64,000 bases of DNA from Bacteroidota bacterium (GTDB lineage Bacteria; Bacteroidota; Bacteroidia; NS11-12g; UBA9320). Below the pieces are notes generated by a model that saw nothing but the letters and a program-made list of their open reading frames with translations, was not told where the DNA came from and did no database searches. The stretch is from the NCBI GenBank assembly GCA_016124755.1, contig WGNA01000029.1:1-64000 (forward strand). Reading direction: 5' to 3'. How positions within the stretch are numbered: position 1 is the first letter of the stretch; the number at the start of each line of letters is the position of its first letter. Position numbers and translations under genes: made by a program. This document shows, one piece after another, positions 1-64,000 of the stretch.

Positions 1-186
1 CAAAATGGAAAAGGGAAAATCTAAAAGACGAAAATCGAAGAAAGAACTAAACTGAAATGGAGAATAAACAACTGCGTTACTCTGCGAAAAACTTTGCGCG
101 ACTTTGCGGTTAAATAAAAGTACGATTTAAGAGGTACGATTTACGAACGGGGCAACCAAAATGGAAAAGCGAAAATCCAAAAATTG
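1..186. repeat. A-rich intergenic stretch with degenerate direct repeats
   Basis: No gene is seen before 321. A 13-base phrase (caaaatggaaaag) occurs at 1 and again at 157 with similar flanks, and gtacgattta occurs twice near 120-145. Around 70-110 there is a run of ctctgcg / ctttgcg phrases that resembles one module of the ~303-bp repeats found at 2.1-3.3 kb and 40.1-41 kb. It looks like decayed intergenic repeat sequence. Any function is unknown. Confidence 0.5.
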
Positions 187-196
187 AAAAACGATC

Positions 197-251
197 CGCC
201 TACTCCTATCGGCTTTCGCTTGCGCCGTAGCTTCAGCGAAGGAGTATGGCG
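197..251. repeat. Long imperfect hairpin upstream of the ArsR gene
   Basis: CGCC plus TACTCC (197-206) pairs with GGAGTA plus GGCG (241-251, one bulged T). Inside it TTCGCT (215-220) pairs with AGCGAA (235-240). This gives about 16 bp of stem. It lies just before the operator region, so it could be a terminator of an upstream gene outside the window or a mobile palindromic repeat. No poly-T tract follows on the plus strand, which argues against a simple intrinsic terminator in that direction. Confidence 0.5.
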
Positions 252-268
252 TATAACAAAAACATTTT

Positions 269-312
269 GCGAAACCGAACGGTTGCGCATATATTCGCAA
301 CCGATTAGTTGC
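269..312. promoter_or_regulatory. Two tandem ArsR-type operator dyads
   Basis: Site 1 (269-288) reads GCGAAACC-GAAC-GGTTGCGC. Site 2 (297-312) reads GCAACC-GATT-AGTTGC. Each is a near-perfect dyad with a 4-base centre, and the centres are 26 bp apart. A second pairing, CGGTTGCG (280-287) with CGCAACCG (296-303), joins the inner half-sites. GCAACC-N4-GGTTGC dyads are the usual shape of sites used by ArsR regulators paired with AHSA1 proteins, so autoregulation of the following two genes is inferred. Site 2 covers an in-frame TTG at 309, which favours ATG 321 as the real start. Confidence 0.55.
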
Positions 313-320
313 CTATAGAG

Positions 321-635
321 ATGAGAAGAGAGATATTTCAGGCTATCGCTGATACAACACGCAGGGATATTATATTACTCATAGCCAAAAAACCTATTGC
401 CCCCAACATAGTTGCGGAAGCATTTGATGTAAGTCGACAAGCTATTTCAAAGCACATGAAGATTCTCATGGAATACAGAGTTTTAACATTGCATTCAAAT
501 GGTCGTGAGCGGTATTACAGCACGGAGCCAAAGAGTCTCGTCGCGATAGCTGATTGGGTTGAACCTTTCCGCAAAATGTGGGAACAACGATTTGATAAAC
601 TCGATCAGGTTTTGGAAGAACTAATGGAAAATTGA
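321..635 (+). CDS. ArsR-family winged-helix transcriptional regulator
   Basis: A 104-residue winged-helix DNA-binding protein. The recognition region reads VAEAFDVSRQAISKHMKIL, followed by a wing with GRERYY, the classic ArsR/SmtB layout. No clustered Cys or His metal site is visible, so it belongs with the metal-independent ArsR proteins that accompany SRPBCC/AHSA1 partners. The C-terminal helix (WVEPFRKMWEQRFDKLDQVL) is typical of that subgroup and probably forms the dimer. ATG 321 is preferred over TTG 309 because 309 lies inside an operator dyad. It probably represses itself and the AHSA1 gene 151 bp downstream. The signal it senses is not visible. Confidence 0.85.
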   Translation: MRREIFQAIADTTRRDIILLIAKKPIAPNIVAEAFDVSRQAISKHMKILMEYRVLTLHSNGRERYYSTEPKSLVAIADWVEPFRKMWEQRFDKLDQVLEELMEN

Positions 636-786
636 TGAAGGTATTTCCCTACCTATAAAAATCAGTTTTATCGAAATGTATTATTCGAGTATAAACGCTG
701 GATTGCAGTGCGTGCTTTGGATACATTATTTATATCAATTATTAGCTAATTCCTTAGACTAAAAAGCAAATTAAATATTAATAAAC

Positions 787-1275
787 ATGACAACAACTTC
801 AACCCTTATTACAGCCGATCCCGGGAAACAGGAGCTATTTATCGTTCGCGAGTTTAATGCATCGAGGGAATTAGTCTTTCGCGCATTTTCGGAAGCGGAT
901 TTAATTGCCCGTTGGCTTGGGCCGAGAGAATTAAAAACACGAATTGAAAAACACGATAACAGAACACATGGATCCTGGCGGTACATTCATTATGATGATG
1001 CAGGAAATGAATATGCATTTAATGGGGTAATTCACGAAGTCGCCGCACCGGAACGAATTATACGAACATTTGAATTTGAAGGAATGCCGGAAACCGGACA
1101 TGTTTCTATCGAATTTTTAACGTTGGAAACTTTGGAAGGAAACAGGTGCAGAGCAACAATACAGGCAATTTACCGGAGTGTTGAAGATCGCGATGGTCAT
1201 ATTGTATCCGGTATGGAACGCGGTGTTCTGGATTCTCACAGTCGGTTGGATGAGTTGTTGGATGCAATGAATTAA
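787..1275 (+). CDS. SRPBCC / AHSA1-domain protein
   Basis: A 162-residue START-like (SRPBCC) fold protein of the Activator of Hsp90 ATPase homologue 1-like family. The family marks are visible: EFNASRELVFRAFSEADLIARWLGP near residues 22-46 (WLGP 43-46), split here by ordinary helix sequence, and a C-terminal GMERGV...RLDELL helix. Such proteins have a hydrophobic cavity for a small ligand, and the bacterial members are mostly of unknown substrate. Pairing with the ArsR gene just upstream is a very common two-gene arrangement, so joint control by the operators at 269-312 is likely. The start is preceded only by A/T-rich sequence with no Shine-Dalgarno site, normal for Bacteroidota. Confidence 0.85.
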   Translation: MTTTSTLITADPGKQELFIVREFNASRELVFRAFSEADLIARWLGPRELKTRIEKHDNRTHGSWRYIHYDDAGNEYAFNGVIHEVAAPERIIRTFEFEGMPETGHVSIEFLTLETLEGNRCRATIQAIYRSVEDRDGHIVSGMERGVLDSHSRLDELLDAMN

Positions 1276-1388
1276 GAAATTTTAGAACTAAAAGTTGACC
1301 CACATAATTTGGTTTAAATAGATATTCTGCAATTCTCTCATTTCCCAAATCACACATTCAAATTTCCCCTATATTCGGCCTCCCGTTC

Positions 1389-2084
1389 ATGCAAGACCAT
1401 CAACAAAACGAGGAACATTTAGAGAGTTCCGATTTTATATCCGACATCGTAATTGGTGTTTCCGACGGACTCACAGTACCCTTTGCACTTGCAGCCGGAC
1501 TTGTTAGTGCCGTAGATTCCAATCTGATAATAACGACAGCCGGAATTGCGGAAATTGCTGCCGGGAGTATAGCCATGGGATTAGGAGGTTATCTCGCCGG
1601 AAGAACCGAAATTGATCATTATAATGCCGAATTAAAGCGGGAATATGAGGAGGTAGAACTGTTTCCGGAAAAGGAGAAACAGGAGGTGATGGACGTTTTT
1701 GAGGAATACGGAATCAGTAAAAATCTTCAGGAAGCGGTTGCGGAGGAAATGAGTAAAGACAAGGATCAGTGGGTGCGTTTTATGATGCGTTTCGAACTTG
1801 GACTCGAGAAACCGCATCCGCAGCGGGCAATTAAAAGTGCATTAAATATCGGGGTAGCGTACATAGTCGGCGGTCTCATTCCGATGCTTCCATATTTTCT
1901 TACCGAGACACCCGTTGAAGGTCTCAAATTTTCAACCGTGGTAACAGTACTTTGTCTGGCCGTATTCGGATATTTCAAAAGCAAGGTTACGGGTCAGCCT
2001 CTATGGATCGGTACCTTAAAAGTAGTTGTAATCGGTGTTCTAGCGGCAGGTGCTGCATTCGCGATTGCGTCTTTGTTCGGGTGA
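1389..2084 (+). CDS. VIT1/CCC1-family metal (Fe/Mn) transporter
   Basis: A 231-residue integral membrane protein of the vacuolar iron transporter/CCC1 family. The N-terminal segment DIVIGVSDGLTVPFALAAGL and the following GSIAMGLGGYLAG helix are the family's most conserved parts. They are followed by a charged cytosolic loop rich in E, K and D (about residues 75-125, with E residues that bind metal in eukaryotic VIT1), then three further membrane segments. It should export or sequester Fe2+ or Mn2+. It stands alone between the AHSA1 gene and a repeat array. A TATATTCG motif at 1370-1377 resembles the Bacteroidota -7 element, 11 bp before the ATG. Confidence 0.85.
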   Translation: MQDHQQNEEHLESSDFISDIVIGVSDGLTVPFALAAGLVSAVDSNLIITTAGIAEIAAGSIAMGLGGYLAGRTEIDHYNAELKREYEEVELFPEKEKQEVMDVFEEYGISKNLQEAVAEEMSKDKDQWVRFMMRFELGLEKPHPQRAIKSALNIGVAYIVGGLIPMLPYFLTETPVEGLKFSTVVTVLCLAVFGYFKSKVTGQPLWIGTLKVVVIGVLAAGAAFAIASLFG

Positions 2085-2117
2085 TAAAGGAATATTCCCA
2101 AACTGCATGGGGCCATA

Positions 2118-3300
2118 GGTTCACGCAAAGGCGCAGAAATTTTATTATCGATTTGAGATTTATCGTTCTGGAATTGGACATTGCTCTTCAAGGGGAACTT
2201 TATAGAGACGCAGTGTTTGCACATAAATGTGGTGAGTTTGGAATTAAGGAAAAGTGTGTTTTTCGATTTAGAAATGAGGTAGAAAAAATGCCGGGCTAAA
2301 GCCACCCCTCCCCATACGAAAGTTACGAAATCCGTGAAGAATGCGCAAAATTGGTGGGTGATTTAAGTACTTATCTTTGCAGGTATTGAGGTAAGATTTG
2401 GATTGAAGATGGTTTCACGCAGAGGCGCAGAAATTAATATTCGATTGAGAATGATCAAATTAAAATTGCATTATCATTTATGAAAGAACCAATAATATGA
2501 GTCACAGAGGTGGCACATGAATGTGCGGAGATCGCGTAGTTTGGAATTAAGGAATAGTGTATTTGTCAATTTAAAATGAGATCAAAAAAATGCCGGGCTA
2601 AAGCCACCCCTCCCCATACGAAAGTTACGAAATCCGTGAAGAACGTGCAAAAATGATGAAGGAATTAAGTACTTATTTTTATCGGGTATTGAGGTAAGAT
2701 TTGGATTGAAGATGGTTTCACGCAGAGGCGCAGAAATTAATATTCGATTGAGAATGATCAAATTGGAAATGCATTATCATTTATGAAAGAACCAATAATA
2801 TGAGTCGCAGAGGTGGTACACGAATGTGCAGAGATCGCGGGTTTTGAAATTAAGGAATAGTGAAATTGTCGTTCAGAATGTGATGTCGAAAAAATGCCGG
2901 GCTAAAGCCACCCCTCCCCATACGAAAGTTACGAAATCCGTTAACACTTTGAAATGAAAGAGGAGGAATTAAGTACTTATATTTATCGGGTATTGAGGTA
3001 AGATTTGGATTGAAGATGGTTTCACGCAGAGGCGCAGAAATTAATATTCGATTGAGAATGATCAAATTAAAATTGCATTATCATTTATGAAAGAACCAAT
3101 AATATGAGTCGCTGAGGTGGCACATGAATGTGCGGAGATCGCGGGTTTTGGAATTAAAGAATAGTGAAATTGTCGTTCAGAATGTGAAAAAAAAATGCCG
3201 GGCTAAAGCCACCCCGCCCCGGATGAAAATTCGGGATTTCGGAAGTAAGTCGCAAGAATGGCGGTTGATTTAAGTACTTATTTATTTGATTGCAAAACTT
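2118..3300. repeat. Array of about four ~303-bp non-coding tandem repeats (locus 1)
   Basis: Four units are read by the anchor ttcacgcagaggcgcag (2120, degenerate; 2414; 2717; 3021; spacing 294, 303, 304) and by a second anchor, atgccgggctaaagcc, at 2288, 2590, 2894 and 3195. In each unit the modules come in fixed order: gccgggctaaagccacccc plus a cgaaagttacg segment, then the palindrome AAGTACTT, then the cgcagaggcgcag phrase, then a GCACAT-GA-ATGTGC inverted repeat beside cggagatcgcg. Short open frames cross it, but frame is not kept between units, so it is not read as coding. A related array lies at 40.1-41 kb in inverse orientation. Confidence 0.9.
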
Positions 3301-3313
3301 GGCTGAGTCAATT

Positions 3314-4141
3314 TTACTCGGGTCGGTAAAAAATAACTTCTGTTCGGTTGTTGTACCAATTCTCCGGAGGTATTCGGGGAACTATAAAACGGAAATACGA
3401 CTCCTCATAACTCAGCGTGGTAATTCGTTTTTCATCAATTCCATTTTTTACGAGTAGATTTTTTATATCATTCAGAGATCTTACTGATTTAATGATACTG
3501 GATTCGCAAAATGTTGCACTTGAAATGCCGGTATGAGCGATAAATTTTACATATAAATCGGGATGCATCAGCAGTGAATCTTTTATTATTGATAATTCTT
3601 TTAGAATCATTGTGTCCTGATCGGCATGCCTAAACTCATTCGGACGGTATTGCAGATAGTTGGTGTCTTGCAAATTCAACTTCTGGCTAAAAATAATAAC
3701 ACGATTAAAAAATGCATGTAAAACACTGTCGTCACTGAGGTGAGAATTGTAAAATACTCCAACCGGTTTTGATGGACGACCAAGAACAACATCCATTATC
3801 CATTGGCCGGATTTTAAACCATTCGTGTATTGACCTTTTATAAGTGGACGGTTTAGTTCGGTCATGTATAATCTGAAATCACCAACCGGAGTGTCGTTGC
3901 GGAATGTACATTCCCATTGCCGACAATTAAAATATCCCAATTTCCAAAGACCTTGCATGCGACGTAGGGAGTCAATTCGGTTGATGGTATCACCATTGAA
4001 AATCTTAAAACGACTTCCATGTAAAATTGAATCCGTTAGATTGGATTCGAATTGATACTGAGGGAAATTTTGCGCGACAGAGTGTTGAAAAAAAATAATA
4101 ACAAACACCCCGGTAGTTATATGCTTAATTATCCAATACAC
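3314..4141 (-). CDS. Secreted protein with OmpA-like C-terminal region
   Basis: A 275-residue protein with an N-terminal signal peptide (hydrophobic residues 7-20, likely cut near HSVAQN). The middle contains GLWKLGYFNCRQWE and GQYTNGLKSGQW, like MORN-type or YwqK-like repeats. The end (about 195-275) has an OmpA-like pattern: a LLMHPDLYVKFIAHTG strand, an SLNDIKNLLVKNGIDEKRI helix and a closing NNRTEVIFY. OmpA-like domains bind peptidoglycan, so a periplasmic or outer-membrane-linked role is inferred. It starts 9 bp after the stop of the M4 peptidase gene, so the two are probably co-transcribed. The OmpA assignment rests on pattern only. Confidence 0.65.
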   Translation of the reverse strand: MYWIIKHITTGVFVIIFFQHSVAQNFPQYQFESNLTDSILHGSRFKIFNGDTINRIDSLRRMQGLWKLGYFNCRQWECTFRNDTPVGDFRLYMTELNRPLIKGQYTNGLKSGQWIMDVVLGRPSKPVGVFYNSHLSDDSVLHAFFNRVIIFSQKLNLQDTNYLQYRPNEFRHADQDTMILKELSIIKDSLLMHPDLYVKFIAHTGISSATFCESSIIKSVRSLNDIKNLLVKNGIDEKRITTLSYEESYFRFIVPRIPPENWYNNRTEVIFYRPE

Positions 4142-4150
4142 CGATGGAAT

Positions 4151-7100
4151 TCACTCACTAATCACCAACCTCTGATAACTCTTTAATTTGCCTTGCTCGA
4201 TCTGTACTAAATAAATTCCCGGCGAAACAGTTATATCTAATTTTTCATCATTTGATGGGGACTGAATTGAAGTAGTGAGAACCATCCGGCCATTAATATC
4301 CAGAACTTCAATTGAAGCATTTGTCCCGGTTTTTAATCCGGAAATATTCAATTCTCCGGTTGTCGGATTCGGGAATAATTTAACTGAAAGTGTGTTTAAA
4401 ACATTAACTGATAAGGAAACATTAATCTGTTTTTTGAGTTCCGAAATACAACCGTCGGAATTGGTTATTCTCAAATTAGCCCAGACAAAAGTCTGCGTAT
4501 CCGAACTGAGTTTAAATTCATGAACAGGAGACCGAAGCTGCGATTTTTCGCCATCGCTAAACGTCCATTCATATATAAATGTTGGGTCTGTGGCTTTTGA
4601 CGGTGTTAGTTGAAATTCCAAACCATCTGTGCGAACTGCATTAAAATCGGGATCGGTGTTTCCATATACTGTTACGTTCTGAATAAAACTTGTCGCGCAA
4701 CCGGCGGTATTTCTTGCGCCGAGAAGGATCATATAGTTTTCCGTTTCAAAAGTATTTTCCCCGTAAATATGGGTTGAATCGGAGATCCCGGAGGTTTCAC
4801 CATCACCCCATTCCCAGGTCATACTTGTATTACTTTCCTGTTTAAAATTAGAACATATTACCGCCGAACCTTTGCAGGCACCGGAAACATCAAATTCAGG
4901 AATTGATGGATTTCGCAGAATATTCAATACAAATTCTTTATTCAATTCACATTTATCGGATTGAACATTCAGATTAATTTTTTTAAATCCCGGTTCTGTA
5001 TAATTGAGCGCAATATTTTTTACATCGGAAACAGCAATCTGACCGGATTCATCCGATAGTTTCCAAATCGCATTTGTCGGCTGAATGGTGGCGGATAATT
5101 TCAAATCTTTACCTGCGCAAATCGAATCCTTCCCAGTAATTACAGCATTAATAGTCTCAAGCGTAAAGGTTTTTTGCGTTGTTCCCATGCAACCTCTCAA
5201 ATCCCGGAATTCAAGGGTTACCGGCAACGAATCTTCTGTCACGGTCAACGCCAATGTGTCTTTGTTATACGGATTAAATTCGGGAAGTCTCCATCGAAAA
5301 TAATTCGCTCCTGTATCGTGCTTGGTTGTATTGATTAAAGTTGAATTCACATTTTTACACGGGTTTATTAAAATGAAATCGGGAACCGGATTCGGATTAA
5401 CAGTCGTCAACGATGAAGCATTTGCAGAACAACCGGAATACGCATCAATTACTTCCATTTCAATTTTAAACTTGCCGGCATTGAACAGAGTATAATCCGG
5501 CAGAAAAGCATTGCCGGCGTTTTGATTATCTACCTTCCACGTAAACTGAAGTTCCGCTTTAGTTGTATCTGTGGTGTTCTTAACTTTTATCGGTGAGCCG
5601 GAACAATTGGGAATAGTTTCAAATGAAACAACCGGCACTTCATGCACAGAAATATTGGCCGATGCCGTGTCCATACAACCATTTTCATAATACGTTTTTA
5701 GAATTAGATTTAATGAAAAAGGATCTGTAACCGGGATTTTTAAATCGGTTGAATAATAATGGTTGTCGTATGGATTTAATGTCCACTCGTAAAGCAATGA
5801 CCTGTCTTTATCCGGATTAACTGAAGTGTTTTTTGTGATTACCGTGTCGTTTCCGGTGAGGCACGCGTGGTTTTTATTTAGGCTAAAATCGGCCACCGGA
5901 AAAGGGGAGAAATCAATTGTTAATGTGTCGAAATATTCTGCATTGCACACGTCTGTTTTGAGTAGAAAGGTGGCTGTGCCGGATTTGTTTTGCGTGTGAA
6001 TTATATTGAAATTATTGCTGCTGTCTCCATTCGCTAAATACCAGGTAACGTTGCGGCTTTTATCGCCGTAACTTTCAATTTGTAAGGTTTTGGGAAAGGT
6101 AGTACAAAGCACTTTTGGAGCTTTTATACCATGTGAAAGGTCTGCCGTTTTAAAGGAAGTATCCGATAAACCGACCGCCGCCCAAGCGTCAATAGTATGT
6201 TGTAATTCTTCGGAACAAATTCCATAAAGATCGTTGGCTGCGGCGAGTGAATAGGTCGTTGCTTTTTTATAATCGGTATTCGCCGTCCAGTAATAAAAAA
6301 GGGAACGATACATAATTTTCATGGCTTTGTGAATTCCCAAACCTTTTAATGCGTAAGAATATCCGAAATCGTTGGTTCCGGTATCGCCTTCTGTCATTAA
6401 ATAATACCAATAATTCTGAACACCTCCGTCGGCGTGGCATTCTTTCCCGAATCCTTTTCCGTTGTAAGCATTGGGATGTCCGAATTTTTTGGGATCCGAC
6501 ATATCCCGGATTCCGCCTTTCCAAACTTGTTCACCCAAAAGCCAGTTAAATTTGGTAGAATCCAGATACCATTCGAGCATGGTTCCGTTAATGTCGCCAA
6601 AGGATTCGTGCAGCATACACGATTCACCTTTATAAACTAATCCGGCGGTTTCGTCTGCCATGCCGTGACCAAATTCATGTCCCAATACATCGATCGATGC
6701 ACACGGACCGTAAGCAGCAGTCGGGCGAACCAGAAAAGTCACATAATTATTATTCAGATTCCAGGAGGCATTTCCTCCATTCGTGAAATTGACCAAACTG
6801 GTAACGGAGTCTTTGCTATTCGAAAGAGAATTCCAATTGTGAATTTTTTTTAAATAATCCAATAATAATTCGGATCCGAAATGAATATCACCCGCAACCA
6901 GAATTCCGGTGTCGTTCCAGTTGTTGTCTTTGTCATAAAAATCGGTCCCTAAAGTCTGGTAAAAAGTGTGAATTGGTTTGCCGTTTTCGCGAAGTCGGAA
7001 CAGACTTTTGTTTAAACTGTCGGTTGTAATATCCCGTTGTCCCTGATAATAGGTTGTAGCTTTTCCTTTAGAATCTGCCGAAATTTCCAACGGATCGATG

Positions 7101-7675
7101 CGGATTACCCGGTTATTGTCTGATACATCCACAAACAATTTTAATTGATCCACTTCGTCAATATTTTTAATAAAGACGAAGCAGAGTTTCAGATTTCCAT
7201 TTTCGTCTGCCGTGTAACAAACCGGATTTTTAGAATCAAATTCAATAATTTCTCCAGTCTTGGTTTCGGGAATAAAATCATTAAAAACCCCGGTTGGATT
7301 AATGGCTGATTCGGTTTTGGAAAATATTTCTCCATTAAAACAAGAGACTTTATTATTTACTATATGAAGAATTACGGTAGCGTCAGTAATGGGAGTATAA
7401 TTGAGTAATTGTGAAAAGCGAATGTGGCGGATGCCCAATTCATCTGTGTTGTCTGATTTAATTGTCCAGGAAATATTCTCGTTTTTCAGATAACCGGAGT
7501 TCAGCCATTGAAAAAACTGCTCCTGAGTCGGTTGATTTGTGTGATCAAATACAGCGAACCAAGGAGTTAGCTGAATTGAGTCGATGCGCAAATCGGAAGT
7601 TCTGAATTCACTTTGTGCATCAAGAACGGAAAATGAAACCAGCAGGGTGAGAGAAAGGAGTATAAATTTTTTCAT
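4151..7675 (-). CDS. Secreted M4 (thermolysin-like) metallopeptidase with PKD-type repeats and T9SS sorting domain
   Basis: An 1174-residue secreted protease. A signal peptide (1-20) is followed by a propeptide region (about 25-220), then the M4 catalytic domain. Zinc motif HEFGH is at 333-337 with the third ligand E357 in HESFGD, exactly 20 residues after the last histidine as in thermolysin. A further histidine in CHADGGVQNYWYYL fits the catalytic proton donor. Residues about 525-1090 are Ig/PKD-like modules, including a WEWGDGETS segment. The last 79 residues (from 1096, FPNP at 1101-1104, ending GIYLVQIEQGK...RLVISE) form a type A T9SS sorting domain, so export to the surface or medium is expected. 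It probably degrades proteins outside the cell. The downstream OmpA-like gene follows after 9 bp. Confidence 0.92.
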   Translation of the reverse strand: MKKFILLSLTLLVSFSVLDAQSEFRTSDLRIDSIQLTPWFAVFDHTNQPTQEQFFQWLNSGYLKNENISWTIKSDNTDELGIRHIRFSQLLNYTPITDATVILHIVNNKVSCFNGEIFSKTESAINPTGVFNDFIPETKTGEIIEFDSKNPVCYTADENGNLKLCFVFIKNIDEVDQLKLFVDVSDNNRVIRIDPLEISADSKGKATTYYQGQRDITTDSLNKSLFRLRENGKPIHTFYQTLGTDFYDKDNNWNDTGILVAGDIHFGSELLLDYLKKIHNWNSLSNSKDSVTSLVNFTNGGNASWNLNNNYVTFLVRPTAAYGPCASIDVLGHEFGHGMADETAGLVYKGESCMLHESFGDINGTMLEWYLDSTKFNWLLGEQVWKGGIRDMSDPKKFGHPNAYNGKGFGKECHADGGVQNYWYYLMTEGDTGTNDFGYSYALKGLGIHKAMKIMYRSLFYYWTANTDYKKATTYSLAAANDLYGICSEELQHTIDAWAAVGLSDTSFKTADLSHGIKAPKVLCTTFPKTLQIESYGDKSRNVTWYLANGDSSNNFNIIHTQNKSGTATFLLKTDVCNAEYFDTLTIDFSPFPVADFSLNKNHACLTGNDTVITKNTSVNPDKDRSLLYEWTLNPYDNHYYSTDLKIPVTDPFSLNLILKTYYENGCMDTASANISVHEVPVVSFETIPNCSGSPIKVKNTTDTTKAELQFTWKVDNQNAGNAFLPDYTLFNAGKFKIEMEVIDAYSGCSANASSLTTVNPNPVPDFILINPCKNVNSTLINTTKHDTGANYFRWRLPEFNPYNKDTLALTVTEDSLPVTLEFRDLRGCMGTTQKTFTLETINAVITGKDSICAGKDLKLSATIQPTNAIWKLSDESGQIAVSDVKNIALNYTEPGFKKINLNVQSDKCELNKEFVLNILRNPSIPEFDVSGACKGSAVICSNFKQESNTSMTWEWGDGETSGISDSTHIYGENTFETENYMILLGARNTAGCATSFIQNVTVYGNTDPDFNAVRTDGLEFQLTPSKATDPTFIYEWTFSDGEKSQLRSPVHEFKLSSDTQTFVWANLRITNSDGCISELKKQINVSLSVNVLNTLSVKLFPNPTTGELNISGLKTGTNASIEVLDINGRMVLTTSIQSPSNDEKLDITVSPGIYLVQIEQGKLKSYQRLVISE

Positions 7676-7753
7676 GAAGTTCTTGTGCTTTACAACTGAT
7701 CAGATGGCTGAGAATTGCAATTTGCTGCACAAGATAAACAAAAGTATCGGTTG

Positions 7754-8416
7754 TTAATCCTGCCAGAGAAAGCGGAACAGCAAGGTTGACAGAATTACGA
7801 TCATGGCGATAATTAATGCCATTACTCCAATTGACCGGAACAGGTTTTCCTCCTGACCGACCACGATGTGGGAAGCGCTGTTTAAACCCACCAGCAATAA
7901 CGGAATGATGAGCGGAAAACTCAGCATCGGCATGAGAATACTGCCCGAACGGGTTTTGGATGCGATGGCGGAAACGGCGGTGAACAAACATCCGAGTCCA
8001 ACTGAGAAAAGCGCAATCAGCGAAAAATAGGGAAGGAGCTGCCATTCGGGAGTTCCGAGAAAAAACATGAAAACCACAAATCCGATCACGGAAACCATTA
8101 GTGCAACCAACACATTCAAAAGCATTTTGCTGAACAGAACAGCCAAAGGATTTACTAGTGTGTGCAGGTACAAAAGACTTCCCGATCGTTCCTGAATAAA
8201 ACTTCTGGCGATCGCATTAACAGATGAAAAAAGAACTATCACCCAAAACAGAGCGTTCCAGGTCATCGGTTTTATGTTGGCAAAACACAAATACGAGATG
8301 AAGACGGATGCCACGAGTTGCACCATTATGCCATTGATTGCATAGCGGTTTCTCCATTCTGTTTTTACCTCTTTCAGAAAAAGGATTTTAGACTGCCCGA
8401 TTACACCTATTTCCAT
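7754..8416 (-). CDS. ccmB: CcmB-like heme exporter / cytochrome c biogenesis permease
   Basis: About 220 residues and six hydrophobic helices. The N-terminal FLKEVKTEWRNRYAINGI and the following FSSVNAIARSFIQERSGSLLYL stretch are characteristic of CcmB, the membrane subunit of the CcmAB transporter used in system I cytochrome c maturation. Bacteroidota usually carry ccmB near ccmC, but neither ccmA nor ccmC is next to it here. A longer form starting at 8452 is possible, but it would overlap the divergent gene that starts at 8441, so ATG 8416 is chosen. The gene lies 78 bp upstream of the M4 peptidase start, on the same strand. Confidence 0.85.
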   Translation of the reverse strand: MEIGVIGQSKILFLKEVKTEWRNRYAINGIMVQLVASVFISYLCFANIKPMTWNALFWVIVLFSSVNAIARSFIQERSGSLLYLHTLVNPLAVLFSKMLLNVLVALMVSVIGFVVFMFFLGTPEWQLLPYFSLIALFSVGLGCLFTAVSAIASKTRSGSILMPMLSFPLIIPLLLVGLNSASHIVVGQEENLFRSIGVMALIIAMIVILSTLLFRFLWQD

Positions 8417-8440
8417 ATTTTTGCCGGCAAAATTACCCAA

Positions 8441-8908
8441 ATGCTTTTTCAACTTCGCAACCTGTCTGATCGTGAACGTGAGCTGATGTTGGACGCTCCG
8501 GCATTAGTCGGAATTCTCATCGGAAGTGCAGACGGCAGCCTTTCAGAAAAGGAAGTTAAGCGCCTGCGTGATACGGTTCACACCAAAGCTTTCTCAGAAA
8601 AGAACGACCTTCATCATTTGTTCAAGCAGCTTGATGAAACGGATTTTGCGGATCGTGTAACGGCTATTGCGGCAGAGACTGCCGAGAAACCGACGATCGC
8701 AGAAAAGGAAGAATTTCTGATTGAGCGCCTGAAAGGTTTGAATAAAATTTTGCCGAAACTCGACAGTACTTATTCGAAACAATACCGGGAGGCTCTTCAC
8801 AGTATTGCCGTATCGGTGGCGAATGCTTCCGGTGGAGTAATGGGAATCGGTCGTCTCACGCATGAAGAAGCCGATCTGATCAAGCTGCCTTTCATCGATA
8901 AGGTTTAA
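8441..8908 (+). CDS. TerB-like alpha-helical protein of unknown function
   Basis: A 155-residue, probably all-helical cytosolic protein. The segment LVGILIGSADGSLSEKEVKRL resembles the TerB/DUF533-type pattern, in which an acidic DGxxxxxE loop links two helices, and the end (RLTHEEADLIKLPFI) repeats a similar helix. No enzyme motif is seen. ATG 8441 lies 25 bp from the divergent ccmB start, so the two genes share a very short promoter region. Longer in-frame starts upstream would run into ccmB. Biotin carboxylase starts 62 bp downstream on the same strand and may be co-transcribed. Function unknown. Confidence 0.6.
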   Translation: MLFQLRNLSDRERELMLDAPALVGILIGSADGSLSEKEVKRLRDTVHTKAFSEKNDLHHLFKQLDETDFADRVTAIAAETAEKPTIAEKEEFLIERLKGLNKILPKLDSTYSKQYREALHSIAVSVANASGGVMGIGRLTHEEADLIKLPFIDKV

Positions 8909-8970
8909 AACCTCGTGCGGCATTGCCGACCGGTTATCTTATTATTGAATTCCTTTAATCTGAAGTTGCT

Positions 8971-10449
8971 TTGAAAAAATTCAGGAAGATTCTTATTGCC
9001 AACCGGGGAGAGATAGCCTTGCGTGTAATGCGCACCTGTCGCAAACTCGGGATAAAAACCGTAGCCATTTATTCGGAAGCCGATCGCAATTCACGCCATG
9101 TCCGCATGGCTGATGAGGCATTTTGCGTCGGACCCGGACCCAGCGCTCAAAGTTATCTGCGAGCGGATGAGATTATTCGCATTTGCCTCGAAAATGAAGT
9201 GGATGCTATTCATCCGGGCTATGGATTTTTATCGGAGAACGCGGGATTTGCCAGAAAGCTTGAGCAGAACAACATTACCCTGATTGGTCCTTCACCCGAA
9301 TCGATGGAAGTGATGGGCAGTAAACTCGCATCGAAAGAAGCTGTTAAAAATTACAACGTACCAATGGTGCCAGGCGTAAACGAGGCGGTGGAAGATGCGG
9401 AAGAAGCAATGCGAATCGCGAAGGAAGTCGGTTTCCCGATTTTAATAAAAGCGAGTGCCGGTGGAGGTGGAAAGGGTATGCGTGTGGTTGAGCGTCCGGA
9501 AGATTTGGAGTCTCAGATGAAAATGGCGATCAGCGAGGCAATTTCATCTTTTGGAGACGGAGCCGTTTTTATCGAACGCTTTGTTCAGAAACCGCGGCAT
9601 ATTGAAATTCAGGTTCTCGGCGATACGCATGGAAATATTGTTCACCTGTTTGAGCGCGAATGTAGTGTGCAGCGCCGGCATCAGAAACTCGTGGAAGAAG
9701 CTCCATCGGCGGTTCTCACACCGGAACTGAGAAAGCAGATGGGAGAAGCGGCGGTTAATGTTGCTAAAGCTTGTAATTATTTCGGAGCGGGAACGGTGGA
9801 ATTTCTGGTTGATGGTGATCTCAATTTTTACTTTCTGGAAATGAATACGCGTTTGCAGGTTGAGCATCCGGTTACCGAACTCATTACCGGACTCGATCTG
9901 GTGGAAGAGCAGATTCGGGTTGCGGAAGGAGGGAAGCTCAGCTTTTCACAAGACGACTTGCAGATAAACGGTCATGCCATCGAGTTGCGGGTTTGTACAG
10001 AAGATCCGTTTAACGATTTTCTGCCCAACATCGGAAGGCTCGAAACATACAATCCGCCGAAAGGGGAAAACATACGCGTTGATGATTTTGTGGAATCGGG
10101 GTATGAAATTCCGATTTACTACGACAACATGATTTCGAAACTCATTGTGTGGGGAGAATCTCGATTCGATGCCATCTTAAAAATGCGAAAGGCGATTGCG
10201 GAATACGAAATAACCGGTTTGGAAACGACGCTTCCTTTCGGGGCGTTTGTAATGAATCATCCGGCTTTTATTGAAGGAAATTTCGATACGCAATTCATTA
10301 AAAATTACTTTACAGAAGACGCAATCCGAACAGCCGAAATTGATGAACAAAAAGCGGCGGCATTGCTGGCGGTTCATTTATTACAAAACCATTCAGATGT
10401 GGTGCTGCCGGTAACAGAGCGTGATTCACCGTGGTTTGAGAACCGGTGA
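8971..10449 (+). CDS. accC: Biotin carboxylase (acetyl-/acyl-CoA carboxylase subunit)
   Basis: ATP-grasp enzyme that carboxylates biotin with bicarbonate and ATP. The opening KKFRKILIANRGEIALRVM is the family signature. It begins with TTG at 8971, and no other start keeps the conserved N-terminus. The glycine loop AGGGGKGM is at 163-170. Active-site residues seen are H210, K239, E277, E290, R294 and E298. At 492 residues it is about 40 longer than E. coli AccC, with an extra C-terminal segment as in many acyl-CoA carboxylase subunits of Bacteroidota. No biotin carrier protein or carboxyltransferase gene lies next to it; the next gene is on the other strand. Its acyl-CoA partner must be encoded elsewhere. 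Confidence 0.93.
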   Translation: MKKFRKILIANRGEIALRVMRTCRKLGIKTVAIYSEADRNSRHVRMADEAFCVGPGPSAQSYLRADEIIRICLENEVDAIHPGYGFLSENAGFARKLEQNNITLIGPSPESMEVMGSKLASKEAVKNYNVPMVPGVNEAVEDAEEAMRIAKEVGFPILIKASAGGGGKGMRVVERPEDLESQMKMAISEAISSFGDGAVFIERFVQKPRHIEIQVLGDTHGNIVHLFERECSVQRRHQKLVEEAPSAVLTPELRKQMGEAAVNVAKACNYFGAGTVEFLVDGDLNFYFLEMNTRLQVEHPVTELITGLDLVEEQIRVAEGGKLSFSQDDLQINGHAIELRVCTEDPFNDFLPNIGRLETYNPPKGENIRVDDFVESGYEIPIYYDNMISKLIVWGESRFDAILKMRKAIAEYEITGLETTLPFGAFVMNHPAFIEGNFDTQFIKNYFTEDAIRTAEIDEQKAAALLAVHLLQNHSDVVLPVTERDSPWFENR

Positions 10450-10494
10450 AAGGGAGTTGCATATCTTACTCAATAACATCAATTGGTTTGAAAA

Positions 10495-11109
10495 TTATTC
10501 ATAATCAGAAATAGAAAATGTTTTAACAACTCTGAAATCCAAGCCAATTTTATCTTTTAATATTCTTTTCTGCATCATCTCATTTTGATGTACCCTGTGG
10601 AATAATTTATTGACAATAATTGGCTCTATTAACAGAGATTCTAAATCTGGATGATGTTCTTTGAAACTCAAAATTGTCTCTTCGAATTTTCTTCTGGCAT
10701 CCTTTAACCAATTTTTATAAAGCCCTTTTTTAATTTCGAAAAAGAGTATGAATTTTTCGTTTTTAATTAATCCTTCACATCTTTTGATTAATCCAAGATT
10801 CAGATTGTCAATGCGGTCGGAAGAAAAATCGACTGGGTCACTGTTATCGTCTTTCACATTGTATGTGCCGGTTCTGTATATGTCGATGCAATAATCAACG
10901 GCTTTGTATTGAACGCCGTTTACATTGTTTTCAAAAGTTACATCCCAATCTACCTGACTGTCAATAAGCACCTTCGCTGGATTTCGAATGTTAGAATTTG
11001 CGTCACTCACTCCAAATTGAGTGGCAGATATATCATATAAACATGGAACAATATCACTTTTGCATTCATTGCAATTGTCGCAAACGCTTGAGAAAAAGTT
11101 TATTGCCAT
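10495..11109 (-). CDS. Small partner of the ATPase, putative nuclease-like protein
   Basis: A 204-residue protein of unrecognised family. The N-terminus has four cysteines (C10, C13, C16, C23) that could hold a metal. A central segment with E112 and then FILFFEIKKG (E125-x-K127) followed by a long amphipathic helix has the shape of a PD-(D/E)xK nuclease core. This is an inference from pattern only. Its ATG overlaps the end of the upstream ATPase gene by 10 bp, so translation is probably coupled and the products are likely to act together. Base composition is AT-rich compared with neighbours, suggesting transfer. A role in phage defence is possible but not shown. Confidence 0.6.
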   Translation of the reverse strand: MAINFFSSVCDNCNECKSDIVPCLYDISATQFGVSDANSNIRNPAKVLIDSQVDWDVTFENNVNGVQYKAVDYCIDIYRTGTYNVKDDNSDPVDFSSDRIDNLNLGLIKRCEGLIKNEKFILFFEIKKGLYKNWLKDARRKFEETILSFKEHHPDLESLLIEPIIVNKLFHRVHQNEMMQKRILKDKIGLDFRVVKTFSISDYE

Positions 11110-12332
11110 AAGTCTTCCATTTCTAAAAGTTCGGAAAACGCGTCGTTTGTTTGACCTAAATTATTATTTAGCATATTTTCATCTGATGGCAATCCCTTAT
11201 AGTCTTTCAATTTTTTGATTGTTCCATTCTTTTCATTAAATTCATATATTGACAGGTCGTTAGAATCAATTGTTGATGACAATGGAACTATATTATTGAG
11301 TTTACTATTGAAATTATCGTCCGTTGTCAACTTCTTCAGTTTGTCGGCTTCAATGCATAATGTTAAATACATTAATATGTATGGGCTATGAGTTGTGATG
11401 AGCAGTGTATTCTCCGTAATTTGATTATTGAATTGAAGAAGGCTATGGAGAATACTTTGTTGTGATGACGGATAAAGGTTTTGTTCTGGTTCTTCAATTA
11501 TGTTTATAAGTGCCTTGTTTTGAAATTTTGCTCTTATTTCTTCGGTACTTTTTAACTTTTCTTCATTTGATAAATTATCGTCTAGCATTATTGAAGTTAT
11601 AGAATTTTGCATTCTAATAATTTGATCAACACTTATGTTTGCAGGGCTTATTTTTGTGTTATTCTTTAATAATTCGGATAGATTTGATGTTACTAAAAAC
11701 ATTGGCACGAGTGATTGGAAACCACTAGATGCGGCTAACATATTTATTTCGTAATCCTCCCCGGTTATGAAGGAAGTATCATTTTCTTGATCATAATGAT
11801 ACTTGGCATTATTGATGGGAAGTGTTACGTATTTACCCTTGCTTTCTAATTGTGTTCTCTTTAGCTCTTCTGCAAAGTCAAAAAGTGGTAGAGGTAAATC
11901 TTTAACACCGGTTGCATTTTTAATAACGCTTAAAAAATTTCTTCCATCTGGTACATACATTATTTTGGGTACAACAAATGAAGAATTTTTAATTACTTTA
12001 ACAACTGGCCATTTTTGATTTTCGGAAGGTTTATACTCTATACTATAAAGTTTTCCAATGTATTCAATGGTTGTGTTTTCATTAAAATAACTATTAATGT
12101 TCTGATAGTTGAAATGTTTGCGGAAGGAGTGGTATGAGAAGTTACTTTCAAAATCACCCCTGTTTATGGCCTTTTCAATCCAGCATAGGGTTGAAAACAA
12201 TTTTGCAACAGTGCTTTTTCCACTACCTTGATTGCCTATAAAAACAGTAACTTTTTTTATCTCAATCCAACCATCATTATCGCTAAGTCCCTCCTTGATT
12301 GGACCAAAGTTCTTTACTCTAAGTTTATACAT
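11100..12332 (-). CDS. AAA/ABC-type ATPase (OLD/SMC-like), candidate defence ATPase
   Basis: A 410-residue soluble ATPase. The N-terminus (LRVKNFGPIKEG) is the first strand of SMC/OLD-type ATPases. Walker A GNQGSGKST is at 33-41, a signature-like LAASSGFQS at 199-207, Walker B LINIIEEPE at 275-283 and the switch TTHSPY at 313-318. There is no TOPRIM domain after the ATPase, so it is not a full OLD or GajA protein. Such stand-alone ATPases pair with a small effector in several anti-phage systems (for example Septu- or PARIS-like designs), and here the small gene overlaps its 3' end. The island is AT-rich and sits between housekeeping genes. ATPase function is firm; the defence role is inferred. 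Confidence 0.8.
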   Translation of the reverse strand: MYKLRVKNFGPIKEGLSDNDGWIEIKKVTVFIGNQGSGKSTVAKLFSTLCWIEKAINRGDFESNFSYHSFRKHFNYQNINSYFNENTTIEYIGKLYSIEYKPSENQKWPVVKVIKNSSFVVPKIMYVPDGRNFLSVIKNATGVKDLPLPLFDFAEELKRTQLESKGKYVTLPINNAKYHYDQENDTSFITGEDYEINMLAASSGFQSLVPMFLVTSNLSELLKNNTKISPANISVDQIIRMQNSITSIMLDDNLSNEEKLKSTEEIRAKFQNKALINIIEEPEQNLYPSSQQSILHSLLQFNNQITENTLLITTHSPYILMYLTLCIEADKLKKLTTDDNFNSKLNNIVPLSSTIDSNDLSIYEFNEKNGTIKKLKDYKGLPSDENMLNNNLGQTNDAFSELLEMEDLWQ

Positions 12333-12516
12333 CCTCTAACATTTTTAATTCTTCTCAATCTGATGGTTGCATTACTTAACTGCGCAACGAACAAGATAAA
12401 TCATTAACTTTATCTGCATATGTCATTTGATTGTTGATTGTTCATTCTGACATCGAATATCACAAAAAATCCGTAAGTTTTCACCGGAACTTTATAGTTC
12501 TTAATTTTTGTACTCT

Positions 12517-13218
12517 ATGAATAAAGGAATTTTTACGCTGTTGGCTGTTGTGTTTTTTTCTGTTTGTTCTAATATGATCTCGGCTCAGACGATCTGGAAA
12601 GGTGATAAGATAACGTTCACCAAATCTGATTCGGCAGACTGGACCCTCGAAGCCAACCAGGATCGGATAACCGATAGCGTGTGGATCACCCGCGCGCACA
12701 TTCAGAGTCTGTTTAACATTGCTAAGGAAACCAAGTATGAAAAGTATTTTAGTCCGGCGGGAACGGAATGGGCGTTTGGCAACACAGACCATATTGATAC
12801 GATGCATTTCAATAATTTTCAGACAGCCAACAACGGAAATCCGGCAAGTATGATCGACAAAGAAATGGTGTTACACCTGATTTCGGAGGATATTTATATC
12901 GACATAAAATTCATTTCTTTTACGGGCAGTAATGGTGGCGGCGGCTTTTCGTATGAACGTTCAACGAAGTCTTCGGTGAGTGTTCCGGTTGTAAATTCTG
13001 AAAAGACAATCAGTCTCTACCCGAACCCGGCTGTGGATTTTATTTCTTTTACTGGAATTAAAAAACAACAGTGCATTGCGATTTATAATGCATTCGGACA
13101 ATCGGTTTTTTCCGGCACGATTCAACCCAATGAACTGATCGATATTCAGTCTTTTGCCAAAGGAATTTATTGGGTTGTTTTGGAAGAGAATAGTGTGTTG
13201 AGGTTTGTTAAGAATTGA
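12517..13218 (+). CDS. Secreted protein with T9SS C-terminal sorting domain
   Basis: A 233-residue protein. The signal peptide ends near MISAQ. The middle domain (about 30-140) is unrecognised, with WTLEANQDRITDSVW and a ratio of polar residues typical of a small beta protein. The end has ISLYPNPAVDFISF ... AKGIYWVVLEENSVLRFVKN, a type A T9SS sorting domain, so it should be delivered to the cell surface or released. ATG 12517 is preferred over TTG 12508. A TAATTTTTG motif just upstream (12502-12510) resembles a -7 promoter element. No neighbour suggests a substrate. Confidence 0.75.
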   Translation: MNKGIFTLLAVVFFSVCSNMISAQTIWKGDKITFTKSDSADWTLEANQDRITDSVWITRAHIQSLFNIAKETKYEKYFSPAGTEWAFGNTDHIDTMHFNNFQTANNGNPASMIDKEMVLHLISEDIYIDIKFISFTGSNGGGGFSYERSTKSSVSVPVVNSEKTISLYPNPAVDFISFTGIKKQQCIAIYNAFGQSVFSGTIQPNELIDIQSFAKGIYWVVLEENSVLRFVKN

Positions 13219-13344
13219 TGTTTGAACATTTACTGATTCTTAATTCTTTTCATTATTTAATTGACTTCCATATCGGAGCTTTTCCATTTTTGTTTAGTAG
13301 GACATTATTAAAAGGAAAAGTTCTTTGGGTTTATGTTCCTTTAG

Positions 13345-14290
13345 ATGAGATCCCGGAACGTTGTCCGGGATGACGCTTCGTGGTGGAATTCTTCATTTCC
13401 CCAATTTGTGCGGTTAAATCCGGCTTTCATGTTTCCAGTAATTCCAGTGAGTGTTCGTCAGTAGGATGACGCTTCGTGGTGGAATTCTCCATTTCCCCAA
13501 TTCCCCATTTCTTAATTTCCTTCTTTCTTTTCATTTTTTAAGTTGAGTACAAATCGAAGTTCTGTCGCTCTCTGTTTCTGTTCCCGTTTCTGTTACAGTT
13601 ACCGTTACCGAGCATCGGGTTTTTTCGCGTTGCTCAAAATGACGCGTTCTTTAGCGGTGGCATGGGATTCTTCGTGTTACTCAGAATTGATCGCTCTCCG
13701 TTCTTTCGCTCTACCGCTCTTCCGTGGTTCCTGTTTCTGTTTACCGGAATGTGATAAGAGATCCCGGAACTTTGTGCAACGGTTCATACTTACAACACTT
13801 CTCAAATGTTCAGTTCAGTTCGAAAAATTTAAGAGTTCGTCAGTAGGATGACGCTTCGTGGTGGAATTCTCCATTTCCCCAATTCTTAATTCTTTTAATT
13901 GTTCTCATTTTTTTAATTGACTTCAGTTCTGGTTTCTTCACTCTGCTCAGAATTGATCGCTTCCTACGCTCTCGCTCTCTGTTTCTGTTTCCGTTTCCGT
14001 TTCTGTTACCGAGCATCGGGTTTTTTCGCGTTGCTCAAAATGACGCATTCTTTTGCGGTGACCGGGGATTCTTCGCTCTGCTCAGAATGGATCGCTCTCC
14101 GCTCTTTCGCTCTGCCGCTCTTTCGTGGTTCCTGTTCCTGTTTTCCGAAATGTGATAAGAGATCCCGGAACTTTGTGCAACGGTTCATACTTACAACACT
14201 TCTCAAATGTTCAATTCAGTTCGAAATATTTAAGAGTTTGTCAGTAGGATGACGCTCGGTGGTGGAATTCCCCAATTCACAAATTCCCCA
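13345..14290. repeat. 401-bp tandem repeat array, two full copies plus a partial
   Basis: The phrase agcatcgggttttttcgcg occurs at 13611 and 14012, and gatcccggaac at 13760 and 14161, both 401 bp apart. The junction phrase gtcagtaggatgacgc appears near 13458, 13838 and 14240, so a shortened copy precedes the two full ones. The partial copy contains a 7-bp perfect hairpin TCCCGGA/TCCGGGA at 13351-13370. Each full unit also has a pyrimidine-rich stretch of TTTCYG hexamers (for example 13980-14005). Open frames of 102 and 111 codons run through the two units, but they arise from repeat DNA of low stop density and have no start signal, so they are rejected as genes. Confidence 0.85.
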
Positions 14291-14302
14291 ATTGACAAAT
14301 TC

Positions 14303-16066
14303 TCAAGAAGCTCTTTTGCCGTGCATCAGCATATCTACAGCGTGATCCATGGAGCCGGCGGGAATGAGTTCTCCGGAGTTTACAAAGAAAATTTCGTCGG
14401 CATTTTCAATGGTATTTAACCGGTGTGCGATAATTACCCGGGTGGTTTCGTTCGACAGATTTTTTAGAATCGATTCCAACAATTGCTCGGTCATCGTATC
14501 GATGTTTGCGGTTGCCTCGTCCAGAATTAAAATATCCGGATCGCGAAGAACGGCGCGCATAAACGCAATTAGTTGTTTTTGACCCAGACTAATGGTGTCG
14601 CCACTGCTTGAAACTTTGGTCTCGAGTCCGCTTTCGAATTTGTCGAGCAGCACTTTTAATCCGGAATCAATAATTACTTTTTCCAGTTCTTCATTATTGA
14701 GATTTGCATATCGGGTATTTCCGTAAATAATATTTTCCCGAACCGTTCCTGAAAAAAGAAATGGTTCCTGAAGAATGAAACCAATTCGCTGGCTCAATTC
14801 ATCCGGTGTGAATGACCGGATATCGCGTCCATCCAGAAAAACGTTACCGGAAGTAGGGTCGTAGAGTCGGGCAATTAACGAAGCTGTCGTAGTTTTTCCG
14901 CCGCCGGTGGGGCCTACCAATGCGTACGTTTTACCTTTTTCTAAACGGAAATTTACGTTGTGCAAAATTTCCTTTCCGTTTGGATATGCAAAACGAACAT
15001 TTTCAAATTGCATGATGGTTTTTGATTCTCCCTTCTGATCCGATTTCAGCGTTTTTAAATCCGATTCCATCGCCAGAATTTCGGTGATGCGATCCCAACC
15101 CGCCATGGCAATCTGAAATCCGGACCACAGAACAGCTAATTGTCTTAATGGATGATAAAAGCTGTTTGCATACGCTAAAAAACTCACCAATAAACCGACT
15201 GTAAATTCACCATTCGCAATGAGATAAATACCAAAAAGTAAAACGGTCATTTGGGCCAAGTTGGTGAAAAATCCGTACACCGGCATGAGCAGGTTATTTG
15301 CGAGTCCGGCCCCGACTGCTTTATTGTAATTGTCTTCGTTGGCTTCGTTAAATCGTTCGCGGAAATAATCGCGACGGTTAAAGGCAATAATTACTTTAAA
15401 ATTCTGTAGGCTTTCCTGAATCTCGGAACTCAATCCACCCAGACTTTTTAAACTTACCGAATTCTTTTTGCGAATCCAAGGGGAAATAACTTTGGTGAAA
15501 ATATAAATTAATGCAGCCGGAGCCAATGCTGCGGCACCAAGTTTTACATTAATAGATAAAAGAAAAATTCCCGCTCCCAACATGGTAACAATGCTGCCGA
15601 TAAAACGCATTAACGACTGCGAGAAAAACTGATTGAGTTTATCGGTATCGTTATTAATTCTGGAAATTAAATCACCTGCTTTATTCTGATTAAAAAAAGC
15701 AACCGGTAGCTCCTGAAGCCGCGTGAAAATGGCATTTCGCAAAGTGTAGAGCATCCGCTGACCGACCGAACCCATCAGCATGGTTTGCAGGTAACTGGCA
15801 ATTAATGCGAATAAATAAATGACTAATAAAATTCCTGCATTTCGTAAAACTCCGTCGAAGTTTTTGGTTTCAACATAGTGGTCGATTGTATAACCAATAA
15901 TTAACGGACCGATGAGCATTAAAGCCGAATTGATCAGAATTGCGGAAAAAGCAATGGTAATGCTTCGCCGCTCGTGTCGGATAAGTCCGAGTAATTTTTT
16001 TAAGGAAGAAAAGGTTGATGGCTTTTTTTCCTGTTCGTTTTTCGGAGCGTTAAGACTGTAATTCAT
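14303..16066 (-). CDS. ABC exporter half-transporter, subunit with canonical Walker B
   Basis: A 587-residue TMD-NBD half transporter of the MsbA/BmrA type. Six membrane helices occupy about 35-330, then the NBD. Walker A GPTGGGKT is at 385-392, the signature is degenerate (ISLGQKQ, 492-498, where LSGGQ is usual), Walker B ILILDEA keeps the catalytic E517 and the switch histidine is H548. It overlaps the 3' end of the partner gene by 17 bp, and the partner has the reverse set of defects, so the two form a heterodimer with one active and one degenerate ATP site. Substrate unknown; lipids or drugs are usual for the family. Confidence 0.9.
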   Translation of the reverse strand: MNYSLNAPKNEQEKKPSTFSSLKKLLGLIRHERRSITIAFSAILINSALMLIGPLIIGYTIDHYVETKNFDGVLRNAGILLVIYLFALIASYLQTMLMGSVGQRMLYTLRNAIFTRLQELPVAFFNQNKAGDLISRINNDTDKLNQFFSQSLMRFIGSIVTMLGAGIFLLSINVKLGAAALAPAALIYIFTKVISPWIRKKNSVSLKSLGGLSSEIQESLQNFKVIIAFNRRDYFRERFNEANEDNYNKAVGAGLANNLLMPVYGFFTNLAQMTVLLFGIYLIANGEFTVGLLVSFLAYANSFYHPLRQLAVLWSGFQIAMAGWDRITEILAMESDLKTLKSDQKGESKTIMQFENVRFAYPNGKEILHNVNFRLEKGKTYALVGPTGGGKTTTASLIARLYDPTSGNVFLDGRDIRSFTPDELSQRIGFILQEPFLFSGTVRENIIYGNTRYANLNNEELEKVIIDSGLKVLLDKFESGLETKVSSSGDTISLGQKQLIAFMRAVLRDPDILILDEATANIDTMTEQLLESILKNLSNETTRVIIAHRLNTIENADEIFFVNSGELIPAGSMDHAVDMLMHGKRAS

Positions 16067-17798
16067 AGTTGCTGGTACTTCTTTGTGAATTGGAAATCTG
16101 AATGTACTCCGAACTGGTTTTCATTAGTTCGCTGTGTGTTCCTTCGGAAATAACCTCGCCCTGCATCATTAAAACAATTTTGTCGTAATGTTCAACCGAT
16201 GCAATTTTTTGTGTAATGGAAAGAAGTGTTATTCCGGGATAATGCTTTTCGACATTATCTAAAATCTTTTTCTCGGTGGTGAGGTCGACCCGGGCAGTGA
16301 AATCATCTAATAAAAGAATTTTCGGATTTAATGCCAGTGCTCTTGCCAGCATAATCCGCTGTTTTTGTCCGCCGGATAAATCGCTCCCTCTCTCGGAAAC
16401 GATGGTATTTAAACCATCCGGTAAGCGATCGATGAAATCCTTTAGTTCTGCAGTTTCAATGGCTTTTTCTAAATCGGCATCCGTAACATTTTTATTGAAC
16501 GCGATGTTTTCGCGAATGCTCATATTAAAAACGATACTGTCTTGAAAAACAAAGCCGATCTGTGTGTGAAAATTTTGTTTTTCGAATGCTGAAATTGGTG
16601 TTCCGTCAAATTCAATTTCGCCGGATGTCGGTTTAATAAGTCCGGTTAATAAATATAATAATTGGGTTTTTCCAGCTGCTGTAGGGCCGATAACAGCCGT
16701 TTTAGAACCGGGTTCAATAATGAAACTTACATTTTTAAGAGCCAGATGTCCGTCGTATGAAATGGTAACATCTTTTAATTCAATTTTACCTTTTAATTGA
16801 GATTTTATTTCTCCGTCTTTTTCGGTTTCAGGTGTATTGAGAACTTGCTGAATTCTTCCGTTTGATGCATTAGCCTGGGCAATTACGCTGCTCATAAATC
16901 CGATGAGAATGATTGGGAAAATCAGCATGGCGATGTATGAATTAAATGCGGCAAATTCCCCAAGTGTCATGGTATCGCCAATAACAAAATGACCACCGAG
17001 AGCCAGAACCGTCAGGGTAGCGAGGTTAGCGGTAAAGGTTACGATCGGAATGAGCGTTGCAAATAATTTTAGAATCGACAAACCAATGTCTCGTGCTTCG
17101 GTATTTGCACCAATAAATTTATTGTATTCTAATTGTTGCGAATTCAACACCCGGATTAAAGTTGAACCGAGAATACTTTCATTAATAACGCGATTCAACC
17201 AGTCGATTACTTCCCGGCTTCGTATAAAAAGTACCCGTACTTTTCGCAAAACAAAAAAGAAGGTTCCGCCGATAATCGGGATGATCATTAAAACGGCAAG
17301 TGCAAGTCGCCAGTTGATGGAAATTAATAAAATGCTCGCACCTATAATAATAAACACGGAGGAAATTATCGAGACAATCGCCGTTGAAACGAACATTTTA
17401 ATTGAATCGATGTCGGATGTGAGATTGGTTAAAAGCCTCGCGGGAGTTGTGGTTTCGACGTACGAATACGTTTGTTTGGATATTTTATCGGATAGTTTGG
17501 TTCTTAGATCTCGCGCCACTTTTTCTGAAGCGAATGTTTGAATCACGCTTTGGAGATATTCAAAAATGAAGATGAATAAGGTTGCAAGACCAAACCACAG
17601 AATCACGGATTGATAATCGAAATTTCCCGCACTGAAATCATCAATTCCTTTGGAAATAATTTTGGGAATAACCAAATTGATTCCATTGCTGATGATGGCA
17701 AACAACAGAAGCAGGACAATCATTTTCCGATAGGGTCCTAATAATGAAAACAGTCCGGGCTGGTTGGGTCCGGCATTTCTTTTTCTTTTTCCCGACAT
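16050..17798 (-). CDS. ABC exporter half-transporter, subunit with degenerate Walker B
   Basis: A 582-residue TMD-NBD half transporter, first gene of the pair. Walker A GPTAAGKT is intact, the signature LSGGQKQ (474-480) is canonical, but Walker B is LLLDDFT with D499 in place of the catalytic glutamate, and the switch histidine is replaced by Q530 (SITQKI). In a dimer with the downstream product, its good signature would complete the partner's active site, while its own site would bind but hardly hydrolyse ATP. This matches the TM287/288 and BmrCD type of asymmetric exporter. The N-terminus (KRKRNAGPNQPGLF) is short and basic. Confidence 0.9.
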   Translation of the reverse strand: MSGKRKRNAGPNQPGLFSLLGPYRKMIVLLLLFAIISNGINLVIPKIISKGIDDFSAGNFDYQSVILWFGLATLFIFIFEYLQSVIQTFASEKVARDLRTKLSDKISKQTYSYVETTTPARLLTNLTSDIDSIKMFVSTAIVSIISSVFIIIGASILLISINWRLALAVLMIIPIIGGTFFFVLRKVRVLFIRSREVIDWLNRVINESILGSTLIRVLNSQQLEYNKFIGANTEARDIGLSILKLFATLIPIVTFTANLATLTVLALGGHFVIGDTMTLGEFAAFNSYIAMLIFPIILIGFMSSVIAQANASNGRIQQVLNTPETEKDGEIKSQLKGKIELKDVTISYDGHLALKNVSFIIEPGSKTAVIGPTAAGKTQLLYLLTGLIKPTSGEIEFDGTPISAFEKQNFHTQIGFVFQDSIVFNMSIRENIAFNKNVTDADLEKAIETAELKDFIDRLPDGLNTIVSERGSDLSGGQKQRIMLARALALNPKILLLDDFTARVDLTTEKKILDNVEKHYPGITLLSITQKIASVEHYDKIVLMMQGEVISEGTHSELMKTSSEYIQISNSQRSTSNYELQS

Positions 17799-18143
17799 GG
17801 CGTTTTCAAACTTGCAATTCAGATCCGGAAATCATTAATCCGGAACTCTTGTACTGTAACTGCCAGTGGCCGACAGTTCGGTTTGATTTCTTCTTAACTG
17901 CCGAAAATATTCAGCAGAGGTCTAAAAAAATCGCGGACAAAAGTATGCTTTACGATGTATTGAAAAGGAAGGTGGCGGGGATTTATTTGGGTTAAAATAA
18001 TATCAGCGGCTGTGAAAGAATCGTCGGTTTGTTGGTACGGATTCATAAACAACGGATCGTGAGGGAATAAAAAACTGAACGCTGATTGGTGGTTTTTGGG
18101 GGAGGATTGTTGAGGTTAAATTGCGTGTGCGCTTGCGCGTGTA

Positions 18144-18163
18144 GAAAGCCCGTAAGGGCTTCT
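18144..18163. repeat. Hairpin AAGCCC-GTAA-GGGCTT
   Basis: A 6-bp perfect stem with a GTAA tetraloop (GNRA class), positions 18146-18161. A sister element with the same arms and loop TTAA lies at 18311-18326. The two share flanking aga/tct bases and look like a small palindromic repeat family. Confidence 0.6.
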
Positions 18164-18168
18164 CATTA

Positions 18169-18196
18169 GCAAGGTGTCAGAATTTTCTGACCTTGC
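18169..18196. terminator. Strong imperfect hairpin, possible terminator
   Basis: GCAAGGTGTCAGAA pairs with TTCTGACCTTGC, with a two-base bulge and a tiny loop. It is the most stable structure in the gap. Polarity is not clear because no long T tract follows on either strand, so terminator function is inferred from position only. Confidence 0.4.
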
Positions 18197-18310
18197 ATTT
18201 CAGGTCAATTCCCGTTTAAAAAATTATCCCAACGCTTAAATTTTCGAACCAAACGCGGTGTTTTCATGCAGAAAATCGGGTTTGAAGGAGGTAGATTTGT
18301 CGTTGCTTAA

Positions 18311-18346
18311 AAGCCCTTAAGGGCTTCTACTTTAACACGCGTTAAA
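18311..18346 (-). terminator. Paired palindromes downstream of the heme operon
   Basis: AAGCCCTTAAGGGCTT (18311-18326) is a perfect 16-base palindrome, followed by the near-palindrome tttaacacgcgttaaa (18331-18346). They lie 18 bp after the stop of the last gene of the leftward heme operon, the expected place for its terminator. Confidence 0.4.
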
Positions 18347-18363
18347 AGAACACCACCCCAACC

Positions 18364-19332
18364 TCACAACTTTCTGAACTCCATCTTCGGATACCCCTTT
18401 TCTCCCGTATTAGAATAAAAATCAGTGAAGTGAAGCTTATATAAAAATCCATGCTGATCTTTAACCATAAAGTTCATATCCGGATTGGTCGTGTACGTTC
18501 CTTTGTCGATGCTATACGATTTCCAATCGTGACCAATCACATCCCAACGGGAACTCAATGCGTGGTCGGTTGTGTCTGCACCGGCAATATCTCCGAAATT
18601 TTTATCAAATACAGTTGCGGCACTTGTCTCGCGGTCATTCAATACGGCACCCAATACGAGATACGCCAAATCGTGATCTGCGAAATAGTATAAGTACTGG
18701 CGGAAAATCAAATCGTAATCGGTTCGAACGGGTTCCACATCCGCAACCTCATTATTGAGCAAAGAGAAATATACCTGATTATAGCGGTCGTCTTTTTTTA
18801 AAGTACCGGATTGAACATTGTTTTTTCCGAGTTCGGTCCATGAAAAATGCAAATCTTCCAAATCCATTGAAAATTTGATTGCAATTAAACCAAGCCCGTT
18901 CGCGTCTGCATCCATTCCCATATTCAACACCCACACATTATCCGAATTCCACCATTCAAAAAGTGCAGTGCTGTCATCCGATCCTCCACTGTAATCCCAA
19001 CGGAAATCGAGTCCGGCCGTGTCTTTAACTTGCGTTAATTCGGTGAAAGAAGTTTTTGCAGCATACATAACGCGACCGGTATTAATCCGGATGGTTTTGT
19101 TTCCCGGTTCTGAACTGAACGAAATATCCCAGACCATTTTGGAAACTGTTTTTACTACCCGGTTTTCGTCGAGACTAACAAATATTTCATTCTCGTAAGT
19201 CGGACCCATTTCGGCAACTATTTCCTGAACATCACCTCGGGGATAAGGAGTTACCGCAACATCCTTATCAAAACAACCGCTTAAAAATGCTGTCGTTGCA
19301 AACATTGCTAAATTCCGGATTGCACTTCTCAT
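18364..19332 (-). CDS. HmuY-family heme-binding lipoprotein
   Basis: A 322-residue protein with a lipobox FLSGC (C20), so it should be lipid-anchored, probably on the outer membrane surface. It has two HmuY-type marks: an early WDISF strand and a late block with RWDVIGHDWKSY, then KDQHGFLYKLHFTDFY and a closing GYPKMEF. HmuY proteins take heme from host or environmental hemoproteins and hand it to a TonB receptor. The start overlaps the stop of the receptor gene by 4 bp (ATGA type), so the two are translationally coupled. A T9SS-exported HmuY is encoded two genes upstream. Heme ligands cannot be fixed by reading alone. Confidence 0.78.
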   Translation of the reverse strand: MRSAIRNLAMFATTAFLSGCFDKDVAVTPYPRGDVQEIVAEMGPTYENEIFVSLDENRVVKTVSKMVWDISFSSEPGNKTIRINTGRVMYAAKTSFTELTQVKDTAGLDFRWDYSGGSDDSTALFEWWNSDNVWVLNMGMDADANGLGLIAIKFSMDLEDLHFSWTELGKNNVQSGTLKKDDRYNQVYFSLLNNEVADVEPVRTDYDLIFRQYLYYFADHDLAYLVLGAVLNDRETSAATVFDKNFGDIAGADTTDHALSSRWDVIGHDWKSYSIDKGTYTTNPDMNFMVKDQHGFLYKLHFTDFYSNTGEKGYPKMEFRKL

Positions 19333-21530
19333 AATGTGATGCCCGCTTTAACGAAATAGGTTCGGCCCGTACCAACCGGAGTTGATATATTTCCACTACT
19401 GCTATGCGCGCCACCCGTTGACACATTATTGATCTGGGTAACATTCAATAGGTTTTTCAAGCCCGCATTAATACTGAGTTTGTTTTTAATGAATTTTCGT
19501 CCGATCTGGAAATCCATCATCGTGTAAGGCTGCGAATACGATTGGTGAACCTGACCTTCTTCATCAACTGTAAAGAAATTTTGCTTTCCGTTATAAATGG
19601 TATAAAGATTAATGTCACACACCTTTAACGTAAAACGGATATTACCGTTCACCTGCTGAAAATGCTGGTATCTTCCGGGGTTTGCATCGGTTGCGATCGA
19701 GGTATAATTATAACCTAAAGATGCAAGCCAGAATTTGGTGAGAGCCGTAAATTTTAAATCACCACCCAAACTTTTAAAAGTAGAGAGGTTCACATATGTG
19801 TATTCGATGTTGTTGATAGCGGCAAGAGTGATCTTGTCGTGGATGTCGTTATAAAATGTAGAAAGGGAAGGCTTTAACAGCACCTTTTTATACATCCGTT
19901 TCCCGTCGATGGAGAATAATAAGTGTTGTGATCTTTCCGGACTCAGATTTTTATTTCCGATCACATCGTGATTGATGTCGATAAATTCGATGTACAATTC
20001 TTTTACGTCGGGAGCTCTGAAGCCCTGACTATAACTCAGTCGGTACGTGTAATTTCCCTTGATAAGTCTTCCCGAAATCATGGGAACCAACGGTGCGCTG
20101 AATGCGGTGTTATAGGCTTTTCTGAATCCGGGTTTAATGCTGAGATAGGATGTCGGGTTCCATTCTGCCGATCCGAATAATGCGTAGTCGCCTATGCTCT
20201 GTTTACCACTTTCGATTCTCTGACCGGCAGTGCTTTCAATATTAATGTCGTATCCGAGCTGATAACTCCAGTGTGTATTTAACGGACTTCGGCTAAAGGT
20301 TGCGCGGGACATAAACGCATGAATTTCGGTAGTATCGGATCCGCTGCTGATGGGCACGGAACCCAGCGTTATCATGTCTCTGAAGGTTTTGAGTCGTTGC
20401 CGGTTGTAATAATTGTAAGCTACAAATCCATTAAAATTAGAATACTTACCAATCTTCCAATCCGCATTCAATTTCTGATCTATCCTCCACGTGTAATACT
20501 TCTCATCAAAGGCAGTTTCGAAATAGGGTTTTTCGAGTTGACCTTTATTAAGCAGCAGTTCTCTGAACGCTTCACTTTTAAAATTGAGATTCACTTTTCC
20601 GATTTTCCGACTGAGTTGAAATCTTCCGAAATATTGTTCTTTCGGTTTCCACAAATCGTAACGACCGTAATCCTGAGGACTCCATCCGGCAAAAAAGTTA
20701 CGCCCGAAATTCATCCGAAGTGCCGTTTTGCCAAATTGCTTTCCGGCGGAAAATCCGAAATTATCCTGCCCCGAACTCTGGTGATAAACATCTGCGCTAA
20801 GTTGCTCTTTACCGCTTACCGATTTTTTGGTAATAATGTTGATCACACCCGCGATTGCATTACTGCCGTAGGTTGTGCTCATCGGACCTTCGATCACTTC
20901 GATGCGCTCCACATCGTTCATGTTGATTTGTGAAAGGTCGATGTTGCCGTCGAGTCGTCCCACAACGGGTACACCGTCCACCAGAATTTTAACATTCTGT
21001 CCGGTAATTCCCATCAGACTCATCGAAGTGCCGGTAGAATTATCCTGTCGAATCTGAATATTTAATTGTTGCTGTAGCGCTTCTCCAAGATTAACAACCG
21101 AACGGCTTTTTAAATCTTTTTCATCCACTACCAAAACGCGCTCAACGGCTTTTTCGGCAGATTGTTTTTTGTATTGAACAGTAACAACTACGTGGTCGAG
21201 ATCGAATTGTTTGGGTTGAAGCCGGAACTGCAATCCGGAATTGGATTCGGTGCTAAAGCTGTCGATGTGATCTTCAAAACTCACCGCACTAACTTTAATA
21301 AAATACCGACCCGGATTTACCGCAATGGAACCTTTGCCGTTTTCATCTGTGGAGATAAAACTAAGTATGGAACCGGGTTGAAAAGATTTGCTTTTTGAAA
21401 TCAGAATCTCGGCATACGAAACCGGTTTTGCCTCTCCTGCGGTTTGAATCTGAACCGGTATAACGACCTGTGCCTTTGCCACGTGAGCGACAAAGGCACA
21501 AATCCATGTTATTGAGAATAGGAATTTCAA
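19329..21530 (-). CDS. TonB-dependent heme receptor (HmuR-like)
   Basis: A 733-residue outer-membrane receptor. It has a signal peptide (1-20), a carboxypeptidase-regulatory-like beta domain (about 22-110), a plug domain (about 130-235, with GPMSTTYGSNAIAGVINI) and a 22-strand barrel. It carries the heme-receptor boxes FRAP at 504-507 and NKNL (for NPNL) at 526-529, with a histidine (H521) between them as in known heme receptors. It should move heme into the periplasm using TonB. It follows the T9SS HmuY gene by 11 bp and overlaps the lipoprotein HmuY gene by 4 bp. Confidence 0.87.
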   Translation of the reverse strand: MKFLFSITWICAFVAHVAKAQVVIPVQIQTAGEAKPVSYAEILISKSKSFQPGSILSFISTDENGKGSIAVNPGRYFIKVSAVSFEDHIDSFSTESNSGLQFRLQPKQFDLDHVVVTVQYKKQSAEKAVERVLVVDEKDLKSRSVVNLGEALQQQLNIQIRQDNSTGTSMSLMGITGQNVKILVDGVPVVGRLDGNIDLSQINMNDVERIEVIEGPMSTTYGSNAIAGVINIITKKSVSGKEQLSADVYHQSSGQDNFGFSAGKQFGKTALRMNFGRNFFAGWSPQDYGRYDLWKPKEQYFGRFQLSRKIGKVNLNFKSEAFRELLLNKGQLEKPYFETAFDEKYYTWRIDQKLNADWKIGKYSNFNGFVAYNYYNRQRLKTFRDMITLGSVPISSGSDTTEIHAFMSRATFSRSPLNTHWSYQLGYDINIESTAGQRIESGKQSIGDYALFGSAEWNPTSYLSIKPGFRKAYNTAFSAPLVPMISGRLIKGNYTYRLSYSQGFRAPDVKELYIEFIDINHDVIGNKNLSPERSQHLLFSIDGKRMYKKVLLKPSLSTFYNDIHDKITLAAINNIEYTYVNLSTFKSLGGDLKFTALTKFWLASLGYNYTSIATDANPGRYQHFQQVNGNIRFTLKVCDINLYTIYNGKQNFFTVDEEGQVHQSYSQPYTMMDFQIGRKFIKNKLSINAGLKNLLNVTQINNVSTGGAHSSSGNISTPVGTGRTYFVKAGITL

Positions 21531-21541
21531 TGTTGATCCGA

Positions 21542-22759
21542 TTATCGGATTGCCATATTTTTCTGGATGCTTCCTGCAGATGTATTAATCTGAAGGTGGT
21601 ACAATCCCGGAGTAAGGTTTTGATTAAATGAAATAGCTCCGTTTTCGAAGCTTCCGTAAATGATCTGTCCGCTTGCTGTGATTGCGGTAACATTCAGAAC
21701 CTCCAGCCCGATTGGCACGTCAAGTTGGATAATATCCGAATTAGCAGCGGGATTCGGGTAAATTCTGATGTCGGCGGTCAGACCATTTTGTACGGAAGAT
21801 GATTTGATCAACTCTTTTGTGAAATAATATTTTCCGGCACTTCCACCTTCGTAATTGGTGAAGTAAATTTTCCAGACATCACCGTTTGCGAGTCTCAGGA
21901 AATAAGAGAGATCAGCGGTGATCACATACTGAGATCCGTCGAATGATTTCCAGTCGGAACCAATGGTGGTAATATCTGTGTCCCAGTTGAGATTCATCGT
22001 GTCGTTGTCTGATACATTTACTCCGGATCTTTCGGCAACCTGAACACCTTTATTAATCTTTACTCCGGCAACCGGGTAATTCATAAATTGTCCGCCACCG
22101 ATCGGGATCAGAGAAATATATTTAGTGAAAACGATGTCCCATTCTTCTGATGAAGGTTCTCTGGAAACTCCGGTTTCTCCGTCAAAAGTGAAGTAACCGA
22201 AATTTTGACCGATGTAATCAGCTTTGCTCACAACTTTAGTTTGTTCGTTGCTTCCATCGAGGTCGGCATAAACAAAAGTGTAATTACCGGTTGCGAGATT
22301 TTTAATGTAAATCTTTTTAAAGGATCCGCCGGAAAGCTGAAGCAGGAAGATGGAATCACCTTTAACTGTGTGGGTATTGATATCGTATTGTCCCCATCCC
22401 AGATCGAAATCGCTGGTAGGGTTCTGACTGAAAGCGCCAACAGACCAGGTTGTGAGGGAATTGATATTTTCGCTCCAGCTCATGTAACCGGTGGTGTCGA
22501 AATTAGCCCAGTCGGCAACAGCGAATGGTGAAACGAACAGCTTATTCCCTTTCTGACCATTGATTAAGATCGAGCCGGTGTACCCGGTCATTTCAAATGC
22601 GAGATCCCAGTTTGTATTGGAAACGGATTTAACATCACCGTTTGCCATACTATAATATACGTCGTTTACACTGCCGGAAGTTGATACCACACTTTCCTGT
22701 GCAAATGCGGTTGTTGTAATTAATAATGCGGCAGCTAAAATGGATTGAACTTTTTTCAT
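21542..22759 (-). CDS. HmuY-family protein with T9SS sorting domain
   Basis: A 405-residue secreted protein. The signal peptide is 1-20 (ends TTTAFA-QE). Two HmuY-type repeats of WDLAFEM and EEWDIVFTKYI strands occur, and the block IGSDWKSFDGSQYVITAD followed by GDVWKIYFTNYEGGSAGKYYF matches the HmuY C-terminal pattern. The final 75 residues (IRIYPNP ... GLYHLQINTS...NMAIR) are a type A T9SS sorting domain. It is the first gene of the heme operon and so may be a released or surface-held hemophore feeding the receptor. P. gingivalis HmuY is a lipoprotein, so T9SS export of this family is a variant arrangement. Confidence 0.8.
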   Translation of the reverse strand: MKKVQSILAAALLITTTAFAQESVVSTSGSVNDVYYSMANGDVKSVSNTNWDLAFEMTGYTGSILINGQKGNKLFVSPFAVADWANFDTTGYMSWSENINSLTTWSVGAFSQNPTSDFDLGWGQYDINTHTVKGDSIFLLQLSGGSFKKIYIKNLATGNYTFVYADLDGSNEQTKVVSKADYIGQNFGYFTFDGETGVSREPSSEEWDIVFTKYISLIPIGGGQFMNYPVAGVKINKGVQVAERSGVNVSDNDTMNLNWDTDITTIGSDWKSFDGSQYVITADLSYFLRLANGDVWKIYFTNYEGGSAGKYYFTKELIKSSSVQNGLTADIRIYPNPAANSDIIQLDVPIGLEVLNVTAITASGQIIYGSFENGAISFNQNLTPGLYHLQINTSAGSIQKNMAIR

Positions 22760-22923
22760 TCTTGAATTGCTTTCGATTTTCTCGGCTGCAAAAATGAAGT
22801 CATCTGTTTAAAAGGATTATCGGGATTTGGAGAAATAATGTCGCTAAAAGTTGAGAAGTTATGATATTTGTCATCGCGTTACATGTCCTTTGAACACTGG
22901 ATTTGTAACCTTACTTAGAATCA
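22760..22923. promoter_or_regulatory. Divergent promoter region, heme operon / AraC regulator
   Basis: 164 bp separate the start codons of the leftward heme operon and the rightward AraC gene. Promoters for both must lie here, and the regulator probably binds here. The sequence is AT-rich with several TTTG/CAAA motifs, but no clear dyad or iron-box palindrome was seen. Confidence 0.4.
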
Positions 22924-23799
22924 ATGCAAATAAGAAATGTCGCAAAAAGCAACTGGAAGTACCTCGTTAAATCGGGAGATTTTCAGGTTGCGGTGAATTC
23001 ATCTGTACCGGTTAAAGAGACGATTTTACTCGACTCGAAACACGTGCATTTTATCTTTAGTCAGCGCGATTCTTCGGTGTGCGCCTTTTCTCCGCATTAT
23101 CAAAGATCACTTCCGGCCGGTGAGTACTTCACGATTTACGATCAGGAAAAAGATTTGTCGGCGGAGGTAACTTCCGAGAACGGTCACATCCTTTACCTGC
23201 GAATGGCTCCATCCGTAATTCACGACCTATTAATTTCCGGTGATCCGCACATGTTGCCAAATCGTTTTGAAGGATTTGGTGTTCGCGAATATTCTGTGAA
23301 ACCCATCGGTTTTGAAGCCGATCAGGTGATTGATGCTTTTTTTCAAAAGACTTATTCAACATCGCTGGTAAATGTTTATCTGAAAGGAAAAGTACTTGAG
23401 CTTATCAGTCACATTTTCGATGTTCCGCCGGATCATTTGTATGAGGCGTGTCCATTTTTAAAGGAGAAAGACAATGTCGAACGCATCAAACAGGCACGAA
23501 CACTTCTTATTGAAAAAATGGATGATCCGCCGTCTTTGAAGGAACTTGCCAGAGAAATCGGCATGAATGAGTACAATCTCAAAATCGGGTTTAAAAATGT
23601 TTACGGAGTTCCGCCCTTTAAGTATCTGCAGGATTATAAATTAACCTATTCACAGTATTTACTTCGTGAAGGTCAGTTGCAGGTGAGCGAGATCGCTTAC
23701 GCCATTGGTTATAAAAGTGCCAGTCATTACATCGAGGCTTTTAGAAAACGGTTCGGAAGCACGCCCAGAAAATTTATGAGCGGAGATTTCAACGATTAA
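22924..23799 (+). CDS. AraC-family regulator, PchR-like
   Basis: A 291-residue transcription factor. The N-terminal two thirds form a ligand-sensing region without a clear cupin motif. The C-terminal double helix-turn-helix (about 188-285) reads PSLKELAREIGMNEYNLKIGF ... VSEIAYAIGYKSASHYIEAFRKRFG (split here across two helices), the AraC signature, and NEYNLKIGFKNVYGVPPF is like PchR, the ferri-siderophore-sensing activator. It is divergent from the heme operon, so control of heme or iron uptake is likely. The inducer could be heme or a siderophore and cannot be told from sequence. Confidence 0.85.
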   Translation: MQIRNVAKSNWKYLVKSGDFQVAVNSSVPVKETILLDSKHVHFIFSQRDSSVCAFSPHYQRSLPAGEYFTIYDQEKDLSAEVTSENGHILYLRMAPSVIHDLLISGDPHMLPNRFEGFGVREYSVKPIGFEADQVIDAFFQKTYSTSLVNVYLKGKVLELISHIFDVPPDHLYEACPFLKEKDNVERIKQARTLLIEKMDDPPSLKELAREIGMNEYNLKIGFKNVYGVPPFKYLQDYKLTYSQYLLREGQLQVSEIAYAIGYKSASHYIEAFRKRFGSTPRKFMSGDFND

Positions 23800-23867
23800 A
23801 AATCTGTACTGCACGAAGCCGGATTATCTTTCATTTCCAATCTATACCTTCGGCCAAATTTTATTGG

Positions 23868-24776
23868 ATGTCGTACCTGGAAATTGAAAATGTCACGAAG
23901 GCTTATGCTGCTCATGTGGCAATTAAAGACCTTAATTTTTCAGTCCCGAAGGGCTGTATTTTCGGATTGCTCGGTCCGAACGGAGCCGGAAAAACTTCTC
24001 TCATCCGTATAATCAATCAAATTACAGCAGCTGATAGCGGACGAGTTCTGTTAAACGGTGAACCGCTTCGGCCATCCCATATTTCTAAAATCGGATATCT
24101 GCCGGAAGAGCGTGGTTTATATAAAAAGATGAAGGTGCTTGAGCAGATTGTGTATTTCGCCCGGCTTAAAGATGTTCCGAAAAAGGAAGCTCAGGAACGC
24201 GCGCTGAAATGGCTGAAACATTTCGAAATCGAATCCTGGAAATACAAAAGAGTGGATGAACTCAGCAAAGGAATGCAGCAAAAAGTGCAGTTCATTTTAA
24301 CTATAATTCACAATCCGGAACTCATTATTCTCGATGAGCCGTTTTCCGGTTTTGATCCAGTTAATACCGAACTCATTAAAAATGAAATAAGGAACCTCAG
24401 AGATAAAGGCGCAACCATTATTTTCTCTACACACCGAATGGAATCGGTTGAGGAAATCTGTGATTATATCGGAATGATAAATCTCTCAACCAAGGTGTTG
24501 GAAGGTTCGGTTCGGGAGGTGCGGGAATCATTTAAACGAAATGAATTCATTGCGGAATTCTCCGGTGATATAAATGCCATTAGTGTAAAACCCGAGAGCG
24601 TAACCGATACCGGTTCCGGAAGACAAAAAGCAGTTTTCAGAACGAATACTTCCGACGGCCGAAAATCATTGATCCGCTCACTTAATGAACACACCGAACT
24701 CTATTCATTTGAAGAGCGTTTGCCGAGCATTAACGAAATATTTATTCAAAAAGTAAAGGAGGGAAAAAATGGGTAA
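23868..24776 (+). CDS. ABC transporter ATP-binding protein (NatA-like)
   Basis: A 302-residue ATPase of an ABC-2 export system. Walker A GPNGAGKT is at 36-43, signature LSKGM at 132-136, Walker B ILDEP at 154-158 and a switch STHRM. After the ATPase, about 80 residues form the C-terminal domain common in NatA and BcrA-type proteins. Its 3' end overlaps the permease gene by 8 bp. The pair resembles NatAB (sodium export) by the length and topology of the permease, but the substrate is not certain. Confidence 0.88.
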   Translation: MSYLEIENVTKAYAAHVAIKDLNFSVPKGCIFGLLGPNGAGKTSLIRIINQITAADSGRVLLNGEPLRPSHISKIGYLPEERGLYKKMKVLEQIVYFARLKDVPKKEAQERALKWLKHFEIESWKYKRVDELSKGMQQKVQFILTIIHNPELIILDEPFSGFDPVNTELIKNEIRNLRDKGATIIFSTHRMESVEEICDYIGMINLSTKVLEGSVREVRESFKRNEFIAEFSGDINAISVKPESVTDTGSGRQKAVFRTNTSDGRKSLIRSLNEHTELYSFEERLPSINEIFIQKVKEGKNG

Positions 24777-26097
24777 GATCGCATTAATTACCGGCCGCGA
24801 ATATTTCACTCGCGTTCGCAAAAAGTCGTTTATTATCATGACGATCGTAGGGCCGTTGCTCATTGCTTCCTTTTATGGAATCATGATTTATCTGATGGTG
24901 AACGACGAAATCAGTCAGGATAAAAAAGTGGTTTACGTCGTGGATAAAGCAAATCACCTTCACCAAAAACTGGAGCCCGATGAATTGATGGATTTCGTTT
25001 ACGCCAAACAAGGGGAAGCAGACACCGGAAAAGCCATACTGGAAGGTTACGACGGGCGTCTTACCATTCCCGAAAATCTGAACGAAAATGATCCGACTGG
25101 AATCACCTATCATTCGTCAAAGTCGGTGGCACTTAAAACCAAAGAGAAAATCAGCGGTAAAATTGCCAAAGTACTCACAGACGAAAAGATGCTGAAACAC
25201 GGTATTCGTCAAAGTGTGCTCGATAGTCTCGCAACGAATGTTCAGATTTCTTCTTTTGTGGTAGATGAAGACGGAAATGAAAAAAATGCGAGTACCGAAG
25301 TGAATACCATGGCAGGCATAATTCTCTCGGTAATAATTTACATGTTCATCTTTCTGTATGGTGTTCAGGTAATGCGCGGAGTAATTGAAGAAAAAACCAA
25401 CCGTATTGTTGAAGTTATCGTCTCTAGTGTGAAGCCCTTTGAATTAATGATGGGTAAAGTGTTTGGTCTGGCACTGGTCGGGTTAACGCAAATTCTGATG
25501 TGGGTGGTCTTGTCGATGATACTGATTCCGGTTATTACCTCGGTATTCATGGGAGACATGGGCAGCCTTCAGGAAATGGTTCAGCAGAATCCGGCAGTTA
25601 CTTCAGGGCAGATTGCGAAACTCGATCCGGGGAAAGAATTTTTTGGTATGTTGATGACGTTGAACTTCAGATTTATCATTTCGGCATTCATTTTTTATTT
25701 CATCGGTGGTTACCTGATGTACAGCGCATTATTTGCTGCTGTGGGTTCAGCCGTTGATGCCGAAACCGATACACAGCAGTTCATGTTTCCGATTACTATT
25801 CCGTTAGTGGTTTCCATCATGCTTTCAACAAGTGTGGTGATGAACGATCCGAACGGGAGCGTGAGTTTCTGGCTGAGCATTATTCCGCTTTGCAGTCCGA
25901 TTGTGATGATGGTGCGTGCACCGTTTATGAATCTGGCGGATCAATGGTGGGAGGTGGCACTTTCCATGGGATTGCTCATCCTTACGTTCTGTTTTACCAT
26001 TTGGCTGGCCGGGCGCATTTACCGAACCGGTATTTTGATGTATGGCAAAAAAGCAACGTACAAGGAGCTCTTCAAATGGTTGTTTTACCGGTCGTAA
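24769..26097 (+). CDS. ABC-2 type permease (NatB-like)
   Basis: A 442-residue membrane protein. One membrane helix at about 20-45 is followed by a large extracytoplasmic domain (about 50-180), then five or so helices from about 185. The block VMRGVIEEKTNRIVEVIVSSVKPFELMMGK is characteristic of the ABC-2 membrane family 3 (NatB). It forms the transport path for the upstream ATPase, whose gene it overlaps by 8 bp. Sodium or antibiotic export is the usual role of relatives. Confidence 0.87.
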   Translation: MGKIALITGREYFTRVRKKSFIIMTIVGPLLIASFYGIMIYLMVNDEISQDKKVVYVVDKANHLHQKLEPDELMDFVYAKQGEADTGKAILEGYDGRLTIPENLNENDPTGITYHSSKSVALKTKEKISGKIAKVLTDEKMLKHGIRQSVLDSLATNVQISSFVVDEDGNEKNASTEVNTMAGIILSVIIYMFIFLYGVQVMRGVIEEKTNRIVEVIVSSVKPFELMMGKVFGLALVGLTQILMWVVLSMILIPVITSVFMGDMGSLQEMVQQNPAVTSGQIAKLDPGKEFFGMLMTLNFRFIISAFIFYFIGGYLMYSALFAAVGSAVDAETDTQQFMFPITIPLVVSIMLSTSVVMNDPNGSVSFWLSIIPLCSPIVMMVRAPFMNLADQWWEVALSMGLLILTFCFTIWLAGRIYRTGILMYGKKATYKELFKWLFYRS

Positions 26098-26172
26098 AAT
26101 AGGTTGATCAAATGACGACAACTCAACGTAATTTTATGAGGGCTTTACAAACGCTAAATGTATTTTTGACTT

Positions 26173-27387
26173 ATGCATAGTTTTACTAAGCACACCGCGC
26201 TCACAGTTCTCTCATTTCTGATCAGTTTAACCGTATTCGCCCAGCAGGAAGGCGATACAACTCCGGTTTATCTGGGCAACCATTCCGATGACGTTGAATG
26301 TGTTGCTGCCTCACCCGATAATACATATTACGCGTCGGGGTCGTGGGATAAGAAAATTTCCATCTTTTTGAACGATAGCACCTTTACGCTAATTCAGCAA
26401 CTTGAAGGGCATCGGGCAGCAGTATCTTCTCTGGCATTCAGCCGGGATGGTAAAAAGCTTCTGAGTGGCGGAAGAGATTACAAAGTAATTCTCTGGACTA
26501 TGAATGAAACGACCGGTTTGTTCGAAAAAACACTTGAGGTTTCGAATGTACATACGGCCGGGATTAATAAAGTTCTGTACGGCCCGGGAATGCGAACCAT
26601 TTATTCTGCCGGTGACGACGGCAGAATAATGATATACGATCTCGTTAAAAAGACTTCCAAAATAATCGAGAATAAAATTCCGGTGAGAGGTATTGCTCTT
26701 AGTACCAACAAGCGATTTATCTTTTGTGCGGATGAGTCAACCGTGGTTAAACAGTACGACGGACTCGGGAACAAAATCAAGGATCTTGAAGGACACACAG
26801 ATTATGTAAACGCAATTGCATACAGCAACGACAATAAATATTTAGTGACCGGCAGCAATGACAAAACGGCTATTGTCTGGGATGTTCTTACCGGCAAAGT
26901 GAAGCACGTTTTAAAAGGTCACGACTGGAAAATAGTTTCGGTTGATATTAGTGCAGACAGCAAGTACGCTGTTACTGGTTCAATAGATGGGAAGGTGATT
27001 ATCTGGAATCTGGAAACCGGCGAACTCATTAAAAAATGTGACGCGAACGGAGATAAAGTTCGGGGAGTAGCATTCTCGGCAGATGAAAAATGTATCATCG
27101 GAGGTATTCAGTTTAATGCGGATAACTCACCTAAATACGGCCCGGTTGTCTGGACTTCCGGAGTAAAACGGGTTGTTCCGGGATATCCTGGTCGTCCGGG
27201 TGGTGCGCCGGCACCTGTAAAAGGAGCAACCGGATCGAACAACACAAGAGTGGCCGCCCAGCAATCTCCGCCCAACAAATCAGCTCAGCAAAAACCTCAG
27301 CAAAAGGCTACTTCCGATACCAATAAAAAGGTGATCGAGAAAACCGACGAGGTGGAAGTATATATTGAAGACGATAAAGAACACTAA
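26173..27387 (+). CDS. Secreted/periplasmic WD40-repeat protein
   Basis: A 404-residue protein with a signal peptide (cut near TVFAQQEG) and about seven WD40 repeats between 30 and 325, for example VSSLAFSRDGKKLLSGG and AIAYSNDNKYLVTGSNDKT followed by VWD. The repeats should close one beta-propeller that binds proteins. After the propeller the last 75 residues are a low-complexity tail rich in P, G, Q and K, ending in an acidic stretch. There is no T9SS sorting domain, so a periplasmic place is likely. A perfect TATTTTTG (26161-26168) ends only 4 bp before the ATG, which suggests a leaderless or very short-leader transcript. Confidence 0.8.
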   Translation: MHSFTKHTALTVLSFLISLTVFAQQEGDTTPVYLGNHSDDVECVAASPDNTYYASGSWDKKISIFLNDSTFTLIQQLEGHRAAVSSLAFSRDGKKLLSGGRDYKVILWTMNETTGLFEKTLEVSNVHTAGINKVLYGPGMRTIYSAGDDGRIMIYDLVKKTSKIIENKIPVRGIALSTNKRFIFCADESTVVKQYDGLGNKIKDLEGHTDYVNAIAYSNDNKYLVTGSNDKTAIVWDVLTGKVKHVLKGHDWKIVSVDISADSKYAVTGSIDGKVIIWNLETGELIKKCDANGDKVRGVAFSADEKCIIGGIQFNADNSPKYGPVVWTSGVKRVVPGYPGRPGGAPAPVKGATGSNNTRVAAQQSPPNKSAQQKPQQKATSDTNKKVIEKTDEVEVYIEDDKEH

Positions 27388-27459
27388 AGGTTTTTAAGTC
27401 TTCACCACGAAACCCGTAAGCAATTTTGGGTTCTGTATTTTTGAGCCGAAATTCATTTT

Positions 27460-27885
27460 ATGCAAAACGAAAAATTCGATTCCGGGAAAGCACCGGAACC
27501 GGTTGGTTTATATCCGCATGCACGACGTGTCGGTGATTTCCTGTATCTGAGCGGAGTAGGGCCGAGAGAACGAGGAACAAAAAAAATTCCGGGTGTTGAA
27601 CTCGACGACAACGGTAATATTACATCATATGATATCGAAACGCAGTGCCACTCGGTCTTCAGAAACATACGGTACATTCTGGAAGATGCCGGAGCCGGTT
27701 GGAACGACATAATCGATGTAACGGTTTTTCTGACGAACATGAAAGACGACTTCCCGACCTACAACCGTTTGTACGCAGAATATTTCAAAGACAACCAACC
27801 TTGCAGAACTACGCTGGAAATAAAAAGTCTGCCGACACCCATTGCCATTGAACTTAAGGTAATCGCCTGGCTGGGAGATAAATAA
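27460..27885 (+). CDS. RidA-family deaminase
   Basis: A 141-residue RidA/YjgF protein. The pattern GDFLYLSGVGPRERG, the helix WNDIIDVTVFLTNMKDDF, the arginine R116 in PCRTTLE and the closing IELKVIAW are family marks. Relatives hydrolyse reactive enamines or imines. The N-terminal KAPEPVGLYPHARR segment is closer to 2-aminomuconate-deaminase-like members than to E. coli RidA, so a role in amino-aromatic breakdown is possible. A perfect TATTTTTG at 27436-27443 lies 16 bp before the ATG. It stands between the WD40 and Npt-like genes without clear pathway partners. Confidence 0.85.
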   Translation: MQNEKFDSGKAPEPVGLYPHARRVGDFLYLSGVGPRERGTKKIPGVELDDNGNITSYDIETQCHSVFRNIRYILEDAGAGWNDIIDVTVFLTNMKDDFPTYNRLYAEYFKDNQPCRTTLEIKSLPTPIAIELKVIAWLGDK

Positions 27886-27987
27886 ATTCGAACGGACTTC
27901 GGTTTAATTATTCATCGCTGTTCTGATTTTCTTTTCTTTGTGCCGGAGGCTTTCGCAATCAACAGGCTTCCTGCAGTTAAAAACGGA

Positions 27988-30900
27988 ATGAATTTTTTAT
28001 CGCTTTTTGGAATCGCCCCAAATGACAGGCGTAACACCATGCTGCTGATTGGCAACAACTTTTTCGAAGGTCTCGCCATCGCCCTCTTTTATTCCGTTGC
28101 ACTTTCTTCTTTCCTCGACAACAACCCCATTTACCGATACGGTTGGCTGATGATTGCATCTGGAGCGTTTGTAATGCTCTTCACAGTTTTTTTTGAAAAA
28201 GCCGAGCATCATCTTCCCCCCGAAAAACTATTCCGGCTTTTGGCAATTTGTTCGATTTGCGTTTTTGCCCTTGGTTTCGGACTGATGTATTTTGAAGGGA
28301 AAGAATACGCACCCGCTGTGGGTTTTGCGCTTATGGTACTTTATCATTTCGTGTACTTCCTTTACAAAATGCGCTTCTGGGGTTTGTCCGCAATGTTCTT
28401 CGATGTTCGCCAGAGTAAGCGCATGTTCGGTTTGATATCTTCGGTTTACCTGCCGGCTAAATTTATCGGATATACATTGGTAACCACACTCGGGGTTTTC
28501 TCAGATCTTGGTTATCCCGCCCTGTTGTTGCTCGGTGTACTGAGTTATCTCGTGAGTTTTGGTTTTATGCAAAGGCTTACCAAACGCAACCGGGAAGTTC
28601 TTCAATTGCATCATCACGGACACGACCATGCCGCGGAGCATTCTAAAAGTATAGTCAACGGAATTCTGCGGCTGTCTTTTATTATGGTTTTTACTTTAAC
28701 GCTGATCAACTTCCTTTTTGCGAAAGAAGTTCAACACCATTTTGAGGAAGCAGACGGCGATATGTTCCGGTTAATTTCCGAGGCACTTGCCATTAGTTAC
28801 GGTCTCGCGGCTGTGGTTAAAATCGTTGCCTCCGGAAGAATTTTAACCCGGTTCAAGCTCAAGAACCTTCTGATGATCACGCCCATTTTGCTGGCGGTTT
28901 CTATTCTGGCACATTTGGTTATCAGAACCGTAATGGAAATTCACGAACAGGAATATCTCTTTTTTGTGATGCTGATGATCGGTAGTCTCATGCTATCGGA
29001 AGCAATTGATCAACCTTTGGTGATGAGTCTTTTTCAACCATTGGGTAAAAGGGAAATTCTTAGCGGACACACTAAAGTTAAGGGTTACGGAGAAAGTGTC
29101 GGTGTGATCGTAATTGGTTTACTGCTGATCTTTCTCTATGGCGGGCATAAACACATCAATTTAAAGGTTGCCATACCTTTGGTGCTCGGCGCAACGCTTC
29201 TTTGGGTAGCTGCGAGTTGGGTGTTTGCCGGCAGATATCTGGTGAGTCTTCGCCACCTCATCGACCTTAAACTCATAACAGGAAGTCGATCTTTATTTCT
29301 TGATCAGAGTACCGAGCAGCAACTTCTGCATCATCTCGAATCAGATGATATCCGTGTGGTCGAACACACGGCAATTATTCTGGAAGAAAACCGCCGTATG
29401 CCCAGCGAACGCATCGGGTATTTATTGAATCACGAGAGTCAGCACCTGAGATTAATTGTACTTCAACTTTTATCGAGAAGAGAAAAACTCAGCAAAACCA
29501 TTGGCAATAGTCTGATCGAAAGATTGTCTGTTGCAACCGGTCTCGAAAAGGAAAAAATAATTGAACTGCTCTGCAGGTTCGGAAGTGAACAATATGTTTC
29601 GGCTCTGATCCGGGAGGCATCTGAAGCAGATCATCCGCATATTGCCCGCGGACTTGCTGCCAACAAAAGAGGTTTTGATAAATCCTGGTTGCTGGAATAT
29701 GCTGGTCGTAAAATGCAATCCGATTTGCCGGCAGATCAATTGGAAGTGCTTTGTCTGGCCGACGATCATCAGCATGAAGCCTATCTTCCGTTCCTGAAAA
29801 AATGTTTGTTGTCGGTTCATGTTCCTGTGATTCACAAAGCGATTGAAACCTCTGCCCGATACAGTCGGGAAGCCGGAGATCAATTGCTTGCACTACTTCA
29901 ACAGCCGACTCTCCGTCGAACGGTTTTGCGATCTTTATCGCATTTACCGGTTTCTGCCGTAATAGAACTGCATCTCGAAAACAAGATTTCGGATATGGAT
30001 TATCAGCAACTCATTCTGTTAAATCAGGATGAAGCAATTCCGCAAATGTTGTGTGAAATGCTGGATGAATCTACCGGAACACCGCGAAATCGTTTGCTCC
30101 GGGGCATGATTGACAGGGGAGGAGTTAAAATAGGGCGAAGTCAGCTTTTAGAAAATATGGATCGCGAACGAAAGCTGTTGCAGAGTCTTCAGTTTGATGT
30201 TTCGGATAATGATATTCTCGATCGCGCAATAACATTAGAACAAAACGAATGCGTGGAGAGAATGCTCGGCTTGTGTTATCTGCATACCGGTGAAAAGGTG
30301 TTGTTGAACGCACAAAAAGAACTTTTTCTTCATGGCGAAAACAAACTTTCGTTGTGTATTGAAGCGCTGCAGGTTTCGCTTCCCGGAAAAATATTTATGT
30401 CGATTCGGGATGTGCTGGAAGGGAAACAAGACAAAATGGTTCTCACCGCCGGGGATCTTGCAGAACGTCTTAAAGGAATTAAATCTCAACTCAGTACGTG
30501 GATGCAACTCCTGCTGAGTACCGTTGAAAATAAAGAGGAAACAATGAAAACATCCGGTCAGTCTCAAAGTATTAACAGTATCGACAGAGTGATGCTGTTG
30601 AAGACCTCAGCTTTGTTTGAGGAAATTCGTGACAATCGTTTGCTCGATATCGCGGATCACATGCAGGAAGTGAGTGTGAATGCAGATACGTATGTTTTCA
30701 AAAAAGGGGATCCGGGTGATTCGTTGTACATCATCACCGGTGGCGAAGTGGCCATTATTGATGAAGGTCATGAACTAACGCGTTTTTCGAAAGGTGATTT
30801 CTTTGGGGATCTTTCGCTACTGGATCCGGCACCCAGATCGGCATCGGCAAAAGCAACCCAGCCAACCGGTTTATTAAAATTGGATGAAACGGCGATTTAT

Positions 30901-31020
30901 GAATTAATGCACGATCACATTGAAGTTGTGAAAGGCGTATTATCGGCGTTGTGCAAGAGAATCCGGAATCAAAACCGGTTGTATGTTGAAGAGAAGAACA
31001 AAGTCTCCCATCAGGTTTAA
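27988..31020 (+). CDS. Npt1/Npt2-type nucleotide transporter fused to HEAT-like and cyclic-nucleotide-binding domains
   Basis: A 1010-residue membrane protein in three parts. Residues 1 to about 425 form about twelve membrane helices of MFS/ATP-ADP-translocase type (opening FGIAPNDRRNTMLLIGNNFF). Residues about 440-830 are helical repeats of HEAT character. Residues about 877-995 are a cyclic-nucleotide-binding domain with phosphate-binding cassette GDFFGDLSLLDPAPRSASA (from 936). The usual FGE glutamate is D here. Bacteroidota carry such fusions, and neither their ligand nor their substrate is settled. A GTG at 27940 would add 16 residues, but ATG 27988 sits just before the conserved start. 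The HD hydrolase gene faces it. Confidence 0.82.
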   Translation: MNFLSLFGIAPNDRRNTMLLIGNNFFEGLAIALFYSVALSSFLDNNPIYRYGWLMIASGAFVMLFTVFFEKAEHHLPPEKLFRLLAICSICVFALGFGLMYFEGKEYAPAVGFALMVLYHFVYFLYKMRFWGLSAMFFDVRQSKRMFGLISSVYLPAKFIGYTLVTTLGVFSDLGYPALLLLGVLSYLVSFGFMQRLTKRNREVLQLHHHGHDHAAEHSKSIVNGILRLSFIMVFTLTLINFLFAKEVQHHFEEADGDMFRLISEALAISYGLAAVVKIVASGRILTRFKLKNLLMITPILLAVSILAHLVIRTVMEIHEQEYLFFVMLMIGSLMLSEAIDQPLVMSLFQPLGKREILSGHTKVKGYGESVGVIVIGLLLIFLYGGHKHINLKVAIPLVLGATLLWVAASWVFAGRYLVSLRHLIDLKLITGSRSLFLDQSTEQQLLHHLESDDIRVVEHTAIILEENRRMPSERIGYLLNHESQHLRLIVLQLLSRREKLSKTIGNSLIERLSVATGLEKEKIIELLCRFGSEQYVSALIREASEADHPHIARGLAANKRGFDKSWLLEYAGRKMQSDLPADQLEVLCLADDHQHEAYLPFLKKCLLSVHVPVIHKAIETSARYSREAGDQLLALLQQPTLRRTVLRSLSHLPVSAVIELHLENKISDMDYQQLILLNQDEAIPQMLCEMLDESTGTPRNRLLRGMIDRGGVKIGRSQLLENMDRERKLLQSLQFDVSDNDILDRAITLEQNECVERMLGLCYLHTGEKVLLNAQKELFLHGENKLSLCIEALQVSLPGKIFMSIRDVLEGKQDKMVLTAGDLAERLKGIKSQLSTWMQLLLSTVENKEETMKTSGQSQSINSIDRVMLLKTSALFEEIRDNRLLDIADHMQEVSVNADTYVFKKGDPGDSLYIITGGEVAIIDEGHELTRFSKGDFFGDLSLLDPAPRSASAKATQPTGLLKLDETAIYELMHDHIEVVKGVLSALCKRIRNQNRLYVEEKNKVSHQV

Positions 31021-31046
31021 TCCGAAAAATTAATTCCGGATTTTAA

Positions 31047-31640
31047 TTATTCTTCAACAATCAACTGCTTCACCCGCTCAAGATTTTCCATCTTAAAAGC
31101 TTGTCGGTGATGCACGCAGAAATCGGTAAAGTAATGGTGTGCTGAAATGAACTTAACCTGAGTGCGGTTATAAATATCGCGGTCGCTCATGATGTTTTTA
31201 TTCTGCCATTCCTGAAATAAAGTTTCCGAGATCTGATCAAAGCGATCGGTTCCCAGATATTCGAGATCGGCATCCGCAATAATTTGTTCTAAAAGATTTT
31301 TCGGTTGCTGAGGAATTTTAGTCGCCCGAATCATTCCCTGAATGATGGCAATGTCTTCATCCGAATAATTGTACTCCGGAAGTATTTCTGCAGCAATCAG
31401 GCATCCCCTTTCTTCGTGTTCGGTGTAGCCGTAAAGAAAACCGCTATCGTGCAGAACGATGGCAGAATTTAACAGCTCCCACTCGTTTTCACTCAGGTTT
31501 TCGTGAGACCCGATTTTACGCGCAGCTTCCATCACGTCCATCACATGATGGTATCCGTGATAGGTTAGTTCATCACTCAGACCTTTCTTCAGTCGTTGAG
31601 TGAAATCCTCAATGAATTGTTTATATTTTCTGTAGCTCAA
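31047..31640 (-). CDS. HD-domain phosphohydrolase
   Basis: A 197-residue HD-superfamily enzyme. The metal residues are seen in order: H31/H32 (YHGYHHVMDV), H64-D65 (VLHDSGF) and D123 (IIADADLEYLG). Such proteins cut phosphate esters of nucleotides or (p)ppGpp-like molecules. It is convergent with the Npt/cNMP fusion gene, 26 bp between stops, so it is not in that operon. The exact substrate cannot be told. Confidence 0.8.
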   Translation of the reverse strand: MSYRKYKQFIEDFTQRLKKGLSDELTYHGYHHVMDVMEAARKIGSHENLSENEWELLNSAIVLHDSGFLYGYTEHEERGCLIAAEILPEYNYSDEDIAIIQGMIRATKIPQQPKNLLEQIIADADLEYLGTDRFDQISETLFQEWQNKNIMSDRDIYNRTQVKFISAHHYFTDFCVHHRQAFKMENLERVKQLIVEE

Positions 31641-31762
31641 TGATTAAGACTTACAGTAGACATTGCCGTCTATTCGTTCGAAGTAACAAAATAGATTAAT
31701 AAAAAATAATTTGGCGGTTAATTGTTTTTACCAATTGACCTGATATGTGAACACAGAAGGAA

Positions 31763-32374
31763 TTAATTTGGTTTGTTCCCCCATTGAAAATCCATCATCC
31801 TTCGCACGTATTTCCCAAGAATATCAAATTCGATATTTACTTCATCCCCTTTCTTCAATACTTTAAATTGTGTGTGTTCCATCGTGTAGGGAATAATGGC
31901 AACCTGAACAGAATTATCGGTTTCTTTAACAACAGTGAGACTCACACCGTTTATTGTGATCGATCCTTTTTCAACCAGAAGCCCCTGATGTGGTTTTCTG
32001 AGACGAAAGAACAATTCCCAGCTCCCGCCAACTTCCCGTATTTCTTCACAAACTGCTTTTTCATCCACGTGGCCCTGAACGATATGGCCGTCGAGTCTTC
32101 CGTTCATTTGCATACATCTTTCGATATTCACCGGATCACCAATCACTAAAGAACCCAGATTGGTGCGGTTCAGTGTTTCGTCGATTGCAGTAACGATATA
32201 CGTTGAGGCAGATTTGTCGATGGAAACTACCGTGAGGCAAACGCCATTATGCGCAACACTTTGATCAATCTTAAATTCGGAAGCTAATTCAGAACTAATT
32301 GTGAAATCAACGTTGCTTCCATCGCGACGGATTCCGGCAACGCTACCGACGGTTTCGATGATGCCGGTAAACAT
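31763..32374 (-). CDS. ribE: Riboflavin synthase alpha chain
   Basis: A 203-residue enzyme that joins two molecules of 6,7-dimethyl-8-ribityllumazine to give riboflavin. The start MFTGIIETVG is the family hallmark, and the two lumazine-binding halves repeat: a VAHNGVCLTVV motif in the first and KGSITINGVSLTVV in the second. The gene follows sdhB by only 7 bp on the same strand, so it is probably the last gene of the sdhCAB operon. The operon would then make flavin together with a flavin-containing enzyme. About 120 bp of gene-free sequence precede it on the plus side. Confidence 0.93.
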   Translation of the reverse strand: MFTGIIETVGSVAGIRRDGSNVDFTISSELASEFKIDQSVAHNGVCLTVVSIDKSASTYIVTAIDETLNRTNLGSLVIGDPVNIERCMQMNGRLDGHIVQGHVDEKAVCEEIREVGGSWELFFRLRKPHQGLLVEKGSITINGVSLTVVKETDNSVQVAIIPYTMEHTQFKVLKKGDEVNIEFDILGKYVRRMMDFQWGNKPN

Positions 32375-32381
32375 GTTATAA

Positions 32382-33137
32382 TTATTTCTCGCTATAAGTA
32401 AGCGAGGCTTTGAGATACTCCCGGTTCATGCGGGCGATGTTGGTAAGTGAAATTCCTTTCGGGCATTCTACTTCACAAGCACCCGTATTCGTACAATTTC
32501 CAAAACCCTCTTTATCCATTTGCTCAACCATGCTGAGAACACGTCGTTCTGCTTCCACTTTTCCCTGCGGAAGAAGTGCGAGTTGAGAAACTTTTGCTGA
32601 AACAAACAACATGGCAGATGCATTTTTACAGGTGGCCACACAGGCGCCGCATCCAATACAGGTAGCTGCGTCGAAAGCTTCATCGGCATCGTCTTTCGGA
32701 ATCGGAAGCGCGTTGGCATCCATGGTATTTCCGGAAGTGTTTACAGAAACAAATCCTCCTGCAGCCATAATGCGGTCGAAAGCTCCGCGGTCAACTACGA
32801 GGTCTTTTATTACCGGAAAAGCTTTAGCCCGAAAAGGTTCAATATAAATGGTATCTCCGTTTTTGAATTTGCGCATGTGCAGCTGGCAGGTAGTTACTCC
32901 GCGATCGGGACCGTGAGCTTCACCATTAATATACATGGAACACATTCCACAAATTCCCTCACGACAATCGTGATCAAATGCAACCGGATCTTCTCCCTTC
33001 TCAACCAGATCGTTGTTCAAAACATCAATCATTTCGAGGAAAGACATATCGCCCGAAATGCCGGTAACCTTGTAATCAACCATCTTTCCTGCGGAAGAGG
33101 TATTTTTTTGTCGCCAGATTTTAAGTGTTAAATCCAT
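32382..33137 (-). CDS. sdhB: Succinate dehydrogenase/fumarate reductase iron-sulfur subunit
   Basis: A 251-residue electron-transfer subunit. The [2Fe-2S] ligands are C58, C63, C66 and C84 in CREGICGMC ... TTC. The [4Fe-4S] and [3Fe-4S] ligands are found in [11 protein letters not shown] (160-170) and [11 protein letters not shown] (215-225). It passes electrons from the flavoprotein SdhA to the membrane cytochrome b. It follows sdhA by 44 bp and precedes ribE by 7 bp. Confidence 0.95.
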
Positions 33138-33181
33138 AACAATTGTTTCGCTTTTTTTATCCGTGGGTTTTAGCCCGACAC

Positions 33182-35185
33182 TTATTTATAGCTTCTCGTT
33201 TTTACTTCAATGTATTCGTAGTTCAGGTCTTCTTTGTGAAGAACAGATTTACCGGGATCGCCCGTGTATTCCCAGGATGCTACATACATATAGTTCTTAT
33301 CGTCGCGCAGCGCCTCGCCTTCTTCGGTTTGGTATTCTTCCCGGAAGTGACCGCCGCAACTTTCGTTTCTTTCCAATGCATCCATTGCCATGAGTTCACC
33401 CAGTTCGAGGAAGTCGGCAACCCGACCAGCTTTTTCAAGCTCCTGATTAAATTCTTCAATGGAACCCGGAACCCGCACATCTTTCCAGAACTCGTCGCGC
33501 AACTCGCGTATTTCAGAAATGGCTTGTTTCAATCCTTCTGCGTTTCGGGCCATTCCGACTTTATCCCACATTATCTTACCAAGTTTTTTGTGGAAGTGAT
33601 CAACCGACTTCGAACCTTTGTTGGTTACAAAAAAGTTCAGCTTTTCCCGAACGTGTTTCTCGGCTTCTTCAAACTCCGGCAAATCGGTTGAGATTTTTCC
33701 GGTTCTGATATCATTCGACAAATAATCACCAATGGTATAAGGCAGAACAAAATATCCGTCGGCCAGTCCTTGCATTAATGCGGAAGCACCCAATCGATTG
33801 GCTCCGTGATCCGAGAAATTCGCTTCTCCGGCGGCATAGCAACCCGGAATGGTTGTCATCAGATTATAGTCGACCCAAATTCCACCCATTGTATAGTGAA
33901 CAGCCGGATAAATCTTCATCGGTGTTTCATACGGATTGTCGTCAACTATCTTTTCGTACATCTGAAACAGGTTTCCGTATTTCGCCTCGATCACCTCTTT
34001 GCCAAGACGACGAATTGTCTCCATGTCGGGGTTCTCGATTTTTTCAACCGCAGCCTTTTCTCTTCCGTATCGTTCGATTGCCGATCCGAAATCCAGATAA
34101 ACCGCTTCACCGGTGGCATTAACACCATAACCCGCATCGCATCTTTCTTTGGCAGCGCGAGAGGCAACGTCACGCGGAACGAGATTTCCAAAAGCCGGAT
34201 ATCTTCTTTCCAAATAATAATCGCGGTCTTCTTCTTTAATATCTCTCGGTCTGAGTTTGCCTTCTCTGATGGCGTGAACATCTTCCATTTTTTTCGGAAC
34301 CCAGATTCTACCGTCGTTTCGAAGCGACTCCGACATCAACGTAAGTTTCGACTGATGATCTCCGGAAACCGGAATACAGGTCGGGTGAATTTGGGTAAAA
34401 CAAGGATTGGCGAAGAAGGCACCTTTTTTATGAATCTTCCAGGCGGCGGTTACGTTGCTACCCATCGCATTTGTACTGAGGAAGAACACGTTTCCGTAAC
34501 CTCCGGAAGCAATTACAACAGCGTGTGCAGAATGTCTTTCAATCTCTCCGGTAATAAGATTCCTTGCGATGATTCCTCTGGCTTTTCCATCTACAACTAC
34601 CAGCTCGAGCATTTCGTGGCGGTTGTACATTTTAATACTGCCTTTCCCGATTTGACGGCTCATGGCAGAATACGCTCCGAGCAACAACTGCTGACCAGTC
34701 TGGCCTTTAGCATAAAAAGTTCGCGAAACCTGCACTCCACCAAAAGACCGGTTGTCGAGCAATCCGCCATATTCGCGGGCAAACGGAACTCCCTGAGCAA
34801 CACACTGATCGATAATGTTTGCAGAAACTTCTGCTAACCGGTAAACATTGGCTTCGCGGCTTCTGTAATCCCCACCTTTTATGGTATCGTAAAAAAGCCG
34901 GTAAACTGAATCACCGTCGTTCTGATAATTTTTTGCAGCATTAATACCTCCCTGAGCCGCAATGCTGTGCGCTCTTCGAGGAGAATCCTGAAAACAAAAA
35001 GCTTTTACTTTATAACCCAGTTCGGCAAGTGATGCTGCGGCAGATCCACCTGCGAGTCCGGTTCCCACAACGATCACATCGATGTTACGCTTGTTGGCCG
35101 GATTCACCAGATTAATATGGGATTTGTGGTCGCTCCATTTCTGGGCTAACTCACCTTTTGGAATTCTTGAATCGAGTTTGCTCAT
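33182..35185 (-). CDS. sdhA: Succinate dehydrogenase/fumarate reductase flavoprotein subunit
   Basis: A 667-residue flavoprotein that oxidises succinate to fumarate (TCA cycle, respiratory complex II). The N-terminal Rossmann motif [12 protein letters not shown] is at 39-50. The covalent FAD histidine is H73 in [11 protein letters not shown]. The catalytic motif HPTCIPVSG and the C-terminal domain (RVREKLNFF region) are present. It follows sdhC by 25 bp. The length and the gene order C-A-B match the b558-type complex usual in Bacteroidota. Confidence 0.96.
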
Positions 35186-35210
35186 AAGGATATCAGTTGA
35201 TCAAGAAGTT

Positions 35211-35858
35211 TTAGTTCGAAAGAGATGAAAAATAAAAGAAGAGAGAAATCAGCGAAAACCCGAGTGTTACCACAACCGCAAATGCGCGTCCCAACCACTT
35301 GATGGCTGGTGTGTATTTGCTGTGGTTGATACCTACCGACTGAAACGCCGATTGAAATCCGTGATCAAGGTGGAAGCCGAGAAGCACAAAAGCAAATACA
35401 TATAATAAGGTGTACAACGGATTTTCAAAAAGTTTCACTACCAGTTCGTAATCCGAACTGTATGGCATGTCCCCGAATTTTAAAACCCAGAAATAATTCT
35501 TCAGGTGAACGATCAGGAAAAATAAAACCAGCAATCCGGTTACAATCATATTTCGTGAAGACCAACCTGAATTGGCAGCGGCCTTATTCATAGCATACGC
35601 TGAAGGGCGCGCTTTTTTGTTTTGAAGGGTGAGTTGAATTCCCATTGCGATGTGAAGCACAAACCCGATTGCCAGTACATATTGCATTAACTGAATGATC
35701 CAGTTGGTTGCCATGAAATGGGAGGCCTCGTTGAAAAGGTCTGCACTGATCAGGGTAAATAAATTAATCGTGAGGTGAAGCGCCAGGAAAGAAATGAGAA
35801 ACAATCCCGACAACGCCATCACGATTTTTCGTAGAATACTTGAATTGATCAAGGCCAT
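35211..35858 (-). CDS. sdhC: Succinate dehydrogenase cytochrome b subunit (b558 type)
   Basis: A 215-residue membrane anchor with five hydrophobic helices, typical of the single-subunit b558-type SDH. Histidines in ALHLTINLF, LHIAMGIQL, IVHLKNYFW and LGFHLDHGF are candidates for heme b ligation on two levels. It reduces menaquinone with electrons from SdhB. It is the first gene of the operon. On its strand a TAAATTTG motif (35910 to 35903) lies about 45 bp before the start and fits the Bacteroidota -7 element, though no matching -33 TTTG was found. Confidence 0.9.
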   Translation of the reverse strand: MALINSSILRKIVMALSGLFLISFLALHLTINLFTLISADLFNEASHFMATNWIIQLMQYVLAIGFVLHIAMGIQLTLQNKKARPSAYAMNKAAANSGWSSRNMIVTGLLVLFFLIVHLKNYFWVLKFGDMPYSSDYELVVKLFENPLYTLLYVFAFVLLGFHLDHGFQSAFQSVGINHSKYTPAIKWLGRAFAVVVTLGFSLISLFFYFSSLSN

Positions 35859-35948
35859 AGATGATGCGTTTTCTGTAATTCGGCTGATTGAACAGCTGCC
35901 GGCAAATTTAATTTCTTAATGTTTCCTGCCATTTCCGGGTGTAGGATG

Positions 35949-35971
35949 TTAGAACAATTCTAAATAGAATT
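35949..35971. promoter_or_regulatory. Overlapping inverted repeats between sdhC and ftsX
   Basis: TTAGAA-CAA-TTCTAA (35949-35963) and AATTCTA-AA-TAGAATT (35956-35971) are both perfect and share the central TTCTAA. They lie 37 bp before ftsX and 91 bp before sdhC, in the divergent promoter region. They could be a regulator site for either gene. Confidence 0.35.
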
Positions 35972-36007
35972 CTCTCAATCGTAACCGGCATTCAGGCTGT
36001 GGCTAAA

Positions 36008-36937
36008 ATGCGGACATCTTCTGTTTTTGCCTCGGTACTTTTGCCAACACTCATGAAGCGCCGAAAGAACATTTCCGGATTATCGATCATCATTAGCATC
36101 ACAATGGTGCTGTATATTCTGGGTTTATTCGGATTGCTGCTCATCAACACGAACAAGATTACAAACTATCTTGAAGAGAACGTAATTGTAATTCTGTACT
36201 TCGATCTTCAGAAACCTGATCAGGAAATAAAAGATCTTTCTGCTGAAATCGGGAAAATGAAGAATGTGAAACAAACCCGGTTTGTGAGCAGAGAAGAAGC
36301 TGCCTTTCAATACAAGGAAGTTCTGGAAGAAGACTTCGTGGAAATTTTGGGTGATAATCCATTGCCTGCTTCGGTTGAAGTGTATCTCAATGCGGAAATG
36401 TCTTCGAAACAGCGCGAAAAAATTATCGGTGAATTGCGAAATCTGGATGGAGTCGACGAAGTGGATTTTATGAAGGATCTTGTTTCGAGTATCGAACGCA
36501 ACAAGGTTATCGTGGGAAACATTCTGATTATTCTGGCGATGTTGCTCGTCGTGGTTTCATTAGTTCTCGTCAATAATACAATCCGACTCAGTGTTTATTC
36601 CCGGCGGTTTCTTGTGCGCAGCATGCAGTTGGTCGGAGCAACCGAATGGTTTATCATTAAACCATTTGTGATTCGCTCGGTGCTGTACGTCTTGGTCGCT
36701 TCGGTTGCTGCGATGGTACTCACAACGATTACGTATTTTGTGGTTGGCGGATGGGTTCAGCAAAACCTTCCGGGATCCGGATATGAGTTAATTTCCTTCA
36801 AAGTCTTCACACACGATTTTCAGATATATTCACTTTTATTTGCATTGCTGGTTGCGTTGGGTCTCCTGATCGTTATTCCGGGAACTTACTTCGCGACACA
36901 GAAATACCTTCGATTGCGAATTGATGAATTGTATTGA
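36008..36937 (+). CDS. ftsX: Cell-division ABC permease FtsX
   Basis: A 309-residue membrane protein with the FtsX layout: one helix (about 25-50), an extracytoplasmic domain (about 55-165) and three C-terminal helices. It works with the FtsE ATPase, not seen in the window, to control peptidoglycan hydrolases at the septum. The periplasmic domain shows IVILYFD and SREEAAFQYKEVL. Either GTG 35999 or ATG 36008 could start it; ATG is chosen. It is the first of a compact trio with the DUF3098 and uppP genes. Confidence 0.88.
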   Translation: MRTSSVFASVLLPTLMKRRKNISGLSIIISITMVLYILGLFGLLLINTNKITNYLEENVIVILYFDLQKPDQEIKDLSAEIGKMKNVKQTRFVSREEAAFQYKEVLEEDFVEILGDNPLPASVEVYLNAEMSSKQREKIIGELRNLDGVDEVDFMKDLVSSIERNKVIVGNILIILAMLLVVVSLVLVNNTIRLSVYSRRFLVRSMQLVGATEWFIIKPFVIRSVLYVLVASVAAMVLTTITYFVVGGWVQQNLPGSGYELISFKVFTHDFQIYSLLFALLVALGLLIVIPGTYFATQKYLRLRIDELY

Positions 36938-36954
36938 AGGATCACATTAGGTTT

Positions 36955-37284
36955 ATGAGTACTAAGAAAAAACAAAAGAAAGTTGTTGCGGATCCTCAAA
37001 AGGAAGCGCTTAAAAATTCAGGAATTCATCACTTTGTTTTTACCCGTGATAACTACAAGTGGATGCTCATCGGACTCGGAATTATTGTTTTGGGCTTTGT
37101 GCTAATGGCCGGAAAGACCGACGATATTTTTAACAACGATGCAGTTTTTCACGGAGGTCCGGTGAGTTTTAGCACGAAACTTAAAATTACCGTTGCACCG
37201 ATTATGGTTCTCCTTGGTTTCTGTGTGGAAGTGTACGCGATTCTGAAAAAGCCAACCGAAACAGCGACTGATGAGCCATCTTGA
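36955..37284 (+). CDS. DUF3098-family membrane protein
   Basis: A 109-residue protein with a basic N-terminus and two membrane helices (about 30-50 and 78-96). The pattern HHFVFTRDNYKWMLIGLG and a GPVSFSTKLKITVAP loop are marks of DUF3098, a family seen next to ftsX and uppP in Bacteroidota. The job is unknown; the place suggests the cell envelope. A TTG at 36934 that overlaps the ftsX stop could add 7 residues. Its 3' end overlaps uppP by 14 bp. Confidence 0.82.
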   Translation: MSTKKKQKKVVADPQKEALKNSGIHHFVFTRDNYKWMLIGLGIIVLGFVLMAGKTDDIFNNDAVFHGGPVSFSTKLKITVAPIMVLLGFCVEVYAILKKPTETATDEPS

Positions 37285-38068
37285 AGCATTCCTGATTGGC
37301 ATCATTCAGGGATTAACCGAATTTCTGCCGGTGAGCAGCAGCGGGCACATTGAGTTGTCTAAAGCTATTTTTGGTTCTGAACTCGAAGAAGGTTTACTTT
37401 TTACTGTTGTGCTTCATGCCGCAACCGCGCTGAGTACTTTGGTTATTTTCCGCAAAGATATTCTCGATATTTTCAAAGGTCTTCTGCAGTTCAAATGGAA
37501 TGAAGAAACCCGCTATAGTGTGATGATTATTATCTCCATGATTCCGGCTGCGATTGTTGGTCTCTTGTGGGAAGACAAAATCGAAACACTGTTTGATAAA
37601 AATGTTTTACTGGTGGGCTTCATGCTTTTGATAACCGGAGGCATTCTGATCTGGTCAGATAGGATGGGCAGGAAAGACGGAGTAGTTGATAACCGGAAAG
37701 CTGCCATTATGGGAATTGTTCAAGCAATTGCGATTTTGCCCGGAATCAGCCGTTCGGGATCAACCATCGGAACCGGTGTTATACTCGGAATTGACCGAAG
37801 CAAAGCTGCCCGTTTTTCTTTTATAATGGTGTTACCGTTAATTCTTGGTGCGGCAGCCAAAAAGCTTTTGGATTACTTTTCGGGAGAAGGAAGTCATGGT
37901 GATCTTTCTGTCGATGTTATGGCAGTTGGTTTCATAGCTGCCTTTGTGAGCGGTATATTCGCCATCCGATGGATGATCAAACTCGTGGAAAAAAGTCAGC
38001 TCTCCTGGTTTGCGTATTATTGTTTCGCGGCCGGAGCCTTCAGTATTATCTGGGCGCTCTCTCAATAA
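37271..38068 (+). CDS. uppP: Undecaprenyl-diphosphatase (UppP/BacA)
   Basis: A 265-residue membrane enzyme that removes a phosphate from undecaprenyl diphosphate, recycling the lipid carrier for peptidoglycan and O-antigen. Both family motifs are seen: E17 with PVSSSGH (20-26), and PGISRSG (157-163) which carries the catalytic arginine. It overlaps the DUF3098 gene by 14 bp and the next small gene by 49 bp, so the group from ftsX is one transcript. Supply of lipid carrier fits the glycan genes later in the window. Confidence 0.95.
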   Translation: MSHLEAFLIGIIQGLTEFLPVSSSGHIELSKAIFGSELEEGLLFTVVLHAATALSTLVIFRKDILDIFKGLLQFKWNEETRYSVMIIISMIPAAIVGLLWEDKIETLFDKNVLLVGFMLLITGGILIWSDRMGRKDGVVDNRKAAIMGIVQAIAILPGISRSGSTIGTGVILGIDRSKAARFSFIMVLPLILGAAAKKLLDYFSGEGSHGDLSVDVMAVGFIAAFVSGIFAIRWMIKLVEKSQLSWFAYYCFAAGAFSIIWALSQ

Positions 38069-38385
38069 TTTCCTTATTTCTTTATTCCCCTTCGGCTTCA
38101 GCGCAGGAAGACGAAAACAAATATGTTTCGGAATGCGACACAAATGGCCGGAGTGTTCTCTGTGCTTTTAAAGACAGCACAGGTTATGTCTGGGAAATTC
38201 ACAAATTCAAAGGCGGAGATAAATCCGGGAAGTGGCAATATTTCAATCGCAAAGGGGAAGTAATTGAAGAACGTTTCTATCGCCGCAACAAACTCATCTG
38301 GACATATTACTACCGCGACGGACAGGTAATTCGCAGCATCAATAAAAAAGGGAAAATCAAAAATTTTAAAGGATGCGGATGCTAA
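38020..38385 (+). CDS. Small secreted protein with MORN-like repeats, overlapping uppP
   Basis: A 121-residue secreted protein. TTG 38020 gives a good signal peptide (basic FRGR, hydrophobic ALSIISLFLY, cut at PSASA-QE). The mature part has a Cys-containing start (ECDTNGRSVLC), then two YwqK/MORN-like units with GDKSGKWQYFNRKGEVI and a YYRDGQVI turn, and a basic end with CGC. No ATG, GTG or CTG better placed for the signal peptide is seen. The N-terminal 49 bp lie inside the uppP gene in another frame. Function unknown; an outer-membrane role is likely. Confidence 0.6.
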   Translation: MFRGRSLQYYLGALSIISLFLYSPSASAQEDENKYVSECDTNGRSVLCAFKDSTGYVWEIHKFKGGDKSGKWQYFNRKGEVIEERFYRRNKLIWTYYYRDGQVIRSINKKGKIKNFKGCGC

Positions 38386-38409
38386 ATTCAATTAAGAATG
38401 AAAAGAATT

Positions 38410-38562
38410 ACTGACGAATGCCTTAATAACAGAAGGTAAACAATTGGTAATTGGGTTCGGCATTGTCTGCATAAATTGGAGAAATACTGACGAATGCCTT
38501 AATAAAAGAAGGTTAACAATTGGTAATCGGGTTCGGCATTGTCAGCATAAATTGGAGAATTG
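38410..38562. repeat. Two 76-bp direct repeats, each a long-loop hairpin
   Basis: The unit starting ctgacgaatgcc occurs at 38411 and 38487. Its left arm pairs with ggcattgtcag at the end of the unit (38459-38468 and 38535-38545), leaving a loop of about 36 bases. In the first copy the end reads tctg, in the second tcag, so the second hairpin is closed better. They lie in the gap between the small secreted protein and apaG. No gene is seen in 38386-38879. Confidence 0.7.
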
Positions 38563-38680
38563 GAGAATTGAGAAATTAACATGGTTCATTCTGAATTTAT
38601 TTAAGGATCTTATGTGACCAAACTCAGTAATTGAATTATTGACGACAGCCGAATAGTTCGTCTTGAAATACATAAAACCG

Positions 38681-38704
38681 GTCAGTAGCGTCCTCGCTAC
38701 TGAC
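38681..38704. repeat. Perfect 10-bp REP-like hairpin with GTAG
   Basis: GTCAGTAGCG-TCCT-CGCTACTGAC, a perfect 10-bp stem with a 4-base loop. GTAG next to a hairpin is the mark of REP elements moved by RAYT (tyrosine transposase-like) enzymes. No RAYT gene is in the window. It could also act as a terminator, but it has no T tract. Confidence 0.6.
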
Positions 38705-38879
38705 TATTGAAATTAATTCTGACAGCAGCGAAGAAACCCCCTTAAACACATAAAAAATCCTATGATTTTGAGCAAAGCGAAAAAACTCAAGGCGCAGAAA
38801 ATGAAGCATTAATTCTATTCAAATCCATATTAATGGGGATTACCGATCAAAAATCTTAAAACTTAAATCTGACTTCGAT

Positions 38880-39269
38880 TTAGTTTTTCCGGTAATTCGG
38901 AATCAGCATAAACTCCGGAATAATTACCCGGAATTCGTGATTGTCGGAAATGCGTTTCACCAAATAAGTTCCCCACATTTTTCCGGTTTCGCCGGTGAGC
39001 TTGCACCACGATCCGTATTCATAAGCATCGCCCGGATAAATAATCGGTTTTTCGCCCACAACACCTTCTCCTTCCACTTCCTGGCGCATACCATTGGTAT
39101 CCACAATCTTCCAATGTCGACCCAAAACCTGAATGATTTCAGAACCCAGATTTTCGATAACAACCCGGTAGGTGAAAACATAGTTGTTCTCGTCCGGTAT
39201 TGAAACCGATTCCTGATATTCCGATAAAACTGAAATCCGGATGTCGTGCGATGTGGCGGTGTAATTCAT
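38880..39269 (-). CDS. apaG: ApaG-domain protein
   Basis: A 129-residue protein of the ApaG family (fibronectin-like beta fold). The motif NLGSEIIQVLGRHWKIVDTNG and the GDAYEYGSWCKLTG stretch are the family signature. ApaG proteins are linked to Co2+/Mg2+ resistance and diadenosine-tetraphosphate control in Proteobacteria; the molecular activity is not settled. It stands alone, convergent with the upstream repeats and divergent from recR (168 bp away). Confidence 0.9.
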   Translation of the reverse strand: MNYTATSHDIRISVLSEYQESVSIPDENNYVFTYRVVIENLGSEIIQVLGRHWKIVDTNGMRQEVEGEGVVGEKPIIYPGDAYEYGSWCKLTGETGKMWGTYLVKRISDNHEFRVIIPEFMLIPNYRKN

Positions 39270-39437
39270 TTGCTTGAGTCAAAGTGAATCAATTTTTTTC
39301 GACCGTTGCAAGTTTTACCATGTCATTTTTTCTCACAATTTATTCATGCGCTGATTTAGTGCCTGCTATGCGCTTCAAATTTTTCACAACTTGCCCAACT
39401 CCGTTTGCCGAATTGGGTTCAGGTTTACATTTGCTTC

Positions 39438-40055
39438 ATGAATTATCCTTCCGAAACCATCGCGAATGCCGTTGAACAATTGAGCCGCTTTCCGGGTGTC
39501 GGTAAAAAAACAGCGCTCCGTTTGGTGCTGTATCTTCTTCGTCAGAATCCCGAAGATGTGAAACGGATGTCGGAGGCCATGAACCGCTTAAAAACCGATG
39601 TGAAATACTGCGAGGTTTGCGGAAATATCAGCGATCAACCCAAATGCAGAATCTGTCTTTCACCGCGAAGAGACGCCTCCGTTGTTTGTGTTGTGCGCGA
39701 CTTTCAGGATATTATGGCGATTGAAAATACGGGACAGTACAGCGGAGTCTATCACGTTTTGGGTGGAGTGATTTCTCCTTTGGAAGGTATCGGTCCGGAT
39801 GAAATTCGCATTGCCGAACTGATCGAACGGGTTGACAAAGGGGAAATATCAGAAGTGCTACTGGCCCTTAGTGCTAACATGGAAGGCGACACCACTTCGT
39901 TTTATATTGCCCGAAAACTGGAAACCAAACCGGTAAAAATATCTGCAATCGCCCGGGGAATTTCCGTTGGCGGTGAACTCGAATACGCCGATGAGATCAC
40001 TCTGGGCAGATCAATCATGCAGCGGATTCCTTATCGCTCAGATTCGGAATTCTGA
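39438..40055 (+). CDS. recR: Recombination mediator RecR
   Basis: A 205-residue protein that, with RecO, loads RecA on ssDNA gaps. It has the N-terminal helix-hairpin-helix (LSRFPGVGKKTALRLVLYLL), the zinc motif C58, C61, C70 and C73 (CEVCGN ... CRIC), and the TOPRIM domain (VVCVVRDFQDI, then GVYHVLGGVISPLEGIGPDEI). ATG 39438 agrees with the family start. No recO nearby; the downstream interval is a repeat array. Confidence 0.96.
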   Translation: MNYPSETIANAVEQLSRFPGVGKKTALRLVLYLLRQNPEDVKRMSEAMNRLKTDVKYCEVCGNISDQPKCRICLSPRRDASVVCVVRDFQDIMAIENTGQYSGVYHVLGGVISPLEGIGPDEIRIAELIERVDKGEISEVLLALSANMEGDTTSFYIARKLETKPVKISAIARGISVGGELEYADEITLGRSIMQRIPYRSDSEF

Positions 40056-40094
40056 TCAACCAACATTTTCGAATTTAGATTTTGGGTTGCTACT

Positions 40095-40970
40095 CGACTA
40101 CAAACTCAAAGTGTAAACATCCCACCTCTGCGAACTCAAAACCTCTCTCTTTGATTTTCAAATGTTGATTCTCACCCAAATCTATTTGAGAACAAATTCT
40201 CCTGCGCCTCTGCGTGAAAAAATCCTAGCACCTTTCATCACTCGTTCAATTAAATAAGTACTTATTAATTCACCCGATAGATCCCCAATCCCAAATAATC
40301 CCGAACTTTCAATGGGGAAGGGGTTGGCGTAAGCCCGCAGTTTTTCCGTTCAAAAATTTCAGATTAAATCTTTTAAAATGCTGAATCAATATTTGATCCT
40401 TCTCCCAAACTCATAGCCTCTTCAAATCACCTCCGCGAACTCAAAACTTCTCTCTTTGATATCCAAATGTTGATTCTCAACTCCAACATTTTTGGAACTA
40501 ATTCTCCCGCGTCTCTGCGTGAAAAAATCCAAGCACCTTTCATCACTCGATCGCTTAAATAAGTACTTATTGATTCATTCGATTGATTCCCATTCCCGAA
40601 TCATCCCGAACTTTCAATGGGGAAGTGGTTGGCGTAAGCCCGCAGTTTTTCCGTTCAAAAATTTCGGATTAAACTCTTAGAATGCTGAATTAACATTTGA
40701 TCCCTCCCCCAAACTCAAAGTCTCTTCACATCAACTCCGCGAACTCAACACTTCTGTTTTAGATTTCCAAATGTTGACTTTTACCCAAATCTATTGGAGA
40801 ACAAATTCTCCGGCGCCTCTGCGAGAAAAAATCCAAGCACCTTTCATCACTCGTTCGCTTAAATAAGCACTTATTTATTCAACCGATAGATTCCCATTCC
40901 CAAATAATTCCGAACTTTCAATGGGGAAGGGGTTGGCGTAAGCCCGTAGTTCTAAATCAAACTTTAACTA
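40095..40970. repeat. Array of about three ~304-bp tandem repeats (locus 2, inverse orientation)
   Basis: Anchors: cgaactcaa at 40131, 40436 and 40740; aatggggaag at 40311, 40616 and 40920; the palindrome AATAAGTACTTATT (third copy aagcactt) once in each unit. Read on the minus strand, the modules appear in the same order as the array at 2.1-3.3 kb: tgcgggcttacgccaacccc, a gaaagttcggga segment, AAGTACTT, the cgcagaggcgcag phrase, then gttcgcggag. So the two arrays are one family. It replaces any gene between recR and ricT. No gene is seen here. Confidence 0.88.
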
Positions 40971-41001
40971 GTACCAACAACGAATAAATGAAACTTTAAA
41001 A

Positions 41002-42396
41002 TTATTCCGGCTTCGGACGTTCACCTCTCGGCTTGCCGCCCGGTTTCCGGTTTTTAGATCCGGGTTTTCGATTTCCTTTATTACCGCCTTGCTGATTATT
41101 TCCTTCCGGTCGTGGTCCGTTAGCATTCGGTCGGTTATCCCGCTGTTCCCGTTTTTCCGGTTTGTCTTTATGTTGTTTATGTTCCTTAAGCGGTCTGTCG
41201 TTTTTGACCGGCCTGCCATCTTTTGCCTGAAAGCCGCCTTTTTTACCTTTTCGGTTTTTACCGCCTTTGTGCTTCTTCTTTTTGCGTGCTTCTTCCAGCT
41301 CATCCATTCGGTTGAGCGACTGATCCGAAATGAGATCCGGAGCGGGACCAACTTCTTCCGGAACAAACGAAGAAATCGGACGATCAACCAAAGTCTCGGG
41401 TCGTTCGCCACGATTGTTCATGGCAATAACTTCGTTTACCCGATCGAGATCCACCGCTACCCATTCCGAATTATTCGGATACGAAAACCAGAGCATCCGC
41501 TTCAGGATGTCGGTCTTTTGCAAATACGCCGGGCCTACTTTAGTTTCTACTTTAACCCTGTCCCCTTTCGGAAATTCTTCCAATGCTTCGAGGTAGGTAT
41601 CGAGCTCGTAATTCAGACAACATTTTAATCTTCCGCATTGTCCGGAAAGCTTTAACATGTTGATGGATAAATTCTGGTTTCGGGCTGCTCCCATGGTCAC
41701 AACCTTATAGTCGGTTAACCAGGTACTGCAACAAAGTTCTCGTCCGCAACTACCGATTCCACCCAATCGGGAGGCTTCCTCGCGGTAACTTACCTGACGC
41801 ATTTCGATCCGGGTTCTGAATTCGGCAGCGTATCGCTTTATTAATTCCCGGAAATCAACCCGGTCTTCTGCGGTATAAAAGAAGATTACCTTTCTACCGT
41901 CGCCCTGAAACTCAATATCACTGAGTTTCATCTCGAGTTTCATGCTCATGGCAATTGTCCGTGCCTTTTCAAGAGACGAAGGTTCTTTCGCCTTCATCGA
42001 CGTATAGGTTTCTTTGTCTTTATCGGATGCGAGGCGGTAAATTTTACGAATAGACTTGTCGTCTTCCGGAATGCCGTTTTTCTTGAGCTGAAGTCGAACC
42101 AGTTCACCGGATAAACTCACATGACCAACGTCGTGTCCCATATCGGATTCCACCACCACGGTTTGACCCGTGTACAAATCCAGATTCTCGGTATTTCGGT
42201 AAAACTCTTTTCGGCTGCCTTTAAAACGGACCTCAACAATATTGAACGGTTCGTAATCCGATGGAAGAATCATATGATTCAACCAATCGTAAGTATTGAG
42301 TTTGTTGCATGCCATGGTCGAACATCCTCCGTTCTGACCGCAACCGGGTGAACAAGAACCTCCGTCCTTGCCAGAGCCGCAATTTCCACATCCCAT
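41002..42396 (-). CDS. ricT: PSP1-domain protein RicT (YaaT) with Cys-rich start and basic tail
   Basis: A 464-residue protein. The N-terminus has six cysteines in a GCGNCGSGK-type glycine-rich stretch (C3, C6, C15, C19, C25, C30). The PSP1 domain (about 40-290) holds CGRELCC (217-223) and CGRLKCC (254-260). In B. subtilis RicT relatives work with RicA and RicF, bind [4Fe-4S] clusters and aid RNase Y. The last ~100 residues are a low-complexity tail of K, G, R, N and P, probably RNA- or ribosome-binding. The gene follows holB by 19 bp, a pairing also found in other phyla. Confidence 0.9.
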   Translation of the reverse strand: MGCGNCGSGKDGGSCSPGCGQNGGCSTMACNKLNTYDWLNHMILPSDYEPFNIVEVRFKGSRKEFYRNTENLDLYTGQTVVVESDMGHDVGHVSLSGELVRLQLKKNGIPEDDKSIRKIYRLASDKDKETYTSMKAKEPSSLEKARTIAMSMKLEMKLSDIEFQGDGRKVIFFYTAEDRVDFRELIKRYAAEFRTRIEMRQVSYREEASRLGGIGSCGRELCCSTWLTDYKVVTMGAARNQNLSINMLKLSGQCGRLKCCLNYELDTYLEALEEFPKGDRVKVETKVGPAYLQKTDILKRMLWFSYPNNSEWVAVDLDRVNEVIAMNNRGERPETLVDRPISSFVPEEVGPAPDLISDQSLNRMDELEEARKKKKHKGGKNRKGKKGGFQAKDGRPVKNDRPLKEHKQHKDKPEKREQRDNRPNANGPRPEGNNQQGGNKGNRKPGSKNRKPGGKPRGERPKPE

Positions 42397-42415
42397 ATAT
42401 TTTTCTCAAAAACAC

Positions 42416-43558
42416 TTAGTTCTTTTTTTCTGCCCGCGCACTACTTGCCATAATCCCAATCTGTAACGATAGGTTATACAGGGTAATGCGGGCATTGGCG
42501 TTACGCTCAATTTCACTAATGGCTTTATTGATCTTAGCGTAAAGCGTTTCAATATTAGTGATTTGCAACACACGAGAAAAGTTCCGCACAAATTCACTTT
42601 CTGCATCCGGTTGACGAATGACGTAATCAGGGATCGTAATGTACGCTAAACATTCCCGAATTAACCTGAGGGAATAGGTTAAAAAGGCCTTGATGTTCTC
42701 TCTGCCCATCGTTGCGGTTTTGTCTGACCAATCCGTTATTTCTGCCAGTTTGTAATTAAAGCAGTGTCGCATCCAGATCTGGAAATGCACAGTGGGATTA
42801 AAATCTTCAGCCGATTGCAAGATCAGTCTCTTTGCCTGCGCAACATCACCATCCGCCATAAAGGACACCGAACGGGCAGCGCTTTCGTCTAAACCTTCAT
42901 TTTCCATAAGCCATTGAGTTAATTCCCCTTCGGAATATGGTTGTATGCGTAGTTGCTGAACTCTCGATAATATGGTTGGAAGAATGTGTTCCGGTTGTTC
43001 GGTTATCAGAATGAAATAGGTTTTATCGGCCGGTTCTTCAATAATTTTTAAAAGGCTGTTACCCACACCTCCGAGATATTCCGGCAGCCACATCAACAAC
43101 ACACGTTTGTCAGATTCAAAAGGCTTCATCGACAACTTGTGAATGATCGACCTGCACTCTTCAGCGGTAATGTTTCCCTGTTTGTTCTCGGCAGAAATAA
43201 AGTTCAGCCAGTCGTTCACATTCATATGAACGTTCGATAAAACCGCATTTCGGAACTCCTGTACATAGTCGTCGCTCACCGGTTTATCTCCCGATTTTTT
43301 CGGTATTACCGGAAAAGAAAGGTGCACGTCCGGATGAATGAGTTTGGCATTTTTGGTACACGCCGCACATTCGCCACAAGCATCATCTTCACCGCGATTC
43401 GTACACATCAGATAGGTAATAAAGGCTAATGCAAGTGCCAGTTTCGCATCGCCTTCCGAGCCGGAAAACAAACGGGCATGCGCCATCCGATCCTGTTGAA
43501 TCTGACGGATGAGGTTTTGTTTAAGCTCCGCATGCCCGATTATGTTTTTAAAAAGCAT
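42416..43558 (-). CDS. holB: DNA polymerase III clamp-loader subunit (delta prime-type)
   Basis: A 380-residue AAA+-like protein of the clamp loader. The N-terminal MLFKNIIGHAELKQNLIRQI is the family opening. The P-loop (LFSGSEGDAKLALALAF) lacks the standard GKT, as in delta prime, so it should not hydrolyse ATP. A zinc module CGECAACTK with C residues upstream follows, then KRVLLMWLPEYL and NSLLKIIEEPADKTYFILI, the conserved sensor region. It loads the sliding clamp at replication. First gene of the holB-ricT pair. Confidence 0.9.
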   Translation of the reverse strand: MLFKNIIGHAELKQNLIRQIQQDRMAHARLFSGSEGDAKLALALAFITYLMCTNRGEDDACGECAACTKNAKLIHPDVHLSFPVIPKKSGDKPVSDDYVQEFRNAVLSNVHMNVNDWLNFISAENKQGNITAEECRSIIHKLSMKPFESDKRVLLMWLPEYLGGVGNSLLKIIEEPADKTYFILITEQPEHILPTILSRVQQLRIQPYSEGELTQWLMENEGLDESAARSVSFMADGDVAQAKRLILQSAEDFNPTVHFQIWMRHCFNYKLAEITDWSDKTATMGRENIKAFLTYSLRLIRECLAYITIPDYVIRQPDAESEFVRNFSRVLQITNIETLYAKINKAISEIERNANARITLYNLSLQIGIMASSARAEKKN

Positions 43559-43706
43559 ATTGGCGCTCCAAAATTAAATCTCATTGCCGGCACACAAAGT
43601 CATGTTGATAAAAGCTTGCCGTTGATATTATTAAGATCAACTTTTCAATCTCTCACTTGTATTTTGGTTTGATTTTGTGCAGGTTTGATGGCTTAATCAG
43701 GTTCGA

Positions 43707-46214
43707 ATGAAATCTTTGTTTGCTGCAGCCAAACCTCATCTTTTCGCAATGGGGATTTTTCTCGTTGTGTTCGCTATGTACTTCTTCCCGCAACTCGAAG
43801 GAAAAGTTGTGAATCAGGGCGACATCGTTTCCGGTATCGGAATGACCAAGGAAGTGGAAGATTATTACGAAAAAACCGGGATCTACAGCCTTTGGACGGA
43901 TGCGATGTTTGGAGGAATGCCGACCTACCAGATCAGTGCACCGCAGAATTCAAACCTCATCCGTAAATATGTAGAGAAGGCATTTCAGCTTTTTATAAAG
44001 GCACCGATCAGTTGGTTTTTCGTCGCAGCCATGTGCTTTTATATTCTGATGCTGGTAATGGGTGTCGATCGCTGGCTTGCGATAGTCGGCGGGCTTGCCT
44101 TTGCACTCAGTACGAATAGTTTGCTTTTATATGCCGCCGGACACACGTCGAAGTTCCGGGCAATATCATACATACCGCTTATTCTGGCCGGTGTGTATTT
44201 ACTGCTTCAGAAAAAAGAATACATAAAAGGTAGTGTCTGTTTCCTGATCGGAATGGCATTAAACCTTTCGGCGAACCACTTCCAGATGACATATTATTTA
44301 GTGATTGGAATGTTCTTCTTTATGCTGGTTTATCTTGTCTTTGCTATTAAGAATGGTGAGTTGATCGGCTATTTAAAATCAGCGGGTATTATGATAGTAG
44401 CCGCTGTACTTGCCGCAGGACCTTCTTCTTCGAAACTCTTTACAACCAAGGAATATGCGGAAGATACCATGCGTGGTGAATCGGAATTAAAGGTCGAAGA
44501 AAATGCCCGCAACAACAATGTTAAAACTGCAGGACTCACTTGGGATTATTCAATGATGTGGAGTAATGCACCACGCGATTTTCTCGGAATTTTTATTCCG
44601 GGTGCAGTTGGGGGAAGTAGTCAGCAATATGTAAAAGAAGATTGGGAATCTGCGAAATATTTTAACCGGAACGGAAATGAAGGAAGAGCTCCGATGTATT
44701 GGGGAGGCGGAGATTCGACCGATGGCCCCATGTATTTCGGAGCCATCATTTTCTTTCTGTTTGTTTTGGGAGTTGTGGTCTTGCCGCACAACGGTTTTAA
44801 ATACGCTGTGATAGCGGCATTTTTTGTTGTAATGCTGCTTTCTCTCGGTAGATATTTCGAGAGTTTTAACCGCATTTTCTTTAATTATCTACCGAAGTAC
44901 GACAGCTTTAGAGCACACAATTCAGCGATCAGCGTTGTCTCGGCATTTTTTCCCGTGCTTTCGATCTACGGACTCTGGTACTTTTTTAATTCGGGTGATT
45001 CGGAAGAAAAGAAAATTAATGCATTAAAAATTGCCGGAGGAATTACCTTAGGTTTAACCATTCTCTTCGGATTTATGGGTGGAATTTTCTTTGACTTTGA
45101 GCATTTCAAAGACGCATCGTTACAGCGAATGTATCAGATCCAGGATAGCCGCATGTTTGATGATTTGATGTCGGCCATTATGGATGATCGTAAAACCATG
45201 TTGCGAAGCAGTGCAATCAGAACCTTGATATTTACATTAATTGGCGCGGGAACTCTTTGGTTCTGGGTAAAGAAAAAACTGAAAATGCAACACGCAATTC
45301 TGATCATAGGAATTGTGGCTGTTGGTGATTTATTCCTTTTGGATAAAAATTATTTTAACGAAAAAGATTTTGTTCAGGAAAGGGAAATTAAAAATCAACA
45401 CAAACCGCGGGAAGTGGATATGGCTATAATGCAAAATGAGCCGATGGGAAGAGGTTATTACCGTGTTCTGGATTTGAGCATTAATACCTTTCAGTCGAGT
45501 TACGCCAGCTATTTCCACAATACGGTTGGTGGATATTCCGCTGTAAAATTGCAGCGCATTCAGGATATTATCGACAGCAGTTTTAGCCGTACAATTCCTT
45601 TTAATATTTTAAATATGCTCAATACAAAATACATTATTGAGTCTAAAAGGGATCCGAATAATCCTCAGCAATCGGTACAGGGAGAATCTATTTATCCGAA
45701 TCCGGATGCGATCGGTACGGCATGGTTTGTCGATTCAATACAAATGGTGAATACGGCAACGGAAGAATTGAAAAAACTGGATAGTTTCAACCCAACCACG
45801 ACGGCAATTATTCACAATGAATTCTCAAAATATTTTAATGATTTTAATTTAAATCCGAGAGATTCGAATTCGACCGCAACGATCCAATTAACAAAATACA
45901 CTCCGAACAAACTCACCTATAAAGTGAATTCGGACAAACCGCGTCTGGTTGTTTTTTCTGAAATCTGGTACGGCCCGAACAAAGGTTGGGTATCTACGGT
46001 TAATGGAAAAGAACAGGAACACATTCGTGCGGATTATCTGTTGCGGGCAATGAAAGTTCCGGCTGGTGAGAGCGAAATTGTTTTTGAATTTAAACCACAA
46101 TCTTACAAAAACGGTGAGCGCGTTTCCCTGGCATCTTCTATTCTTATTCTGTTAATCTTCTTCGGTTGGGCTTATACCGAATTAAAGAAGTTGATGGCCG
46201 AGCCGGCGAAATAA
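43707..46214 (+). CDS. YfhO-family multi-spanning membrane protein
   Basis: An 835-residue protein with about a dozen membrane helices, an ordered N-terminal region with KVVNQGDIVSGIGMTKE and DAMFGGMPTYQ, long extracytoplasmic loops and a C-terminal globular part before the last helix. It matches the YfhO group, related to GT-C glycosyltransferases that use lipid-linked sugars (Bacillus YfhO acts on lipoteichoic acid). In Bacteroidota its substrate is unknown; a role in surface glycosylation is inferred. It stands alone, divergent from holB, 148 bp away. Confidence 0.82.
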   Translation: MKSLFAAAKPHLFAMGIFLVVFAMYFFPQLEGKVVNQGDIVSGIGMTKEVEDYYEKTGIYSLWTDAMFGGMPTYQISAPQNSNLIRKYVEKAFQLFIKAPISWFFVAAMCFYILMLVMGVDRWLAIVGGLAFALSTNSLLLYAAGHTSKFRAISYIPLILAGVYLLLQKKEYIKGSVCFLIGMALNLSANHFQMTYYLVIGMFFFMLVYLVFAIKNGELIGYLKSAGIMIVAAVLAAGPSSSKLFTTKEYAEDTMRGESELKVEENARNNNVKTAGLTWDYSMMWSNAPRDFLGIFIPGAVGGSSQQYVKEDWESAKYFNRNGNEGRAPMYWGGGDSTDGPMYFGAIIFFLFVLGVVVLPHNGFKYAVIAAFFVVMLLSLGRYFESFNRIFFNYLPKYDSFRAHNSAISVVSAFFPVLSIYGLWYFFNSGDSEEKKINALKIAGGITLGLTILFGFMGGIFFDFEHFKDASLQRMYQIQDSRMFDDLMSAIMDDRKTMLRSSAIRTLIFTLIGAGTLWFWVKKKLKMQHAILIIGIVAVGDLFLLDKNYFNEKDFVQEREIKNQHKPREVDMAIMQNEPMGRGYYRVLDLSINTFQSSYASYFHNTVGGYSAVKLQRIQDIIDSSFSRTIPFNILNMLNTKYIIESKRDPNNPQQSVQGESIYPNPDAIGTAWFVDSIQMVNTATEELKKLDSFNPTTTAIIHNEFSKYFNDFNLNPRDSNSTATIQLTKYTPNKLTYKVNSDKPRLVVFSEIWYGPNKGWVSTVNGKEQEHIRADYLLRAMKVPAGESEIVFEFKPQSYKNGERVSLASSILILLIFFGWAYTELKKLMAEPAK

Positions 46215-46229
46215 ACTGGAAGGAGATAT

Positions 46230-46860
46230 AATTATTTCACCCCTTCGGGGTTGTTGACTGCATTTGAATTTTTCTATTAATATTTCATCCCTTCGGGATT
46301 GGGATTGTTGGTTTTATGATGTTCGATACTCGGCTGCTAACAACTACAGTATTTTGTTATGAATGATTGAAACTGGCAGGTTCTCAAAGACATTTCAATA
46401 TTTGCCTCGAACCTTTGCGTAACCAATGAGGTTTTTTTCGACTATATCAAAAATCCGCAGGGCAGAATTCAGAAATAGATTGCGGGTTAGGAATTATTGA
46501 TTGCAAATTTTTCACCCCTTTGGGGTTGTTGACTGCATTTGAATTTTTCTATTAATATTACATCCCTTCGGGATTGGGATTGTTGGTTTTATGATGTTCG
46601 GTACTTGGCTGCTAACAACTACAGTATTTTGTTATGAATTATTGAAACTGGCAGGTTCTCAAAGACATTTCAATATTTGCCTCGAACCTTTGCGTAACCA
46701 ATGAGGTTTTTTTCGACTATATCAAAAATCCGCCGGGCGGAATTCAGAAACAGATCGCGGTTTAGGAATTATTGATTGCAACTTTTTCACTCCTTCGGCT
46801 TGTTGCCTACGTGTGAATTTTTCGATAGTAATTTCATCACTATGGGAATGGGTTTGTAGC
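46230..46860. repeat. 275-bp tandem repeat array with UUCG hairpins
   Basis: The hairpin phrase caccccttcggggttgttg occurs at 46238 and 46513 (as tttgggg), with a decayed third copy at 46788; spacing 275 and 275. Each unit also contains atcccttcgggat, a second hairpin with a TTCG tetraloop, and a cctcgaacctttgcgtaacc phrase followed by gaggttttttt. The two full copies are almost identical over the whole unit, including non-hairpin sequence, so duplication is recent. No coding frame is kept. Confidence 0.88.
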
Positions 46861-47221
46861 GTTAGCCAAATTGAAATTCCGCAGCCATATCGATCCTGTT
46901 TTGGTTTTTATTACAGTTTTTGGTTTCCCAATATTGAAAACATTAGGTTCTGGAAGTCAATACAATTTTTGATTCTATCTACATGATCATTTGCTGTGTA
47001 ATGTGCTTCACTGCTGAAGAATCCTAACTTGAATTGATGTGAATTAATCCGGATAATACCCATAATGTAGAACCCGTACTTATTCATTCGAATCGAAAGC
47101 CGAAGGGTTACAATGATTATAAAACCCAAGTATGTGAAAAAACAAAACCCATAGGGGTGACATTTTTCCCCATCGTTTTTAGAATGAAATTATTAGTAGC
47201 AATAAGTTATTGGATTAAGAT
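46861..47221. other. Gene-free interval after the repeat array
   Basis: No gene is supported. A 72-codon open frame on the minus strand (46911-47129) lacks recognisable family sequence. Some text resembles protein (GIIRINSHQFKLGFF), so a decayed gene is possible but cannot be shown. The interval probably holds the terminator of the leftward glycan operon. Confidence 0.4.
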
Positions 47222-48520
47222 TTAACCAACCATTGTCAACTCTTCAATCAATTTTGCATATTCCATCGCCAATGATTTTCTACTGAAGGTATCAACGTGC
47301 GCAGAATTAACTTTTAATGTTCCTTTTTCAAATTCGGAATACCAATATAAAAGTCTGGATTTCATCGCTTCTTCATCGTTATAATCAATCATGCAACCGG
47401 CACCTGAAAGCAGAATAATCCCGGCTGCGTCACCGGTAACCGGCCCGATGCCGAGAATCGGACGATGAGCGCCCATGTATTCGAATAATTTACCGGGAAT
47501 AACACCGGCGCTATTAGGCGTATCGTTTATTGGCAATAACAAAACGGAAGATCCGGCAATATCCCGTACGACTTCCGAATGAGGTTTAAACGGAATGTGT
47601 TCCAATTTGTTTGTGAGACCGGCTTCTTCGATTGACTGAAAAATTTGATGATCCACCTGTCCGATCAGGCGAATTTTTAATTTCTCTAAGTGACCTTCCG
47701 AAATCAATGACTTTATTGCCTCCCATAGTTTACCCGGATTTCGGTCTTTATTCATGGAGCCAATATGGCAAATGCTGAATTCACCGGTTTCCGGATGCAC
47801 ATTTCCGGGGAAATCCGCCGGATCAAAACCATTTGTAATTACAGAAATATCTTTTCTATCCGAGAGTTTTTTGAAGTCCGCAGCCCAGCTTTCACTCACC
47901 GTAATAACCCGACTTGCATTTTTCAAAACCAAAGCTTCCAGTCGTTTATGCTTTTTGTCGGCAAACGAAGTAAGTCTTAATTGATCGTAAAAATCAATAT
48001 TTGTCCACGGATCCCGGAAATCGGCGATCCAGGGAATTTTATGTTTTTTAATAACACCCAAAGCAATGAGGTGCATTGAATGTGGTGGACCGGTTGAAAT
48101 AATAATATCGAAAGGGTGATCTTTCAGGTAAGTTGTTAGAAACGCAACAGATGGCTTGATCCAGAATTTACGGGCATCGGGAATAAAAAAATTACCCCTG
48201 ATAAAGACAGAAGCTTTTTGAGAAAAACTTTCCTTTTTATCATTTATAAACCCGCTGTAAACTTTCTGATCCGATTTTTTCCCGGTGAATTTTTTATAAA
48301 AAGAGTACGGTTCCCAGATCGGTGTTTTCAGCGTTTTAATATTCGGATGTACTTCCTTTAAAAGGGAAGAATCTTCAACGGGTGATTCCCCGTTTTCCGG
48401 CGTGTAAACGGTTAGGTCGTATCCGGCATCCGCAAGATACTTCGACATCTTCAGCCAGCGTTGAACACCGCCACCACCGGCAGGAGGCCAATAATAACTG
48501 ATGAGGAGAATTTTCTTCAT
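47222..48520 (-). CDS. Glycosyltransferase family 4
   Basis: A 432-residue GT-B glycosyltransferase. The N-terminus (LLISYYWPPAGGGGVQRWLKMSKYL) is the GT4 acceptor-side loop, and the C-terminal domain has GSMNKDRNPGKLWEAI, PFKPHSEVVRDIAGSSVLLLP and PGKLFEYMGAHRPILG, the E-x7-E-like donor motif. It adds a sugar to a surface polysaccharide or lipid-linked oligosaccharide. Last gene of the leftward operon in the window, overlapping the heparinase-like gene by 4 bp. Confidence 0.88.
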   Translation of the reverse strand: MKKILLISYYWPPAGGGGVQRWLKMSKYLADAGYDLTVYTPENGESPVEDSSLLKEVHPNIKTLKTPIWEPYSFYKKFTGKKSDQKVYSGFINDKKESFSQKASVFIRGNFFIPDARKFWIKPSVAFLTTYLKDHPFDIIISTGPPHSMHLIALGVIKKHKIPWIADFRDPWTNIDFYDQLRLTSFADKKHKRLEALVLKNASRVITVSESWAADFKKLSDRKDISVITNGFDPADFPGNVHPETGEFSICHIGSMNKDRNPGKLWEAIKSLISEGHLEKLKIRLIGQVDHQIFQSIEEAGLTNKLEHIPFKPHSEVVRDIAGSSVLLLPINDTPNSAGVIPGKLFEYMGAHRPILGIGPVTGDAAGIILLSGAGCMIDYNDEEAMKSRLLYWYSEFEKGTLKVNSAHVDTFSRKSLAMEYAKLIEELTMVG

Positions 48521-50679
48521 GGCCTTTTTTCGATTTTTCCGTAACCTTTCGAAATATACGGGAGCGGATTAAACTGTTGAACAAAATCGTGTGTGCAGAA
48601 ATCCCTGATAATTACTTTTTCTGTGTTAACGACCACTTCTCTTTTGTGAATTACATCATCGTATTCCAATATTAATTTTAGTCCGTCTTTAATTTTTGTT
48701 AATTCTAAAACTTTTGTCTTCGGCTTTAAATTAAACAATCCCATTCTTCCCGGAAGGGGCGGGTTTTGCGGATATCCTTTAATTGCAATGGTGTTGTGCG
48801 CTTCAACATCCCGGAATTCTATTCGCCTTTCCGGAATTGGTGTGTACAGATACGTTCCCGGATCGGTTAAAATATCTATTCCTTTTATCTGCAGCTCAAT
48901 CGCGCCTTTGTCATTATGGACATGCGAAAGTGAATGATGCTGATTCGGATTACTGATGCCGGCAATAGCAATAAATAAATCTTGGTTTCTTAAAATCCCG
49001 ATTTGGAAATCCGGATAAATGGTGGTTTGTAATTCCTGAATATCGGTTCCTCCAGGAATGTCAAATTCGAATTCCTTGTAGTATTTAAACTCTTCAGGAA
49101 TGTTCGTTGTGGCTTTAACTTCGTCGCAGGCCCAATGTTCATCGGCCTTGATATCACACCGGATTCCAGAGAAATATTCATATTCTGCTTTGGAATAAAG
49201 TTCTTTCGGAAGATGTTCTTTGTTCATTTTGAATAAACCCCAGACCGCTGAAACAAACGCAGCATGACTCAAATTATTCTCATTAAATAAGAAATCCTTT
49301 TCCGGAAGACTAATTTTAGAATTCCACAGAAAATATTTCGATTGCAAAGCCGATTTTGTCTCCATCTTGCCAATCGGACTGAGAGAAACAAACCGGCCAC
49401 TGTCGTTATCACCGAACTGAACAATTTCGCCACTTGTCTTGGTAATATCAATGCTGAATTTTGCCGAATCAATTAATTTATTCCAGAATTTATCGCTTTC
49501 CTTTTTTGTCCAGCTAAAATTTGGTTTAAAAAGAGGAGCCTTACAATTCCATTTTTTAATATCAACTTTTTCGGCATTAAATAGCTTTTCTGAATTGCAT
49601 TTTAACATGGCAGCCGCACCCCAAATCATCATTTCTCCGCTGAGCCGGTGGTAGGCTGTACTGCCTTCGAAATTGGATCCGTCGTTGAAAAACTGTCGTT
49701 CCATTGATCGTTGTAATTCCTGAATTCCGAATGCAAGATATTGCAGTGTTCGCGAATCTTCCGGGAGATACACACCAGAAAACAATATGCCGAGAACATT
49801 CCCCAAATAATGATTCGATGTTTTTCCCTCCCGGTATTCGATGTCAAGTAGAATGTGCTCTGTGCTCTCCTTACAATAATTGGAAATCAGAGATTCTGTT
49901 TCTTCCGTGATCAGGTTTGGGTGTAATTGCCGGATCCAGTCGAATGCGATGAAAATATTTGCCAGTCGAATACCGACATCCATCGCACAATTAAAATTCA
50001 CGCCCATTCCAACCGGATTCGTCATGATGAAATCCAGTACCTGGCAAATTGCTTCCCGACAATTTTTTTCTGTGGGTTTCAAACTGATTAATCTCGGTAG
50101 ATGTTGCAATCTGCTGAGTTCCCAAGGCATTTTAATGTCAGCGCCAGTTGCCGCATCGCTGCGTTTTCGTTGATCTTTAAACCAAATATTAGCGGTCCAC
50201 CGAAATCCCGATTTACTATCTTTTTGCCAGTCGATCGGTATGTATTCCGGATTAGATTTTAGAAGTATTTTCCAGATTTTCTGACTTACCAGAAAATGCA
50301 TTGGAGAAACAACTTCCCGAAGCCATTCGCCGGATTCATCAAAATTGTTGATAGTTAAATTCTCCTGAAAGCGATACTTCTCAAGACCCGGTGCGACGGC
50401 ATCGTAGGAAGCCGAAACCCAGCCGCTTCCCAATAAATCAAAGCGGTGTTCGGTGTACATTTCAACCAAAAAATCGCGTATCTGCGAATCGGTTTCCAAC
50501 GGTAAAAATTCAAAAACCGAATCTAATCGTGCTTTAGAAAAACTTCTCAGATCCCGTTGTTCGTAATGCTTCTTTTCTTTGCCCTTGTTAAATTCTTCCT
50601 TAAGCCGGTTCATCACTTTTTGCCAGATGATGTGTGGCGGAAATTTTAACAGATGCGATATTTTGGCAACGACCGACAT
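48517..50679 (-). CDS. Heparinase II/III-family polysaccharide lyase
   Basis: A 720-residue protein. An N-terminal alpha-toroid (about 100-380, with SNHYLGNVLGI and NFEGSTAYHRLSGEM) precedes a heparinase II/III beta domain (about 480-690) with HSLSHVHNDKGAIEL and DILTDPGTYLYTP, the catalytic region. It cleaves uronate-containing polysaccharides, or trims or edits the polysaccharide of its own cluster. ATG 50679 forms an ATGA overlap with the upstream glycosyltransferase stop, which fixes the start; a longer form would run 51 bp into that gene. Members of this family are common between two GT4 genes in Bacteroidota. No signal peptide is seen, which is notable for a lyase. Confidence 0.85.
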   Translation of the reverse strand: MSVVAKISHLLKFPPHIIWQKVMNRLKEEFNKGKEKKHYEQRDLRSFSKARLDSVFEFLPLETDSQIRDFLVEMYTEHRFDLLGSGWVSASYDAVAPGLEKYRFQENLTINNFDESGEWLREVVSPMHFLVSQKIWKILLKSNPEYIPIDWQKDSKSGFRWTANIWFKDQRKRSDAATGADIKMPWELSRLQHLPRLISLKPTEKNCREAICQVLDFIMTNPVGMGVNFNCAMDVGIRLANIFIAFDWIRQLHPNLITEETESLISNYCKESTEHILLDIEYREGKTSNHYLGNVLGILFSGVYLPEDSRTLQYLAFGIQELQRSMERQFFNDGSNFEGSTAYHRLSGEMMIWGAAAMLKCNSEKLFNAEKVDIKKWNCKAPLFKPNFSWTKKESDKFWNKLIDSAKFSIDITKTSGEIVQFGDNDSGRFVSLSPIGKMETKSALQSKYFLWNSKISLPEKDFLFNENNLSHAAFVSAVWGLFKMNKEHLPKELYSKAEYEYFSGIRCDIKADEHWACDEVKATTNIPEEFKYYKEFEFDIPGGTDIQELQTTIYPDFQIGILRNQDLFIAIAGISNPNQHHSLSHVHNDKGAIELQIKGIDILTDPGTYLYTPIPERRIEFRDVEAHNTIAIKGYPQNPPLPGRMGLFNLKPKTKVLELTKIKDGLKLILEYDDVIHKREVVVNTEKVIIRDFCTHDFVQQFNPLPYISKGYGKIEKRP

Positions 50680-51869
50680 CAGATAATCTCTTTCACTTTG
50701 CTGAGAATTCGGGAGACATGCGCATCCCATGAATAATTTTTTTCTACTTCCGCCCGGGCATTATTCCCCATTTTAGTCTGCAAATCTGAATCTTTATACA
50801 GCGAAAACATTGCTTCGGCTAATTCTTCGATGTTACCGGGTTCAACCAACCAGGCGGTTTTATTGTGCTCAAGAATGTCGCCGATCTGGTCGAGATCACT
50901 TGCGATAATGGGTTTTCCGCAAGCCATGTATTCAAATAATTTCGTTGGCGAACCAAAGAATTTTGTGCCATCAGGATTTTTGATGTGCGGCGATAAAAAA
51001 GAATCACACGAAAGCAGGAGAGAAGGTCCTTGTGATTGCTCCACCTGACCGGTACAAATCACCTGTTCGCTATAACCACCTTTGGTAATAATCGTTTCGA
51101 ATTCCGGAAATAATTTGCCATCACCTATAATCAGAAATCGGATTTTGACCTTTAGCTCCGGGTGATTTTCGAAAAAACGATTTATTGAATTTGCTAATTC
51201 CAGAACACCGTGCCATTTGCCGAATGTGCCAATAAATCCGAAAACAAAATATGGATCGAGATTTAATTTTTTTCGTTGATTGAAGACATGTTCCGCATTG
51301 AATTTATCAACCTCAACACCATTAGGATTCACCAGAATTTTGGTTTCCGGAACTCCTTCTTTAATCAGGTTTTCCTTTAGGGTTTCTGAAACTACCACAA
51401 TTAAATCCGCAGTTTCCAGATTGTATTTTTCAATACGTTTTACAACGGGTAACTGGAGATATTGCTTAACGAAATTTTTAATCGGATTGGAAACCTTACT
51501 CCAATTCTGAAGCTTCCAAACTTCTGAAGAATTAAATTCCAGTACAAAAGGTTTGTTCTTCTTTTTGGCGACAAAAGCACCACAAAACGATTCGCCACTG
51601 TACCGCTGATAAATAAAATCGTAACCGGAACTCTTCTTTAAATTCCGGATCATTTTAAAATTGAACAGCAATTCGTTCAAAACCGGAATCTTCTTCAGCA
51701 CGGGCGACACCAACTGAACGGGAATTTCAACACCGGGAAGTTGATCGTTGCTCACTACATCAATTCCGATCTGCCGGTTCATGGCATTGATAACACCGGA
51801 AGTGTGCGTAACACTTCCACCGGAGGTAAATCCGAGGAAATAAACCGAACGAACATAGAGGCATTTCAA
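50679..51869 (-). CDS. Glycosyltransferase family 4
   Basis: A 396-residue GT-B enzyme. N-terminal GFTSGGSVTHTSGVINAM is the acceptor loop. The C-terminal domain shows VFGFIGTFGKWHGVLELANSI (split by helix boundaries) and SPTKLFEYMACGKPIIASD, a typical GT4 donor-site motif, then GNIEELAEAM. It lies upstream of the heparinase-like gene and overlaps it by one base (ATGA). It probably makes one linkage of the surface glycan. Confidence 0.88.
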   Translation of the reverse strand: MKCLYVRSVYFLGFTSGGSVTHTSGVINAMNRQIGIDVVSNDQLPGVEIPVQLVSPVLKKIPVLNELLFNFKMIRNLKKSSGYDFIYQRYSGESFCGAFVAKKKNKPFVLEFNSSEVWKLQNWSKVSNPIKNFVKQYLQLPVVKRIEKYNLETADLIVVVSETLKENLIKEGVPETKILVNPNGVEVDKFNAEHVFNQRKKLNLDPYFVFGFIGTFGKWHGVLELANSINRFFENHPELKVKIRFLIIGDGKLFPEFETIITKGGYSEQVICTGQVEQSQGPSLLLSCDSFLSPHIKNPDGTKFFGSPTKLFEYMACGKPIIASDLDQIGDILEHNKTAWLVEPGNIEELAEAMFSLYKDSDLQTKMGNNARAEVEKNYSWDAHVSRILSKVKEII

Positions 51870-51892
51870 GGCAGCAAATCTAATGGAAATGG

Positions 51893-52849
51893 CTATTGAG
51901 AAAAGTGAGGGAGATTGTCATATGTGATTACGCTACCGTTATGGCCGGGGAACCAATCCAGTAAACTGGTTAATTGTCTGAAGCCCTTGGATTCAGCATT
52001 TTCTTGGAAAACTTCCTTAGAATGATAGATTGAGTTTATGTGTTTTTTAGAGTGGCTTCGATAATACATTGCCATCAATTTCAACAACCACACTGGACGA
52101 TTAAAATCAAACCGGAAAAAGGATGCTTCTGCGTTGTTTTTTGCCTTCACTGCAACACTTATGGGTAATTCCAGAACTTCACCTGATGAATCAGTTTTGC
52201 GTAAGTCAGTTTTATTTGGGCGATATCTCCAAGAATATGGAAATGAAGTATAATCAAATCGACCAAGATGAAGATTAGATGCACCGGGAAATACAGAACT
52301 GTCAGTAGTGATTCCACATTTTACCAAAGCAGGATATAATAGGTCCCAACGACCGGCACAATATCCACCTGACCTGAAAATCGTTGGTGTCGTTTTGGTG
52401 AGCTTTTCAATAATTTGACAGCTTTCCTTTATCATACTAAATATTTGTTCTGAATTATAAGTACAAATATCCGGAGATAAATTGCCATCATAAAGTGAAG
52501 GATGAATATGAACACCTATCTGATGGTTATTATCAATGAGGTATTTTAACAGTTGTTCAATTTTATTCTTTACCGGTTCCGATCCGGTTATATATTCTGT
52601 AATATTGATGAAAAAAACTCCATTAAAATTTCTTTTTTCTAAAGCGTGAGCAATGCGATAAGTGCCGTCGATAAAGGCCTCCTGAAATGAATCCTTATTT
52701 AAATGAATTTTCTGAATAAAGCGACTTTCACAATCAACAGAAACCATCAAATCAGGGAATTCACCATATCTGAATATATGTTTTAGTATTCCAATAAACG
52801 AGATTTTAAAAAGTTTCAGAACGATAATCATTTTTGAGGTTAACTTCAT
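51893..52849 (-). CDS. Polysaccharide-deacetylase-like protein
   Basis: A 318-residue protein. An N-terminal hydrophobic stretch (about 5-22) is followed by a polysaccharide-deacetylase-like fold: VSVDCES (where the CE4 motif has D-D), QIGVHIHPS (the His-x-His metal motif) and RSGGYCAG, the arginine/glycine motif. The family removes N- or O-acetyl groups or epimerises; here it would edit the glycan. It follows the methyltransferase by overlap and precedes GT4 by 23 bp. Activity is inferred, since the first motif is degenerate. Confidence 0.68.
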   Translation of the reverse strand: MKLTSKMIIVLKLFKISFIGILKHIFRYGEFPDLMVSVDCESRFIQKIHLNKDSFQEAFIDGTYRIAHALEKRNFNGVFFINITEYITGSEPVKNKIEQLLKYLIDNNHQIGVHIHPSLYDGNLSPDICTYNSEQIFSMIKESCQIIEKLTKTTPTIFRSGGYCAGRWDLLYPALVKCGITTDSSVFPGASNLHLGRFDYTSFPYSWRYRPNKTDLRKTDSSGEVLELPISVAVKAKNNAEASFFRFDFNRPVWLLKLMAMYYRSHSKKHINSIYHSKEVFQENAESKGFRQLTSLLDWFPGHNGSVITYDNLPHFSQ

Positions 52850-53601
52850 TTTTGAAATACGAGAATTGCCCGTGTTATTGCTTTTTTGCCAAGAATTAAT
52901 TTGGAAAGATAGTCACACATCTTCATAATGCTGCGGCTTCCTGAAATCTGAGAGATGATTCTATTGGTAAAAGCTGAGTTATTAAAGATGTGTTTTTGCA
53001 CTTTGAAGAGAACCATTTCCACTTTTCGAAATATGAAACGATACGTATAATTAGATTCCACCATTGAGAATTCTGCAAACAGTGTATTCACAATATTTAA
53101 CGGAATATATTTCTTTTCAGTGATAAAGGAACAAATAAAAAAACCTCCAGGTGTCAGGTGATTGTATATCTCAAGAATATTCTTTTTTTGTTCATCCCTT
53201 GTTAAATAATACAAAACTTCAAGAGAAGTTATTACATTCCAATCATATTCCTGAACCTGCGTAATGCTTGTATGTTTGAATGATGTTTTCCTGACTGTTT
53301 CCGAATTTTTGGCGGCCAGTTGAATTGCTTCCTTACTAACATCTATGCCGAGTGTTTCATTAAAAAAGTATGACATTGAATGAGTAAACCTTCCGGTACC
53401 ACATCCTACATCAAGTAATTTTGCCTTTCCGTTTATTTTCTTTCGATATTTTTCAACAAGTGCGATTGTTCTTTCCAACCGGTCTATTTCTGATATTCGG
53501 ACATCAGACTTATACAAATTTTCATTATTAAGGTAAAGATTGTCGAAGTCTTCACCAATAATTCGTTCATTCCCGGAATTTTTTTTCAGATCGAACCCCA
53601 T
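52846..53601 (-). CDS. SAM-dependent methyltransferase
   Basis: A 251-residue class I methyltransferase. The SAM motif LLDVGCGTGRFTHSM (about 62-75) is followed by NVITSLEVLYYL and PGGFFICSF, the usual motifs II and III. Substrate is probably a sugar of the cluster. It overlaps the large capsule-like transferase gene by 16 bp and the deacetylase-like gene by 4 bp. Confidence 0.82.
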   Translation of the reverse strand: MGFDLKKNSGNERIIGEDFDNLYLNNENLYKSDVRISEIDRLERTIALVEKYRKKINGKAKLLDVGCGTGRFTHSMSYFFNETLGIDVSKEAIQLAAKNSETVRKTSFKHTSITQVQEYDWNVITSLEVLYYLTRDEQKKNILEIYNHLTPGGFFICSFITEKKYIPLNIVNTLFAEFSMVESNYTYRFIFRKVEMVLFKVQKHIFNNSAFTNRIISQISGSRSIMKMCDYLSKLILGKKAITRAILVFQK

Positions 53602-55193
53602 TTCTTTAATAATTCAATATCCCGGTTTGAACCATGAATTTCCTTTTCAACTAAATTGTAATTTATTTTATTTAAATCCCAATTGATATTTTCAAGTTTG
53701 TCAACGACCTGCAAACCAAAATAGGAACTAAACCCTACCTGCATGAATTCGTGCGGTAAGTACATTATTACATTTTTGTGCATTCCTAACGCTGTTAACA
53801 TACTTGTAGAATAGAAACCAATTACATGATTTACTTCATTCAATGTTTCTTCAAGACTTATAACATCCGGATCTGAAATCACGATGCTAGGAAAAGCATT
53901 TATAAGTTCAGAATTTGATTTTCGTTCTCTGGGGTGAGGCCGATAAATTAACTTCTCGATTCCAAGTTGGTCTTTATTTTTATATAGATATTCAAATGCA
54001 ACATCATAATTGTGACCGACCCCTAGAAATACAACTGAACGCATTTTTGTAACTGCATTTATTTCGAAATCAGGCATCCGGTCAAAACCAACTTCGAACA
54101 TTTTATTATCCGGGAATCCATAATCACAAAATATTTTTCTGGAATACGGCCCATAAATCATGTAGTAATTCGGGAAAATATCCTGTTTTAAATCATAAAA
54201 TCCGCTGAAATAAGTGGTAAGATGATGAGTGTCGTACAAAGCATGTTGAAAGGCTACCGTTGGTGTTTTTGTGTGATTGGCTGCGTTAAAAATAATGCGA
54301 CCCTGAATGTAGAAGTCTGAATATGACAAAACCCCGGCAGAATTACTACTATGGAGTATGTTTTTTAAGAGTGTTACACGAGCAATTCGATTTAAAAATG
54401 TTCGGTCTTCCAGTTGAAATAATGCCGGTAATTTTCTCGCTGTTTTAATGTATTTCCCAATACATCCTAAGCATGTCTTTATTGCTGATACCTTCGAAGC
54501 ATAAGAAAAAATGGATGTCAAACCAAAAGATTCTGAATCCGTTTCAAGTGTGGTTTTTTTATAATTCAGGTGTCCTTTTTCAAGTCGTGATTCCAGGTGA
54601 TATATATAGGTATCGCACCAAGCATTTTTTCTTTTTACCAATGCATTTCGCGCGCTGAAGAGTAACCATTTGTCCTTTAATTCTAAGATATTTCTGGATC
54701 TTATCCTGATTATTTTTAACAGGAATCCGAGCAGAAAGGAGATATTAATAGCAATCCAAAATGGTCTGCTTTTTATTGGAATTGAGTTGTCGGAATGAAT
54801 TAAAAATGGGTTATTTTGATTTTTATTTTCTTCATGAATCAATGCCAGACATTTTCTGGATGAAGGAATAACGGTAATAGAAGTTTTTGGAAACAGAATG
54901 CGCAATTCTTTTAGAATAAACAGATATAAAACCTCCGAAGTGTATTCAAAAGAAAAATGATTCAGTAACCAACAGAATTCAACTTCTCTCTTGTCAAGAT
55001 TGTGAAGTTCCTCTTGTAGAAAATTACTGGCTTTTACGACTGCTGATGTGTAGAATTTATCATTGACGAGGTTAAGATATTTCGTCGAGGGATAGTTCTT
55101 TTCAAGAAATGAATAATAAACATCAAAGGTGGAATCCGGATGTTTGATTCCCGGATCGTATGAAAAATCAACCAGAATCTTTTGATTAGACAT
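53586..55193 (-). CDS. Putative polysialyltransferase/capsule-type glycosyltransferase
   Basis: A 535-residue protein without a signal peptide. The C-terminal third has a GT-B-like core: VVFLGVGHNYDVAFEYL, YRPHPRERKSNSEL and ISLEETLNEVNHVIGFYSTSMLTALG, features of polysialyltransferase-like and CDP-glycerol-type families (the RPHP motif and an STSML loop). With CMP-sugar synthesis genes next door, it is a good candidate for the enzyme that uses the CMP-nonulosonate made by this operon. That is inference from context. The N-terminal half (about 1-250) is unrecognised. Confidence 0.62.
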   Translation of the reverse strand: MSNQKILVDFSYDPGIKHPDSTFDVYYSFLEKNYPSTKYLNLVNDKFYTSAVVKASNFLQEELHNLDKREVEFCWLLNHFSFEYTSEVLYLFILKELRILFPKTSITVIPSSRKCLALIHEENKNQNNPFLIHSDNSIPIKSRPFWIAINISFLLGFLLKIIRIRSRNILELKDKWLLFSARNALVKRKNAWCDTYIYHLESRLEKGHLNYKKTTLETDSESFGLTSIFSYASKVSAIKTCLGCIGKYIKTARKLPALFQLEDRTFLNRIARVTLLKNILHSSNSAGVLSYSDFYIQGRIIFNAANHTKTPTVAFQHALYDTHHLTTYFSGFYDLKQDIFPNYYMIYGPYSRKIFCDYGFPDNKMFEVGFDRMPDFEINAVTKMRSVVFLGVGHNYDVAFEYLYKNKDQLGIEKLIYRPHPRERKSNSELINAFPSIVISDPDVISLEETLNEVNHVIGFYSTSMLTALGMHKNVIMYLPHEFMQVGFSSYFGLQVVDKLENINWDLNKINYNLVEKEIHGSNRDIELLKKWGSI

Positions 55194-55202
55194 TTTACCG
55201 TA

Positions 55203-56018
55203 TTAACGCTCTTTTACGGCCAACAACTCAACAGAATAATAGGCTTGTTTTCTATGCAAAGAATACACGGTATAACCAACGTTCTGCAAGCTAGTAATGA
55301 ACAATTCCATTTGTTTCAGAAATTCTTTAACTTTTTGCGGTGCTTTGATTGGCCGTTCAAATTCACCTACAATTTGTTTTGGGTAAATTTTATTCTCTAG
55401 CATGTGCTCACATACAGGAAGGGCAGCACCTTCGATATCCATTTTTAAAACATCTATCTGCTGATGACCTAACCGATTCATTATGGTAGGAATTGTTTCG
55501 CATTTGGCTTTAAAGTGAACAAACTTTTTAACTCCATCCTGATCAAAAAGTGTTGAAGAAGTGTCTTCCTTGCCCACATAAAAGGTAAGTTCCTCGTCCT
55601 GAATCCAGACACCTATTGGGTGATAATCCAGCTTTTTATTTTCGCTGAACTTCTTCATAAATTCAACTGTGGCTGGAGTTGGATCGAATAAATGAACAGT
55701 ACATCCAGTGCTTTCTGAAATACTTAGATCAAAGCTTATATCTCTGAAAATACCCAAAGAGTACACAATACTATTTTGATCAAATGTATGTGTTGGGCTT
55801 AATGAATAATTTGCATATTTAATTAGATTTTTTGGGGCTGGAGTTAGCGTGTCAATAAATTTTTTAGTGACCACTCTCTCTTTATCCAAAAAATAAAGTG
55901 CATTATGATAACGTATATTATTCCGAAAAAGCAAAAATTGGTTTCGGATTGTTTTATATACCGAGTTCCAAAGATCTCCGCTTTTGATTTTATCTCTTAC
56001 TTTTTCGGTGAACCCCAT
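55203..56018 (-). CDS. FkbM-family methyltransferase
   Basis: A 271-residue FkbM methyltransferase. The SAM region VYSLGIFRDISFDLSISES and the end of the family motif, DVLKMDIEGAALPV, are visible, and the C-terminal PKQIVGEFERP segment is conserved. It probably O-methylates a sugar of the surface glycan. It lies 9 bp after the upstream gene of the capsule-like transferase and 3 bp after the aminotransferase gene. Confidence 0.82.
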   Translation of the reverse strand: MGFTEKVRDKIKSGDLWNSVYKTIRNQFLLFRNNIRYHNALYFLDKERVVTKKFIDTLTPAPKNLIKYANYSLSPTHTFDQNSIVYSLGIFRDISFDLSISESTGCTVHLFDPTPATVEFMKKFSENKKLDYHPIGVWIQDEELTFYVGKEDTSSTLFDQDGVKKFVHFKAKCETIPTIMNRLGHQQIDVLKMDIEGAALPVCEHMLENKIYPKQIVGEFERPIKAPQKVKEFLKQMELFITSLQNVGYTVYSLHRKQAYYSVELLAVKER

Positions 56019-56021
56019 GAA

Positions 56022-57311
56022 TTAACGAACTTTGAACAACGGTACCAAAGGTGCACATCGCAATAATTCTTTAATGGGGTTTCCATCAAGTACCTGCAAC
56101 ACCAATTGGAAATATTCATCGTAAGCATTGAGCAAAGAGTGGATATCATCATTGCTATGTGCGTACATAATGCCGTGCTGACCGATGTTAAATATTCCTT
56201 TAGAAAACATTTCCTGAATAAGTAAGGTTTTGAGTTCCCACATAGTTGCATTCTGTGAATCAGCAACAGTTAAATAGGTCCAAACCGGCAAACCTTTTAC
56301 ATCATAAATGTTCGAGAGACCATATTCTGAAATCTTATTTTTAAGATTGGTCACCAGCAATTCGCCCCTTTCAAACAAAGTTTGAGTGACCGGCTCTCTA
56401 TTTAATTTATCCATGGTTGCCAGAGAAGCAGCAAGGGACAAAGTTTCACCTCCGAAGGTAAAAGAGAAGAAAATTTCCTCCATCATCTTCATCAGATCAC
56501 CACGACCAGCAACTGCAGAAACTGGAAAACCATTAGACAGCCCTTTGCCAAAAGTTGCCAGATCCGGAGTTACACCAAAGTATTGTTGTGCTCCTCCGTT
56601 CGAAGTTCTGAAACCTGTAATTGTCTCATCAAAAATCAGAATTGCTCCGTTTTTATGAGTCACTTCTTTTACCGCCTCCAAAAAACCTGCATTTGGTAAA
56701 TTAGAATTGTATGGTTCCAGAATTACGGCTGCAACCTGATCTTTGAATTGAGAAAATAGTTTCTCCAGAGATTCAATGTCATTATACATGAACATGTGCG
56801 AGAGATCTCTGGTAGCCTGAGGAACTCCGCGGTTTCTGGTGGTAACTCCAATATACCAGTCTTGCCAGCCATGATAACCGCAAACTAGAACATGATCACG
56901 ACCAGTGTATGCTCTTGCAACCCGAATCGCACCTGCGGTAGCATCTGATCCGTTTTTTCCGAAACGAACTTTTTCGGCACAAGGAACCATTTCACAAATC
57001 TTCTCGGCAACTTCAAATTCTAACGGATGAGCCAACGAATAGATAGAACCTTTTTGTAATTGGTTTGACACCGCCGTTGTAACATCCGGATCATTATAAC
57101 CCAAAGAAACAGCCATCAGGCTGCACATAAAATCTACATATTCATTGCCGTCAACATCCCAAATTTTTGAACCCAATGCGTGATCCGCGAAAAATGGACT
57201 AACACCTTTTGGAAGTTGTGTAATGCTTTTGCTAAAGGTCTGTGATCCTAACGGAATAGTTCTGAGAGCCCGTTCTAACAGGTCTTCAGAGGTATGGTAT
57301 CTATCTGACAT
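56022..57311 (-). CDS. Class III aminotransferase, glutamate-semialdehyde-aminomutase-like
   Basis: A 429-residue PLP enzyme of fold type I. The marks are KNGSDATAGAIRVARAYTGR (GSDAT 121-125), LIFDET (D228, the pyridine-N ligand) and the Schiff-base lysine K256 in TFGKGLSNGFPVSAV. The layout is like HemL (glutamate-1-semialdehyde 2,1-aminomutase), but the place among sugar genes points to transfer of an amino group on an activated sugar or a nonulosonate side chain. It overlaps the cytidylyltransferase gene by 11 bp. A DegT-type aminotransferase of the usual Pse/Leg pathways is not in the window, so this enzyme may take that role. Confidence 0.8.
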   Translation of the reverse strand: MSDRYHTSEDLLERALRTIPLGSQTFSKSITQLPKGVSPFFADHALGSKIWDVDGNEYVDFMCSLMAVSLGYNDPDVTTAVSNQLQKGSIYSLAHPLEFEVAEKICEMVPCAEKVRFGKNGSDATAGAIRVARAYTGRDHVLVCGYHGWQDWYIGVTTRNRGVPQATRDLSHMFMYNDIESLEKLFSQFKDQVAAVILEPYNSNLPNAGFLEAVKEVTHKNGAILIFDETITGFRTSNGGAQQYFGVTPDLATFGKGLSNGFPVSAVAGRGDLMKMMEEIFFSFTFGGETLSLAASLATMDKLNREPVTQTLFERGELLVTNLKNKISEYGLSNIYDVKGLPVWTYLTVADSQNATMWELKTLLIQEMFSKGIFNIGQHGIMYAHSNDDIHSLLNAYDEYFQLVLQVLDGNPIKELLRCAPLVPLFKVR

Positions 57312-58068
57312 ACTTGTCTTGCTGAATCGATTTTACAAATCCCTCGTTTCTTGAAATGCCTTTATTCTTTCCCCTGAGATCGGAGGCATTCACTAAAAAA
57401 TCTGTGTAGGTTAGCCAATCAGAGTCTACGCCCAATGCATCAACCAGACCGCGGATTACCTCCAGATCGGGAGTTTCGTCCACTGTCATACGCACTGATT
57501 CGAAATCATATCCTTCTTCGAAATTGGCAGAACGAAATATCGCACCACCTTTAAATGTGGAGTTTTTCCAGATGTAGGGTGTTACATGTTCACGCTCAGA
57601 TTCAAGTCTTGCTGATTTCCATGCTTTTTCCAGGGCAGCGAATCTAAAAACTTCAACGTCCTGACCATCCGGATATGTTGGGTTTAACGTGTTGGAGCAA
57701 TAATCCAAATTGTTGCTAATGGCGTACTGAATAACTTTATCTATTAATACCGGATCAACCAGTGGACAATCAGAAGTAATCCGAACAACATAGTCAGGTT
57801 GTTCATCCTTTACCGCTTGGTAATATCTATCCAGTACATCGTTCAAGGATCCCCTGAATAAATCGCAACCAAATTGTTTTACCAATTCTACTACCTGGTC
57901 ATCCTCGGTTTCTGTGGTAGTTGCAACGATGAATTTTGAAATTAATTTGCTCTTCATCACCCGGTATGAATGAAGTTCGAGCATTGACATACCGTGGATG
58001 TCTTTCATAATTTTACCCGGCAATCGACTTGAGCCACTTCTGGCCTGACTAACAGCGATGATTTTCAT
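57301..58068 (-). CDS. SpsF-like cytidylyltransferase
   Basis: A 255-residue nucleotidyltransferase. The N-terminal ARSGSSRLPGK (9-19) is the nucleotide-binding motif of CMP-sialate-synthetase-like SpsF proteins, with DYVVRITSDCPLVDP the metal-binding region. It should activate a sugar or nonulosonate as its CMP form, next to the NeuB-like synthase three genes upstream. The C-terminal 40 residues (SDLRGKNKGISRNEG) are a family tail. It overlaps its neighbours by 4 bp (upstream) and 11 bp (downstream). Confidence 0.85.
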   Translation of the reverse strand: MKIIAVSQARSGSSRLPGKIMKDIHGMSMLELHSYRVMKSKLISKFIVATTTETEDDQVVELVKQFGCDLFRGSLNDVLDRYYQAVKDEQPDYVVRITSDCPLVDPVLIDKVIQYAISNNLDYCSNTLNPTYPDGQDVEVFRFAALEKAWKSARLESEREHVTPYIWKNSTFKGGAIFRSANFEEGYDFESVRMTVDETPDLEVIRGLVDALGVDSDWLTYTDFLVNASDLRGKNKGISRNEGFVKSIQQDKYVR

Positions 58069-58940
58069 AATTTCCAGTTCGACGGATAGAGCAATGCAGG
58101 ATTATCGATGATAATTCCCTCTATTTCAAGCATCACGTCATTAGGCAAAATTACATGTAAAGACCGGATGTTCTTTTGGAGTTGGGTCAAACTATCCACA
58201 CCAATCAAAACTTTATCAATGAGCTCTTGCTTACATACGTACCAGAGCGCAATAGTTTCCAGATTCGTATTGTATCTTTTTGTGATTTCGCGGATATGCT
58301 TTAAAGCTGGTTTTAATGCTGAAAGTGATTCGGGTATTTCTTCAATGGGTTTAAAAAATAAACCTTGCAGAAAGGCAGATCGGGTGTGAATTTCAATTCC
58401 CAGTTCGTGTGCCCGTTTAAAATACTTCCCTCTCTGAATATGGTTGTCTAATAAATTAAAAGGCACCTGAATTATTTTTATTTCCGAATAATTCAGACTC
58501 TTCTCTAATTCTTCATTCGTATAAACGGAAACTCCGATTTTTTGAACAAATCCGCCACTTACCACTTCATTAATCTCCGACTGATCTTCTCCGTATCTGC
58601 GCTCCATTGATTCAAATGAGTGATACAGGTAAGCATATAAATTTTTGATCTGCAAACGATCTAATGAGGTTTGAAGAGAATCGGTTAAGGTAGAGGATGA
58701 GGTAGAATCCAACTTACTTATGACTTCGAAGGAGTAACCATCCTTTTTGAAGTAATTTCCCAGAACGATTTCAGAATCTCCATAGGCAGTGGCGGTGTCA
58801 ATTGTTGTTATACCCTGCTCGTGGGCAAAATCCAGTATAGATTTTACATCGTGTTCAGTTGGTTTGCCAATCCTATTATTTACACCGTAATCGAGTCCGA
58901 ATTGAACCGTACCCAATACAATTTTACTCTCAGGAATCAC
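58065..58940 (-). CDS. Aldo/keto reductase
   Basis: A 291-residue NADPH-type AKR with a TIM barrel. The N-terminal LGTVQFGLDYGVNN and DTATAYGDSE (tyrosine near 54) are the typical catalytic strand, and VLIGVDSLTQLQKNI is the C-terminal cofactor loop. It overlaps both neighbours by 4 bp. In glycan operons such reductases act on keto sugars. An SpsF-AKR-class III aminotransferase group next to NeuB is a recurring set in Bacteroidota and Firmicutes spore or capsule loci (from memory). Confidence 0.82.
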   Translation of the reverse strand: MIPESKIVLGTVQFGLDYGVNNRIGKPTEHDVKSILDFAHEQGITTIDTATAYGDSEIVLGNYFKKDGYSFEVISKLDSTSSSTLTDSLQTSLDRLQIKNLYAYLYHSFESMERRYGEDQSEINEVVSGGFVQKIGVSVYTNEELEKSLNYSEIKIIQVPFNLLDNHIQRGKYFKRAHELGIEIHTRSAFLQGLFFKPIEEIPESLSALKPALKHIREITKRYNTNLETIALWYVCKQELIDKVLIGVDSLTQLQKNIRSLHVILPNDVMLEIEGIIIDNPALLYPSNWKL

Positions 58941-59599
58941 TTAAATGGGTTAGGAATGTAGGCTTCAGAATTTTTTCTGATCACGTCAATGCTGATCATT
59001 TGATCGGGACCGGCGTTCATTCCGGCATCCGGATGAGGGAGCATTGTTCGTTGCAAAAGGGTAAATTCAGGATTCCAGGTAAATAATGATGAATACTCCA
59101 TTTTATAACTTTTTAATCCTTCTAAATGATGATAAGGATTGAAATATGGAATAAAGGAAAGAAAGTCCATGATGATAATGTGTCCGTTATTCTTCAAAAC
59201 GCGATTACATTCTGAAGCAATGGAGAACAAATCCTTTCGGTCACATAAATATAAACAAAACCCATAGATCACCACATCGAAAGAATTGTCAGGAAAAGGA
59301 AGTAAATCTGCTGTGCCGACCTTCAGATTTAAAAAAGGAAATTTTTCCAAACCCTCTTCAATAGCCTTTGATGAAGGATCAATGCCGCTCATTCTTGAAG
59401 CAAATTCGGTTGATAAAAATGCGGGTCTGAAGCCATTAGAACAGCCGATTTCCAGAGTGTCTTTACCTCCGAGTTGCCATTGTTCAATTGCTTTCACAAT
59501 CGGATCAGATTTCATGTCAAGAACAGCGGGGTGCTCCTGATTCCGAAGAAACCAGTTATTTCCTTCCGATTTTAAAAATATATCTTTCTGATCGTTCAT
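58937..59599 (-). CDS. SAM-dependent methyltransferase
   Basis: A 220-residue class I methyltransferase. The SAM motif DTLEIGCSNGFRPAFL is clear, with FDVVIYGFCLYLCDRKDL as motif II and LKNNGHIIIMDFLS as motif III. It overlaps the AKR gene by 4 bp. It probably modifies the nonulosonate or its precursor. Confidence 0.8.
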   Translation of the reverse strand: MNDQKDIFLKSEGNNWFLRNQEHPAVLDMKSDPIVKAIEQWQLGGKDTLEIGCSNGFRPAFLSTEFASRMSGIDPSSKAIEEGLEKFPFLNLKVGTADLLPFPDNSFDVVIYGFCLYLCDRKDLFSIASECNRVLKNNGHIIIMDFLSFIPYFNPYHHLEGLKSYKMEYSSLFTWNPEFTLLQRTMLPHPDAGMNAGPDQMISIDVIRKNSEAYIPNPFK

Positions 59600-59600
59600 C

Positions 59601-60125
59601 TCAGAATTCCTCTGCTAATAGCGACAGCAAGAAACTATCATGATACTTTCCGTTGTAAAAACAATTACTTCTCAGTTTGCCGTCTATTTTAAATCCTAAT
59701 TTCTGGTAGAGATCGAGTTTTTTTGTATCGAATTCATATAACTCCATCCAGATTTTATTTAAATTAAGCGTGCGAAAACCATAGTTGATAAGTGTTCGGG
59801 AAGCATCTTCGGCAATTCCCTTGTCGTCTATATACTGGTCGTCGGCGCCCAGATAAAAAGAGAAGTCAGCGGAACGGATAATCCAATTAATATATAATAA
59901 TCCGCAGGCACCTATCGGACGGTTTTCATTAAGGGATTCAATAACAAACATAAAATCTCCGGATGCTTGATTGGTCTTATCAAACCAGGCTTCCTGATTC
60001 GACATATTAAGTTCTCTGAACTCCCGGAAGTGTTTTCGGAAATCATCCTTATTTCTCCAGTCGCGCAACATCTGAAGATCTTCTTTCTCAACGGAACGCA
60101 ATCCGGTTTTTTTTCCTAGAATCAT
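59601..60125 (-). CDS. GNAT acetyltransferase (PseH/RimJ-like)
   Basis: A 174-residue GNAT acyltransferase. The RDWRNKDDFRKHF helix and the IGACGLLYINW strand belong to the fold, and the acetyl-CoA loop lies near GIAEDASRTLINYGFRTLN. PseH and LegH proteins of this kind N-acetylate an amino sugar before NeuB acts, and the gene overlaps neuB by 4 bp. The donor is likely acetyl-CoA. Confidence 0.78.
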   Translation of the reverse strand: MILGKKTGLRSVEKEDLQMLRDWRNKDDFRKHFREFRELNMSNQEAWFDKTNQASGDFMFVIESLNENRPIGACGLLYINWIIRSADFSFYLGADDQYIDDKGIAEDASRTLINYGFRTLNLNKIWMELYEFDTKKLDLYQKLGFKIDGKLRSNCFYNGKYHDSFLLSLLAEEF

Positions 60126-61183
60126 ACAAAGTGCTCTTTGGTTAAATGTTCTCCTTTATTGATATTTTTTGTAACAGTTTTACCAATCAAAGTGCTCCAC
60201 ATATATGGAGGCAAACCGTCTTCCGGACAAGGTCTGAGATACTCTAAATATTCACGGTTAATGATTTCCCCGATTTTTAGATTCCTGTTAACGCGTATGC
60301 TTCTCCTCTGAACCAGTGCCGATTGTTTTTCATTATCCTCAATTTTCTTAACACCATTTCCCAAAGCATAAAATAATTCATAAGAACGATCAACCATGTC
60401 TCTCCAGGTAGAAGGATTCATGGCGAATTTGTGATCCGGTCCTTCTCGATGGTTGTCGTCTGTGAAATGTTTTTCAAATACCCGGGCACCTAATGCTATT
60501 GAGCCTAAAACTGTAGCGTGTCCGTGTGTATGGTCTGAGAGTCCCAATATAATTCCCGGATATTTTTCTGCATACGTTTTCAGGACGTTGAGTTGTATGT
60601 ATTTAAAGTTTTCCGTGCTGGCAGTGTAGTTCGTATTGCATTGCATTAAAACCAATTGATCTGTTTGTTTTTGCAATACCGACATGGCTCGCTCTACATC
60701 ATCCATGGTAGAAGCGCCGCTTGCGATAATAACGGGTTTGTTTTTTCCGGCGATGTATTCCAGAATTTCAATCCATGTGATGTCTCCGCTGCCGACCTTA
60801 TAGATATCCAGATACGGATCAACCTGATCAACCGATTCAAAATCATAAGGACTGGTGAAATAATGAATTCCTACTTCATCACATTTCTCCTTTAGTATAG
60901 CTGTCCAATCAGAAGAAATGCTGGCATCCTCATAAACTTCATACACGCTTTTCTTCCAGGCTGCCTGATGGGAAAGTTTACCTCCCATGTTGCGGAATCC
61001 CACGTCGCTTACAATTTTGGCAGCCTGAAAATTCTGGAATTTGGCAGCATCGGCACCTGCATCTTTGGCTAATTCGATTAACCGGAGAGCGCGATTTAAA
61101 TCTCCGTCGTGGTTTGCCGCAATGTCAGCAATAAAATAAAGTTTATCGTTCGCAATTCCGATTTCGGCTAATGTCTTACTCAT
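60122..61183 (-). CDS. neuB: N-acetylneuraminate synthase family protein (NeuB/PseI/LegI)
   Basis: A 353-residue synthase that condenses phosphoenolpyruvate with an amino-hexose to give a nine-carbon nonulosonic acid. The TIM-barrel part has FIADIAANHDGDLNRAL (the usual form is AEIGINHNGD), TSPYDFESVD and GLSDHTHGHA, plus EKHFTDDNHREGPDH. The C-terminal SAF/antifreeze-like domain runs about 295-353. It is the key enzyme showing nonulosonate synthesis. Whether the product is sialic, pseudaminic or legionaminic type cannot be fixed from sequence. Confidence 0.92.
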   Translation of the reverse strand: MSKTLAEIGIANDKLYFIADIAANHDGDLNRALRLIELAKDAGADAAKFQNFQAAKIVSDVGFRNMGGKLSHQAAWKKSVYEVYEDASISSDWTAILKEKCDEVGIHYFTSPYDFESVDQVDPYLDIYKVGSGDITWIEILEYIAGKNKPVIIASGASTMDDVERAMSVLQKQTDQLVLMQCNTNYTASTENFKYIQLNVLKTYAEKYPGIILGLSDHTHGHATVLGSIALGARVFEKHFTDDNHREGPDHKFAMNPSTWRDMVDRSYELFYALGNGVKKIEDNEKQSALVQRRSIRVNRNLKIGEIINREYLEYLRPCPEDGLPPYMWSTLIGKTVTKNINKGEHLTKEHFV

Positions 61184-62079
61184 TCTGATTTTGGGTTAAA
61201 ATCTGCGTGAAGTTCATCGAATCCTTTGGTATATGAAAACATTTCAGCAGGAAAGTATTTTTTGATTTTACTAATATCCATCGAAGTATTATCAGGTCTT
61301 CTTATCGGGAACATATCGGGTGTGGAAATGGTTGATTTTACCTGATCAATGTTGAATCCGAACTGAGCAGCTATTTCTTGAATAAATTCGAATTTGCTCA
61401 AAGCCTTGTCTCCTCCGGCGTTGTAAATTCCTGATTCCGGTGGATTCATGCAAATTGCGAAAATTAAATCTGCCAATTGACCTACATAAAGAGGTGTGAA
61501 AATTACATTGCTAAAGCCACTGACTTCATTTCCGGATTGCAGTTCTCCCACAGCCCATTCGAAAAGTGATTTGCCAGTAGGATAAGAAAAACCATAAAAG
61601 TTTGTTCTCAGAATAATTGCATTTGGATTGCTGATTAGTGAAGCACATTCTCCTTCGAACTTAGAAAAGGCGTAATAATTTTTAGGATAAACCGGATGTA
61701 ATTCTGTGTAGTTTGATGAATCTCCATCATATACAGAATCCGTTGAAATGTAAATAAATGTGGCTTCCGAAAATGCAGATGCCAGAAAACGGGTTGCGGA
61801 AACGTGCAATTCGTATGTGTAATCGCGATTCACTTCGCAATCATTTAAATTTACATTGGCAACGCAATGAATGATTATATCAAAATCTACCTGACATATA
61901 TTTTTTAATACCACCGGATCCGTAAGGTCGCCGATAAACATGTGATCGTCACTGAGAATTTCTGACGATTTTCTCCCGGAACCGTAAATCTCGAATTGGC
62001 CTTGAGAAAGTGTGTTCAGAACGCGGCTGCCCAGCATTCCGTTTATTCCGGTGATAAGTACTTTCTTTTTTTGACTCAA
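61180..62079 (-). CDS. RmlD-like SDR reductase
   Basis: A 299-residue NAD(P)-dependent extended SDR. The Rossmann motif GINGMLGSR is at 11-19, STDSVYDG at 112-119 and the catalytic Y136-x3-K140 (YAFSK) is typical. Relatives reduce a 4-keto sugar (dTDP-4-keto-rhamnose reductase type). Here it probably acts on the 4-keto sugar made by the dehydratase 5 bp upstream. It overlaps neuB by 4 bp. Confidence 0.85.
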   Translation of the reverse strand: MSQKKKVLITGINGMLGSRVLNTLSQGQFEIYGSGRKSSEILSDDHMFIGDLTDPVVLKNICQVDFDIIIHCVANVNLNDCEVNRDYTYELHVSATRFLASAFSEATFIYISTDSVYDGDSSNYTELHPVYPKNYYAFSKFEGECASLISNPNAIILRTNFYGFSYPTGKSLFEWAVGELQSGNEVSGFSNVIFTPLYVGQLADLIFAICMNPPESGIYNAGGDKALSKFEFIQEIAAQFGFNIDQVKSTISTPDMFPIRRPDNTSMDISKIKKYFPAEMFSYTKGFDELHADFNPKSE

Positions 62080-62084
62080 TTTAT

Positions 62085-63104
62085 TTAAATGATAAAAGTG
62101 GTATCAACATGTTCCACGATTAATTTTCTCAGCGTCGGTATATCCACCCAATCTGTATTTTCACCGGAATTATATTCAAAACCTTCTGTCACTTTTTTAG
62201 CGTTAAAAGTGGAAATAAAACTTTCAAGACTCCATTTTGTCACTGTAGGCAATATTGCATAGTACTTTCCCAGATCATAGCAATAATAGGAATCAGAAGA
62301 GGTAATCATTTCTTCGTGAATTTTCTCACCCGGTCGAACACCAACGATTTCTTTTTTACACTCCGGAGCAATTGCTTCAGCTACATCGGTAATTTTATAG
62401 GAAGGTATTTTAGGGACAAAAATTTCCCCACCCCATGAATGATACAGAGCGTGAAGCACCATATCGACGCCTTCACTTAAGGTGATGTTAAACCGGGTCA
62501 TCTTTTCATCCGTAATCGGAATAATACCATCCTTTTTCTTTTTAATAAAAAATGGAATCACGGAACCGTTTGAACCCATTACATTTCCATACCGCACAAC
62601 CGAAAAACGAATATCTCTTGCTCCTGTAATGTTGTTCGCGGATACGAACAGTTTGTCACTTGCAAGTTTGGTAGCCCCATACAAATTGATAGGAGCAGCA
62701 GCCTTATCAGTTGACAAAGCAACAACTCTTCGAACCCCACATTTGATACATGCGTTGATTACATTTTCGGCCCCCATAATATTGGTTTTAATGCATTCCA
62801 TCGGATTGTATTCTGCTATGGGAACATGTTTCATTGCTGCGGCATGAATAACATCTTCAATTCCCTCCATTGCACGTTCCAGCCTTTCATAATCTCTGAC
62901 GTCGCCAATGAAATACCGGATAAACGGGTAGTCTTTCTCCGGAAATTTCTGAGCCATTTGAAACTGCTTTTGCTCATCTCTTGAATACACAACTAATCTT
63001 TTAATTCCGGGATTATCACATATAATACGTTCTACCAGAGCCTGTCCTAACGAACCGGTACCTCCAGTGATTAATACTTTTTCTATTGTATTTTTTTCAG
63101 ACAT
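62085..63104 (-). CDS. pseB: UDP-N-acetylglucosamine 4,6-dehydratase (PseB/FlaA1-like)
   Basis: A 339-residue soluble SDR. The Rossmann motif GGTGSLG is at 14-20. The catalytic site reads STDKAAAPINLYGATK with T132, D133, K134, Y142 and K146, the arrangement of PseB-type inverting dehydratases (TDK and YxxxK). It makes UDP-4-keto-6-deoxy sugar, the first step of pseudaminic/legionaminic-type synthesis. No membrane domain is present, unlike CapD/WbpM. The next gene in the operon reduces 4-keto sugars. Confidence 0.9.
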   Translation of the reverse strand: MSEKNTIEKVLITGGTGSLGQALVERIICDNPGIKRLVVYSRDEQKQFQMAQKFPEKDYPFIRYFIGDVRDYERLERAMEGIEDVIHAAAMKHVPIAEYNPMECIKTNIMGAENVINACIKCGVRRVVALSTDKAAAPINLYGATKLASDKLFVSANNITGARDIRFSVVRYGNVMGSNGSVIPFFIKKKKDGIIPITDEKMTRFNITLSEGVDMVLHALYHSWGGEIFVPKIPSYKITDVAEAIAPECKKEIVGVRPGEKIHEEMITSSDSYYCYDLGKYYAILPTVTKWSLESFISTFNAKKVTEGFEYNSGENTDWVDIPTLRKLIVEHVDTTFII

Positions 63105-63130
63105 CTGTTAAATGCTCTTTTAATATATCG

Positions 63131-64000
63131 TTATTCTGTTTCGTATTCGTTTTTGTGCTGAAGTAATTCATTATACGAAATGGTTCTTGAAATGGTACCA
63201 TTTTCCATTACCACAATTCTGTCTGCCCTGGCTAAGGTACTAACCCGATGTGCAACTATAATTATCGTTTTATGCAAGTTGGTAAGACCTGCAATTAATT
63301 CAGAAATAGTTTTTTCCGTTTCGGGATCCAATGCACTGGTCGGCTCATCAAAAATAAAAATGTCGGAATCTTTGTAAAGACTTCTTGCGATGGCAATTCT
63401 TTGCTTTTGTCCTCCTGATAAATTCTCTCCTTTTTCGGTAAGCAGATGATCCAAACCTTCGGGAAACATGGCAATCAGACTTTCTAATTGTGTTTGTTTT
63501 ACGATTTCCAGAATGCGACCTTCATTTACCTCGGAGTTGTCAAATCCGAATGCAATGTTCTCCCGAATGGTCCCTTCTTTAATAAATACATCCTGTTGCA
63601 CGTATGCCAACATTTTTTGGTAGGACTGCGAATTGGTTTCTTCTATGCTCTGACCATCAACTGTGAGTTCACCTGAGTCCGGAATTAAAAATCGTAGCAT
63701 TACATTCAGTAAGGTTGATTTTCCACTACCAGATTCACCCACAATACCAACAAATTCTCCTTTTTGAATTTTTAAATTAATTCCATCTAATGTGGATTTC
63801 CTTTCCGGATAACTGTAGCTAATATTTTTTAACTCCAGTGCATTTGAAATATGCATTTGACGGGCATTTTCAAATTTAGTCAGGTTCTCCTTAAGGTGAA
63901 TTAATTCAGAAGGGACATAGCTGAGATTTTTAACATTGAGTAATGCATTCATCATCCGGTTTAACGATGGAACAATGCGAAACGCCGCAATACCAAATGA
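63131..64000 (-). CDS. ABC flippase-type transporter, 5' truncated by window end
   Basis: The reading frame stays open to 64000 with no start codon needed: upstream of the internal ATG at 63955 the frame translates as FGIAAFRIVPSLNR, the end of the membrane domain of MsbA/PglK-type ABC exporters. The NBD has VGESGSGKST, SGGQKQRIAIARSL, FIFDEPTSALD and IVAHR. PglK-type proteins flip lipid-linked oligosaccharides, which fits the head of a glycan operon. The gene ends 26 bp before the pseB start. The rest of the protein lies outside the window. Confidence 0.88.
   Translation of the reverse strand, partial: SFGIAAFRIVPSLNRMMNALLNVKNLSYVPSELIHLKENLTKFENARQMHISNALELKNISYSYPERKSTLDGINLKIQKGEFVGIVGESGSGKSTLLNVMLRFLIPDSGELTVDGQSIEETNSQSYQKMLAYVQQDVFIKEGTIRENIAFGFDNSEVNEGRILEIVKQTQLESLIAMFPEGLDHLLTEKGENLSGGQKQRIAIARSLYKDSDIFIFDEPTSALDPETEKTISELIAGLTNLHKTIIIVAHRVSTLARADRIVVMENGTISRTISYNELLQHKNEYETE

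Follow-up and report, generated by a model that had tools for sequence, protein, structure and literature searches.

What are the tandem repeats of about 300 bp that occur at two loci, in opposite orientation, in a 64,000-nt stretch of a Bacteroidota genome (hereafter the window)? A preliminary description divided the repeat unit into four ordered modules and offered three readings: structured RNA arrays, protein-binding or nucleoid sites, or a non-autonomous element that amplifies in tandem. The array is probably neither structured RNA nor plain junk, and its unit is composed of two interleaved repeat families, here called A and B.

Two window arrays and their composite unit

Module A is about 95 bp long and consists of a C-rich box that holds a small inverted repeat (consensus GGGCTATAGCCACCCCTCCCCGGATGAAAGTT), 39 nearly free bases, and the palindrome TAARYRYTTA, which takes the form TAAGTACTTA in 19 of 85 copies. 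The B spacer is of the type cgcagagRcgcag and carries the motif TTTCACGCAGAGRCGCAG; this motif often precedes GAGTTCGCAGAG and a small inverted repeat, the stem of which differs from array to array (GCACATGAATGTGC, GCTCGTGAACGAGC or GCACGCGAGTGTGC). The four-module unit first proposed stands insofar as it has conserved modules; the palindrome given for it, AAGTACTT, is one variant of the degenerate one, and its cgcagaggcgcag phrase is part of B, which exists without A too. A, too, can stand without B: at loci L017 and L024 it forms direct A-A repeats of 100-101 bp. Exact matches to the B string CACGCAGAGRCGCAG number 39 in this genome; elsewhere in the class the string is sporadic, turning up in 10 other genomes among the 198 searched.

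Tandem Repeats Finder places array 1 at 2237-3220 (period 304, 3.2 copies, 89% matches) and array 2 at 40123-40951 (period 304, 2.7 copies, 87% matches). A profile search combined with reading of the sequence puts A modules at 2287, 2590, 2894 and 3194 on the plus strand and at 40247, 40554 and 40857 on the minus strand. Two arrays in opposite orientation, with four and three copies, are therefore borne out, and the period near 304 bp in each agrees with the nearly constant period reported earlier. The features are as follows.

2118..2286, plus: leading B-type spacer, gttcacgcaaaggcgcag ... cacataaatgtg (direct reading; B motif scan)
2287..2381, plus: A module copy 1, C-rich box with GGCTAAAGCC, 39-nt centre, TAAGTACTTA (nhmmer profile E 4.9e-21; centre lengths)
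2382..2589, plus: B spacer, TTTCACGCAGAGGCGCAG at 2413, inverted repeat GCACATGAATGTGC (B motif scan)
2590..2683, plus: A module copy 2 (nhmmer E 1.4e-20)
2684..2893, plus: B spacer, TTTCACGCAGAGGCGCAG at 2716 (B motif scan)
2894..2986, plus: A module copy 3 (profile match; 3' half of centre swapped relative to copy 2)
2987..3193, plus: B spacer (direct reading)
3194..3288, plus: A module copy 4, terminal (centre 97% identical to A copies of contig C6; flanks unrelated)
40857..40949, minus: A module, first copy of array 2, GGCTTACGCC variant (profile match; 53 nt past the stop of the RicT-family gene at 41002-42396)
40554..40646, minus: A module, second copy of array 2 (profile match)
40247..40341, minus: A module, third copy of array 2 (profile match)
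40100..40246, minus: trailing B spacer, tttcacgcagaggcgcag ... gagttcgcagag, from the last A to recR (reading; B motif scan; gene annotation)

Array 1 is neighboured by a convergent gene that ends 26 nt past the last A and by a gene that we read as putatively VIT1/CCC1-like, its sole NCBIfam match (TIGR00267) being below cut-off. Array 2 lies between convergent recR and RicT-family genes. A further tandem array in the window (46230-46823, period 275, 2.2 copies, 93% matches) contains CACCCCTTTGGGG and has no match to the A profile.

Elsewhere in the same genome (G000), genes of the GxxExxY / PF13366 family adjoin B-like CGCAGAG/CGCAAAG arrays that lack A, at L052 (contig C23, 41333-44680) and L051 (contig C9), the gene at L051 matching TIGR04256. 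This suggests that B-type repeats associate with the family.

Spacing, exchange and distribution of module A

The centre of A, measured between GAAAGWT and TAARYRYTTA, is exactly 39 nt long in 78 of 85 measured copies, the others being 31, 38 or 40 nt. Centres from different arrays are on average 38% identical and those of one array 46%, versus 27% for shuffled sequence, and the centres have a weak common pattern, CGG.ATTTT...CAAAAA, that is copied along with the unit. Most positions of the C-rich box hold 1-2 bits of information and the centre and flanks mostly 0-0.8, in keeping with the earlier claim that the modules are more conserved than the spacers. The palindrome and the B motif are less strictly spaced (6 to 47 nt, mode 43). 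Because the centre keeps its length at low identity while this second distance varies, we consider the 39-nt length to be specially constrained. A short peptide was entertained and rejected: 39 nt make 13 codons, and many copies have ATG AAA GTT ... TAA in frame, but no frame is notably freer of stops than the others. Each of the six frames of A has 34-48 stops, which upholds the statement that no coding frame explains the arrays.

Discrete modules have been exchanged between loci, via transposition or recombination. The centre of window copy 4 is 97% identical to those of A copies on contig C6; the likeness runs from the C-rich box to the palindrome alone, and the DNA on both sides is unrelated. 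In other between-array pairs, shared blocks often start in the C-rich box or end at the palindrome, and some include B; the arrays on contigs C20 and C34 have long blocks in common, B included. Within array 1, the B spacer at 2382..2589 is 85-100% identical to the next B per 20-nt block, and 100% identical in most blocks, and units 2 and 3 have nearly identical B spacers, yet the 3' half of the A centre of copy 3 (2894-2986) matches that of copy 2 (2590-2683) at 8 of 20 positions. We have no better explanation for this swapped half-centre than exchange with another A copy. The C6 array also contains, beside a truncated A, a 194-codon ORF with a signal-peptide-like start and no assigned family (L103, 3321-3905).

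A profile built from 66 copies matches A 87 times in this genome at E<=0.01, in about 27 intergenic places; both loci first described are present, and they are a small part of the whole. Most copies stand alone, and two inverted pairs were found, in the arrays L116 (4484-4675) and L117 (3028-3222) of contig C29; each of these arrays ends in two A copies that face each other across 12 bp and so make up a long inverted repeat.

By the same profile searches, on which all our genome-wide counts are based, only 4 of the 58 genomes searched in the same family and order (this one included) have any A match, and G008 is the sole clear match besides this genome (E 5e-9, partial). At class level, 7 of 295 genomes, again including this one, match at E<=0.001. 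With so few matches among relatives and in the class, we regard the A family as patchy and as expanded in this genome. An exact scan of genome contigs for the A box, in a set that possibly did not include this genome, gave 13 single matches in unrelated genomes, consistent with chance. We rejected a phage origin of A, as viral contigs contain no exact A-box match; the core sequence described below matched three viral contigs, in other contexts.

With respect to genes, the flank 5' of A is stop-facing in 21 of 27 cases (p 0.006) and the flank 3' of A in 17 of 28 (p 0.34), compared with 58% (44/76) in a small background of A-free gaps. Array 1 of the window is among the six exceptions on the 5' side and owes this to a probably spurious ORF, so that the true figure is probably 22. 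Of 26 arrays, 12 have convergent genes on either side. The preference for stop-facing flanks is modest and is compatible with A being tolerated where genes end.

A-like arms in other families

The A profile also matches, weakly (best E 9.7e-8), in two other families, f18 (genomes G073 and G269) and f4 (G204, G233 and G174), where the matched arms combine a C-rich box with AAGTT/AAAGTT. The arms of G073, G269, G204 and G233 face a core, TAAACGTTTATAAACG; those of G174 make up a short tandem repeat. Arms in f4 with an inverted repeat, a C-rich box and AAGTTCG adjoin a TAAACGTTTATAAACGTTTA core, and one arm is 28 nt from the core in nearly all measured cases, the other 53-54 nt. Seven of the eight long arms in f4 have a half-palindrome of the A type at 39 or 40 nt, a count that uses a loose pattern and includes several near-duplicates, leaving about five or six independent observations. 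Helical phasing across lineages (27-28, 39 and 53-54 nt) was considered and dropped: the distances are no clean multiple of a turn, and the 53-54-nt arms resolve into 39-40 nt plus the core. The preliminary description would have taken the units for junk had they shown neither conservation elsewhere nor orientation bias; we find like-spaced arms in another family and a modest preference of A for the post-stop position.

Of 395 genomes, 25 carry the core TAAACGTTTATAAACG, at as many as 30 strand-counted sites in one genome, and the reversed control is near zero. Neither the core nor the B motif string cgcagagacgcagag was found as text in the literature searched. In several genomes the core is alone near genes, once or a few times per genome. 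Solitary copies lie between genes that we read as ssb-like and zinc-ribbon-like in several families (L151-L153, L165, L166, L173). TAAACGTTTATAAACG may be the operator of a conserved regulator.

Explanations for module A

We hypothesize, with a probability of about 0.5, that A is a non-autonomous extragenic element, similar to REP/BIME repeats or MITEs, that may have spread as a discrete unit and formed arrays by recombination together with B. A protein, whether a transposase, a recombinase or an architectural protein, would read both A ends at their 39-nt spacing and would move or maintain A in trans, and insertion would be tolerated beside gene 3' ends. Two direct A copies flanking B could then, by unequal recombination or slippage, duplicate A-B into 300-bp tandem arrays, and exchange between arrays would reshuffle modules at A boundaries. 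Of the three original proposals, the non-autonomous element that amplifies in tandem is the best supported. Neither an empty site nor a target duplication was seen, nor any presence/absence difference between strains; the nearest genomes compared are of the same family only, and transposition is therefore something we infer from sequence. Tandem duplication and inter-array exchange are evident in the arrays and could also move A by homologous recombination alone.

Binding sites under host selection would be just as likely to show this fixed spacing, so that the original suggestion of protein-binding or nucleoid sites fits it too, although we rank it below a spreading element. Under this possible but rather doubtful alternative, A is a bipartite site for a protein (nucleoid, supercoiling or regulatory) that sets the 39 nt, and the arrays organise or insulate the chromosome by gene ends. 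Conservation of spacing rather than sequence in two distant families argues for it, as do the resemblance of TAARYRYTTA and the core TAAACGTTTATAAACG to dimer-binding sites, the solitary cores near genes, and the preference of A for gaps between convergent genes. However, A is nearly absent from genomes of the same family, which is hard to reconcile with an essential host site, its copy number and array form differ sharply among lineages, and window copy 4 looks copied from elsewhere.

It is unlikely that the arrays are simply intergenic DNA, with neither function nor mobility of its own, that underwent tandem duplication and gene conversion. The near identity of the array 1 B spacers over long stretches, and the long blocks, B included, common to the C20 and C34 arrays, are what such a process would leave, but drift does not readily account for a 39-nt centre in 78 of the 85 copies when identity is only 38%, nor for an equal length in another family.

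Among known systems, MITEs resemble A in being non-autonomous, intergenic, present in many copies and without a coding frame, and in another family two A-like arms face each other; A here is mostly single, however, and such copies have no bounding terminal inverted repeats, and no parent transposon is present in the loci read. Inverted arrangements do occur, in the two pairs here and in arms of other families. Pneumococcal BOX elements are modular, repeat tandemly within, lie between genes and are restricted to a species, and they are described with a stable stem-loop. The A arrays share the modular box order, the internal tandem repetition, the intergenic position and the restriction to a species, but A has no consensus fold, a distinction drawn from the description of BOX rather than from its sequence. 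As in CRISPR arrays, conserved blocks of A flank a variable stretch of fixed length; judged on the repeats alone, the A blocks differ in being degenerate, with centres that have a weak common pattern and are copied with the unit. Integron attC sites are similar in that sites recur and boundaries are exchanged, and the C6 array has an ORF between A copies; again judged on the repeats alone, A differs in that its ends are not mutually complementary, it has no consensus fold, and its spacers are generally without genes. The Bacteroidetes SOS boxes CTAA-N5-TTAG and GGA-N5-TCC (PMC8565304) recall the TAA-N4-TTA of A but are differently spaced.

Overall, A resembles an extragenic dispersed repeat whose closest kind is REP/BIME, yet we do not file it as a REP. 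It is extragenic, of high copy number and clustered, as REPs are, and like REP/BIME repeats it is short, bears palindromes, reaches about 100 copies in arrays, and is patchy between genomes. REP/BIME systems with RAYTs have GTAG- and CGTC-tagged palindromic repeats in units of 20-40 bp, and CGTC repeats occur without a dedicated transposase (PMC3733652, PMC8266576). In contrast, A has two separate palindromes at 39-nt spacing in 95 bp, with no long hairpin, and its aligned conserved block has no GTAG or CGTC beside the inverted repeat.

That A is nevertheless an ordinary REP mobilised by a RAYT (Y1 tyrosine transposase) is improbable. The genome has three Y1_Tnp genes, and A has a small inverted repeat in intergenic arrays, but neither a complete A module nor a core is present at ten Y1_Tnp loci of six genomes, where only one lone GAAAGTTCGG occurs (L221), and G204, a 100% complete genome with A-like arms and 15 core sites per strand, has no Y1_Tnp match. 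We rejected RAYT mobilisation of A on this lack of linkage, and no encoded mobiliser of any kind is linked to A in the loci examined. One RAYT of this genome has a GTAG-tagged hairpin of its own, AAGCCCTTAAGGGCTT, different from A. At L032 (contig C1, 204383-207724), a Y1 (RAYT-like) gene has hairpins on both sides, one of them GTAG-tagged (GTAGAAGCCCTTAAGGGCTT), a REP-like unit unrelated to A.

Structured RNA arrays, the first of the original proposals, are highly improbable: the C-rich box has a three-base-pair inverted repeat in GGC/GCC, GGT/ACC and GGTT/AACC versions, which is consistent with a DNA palindrome, and the small B inverted repeat has several different stems, but the RNAalifold consensus for A is -0.02 kcal/mol with no covarying pair, eight single A copies fold no better than shuffles (z-scores -1.7 to +1.1), covariation across 49 non-redundant centres plus the palindrome is near chance (8 of 1035 position pairs at p<=0.01), and no Rfam family matches the window.

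The usual explanation of extragenic bacterial repeats invokes a hairpin and a RAYT; what the A family conserves is a distance rather than a hairpin. The same distance in a distant family of the class points to a protein that measures it. Tentatively, and against the odds as we judge them, this could be a new, class-wide kind of element, in which two palindromic boxes 39-40 nt apart would be read by a conserved putative protein that either moves the element without a linked transposase gene or organises gene 3' ends.
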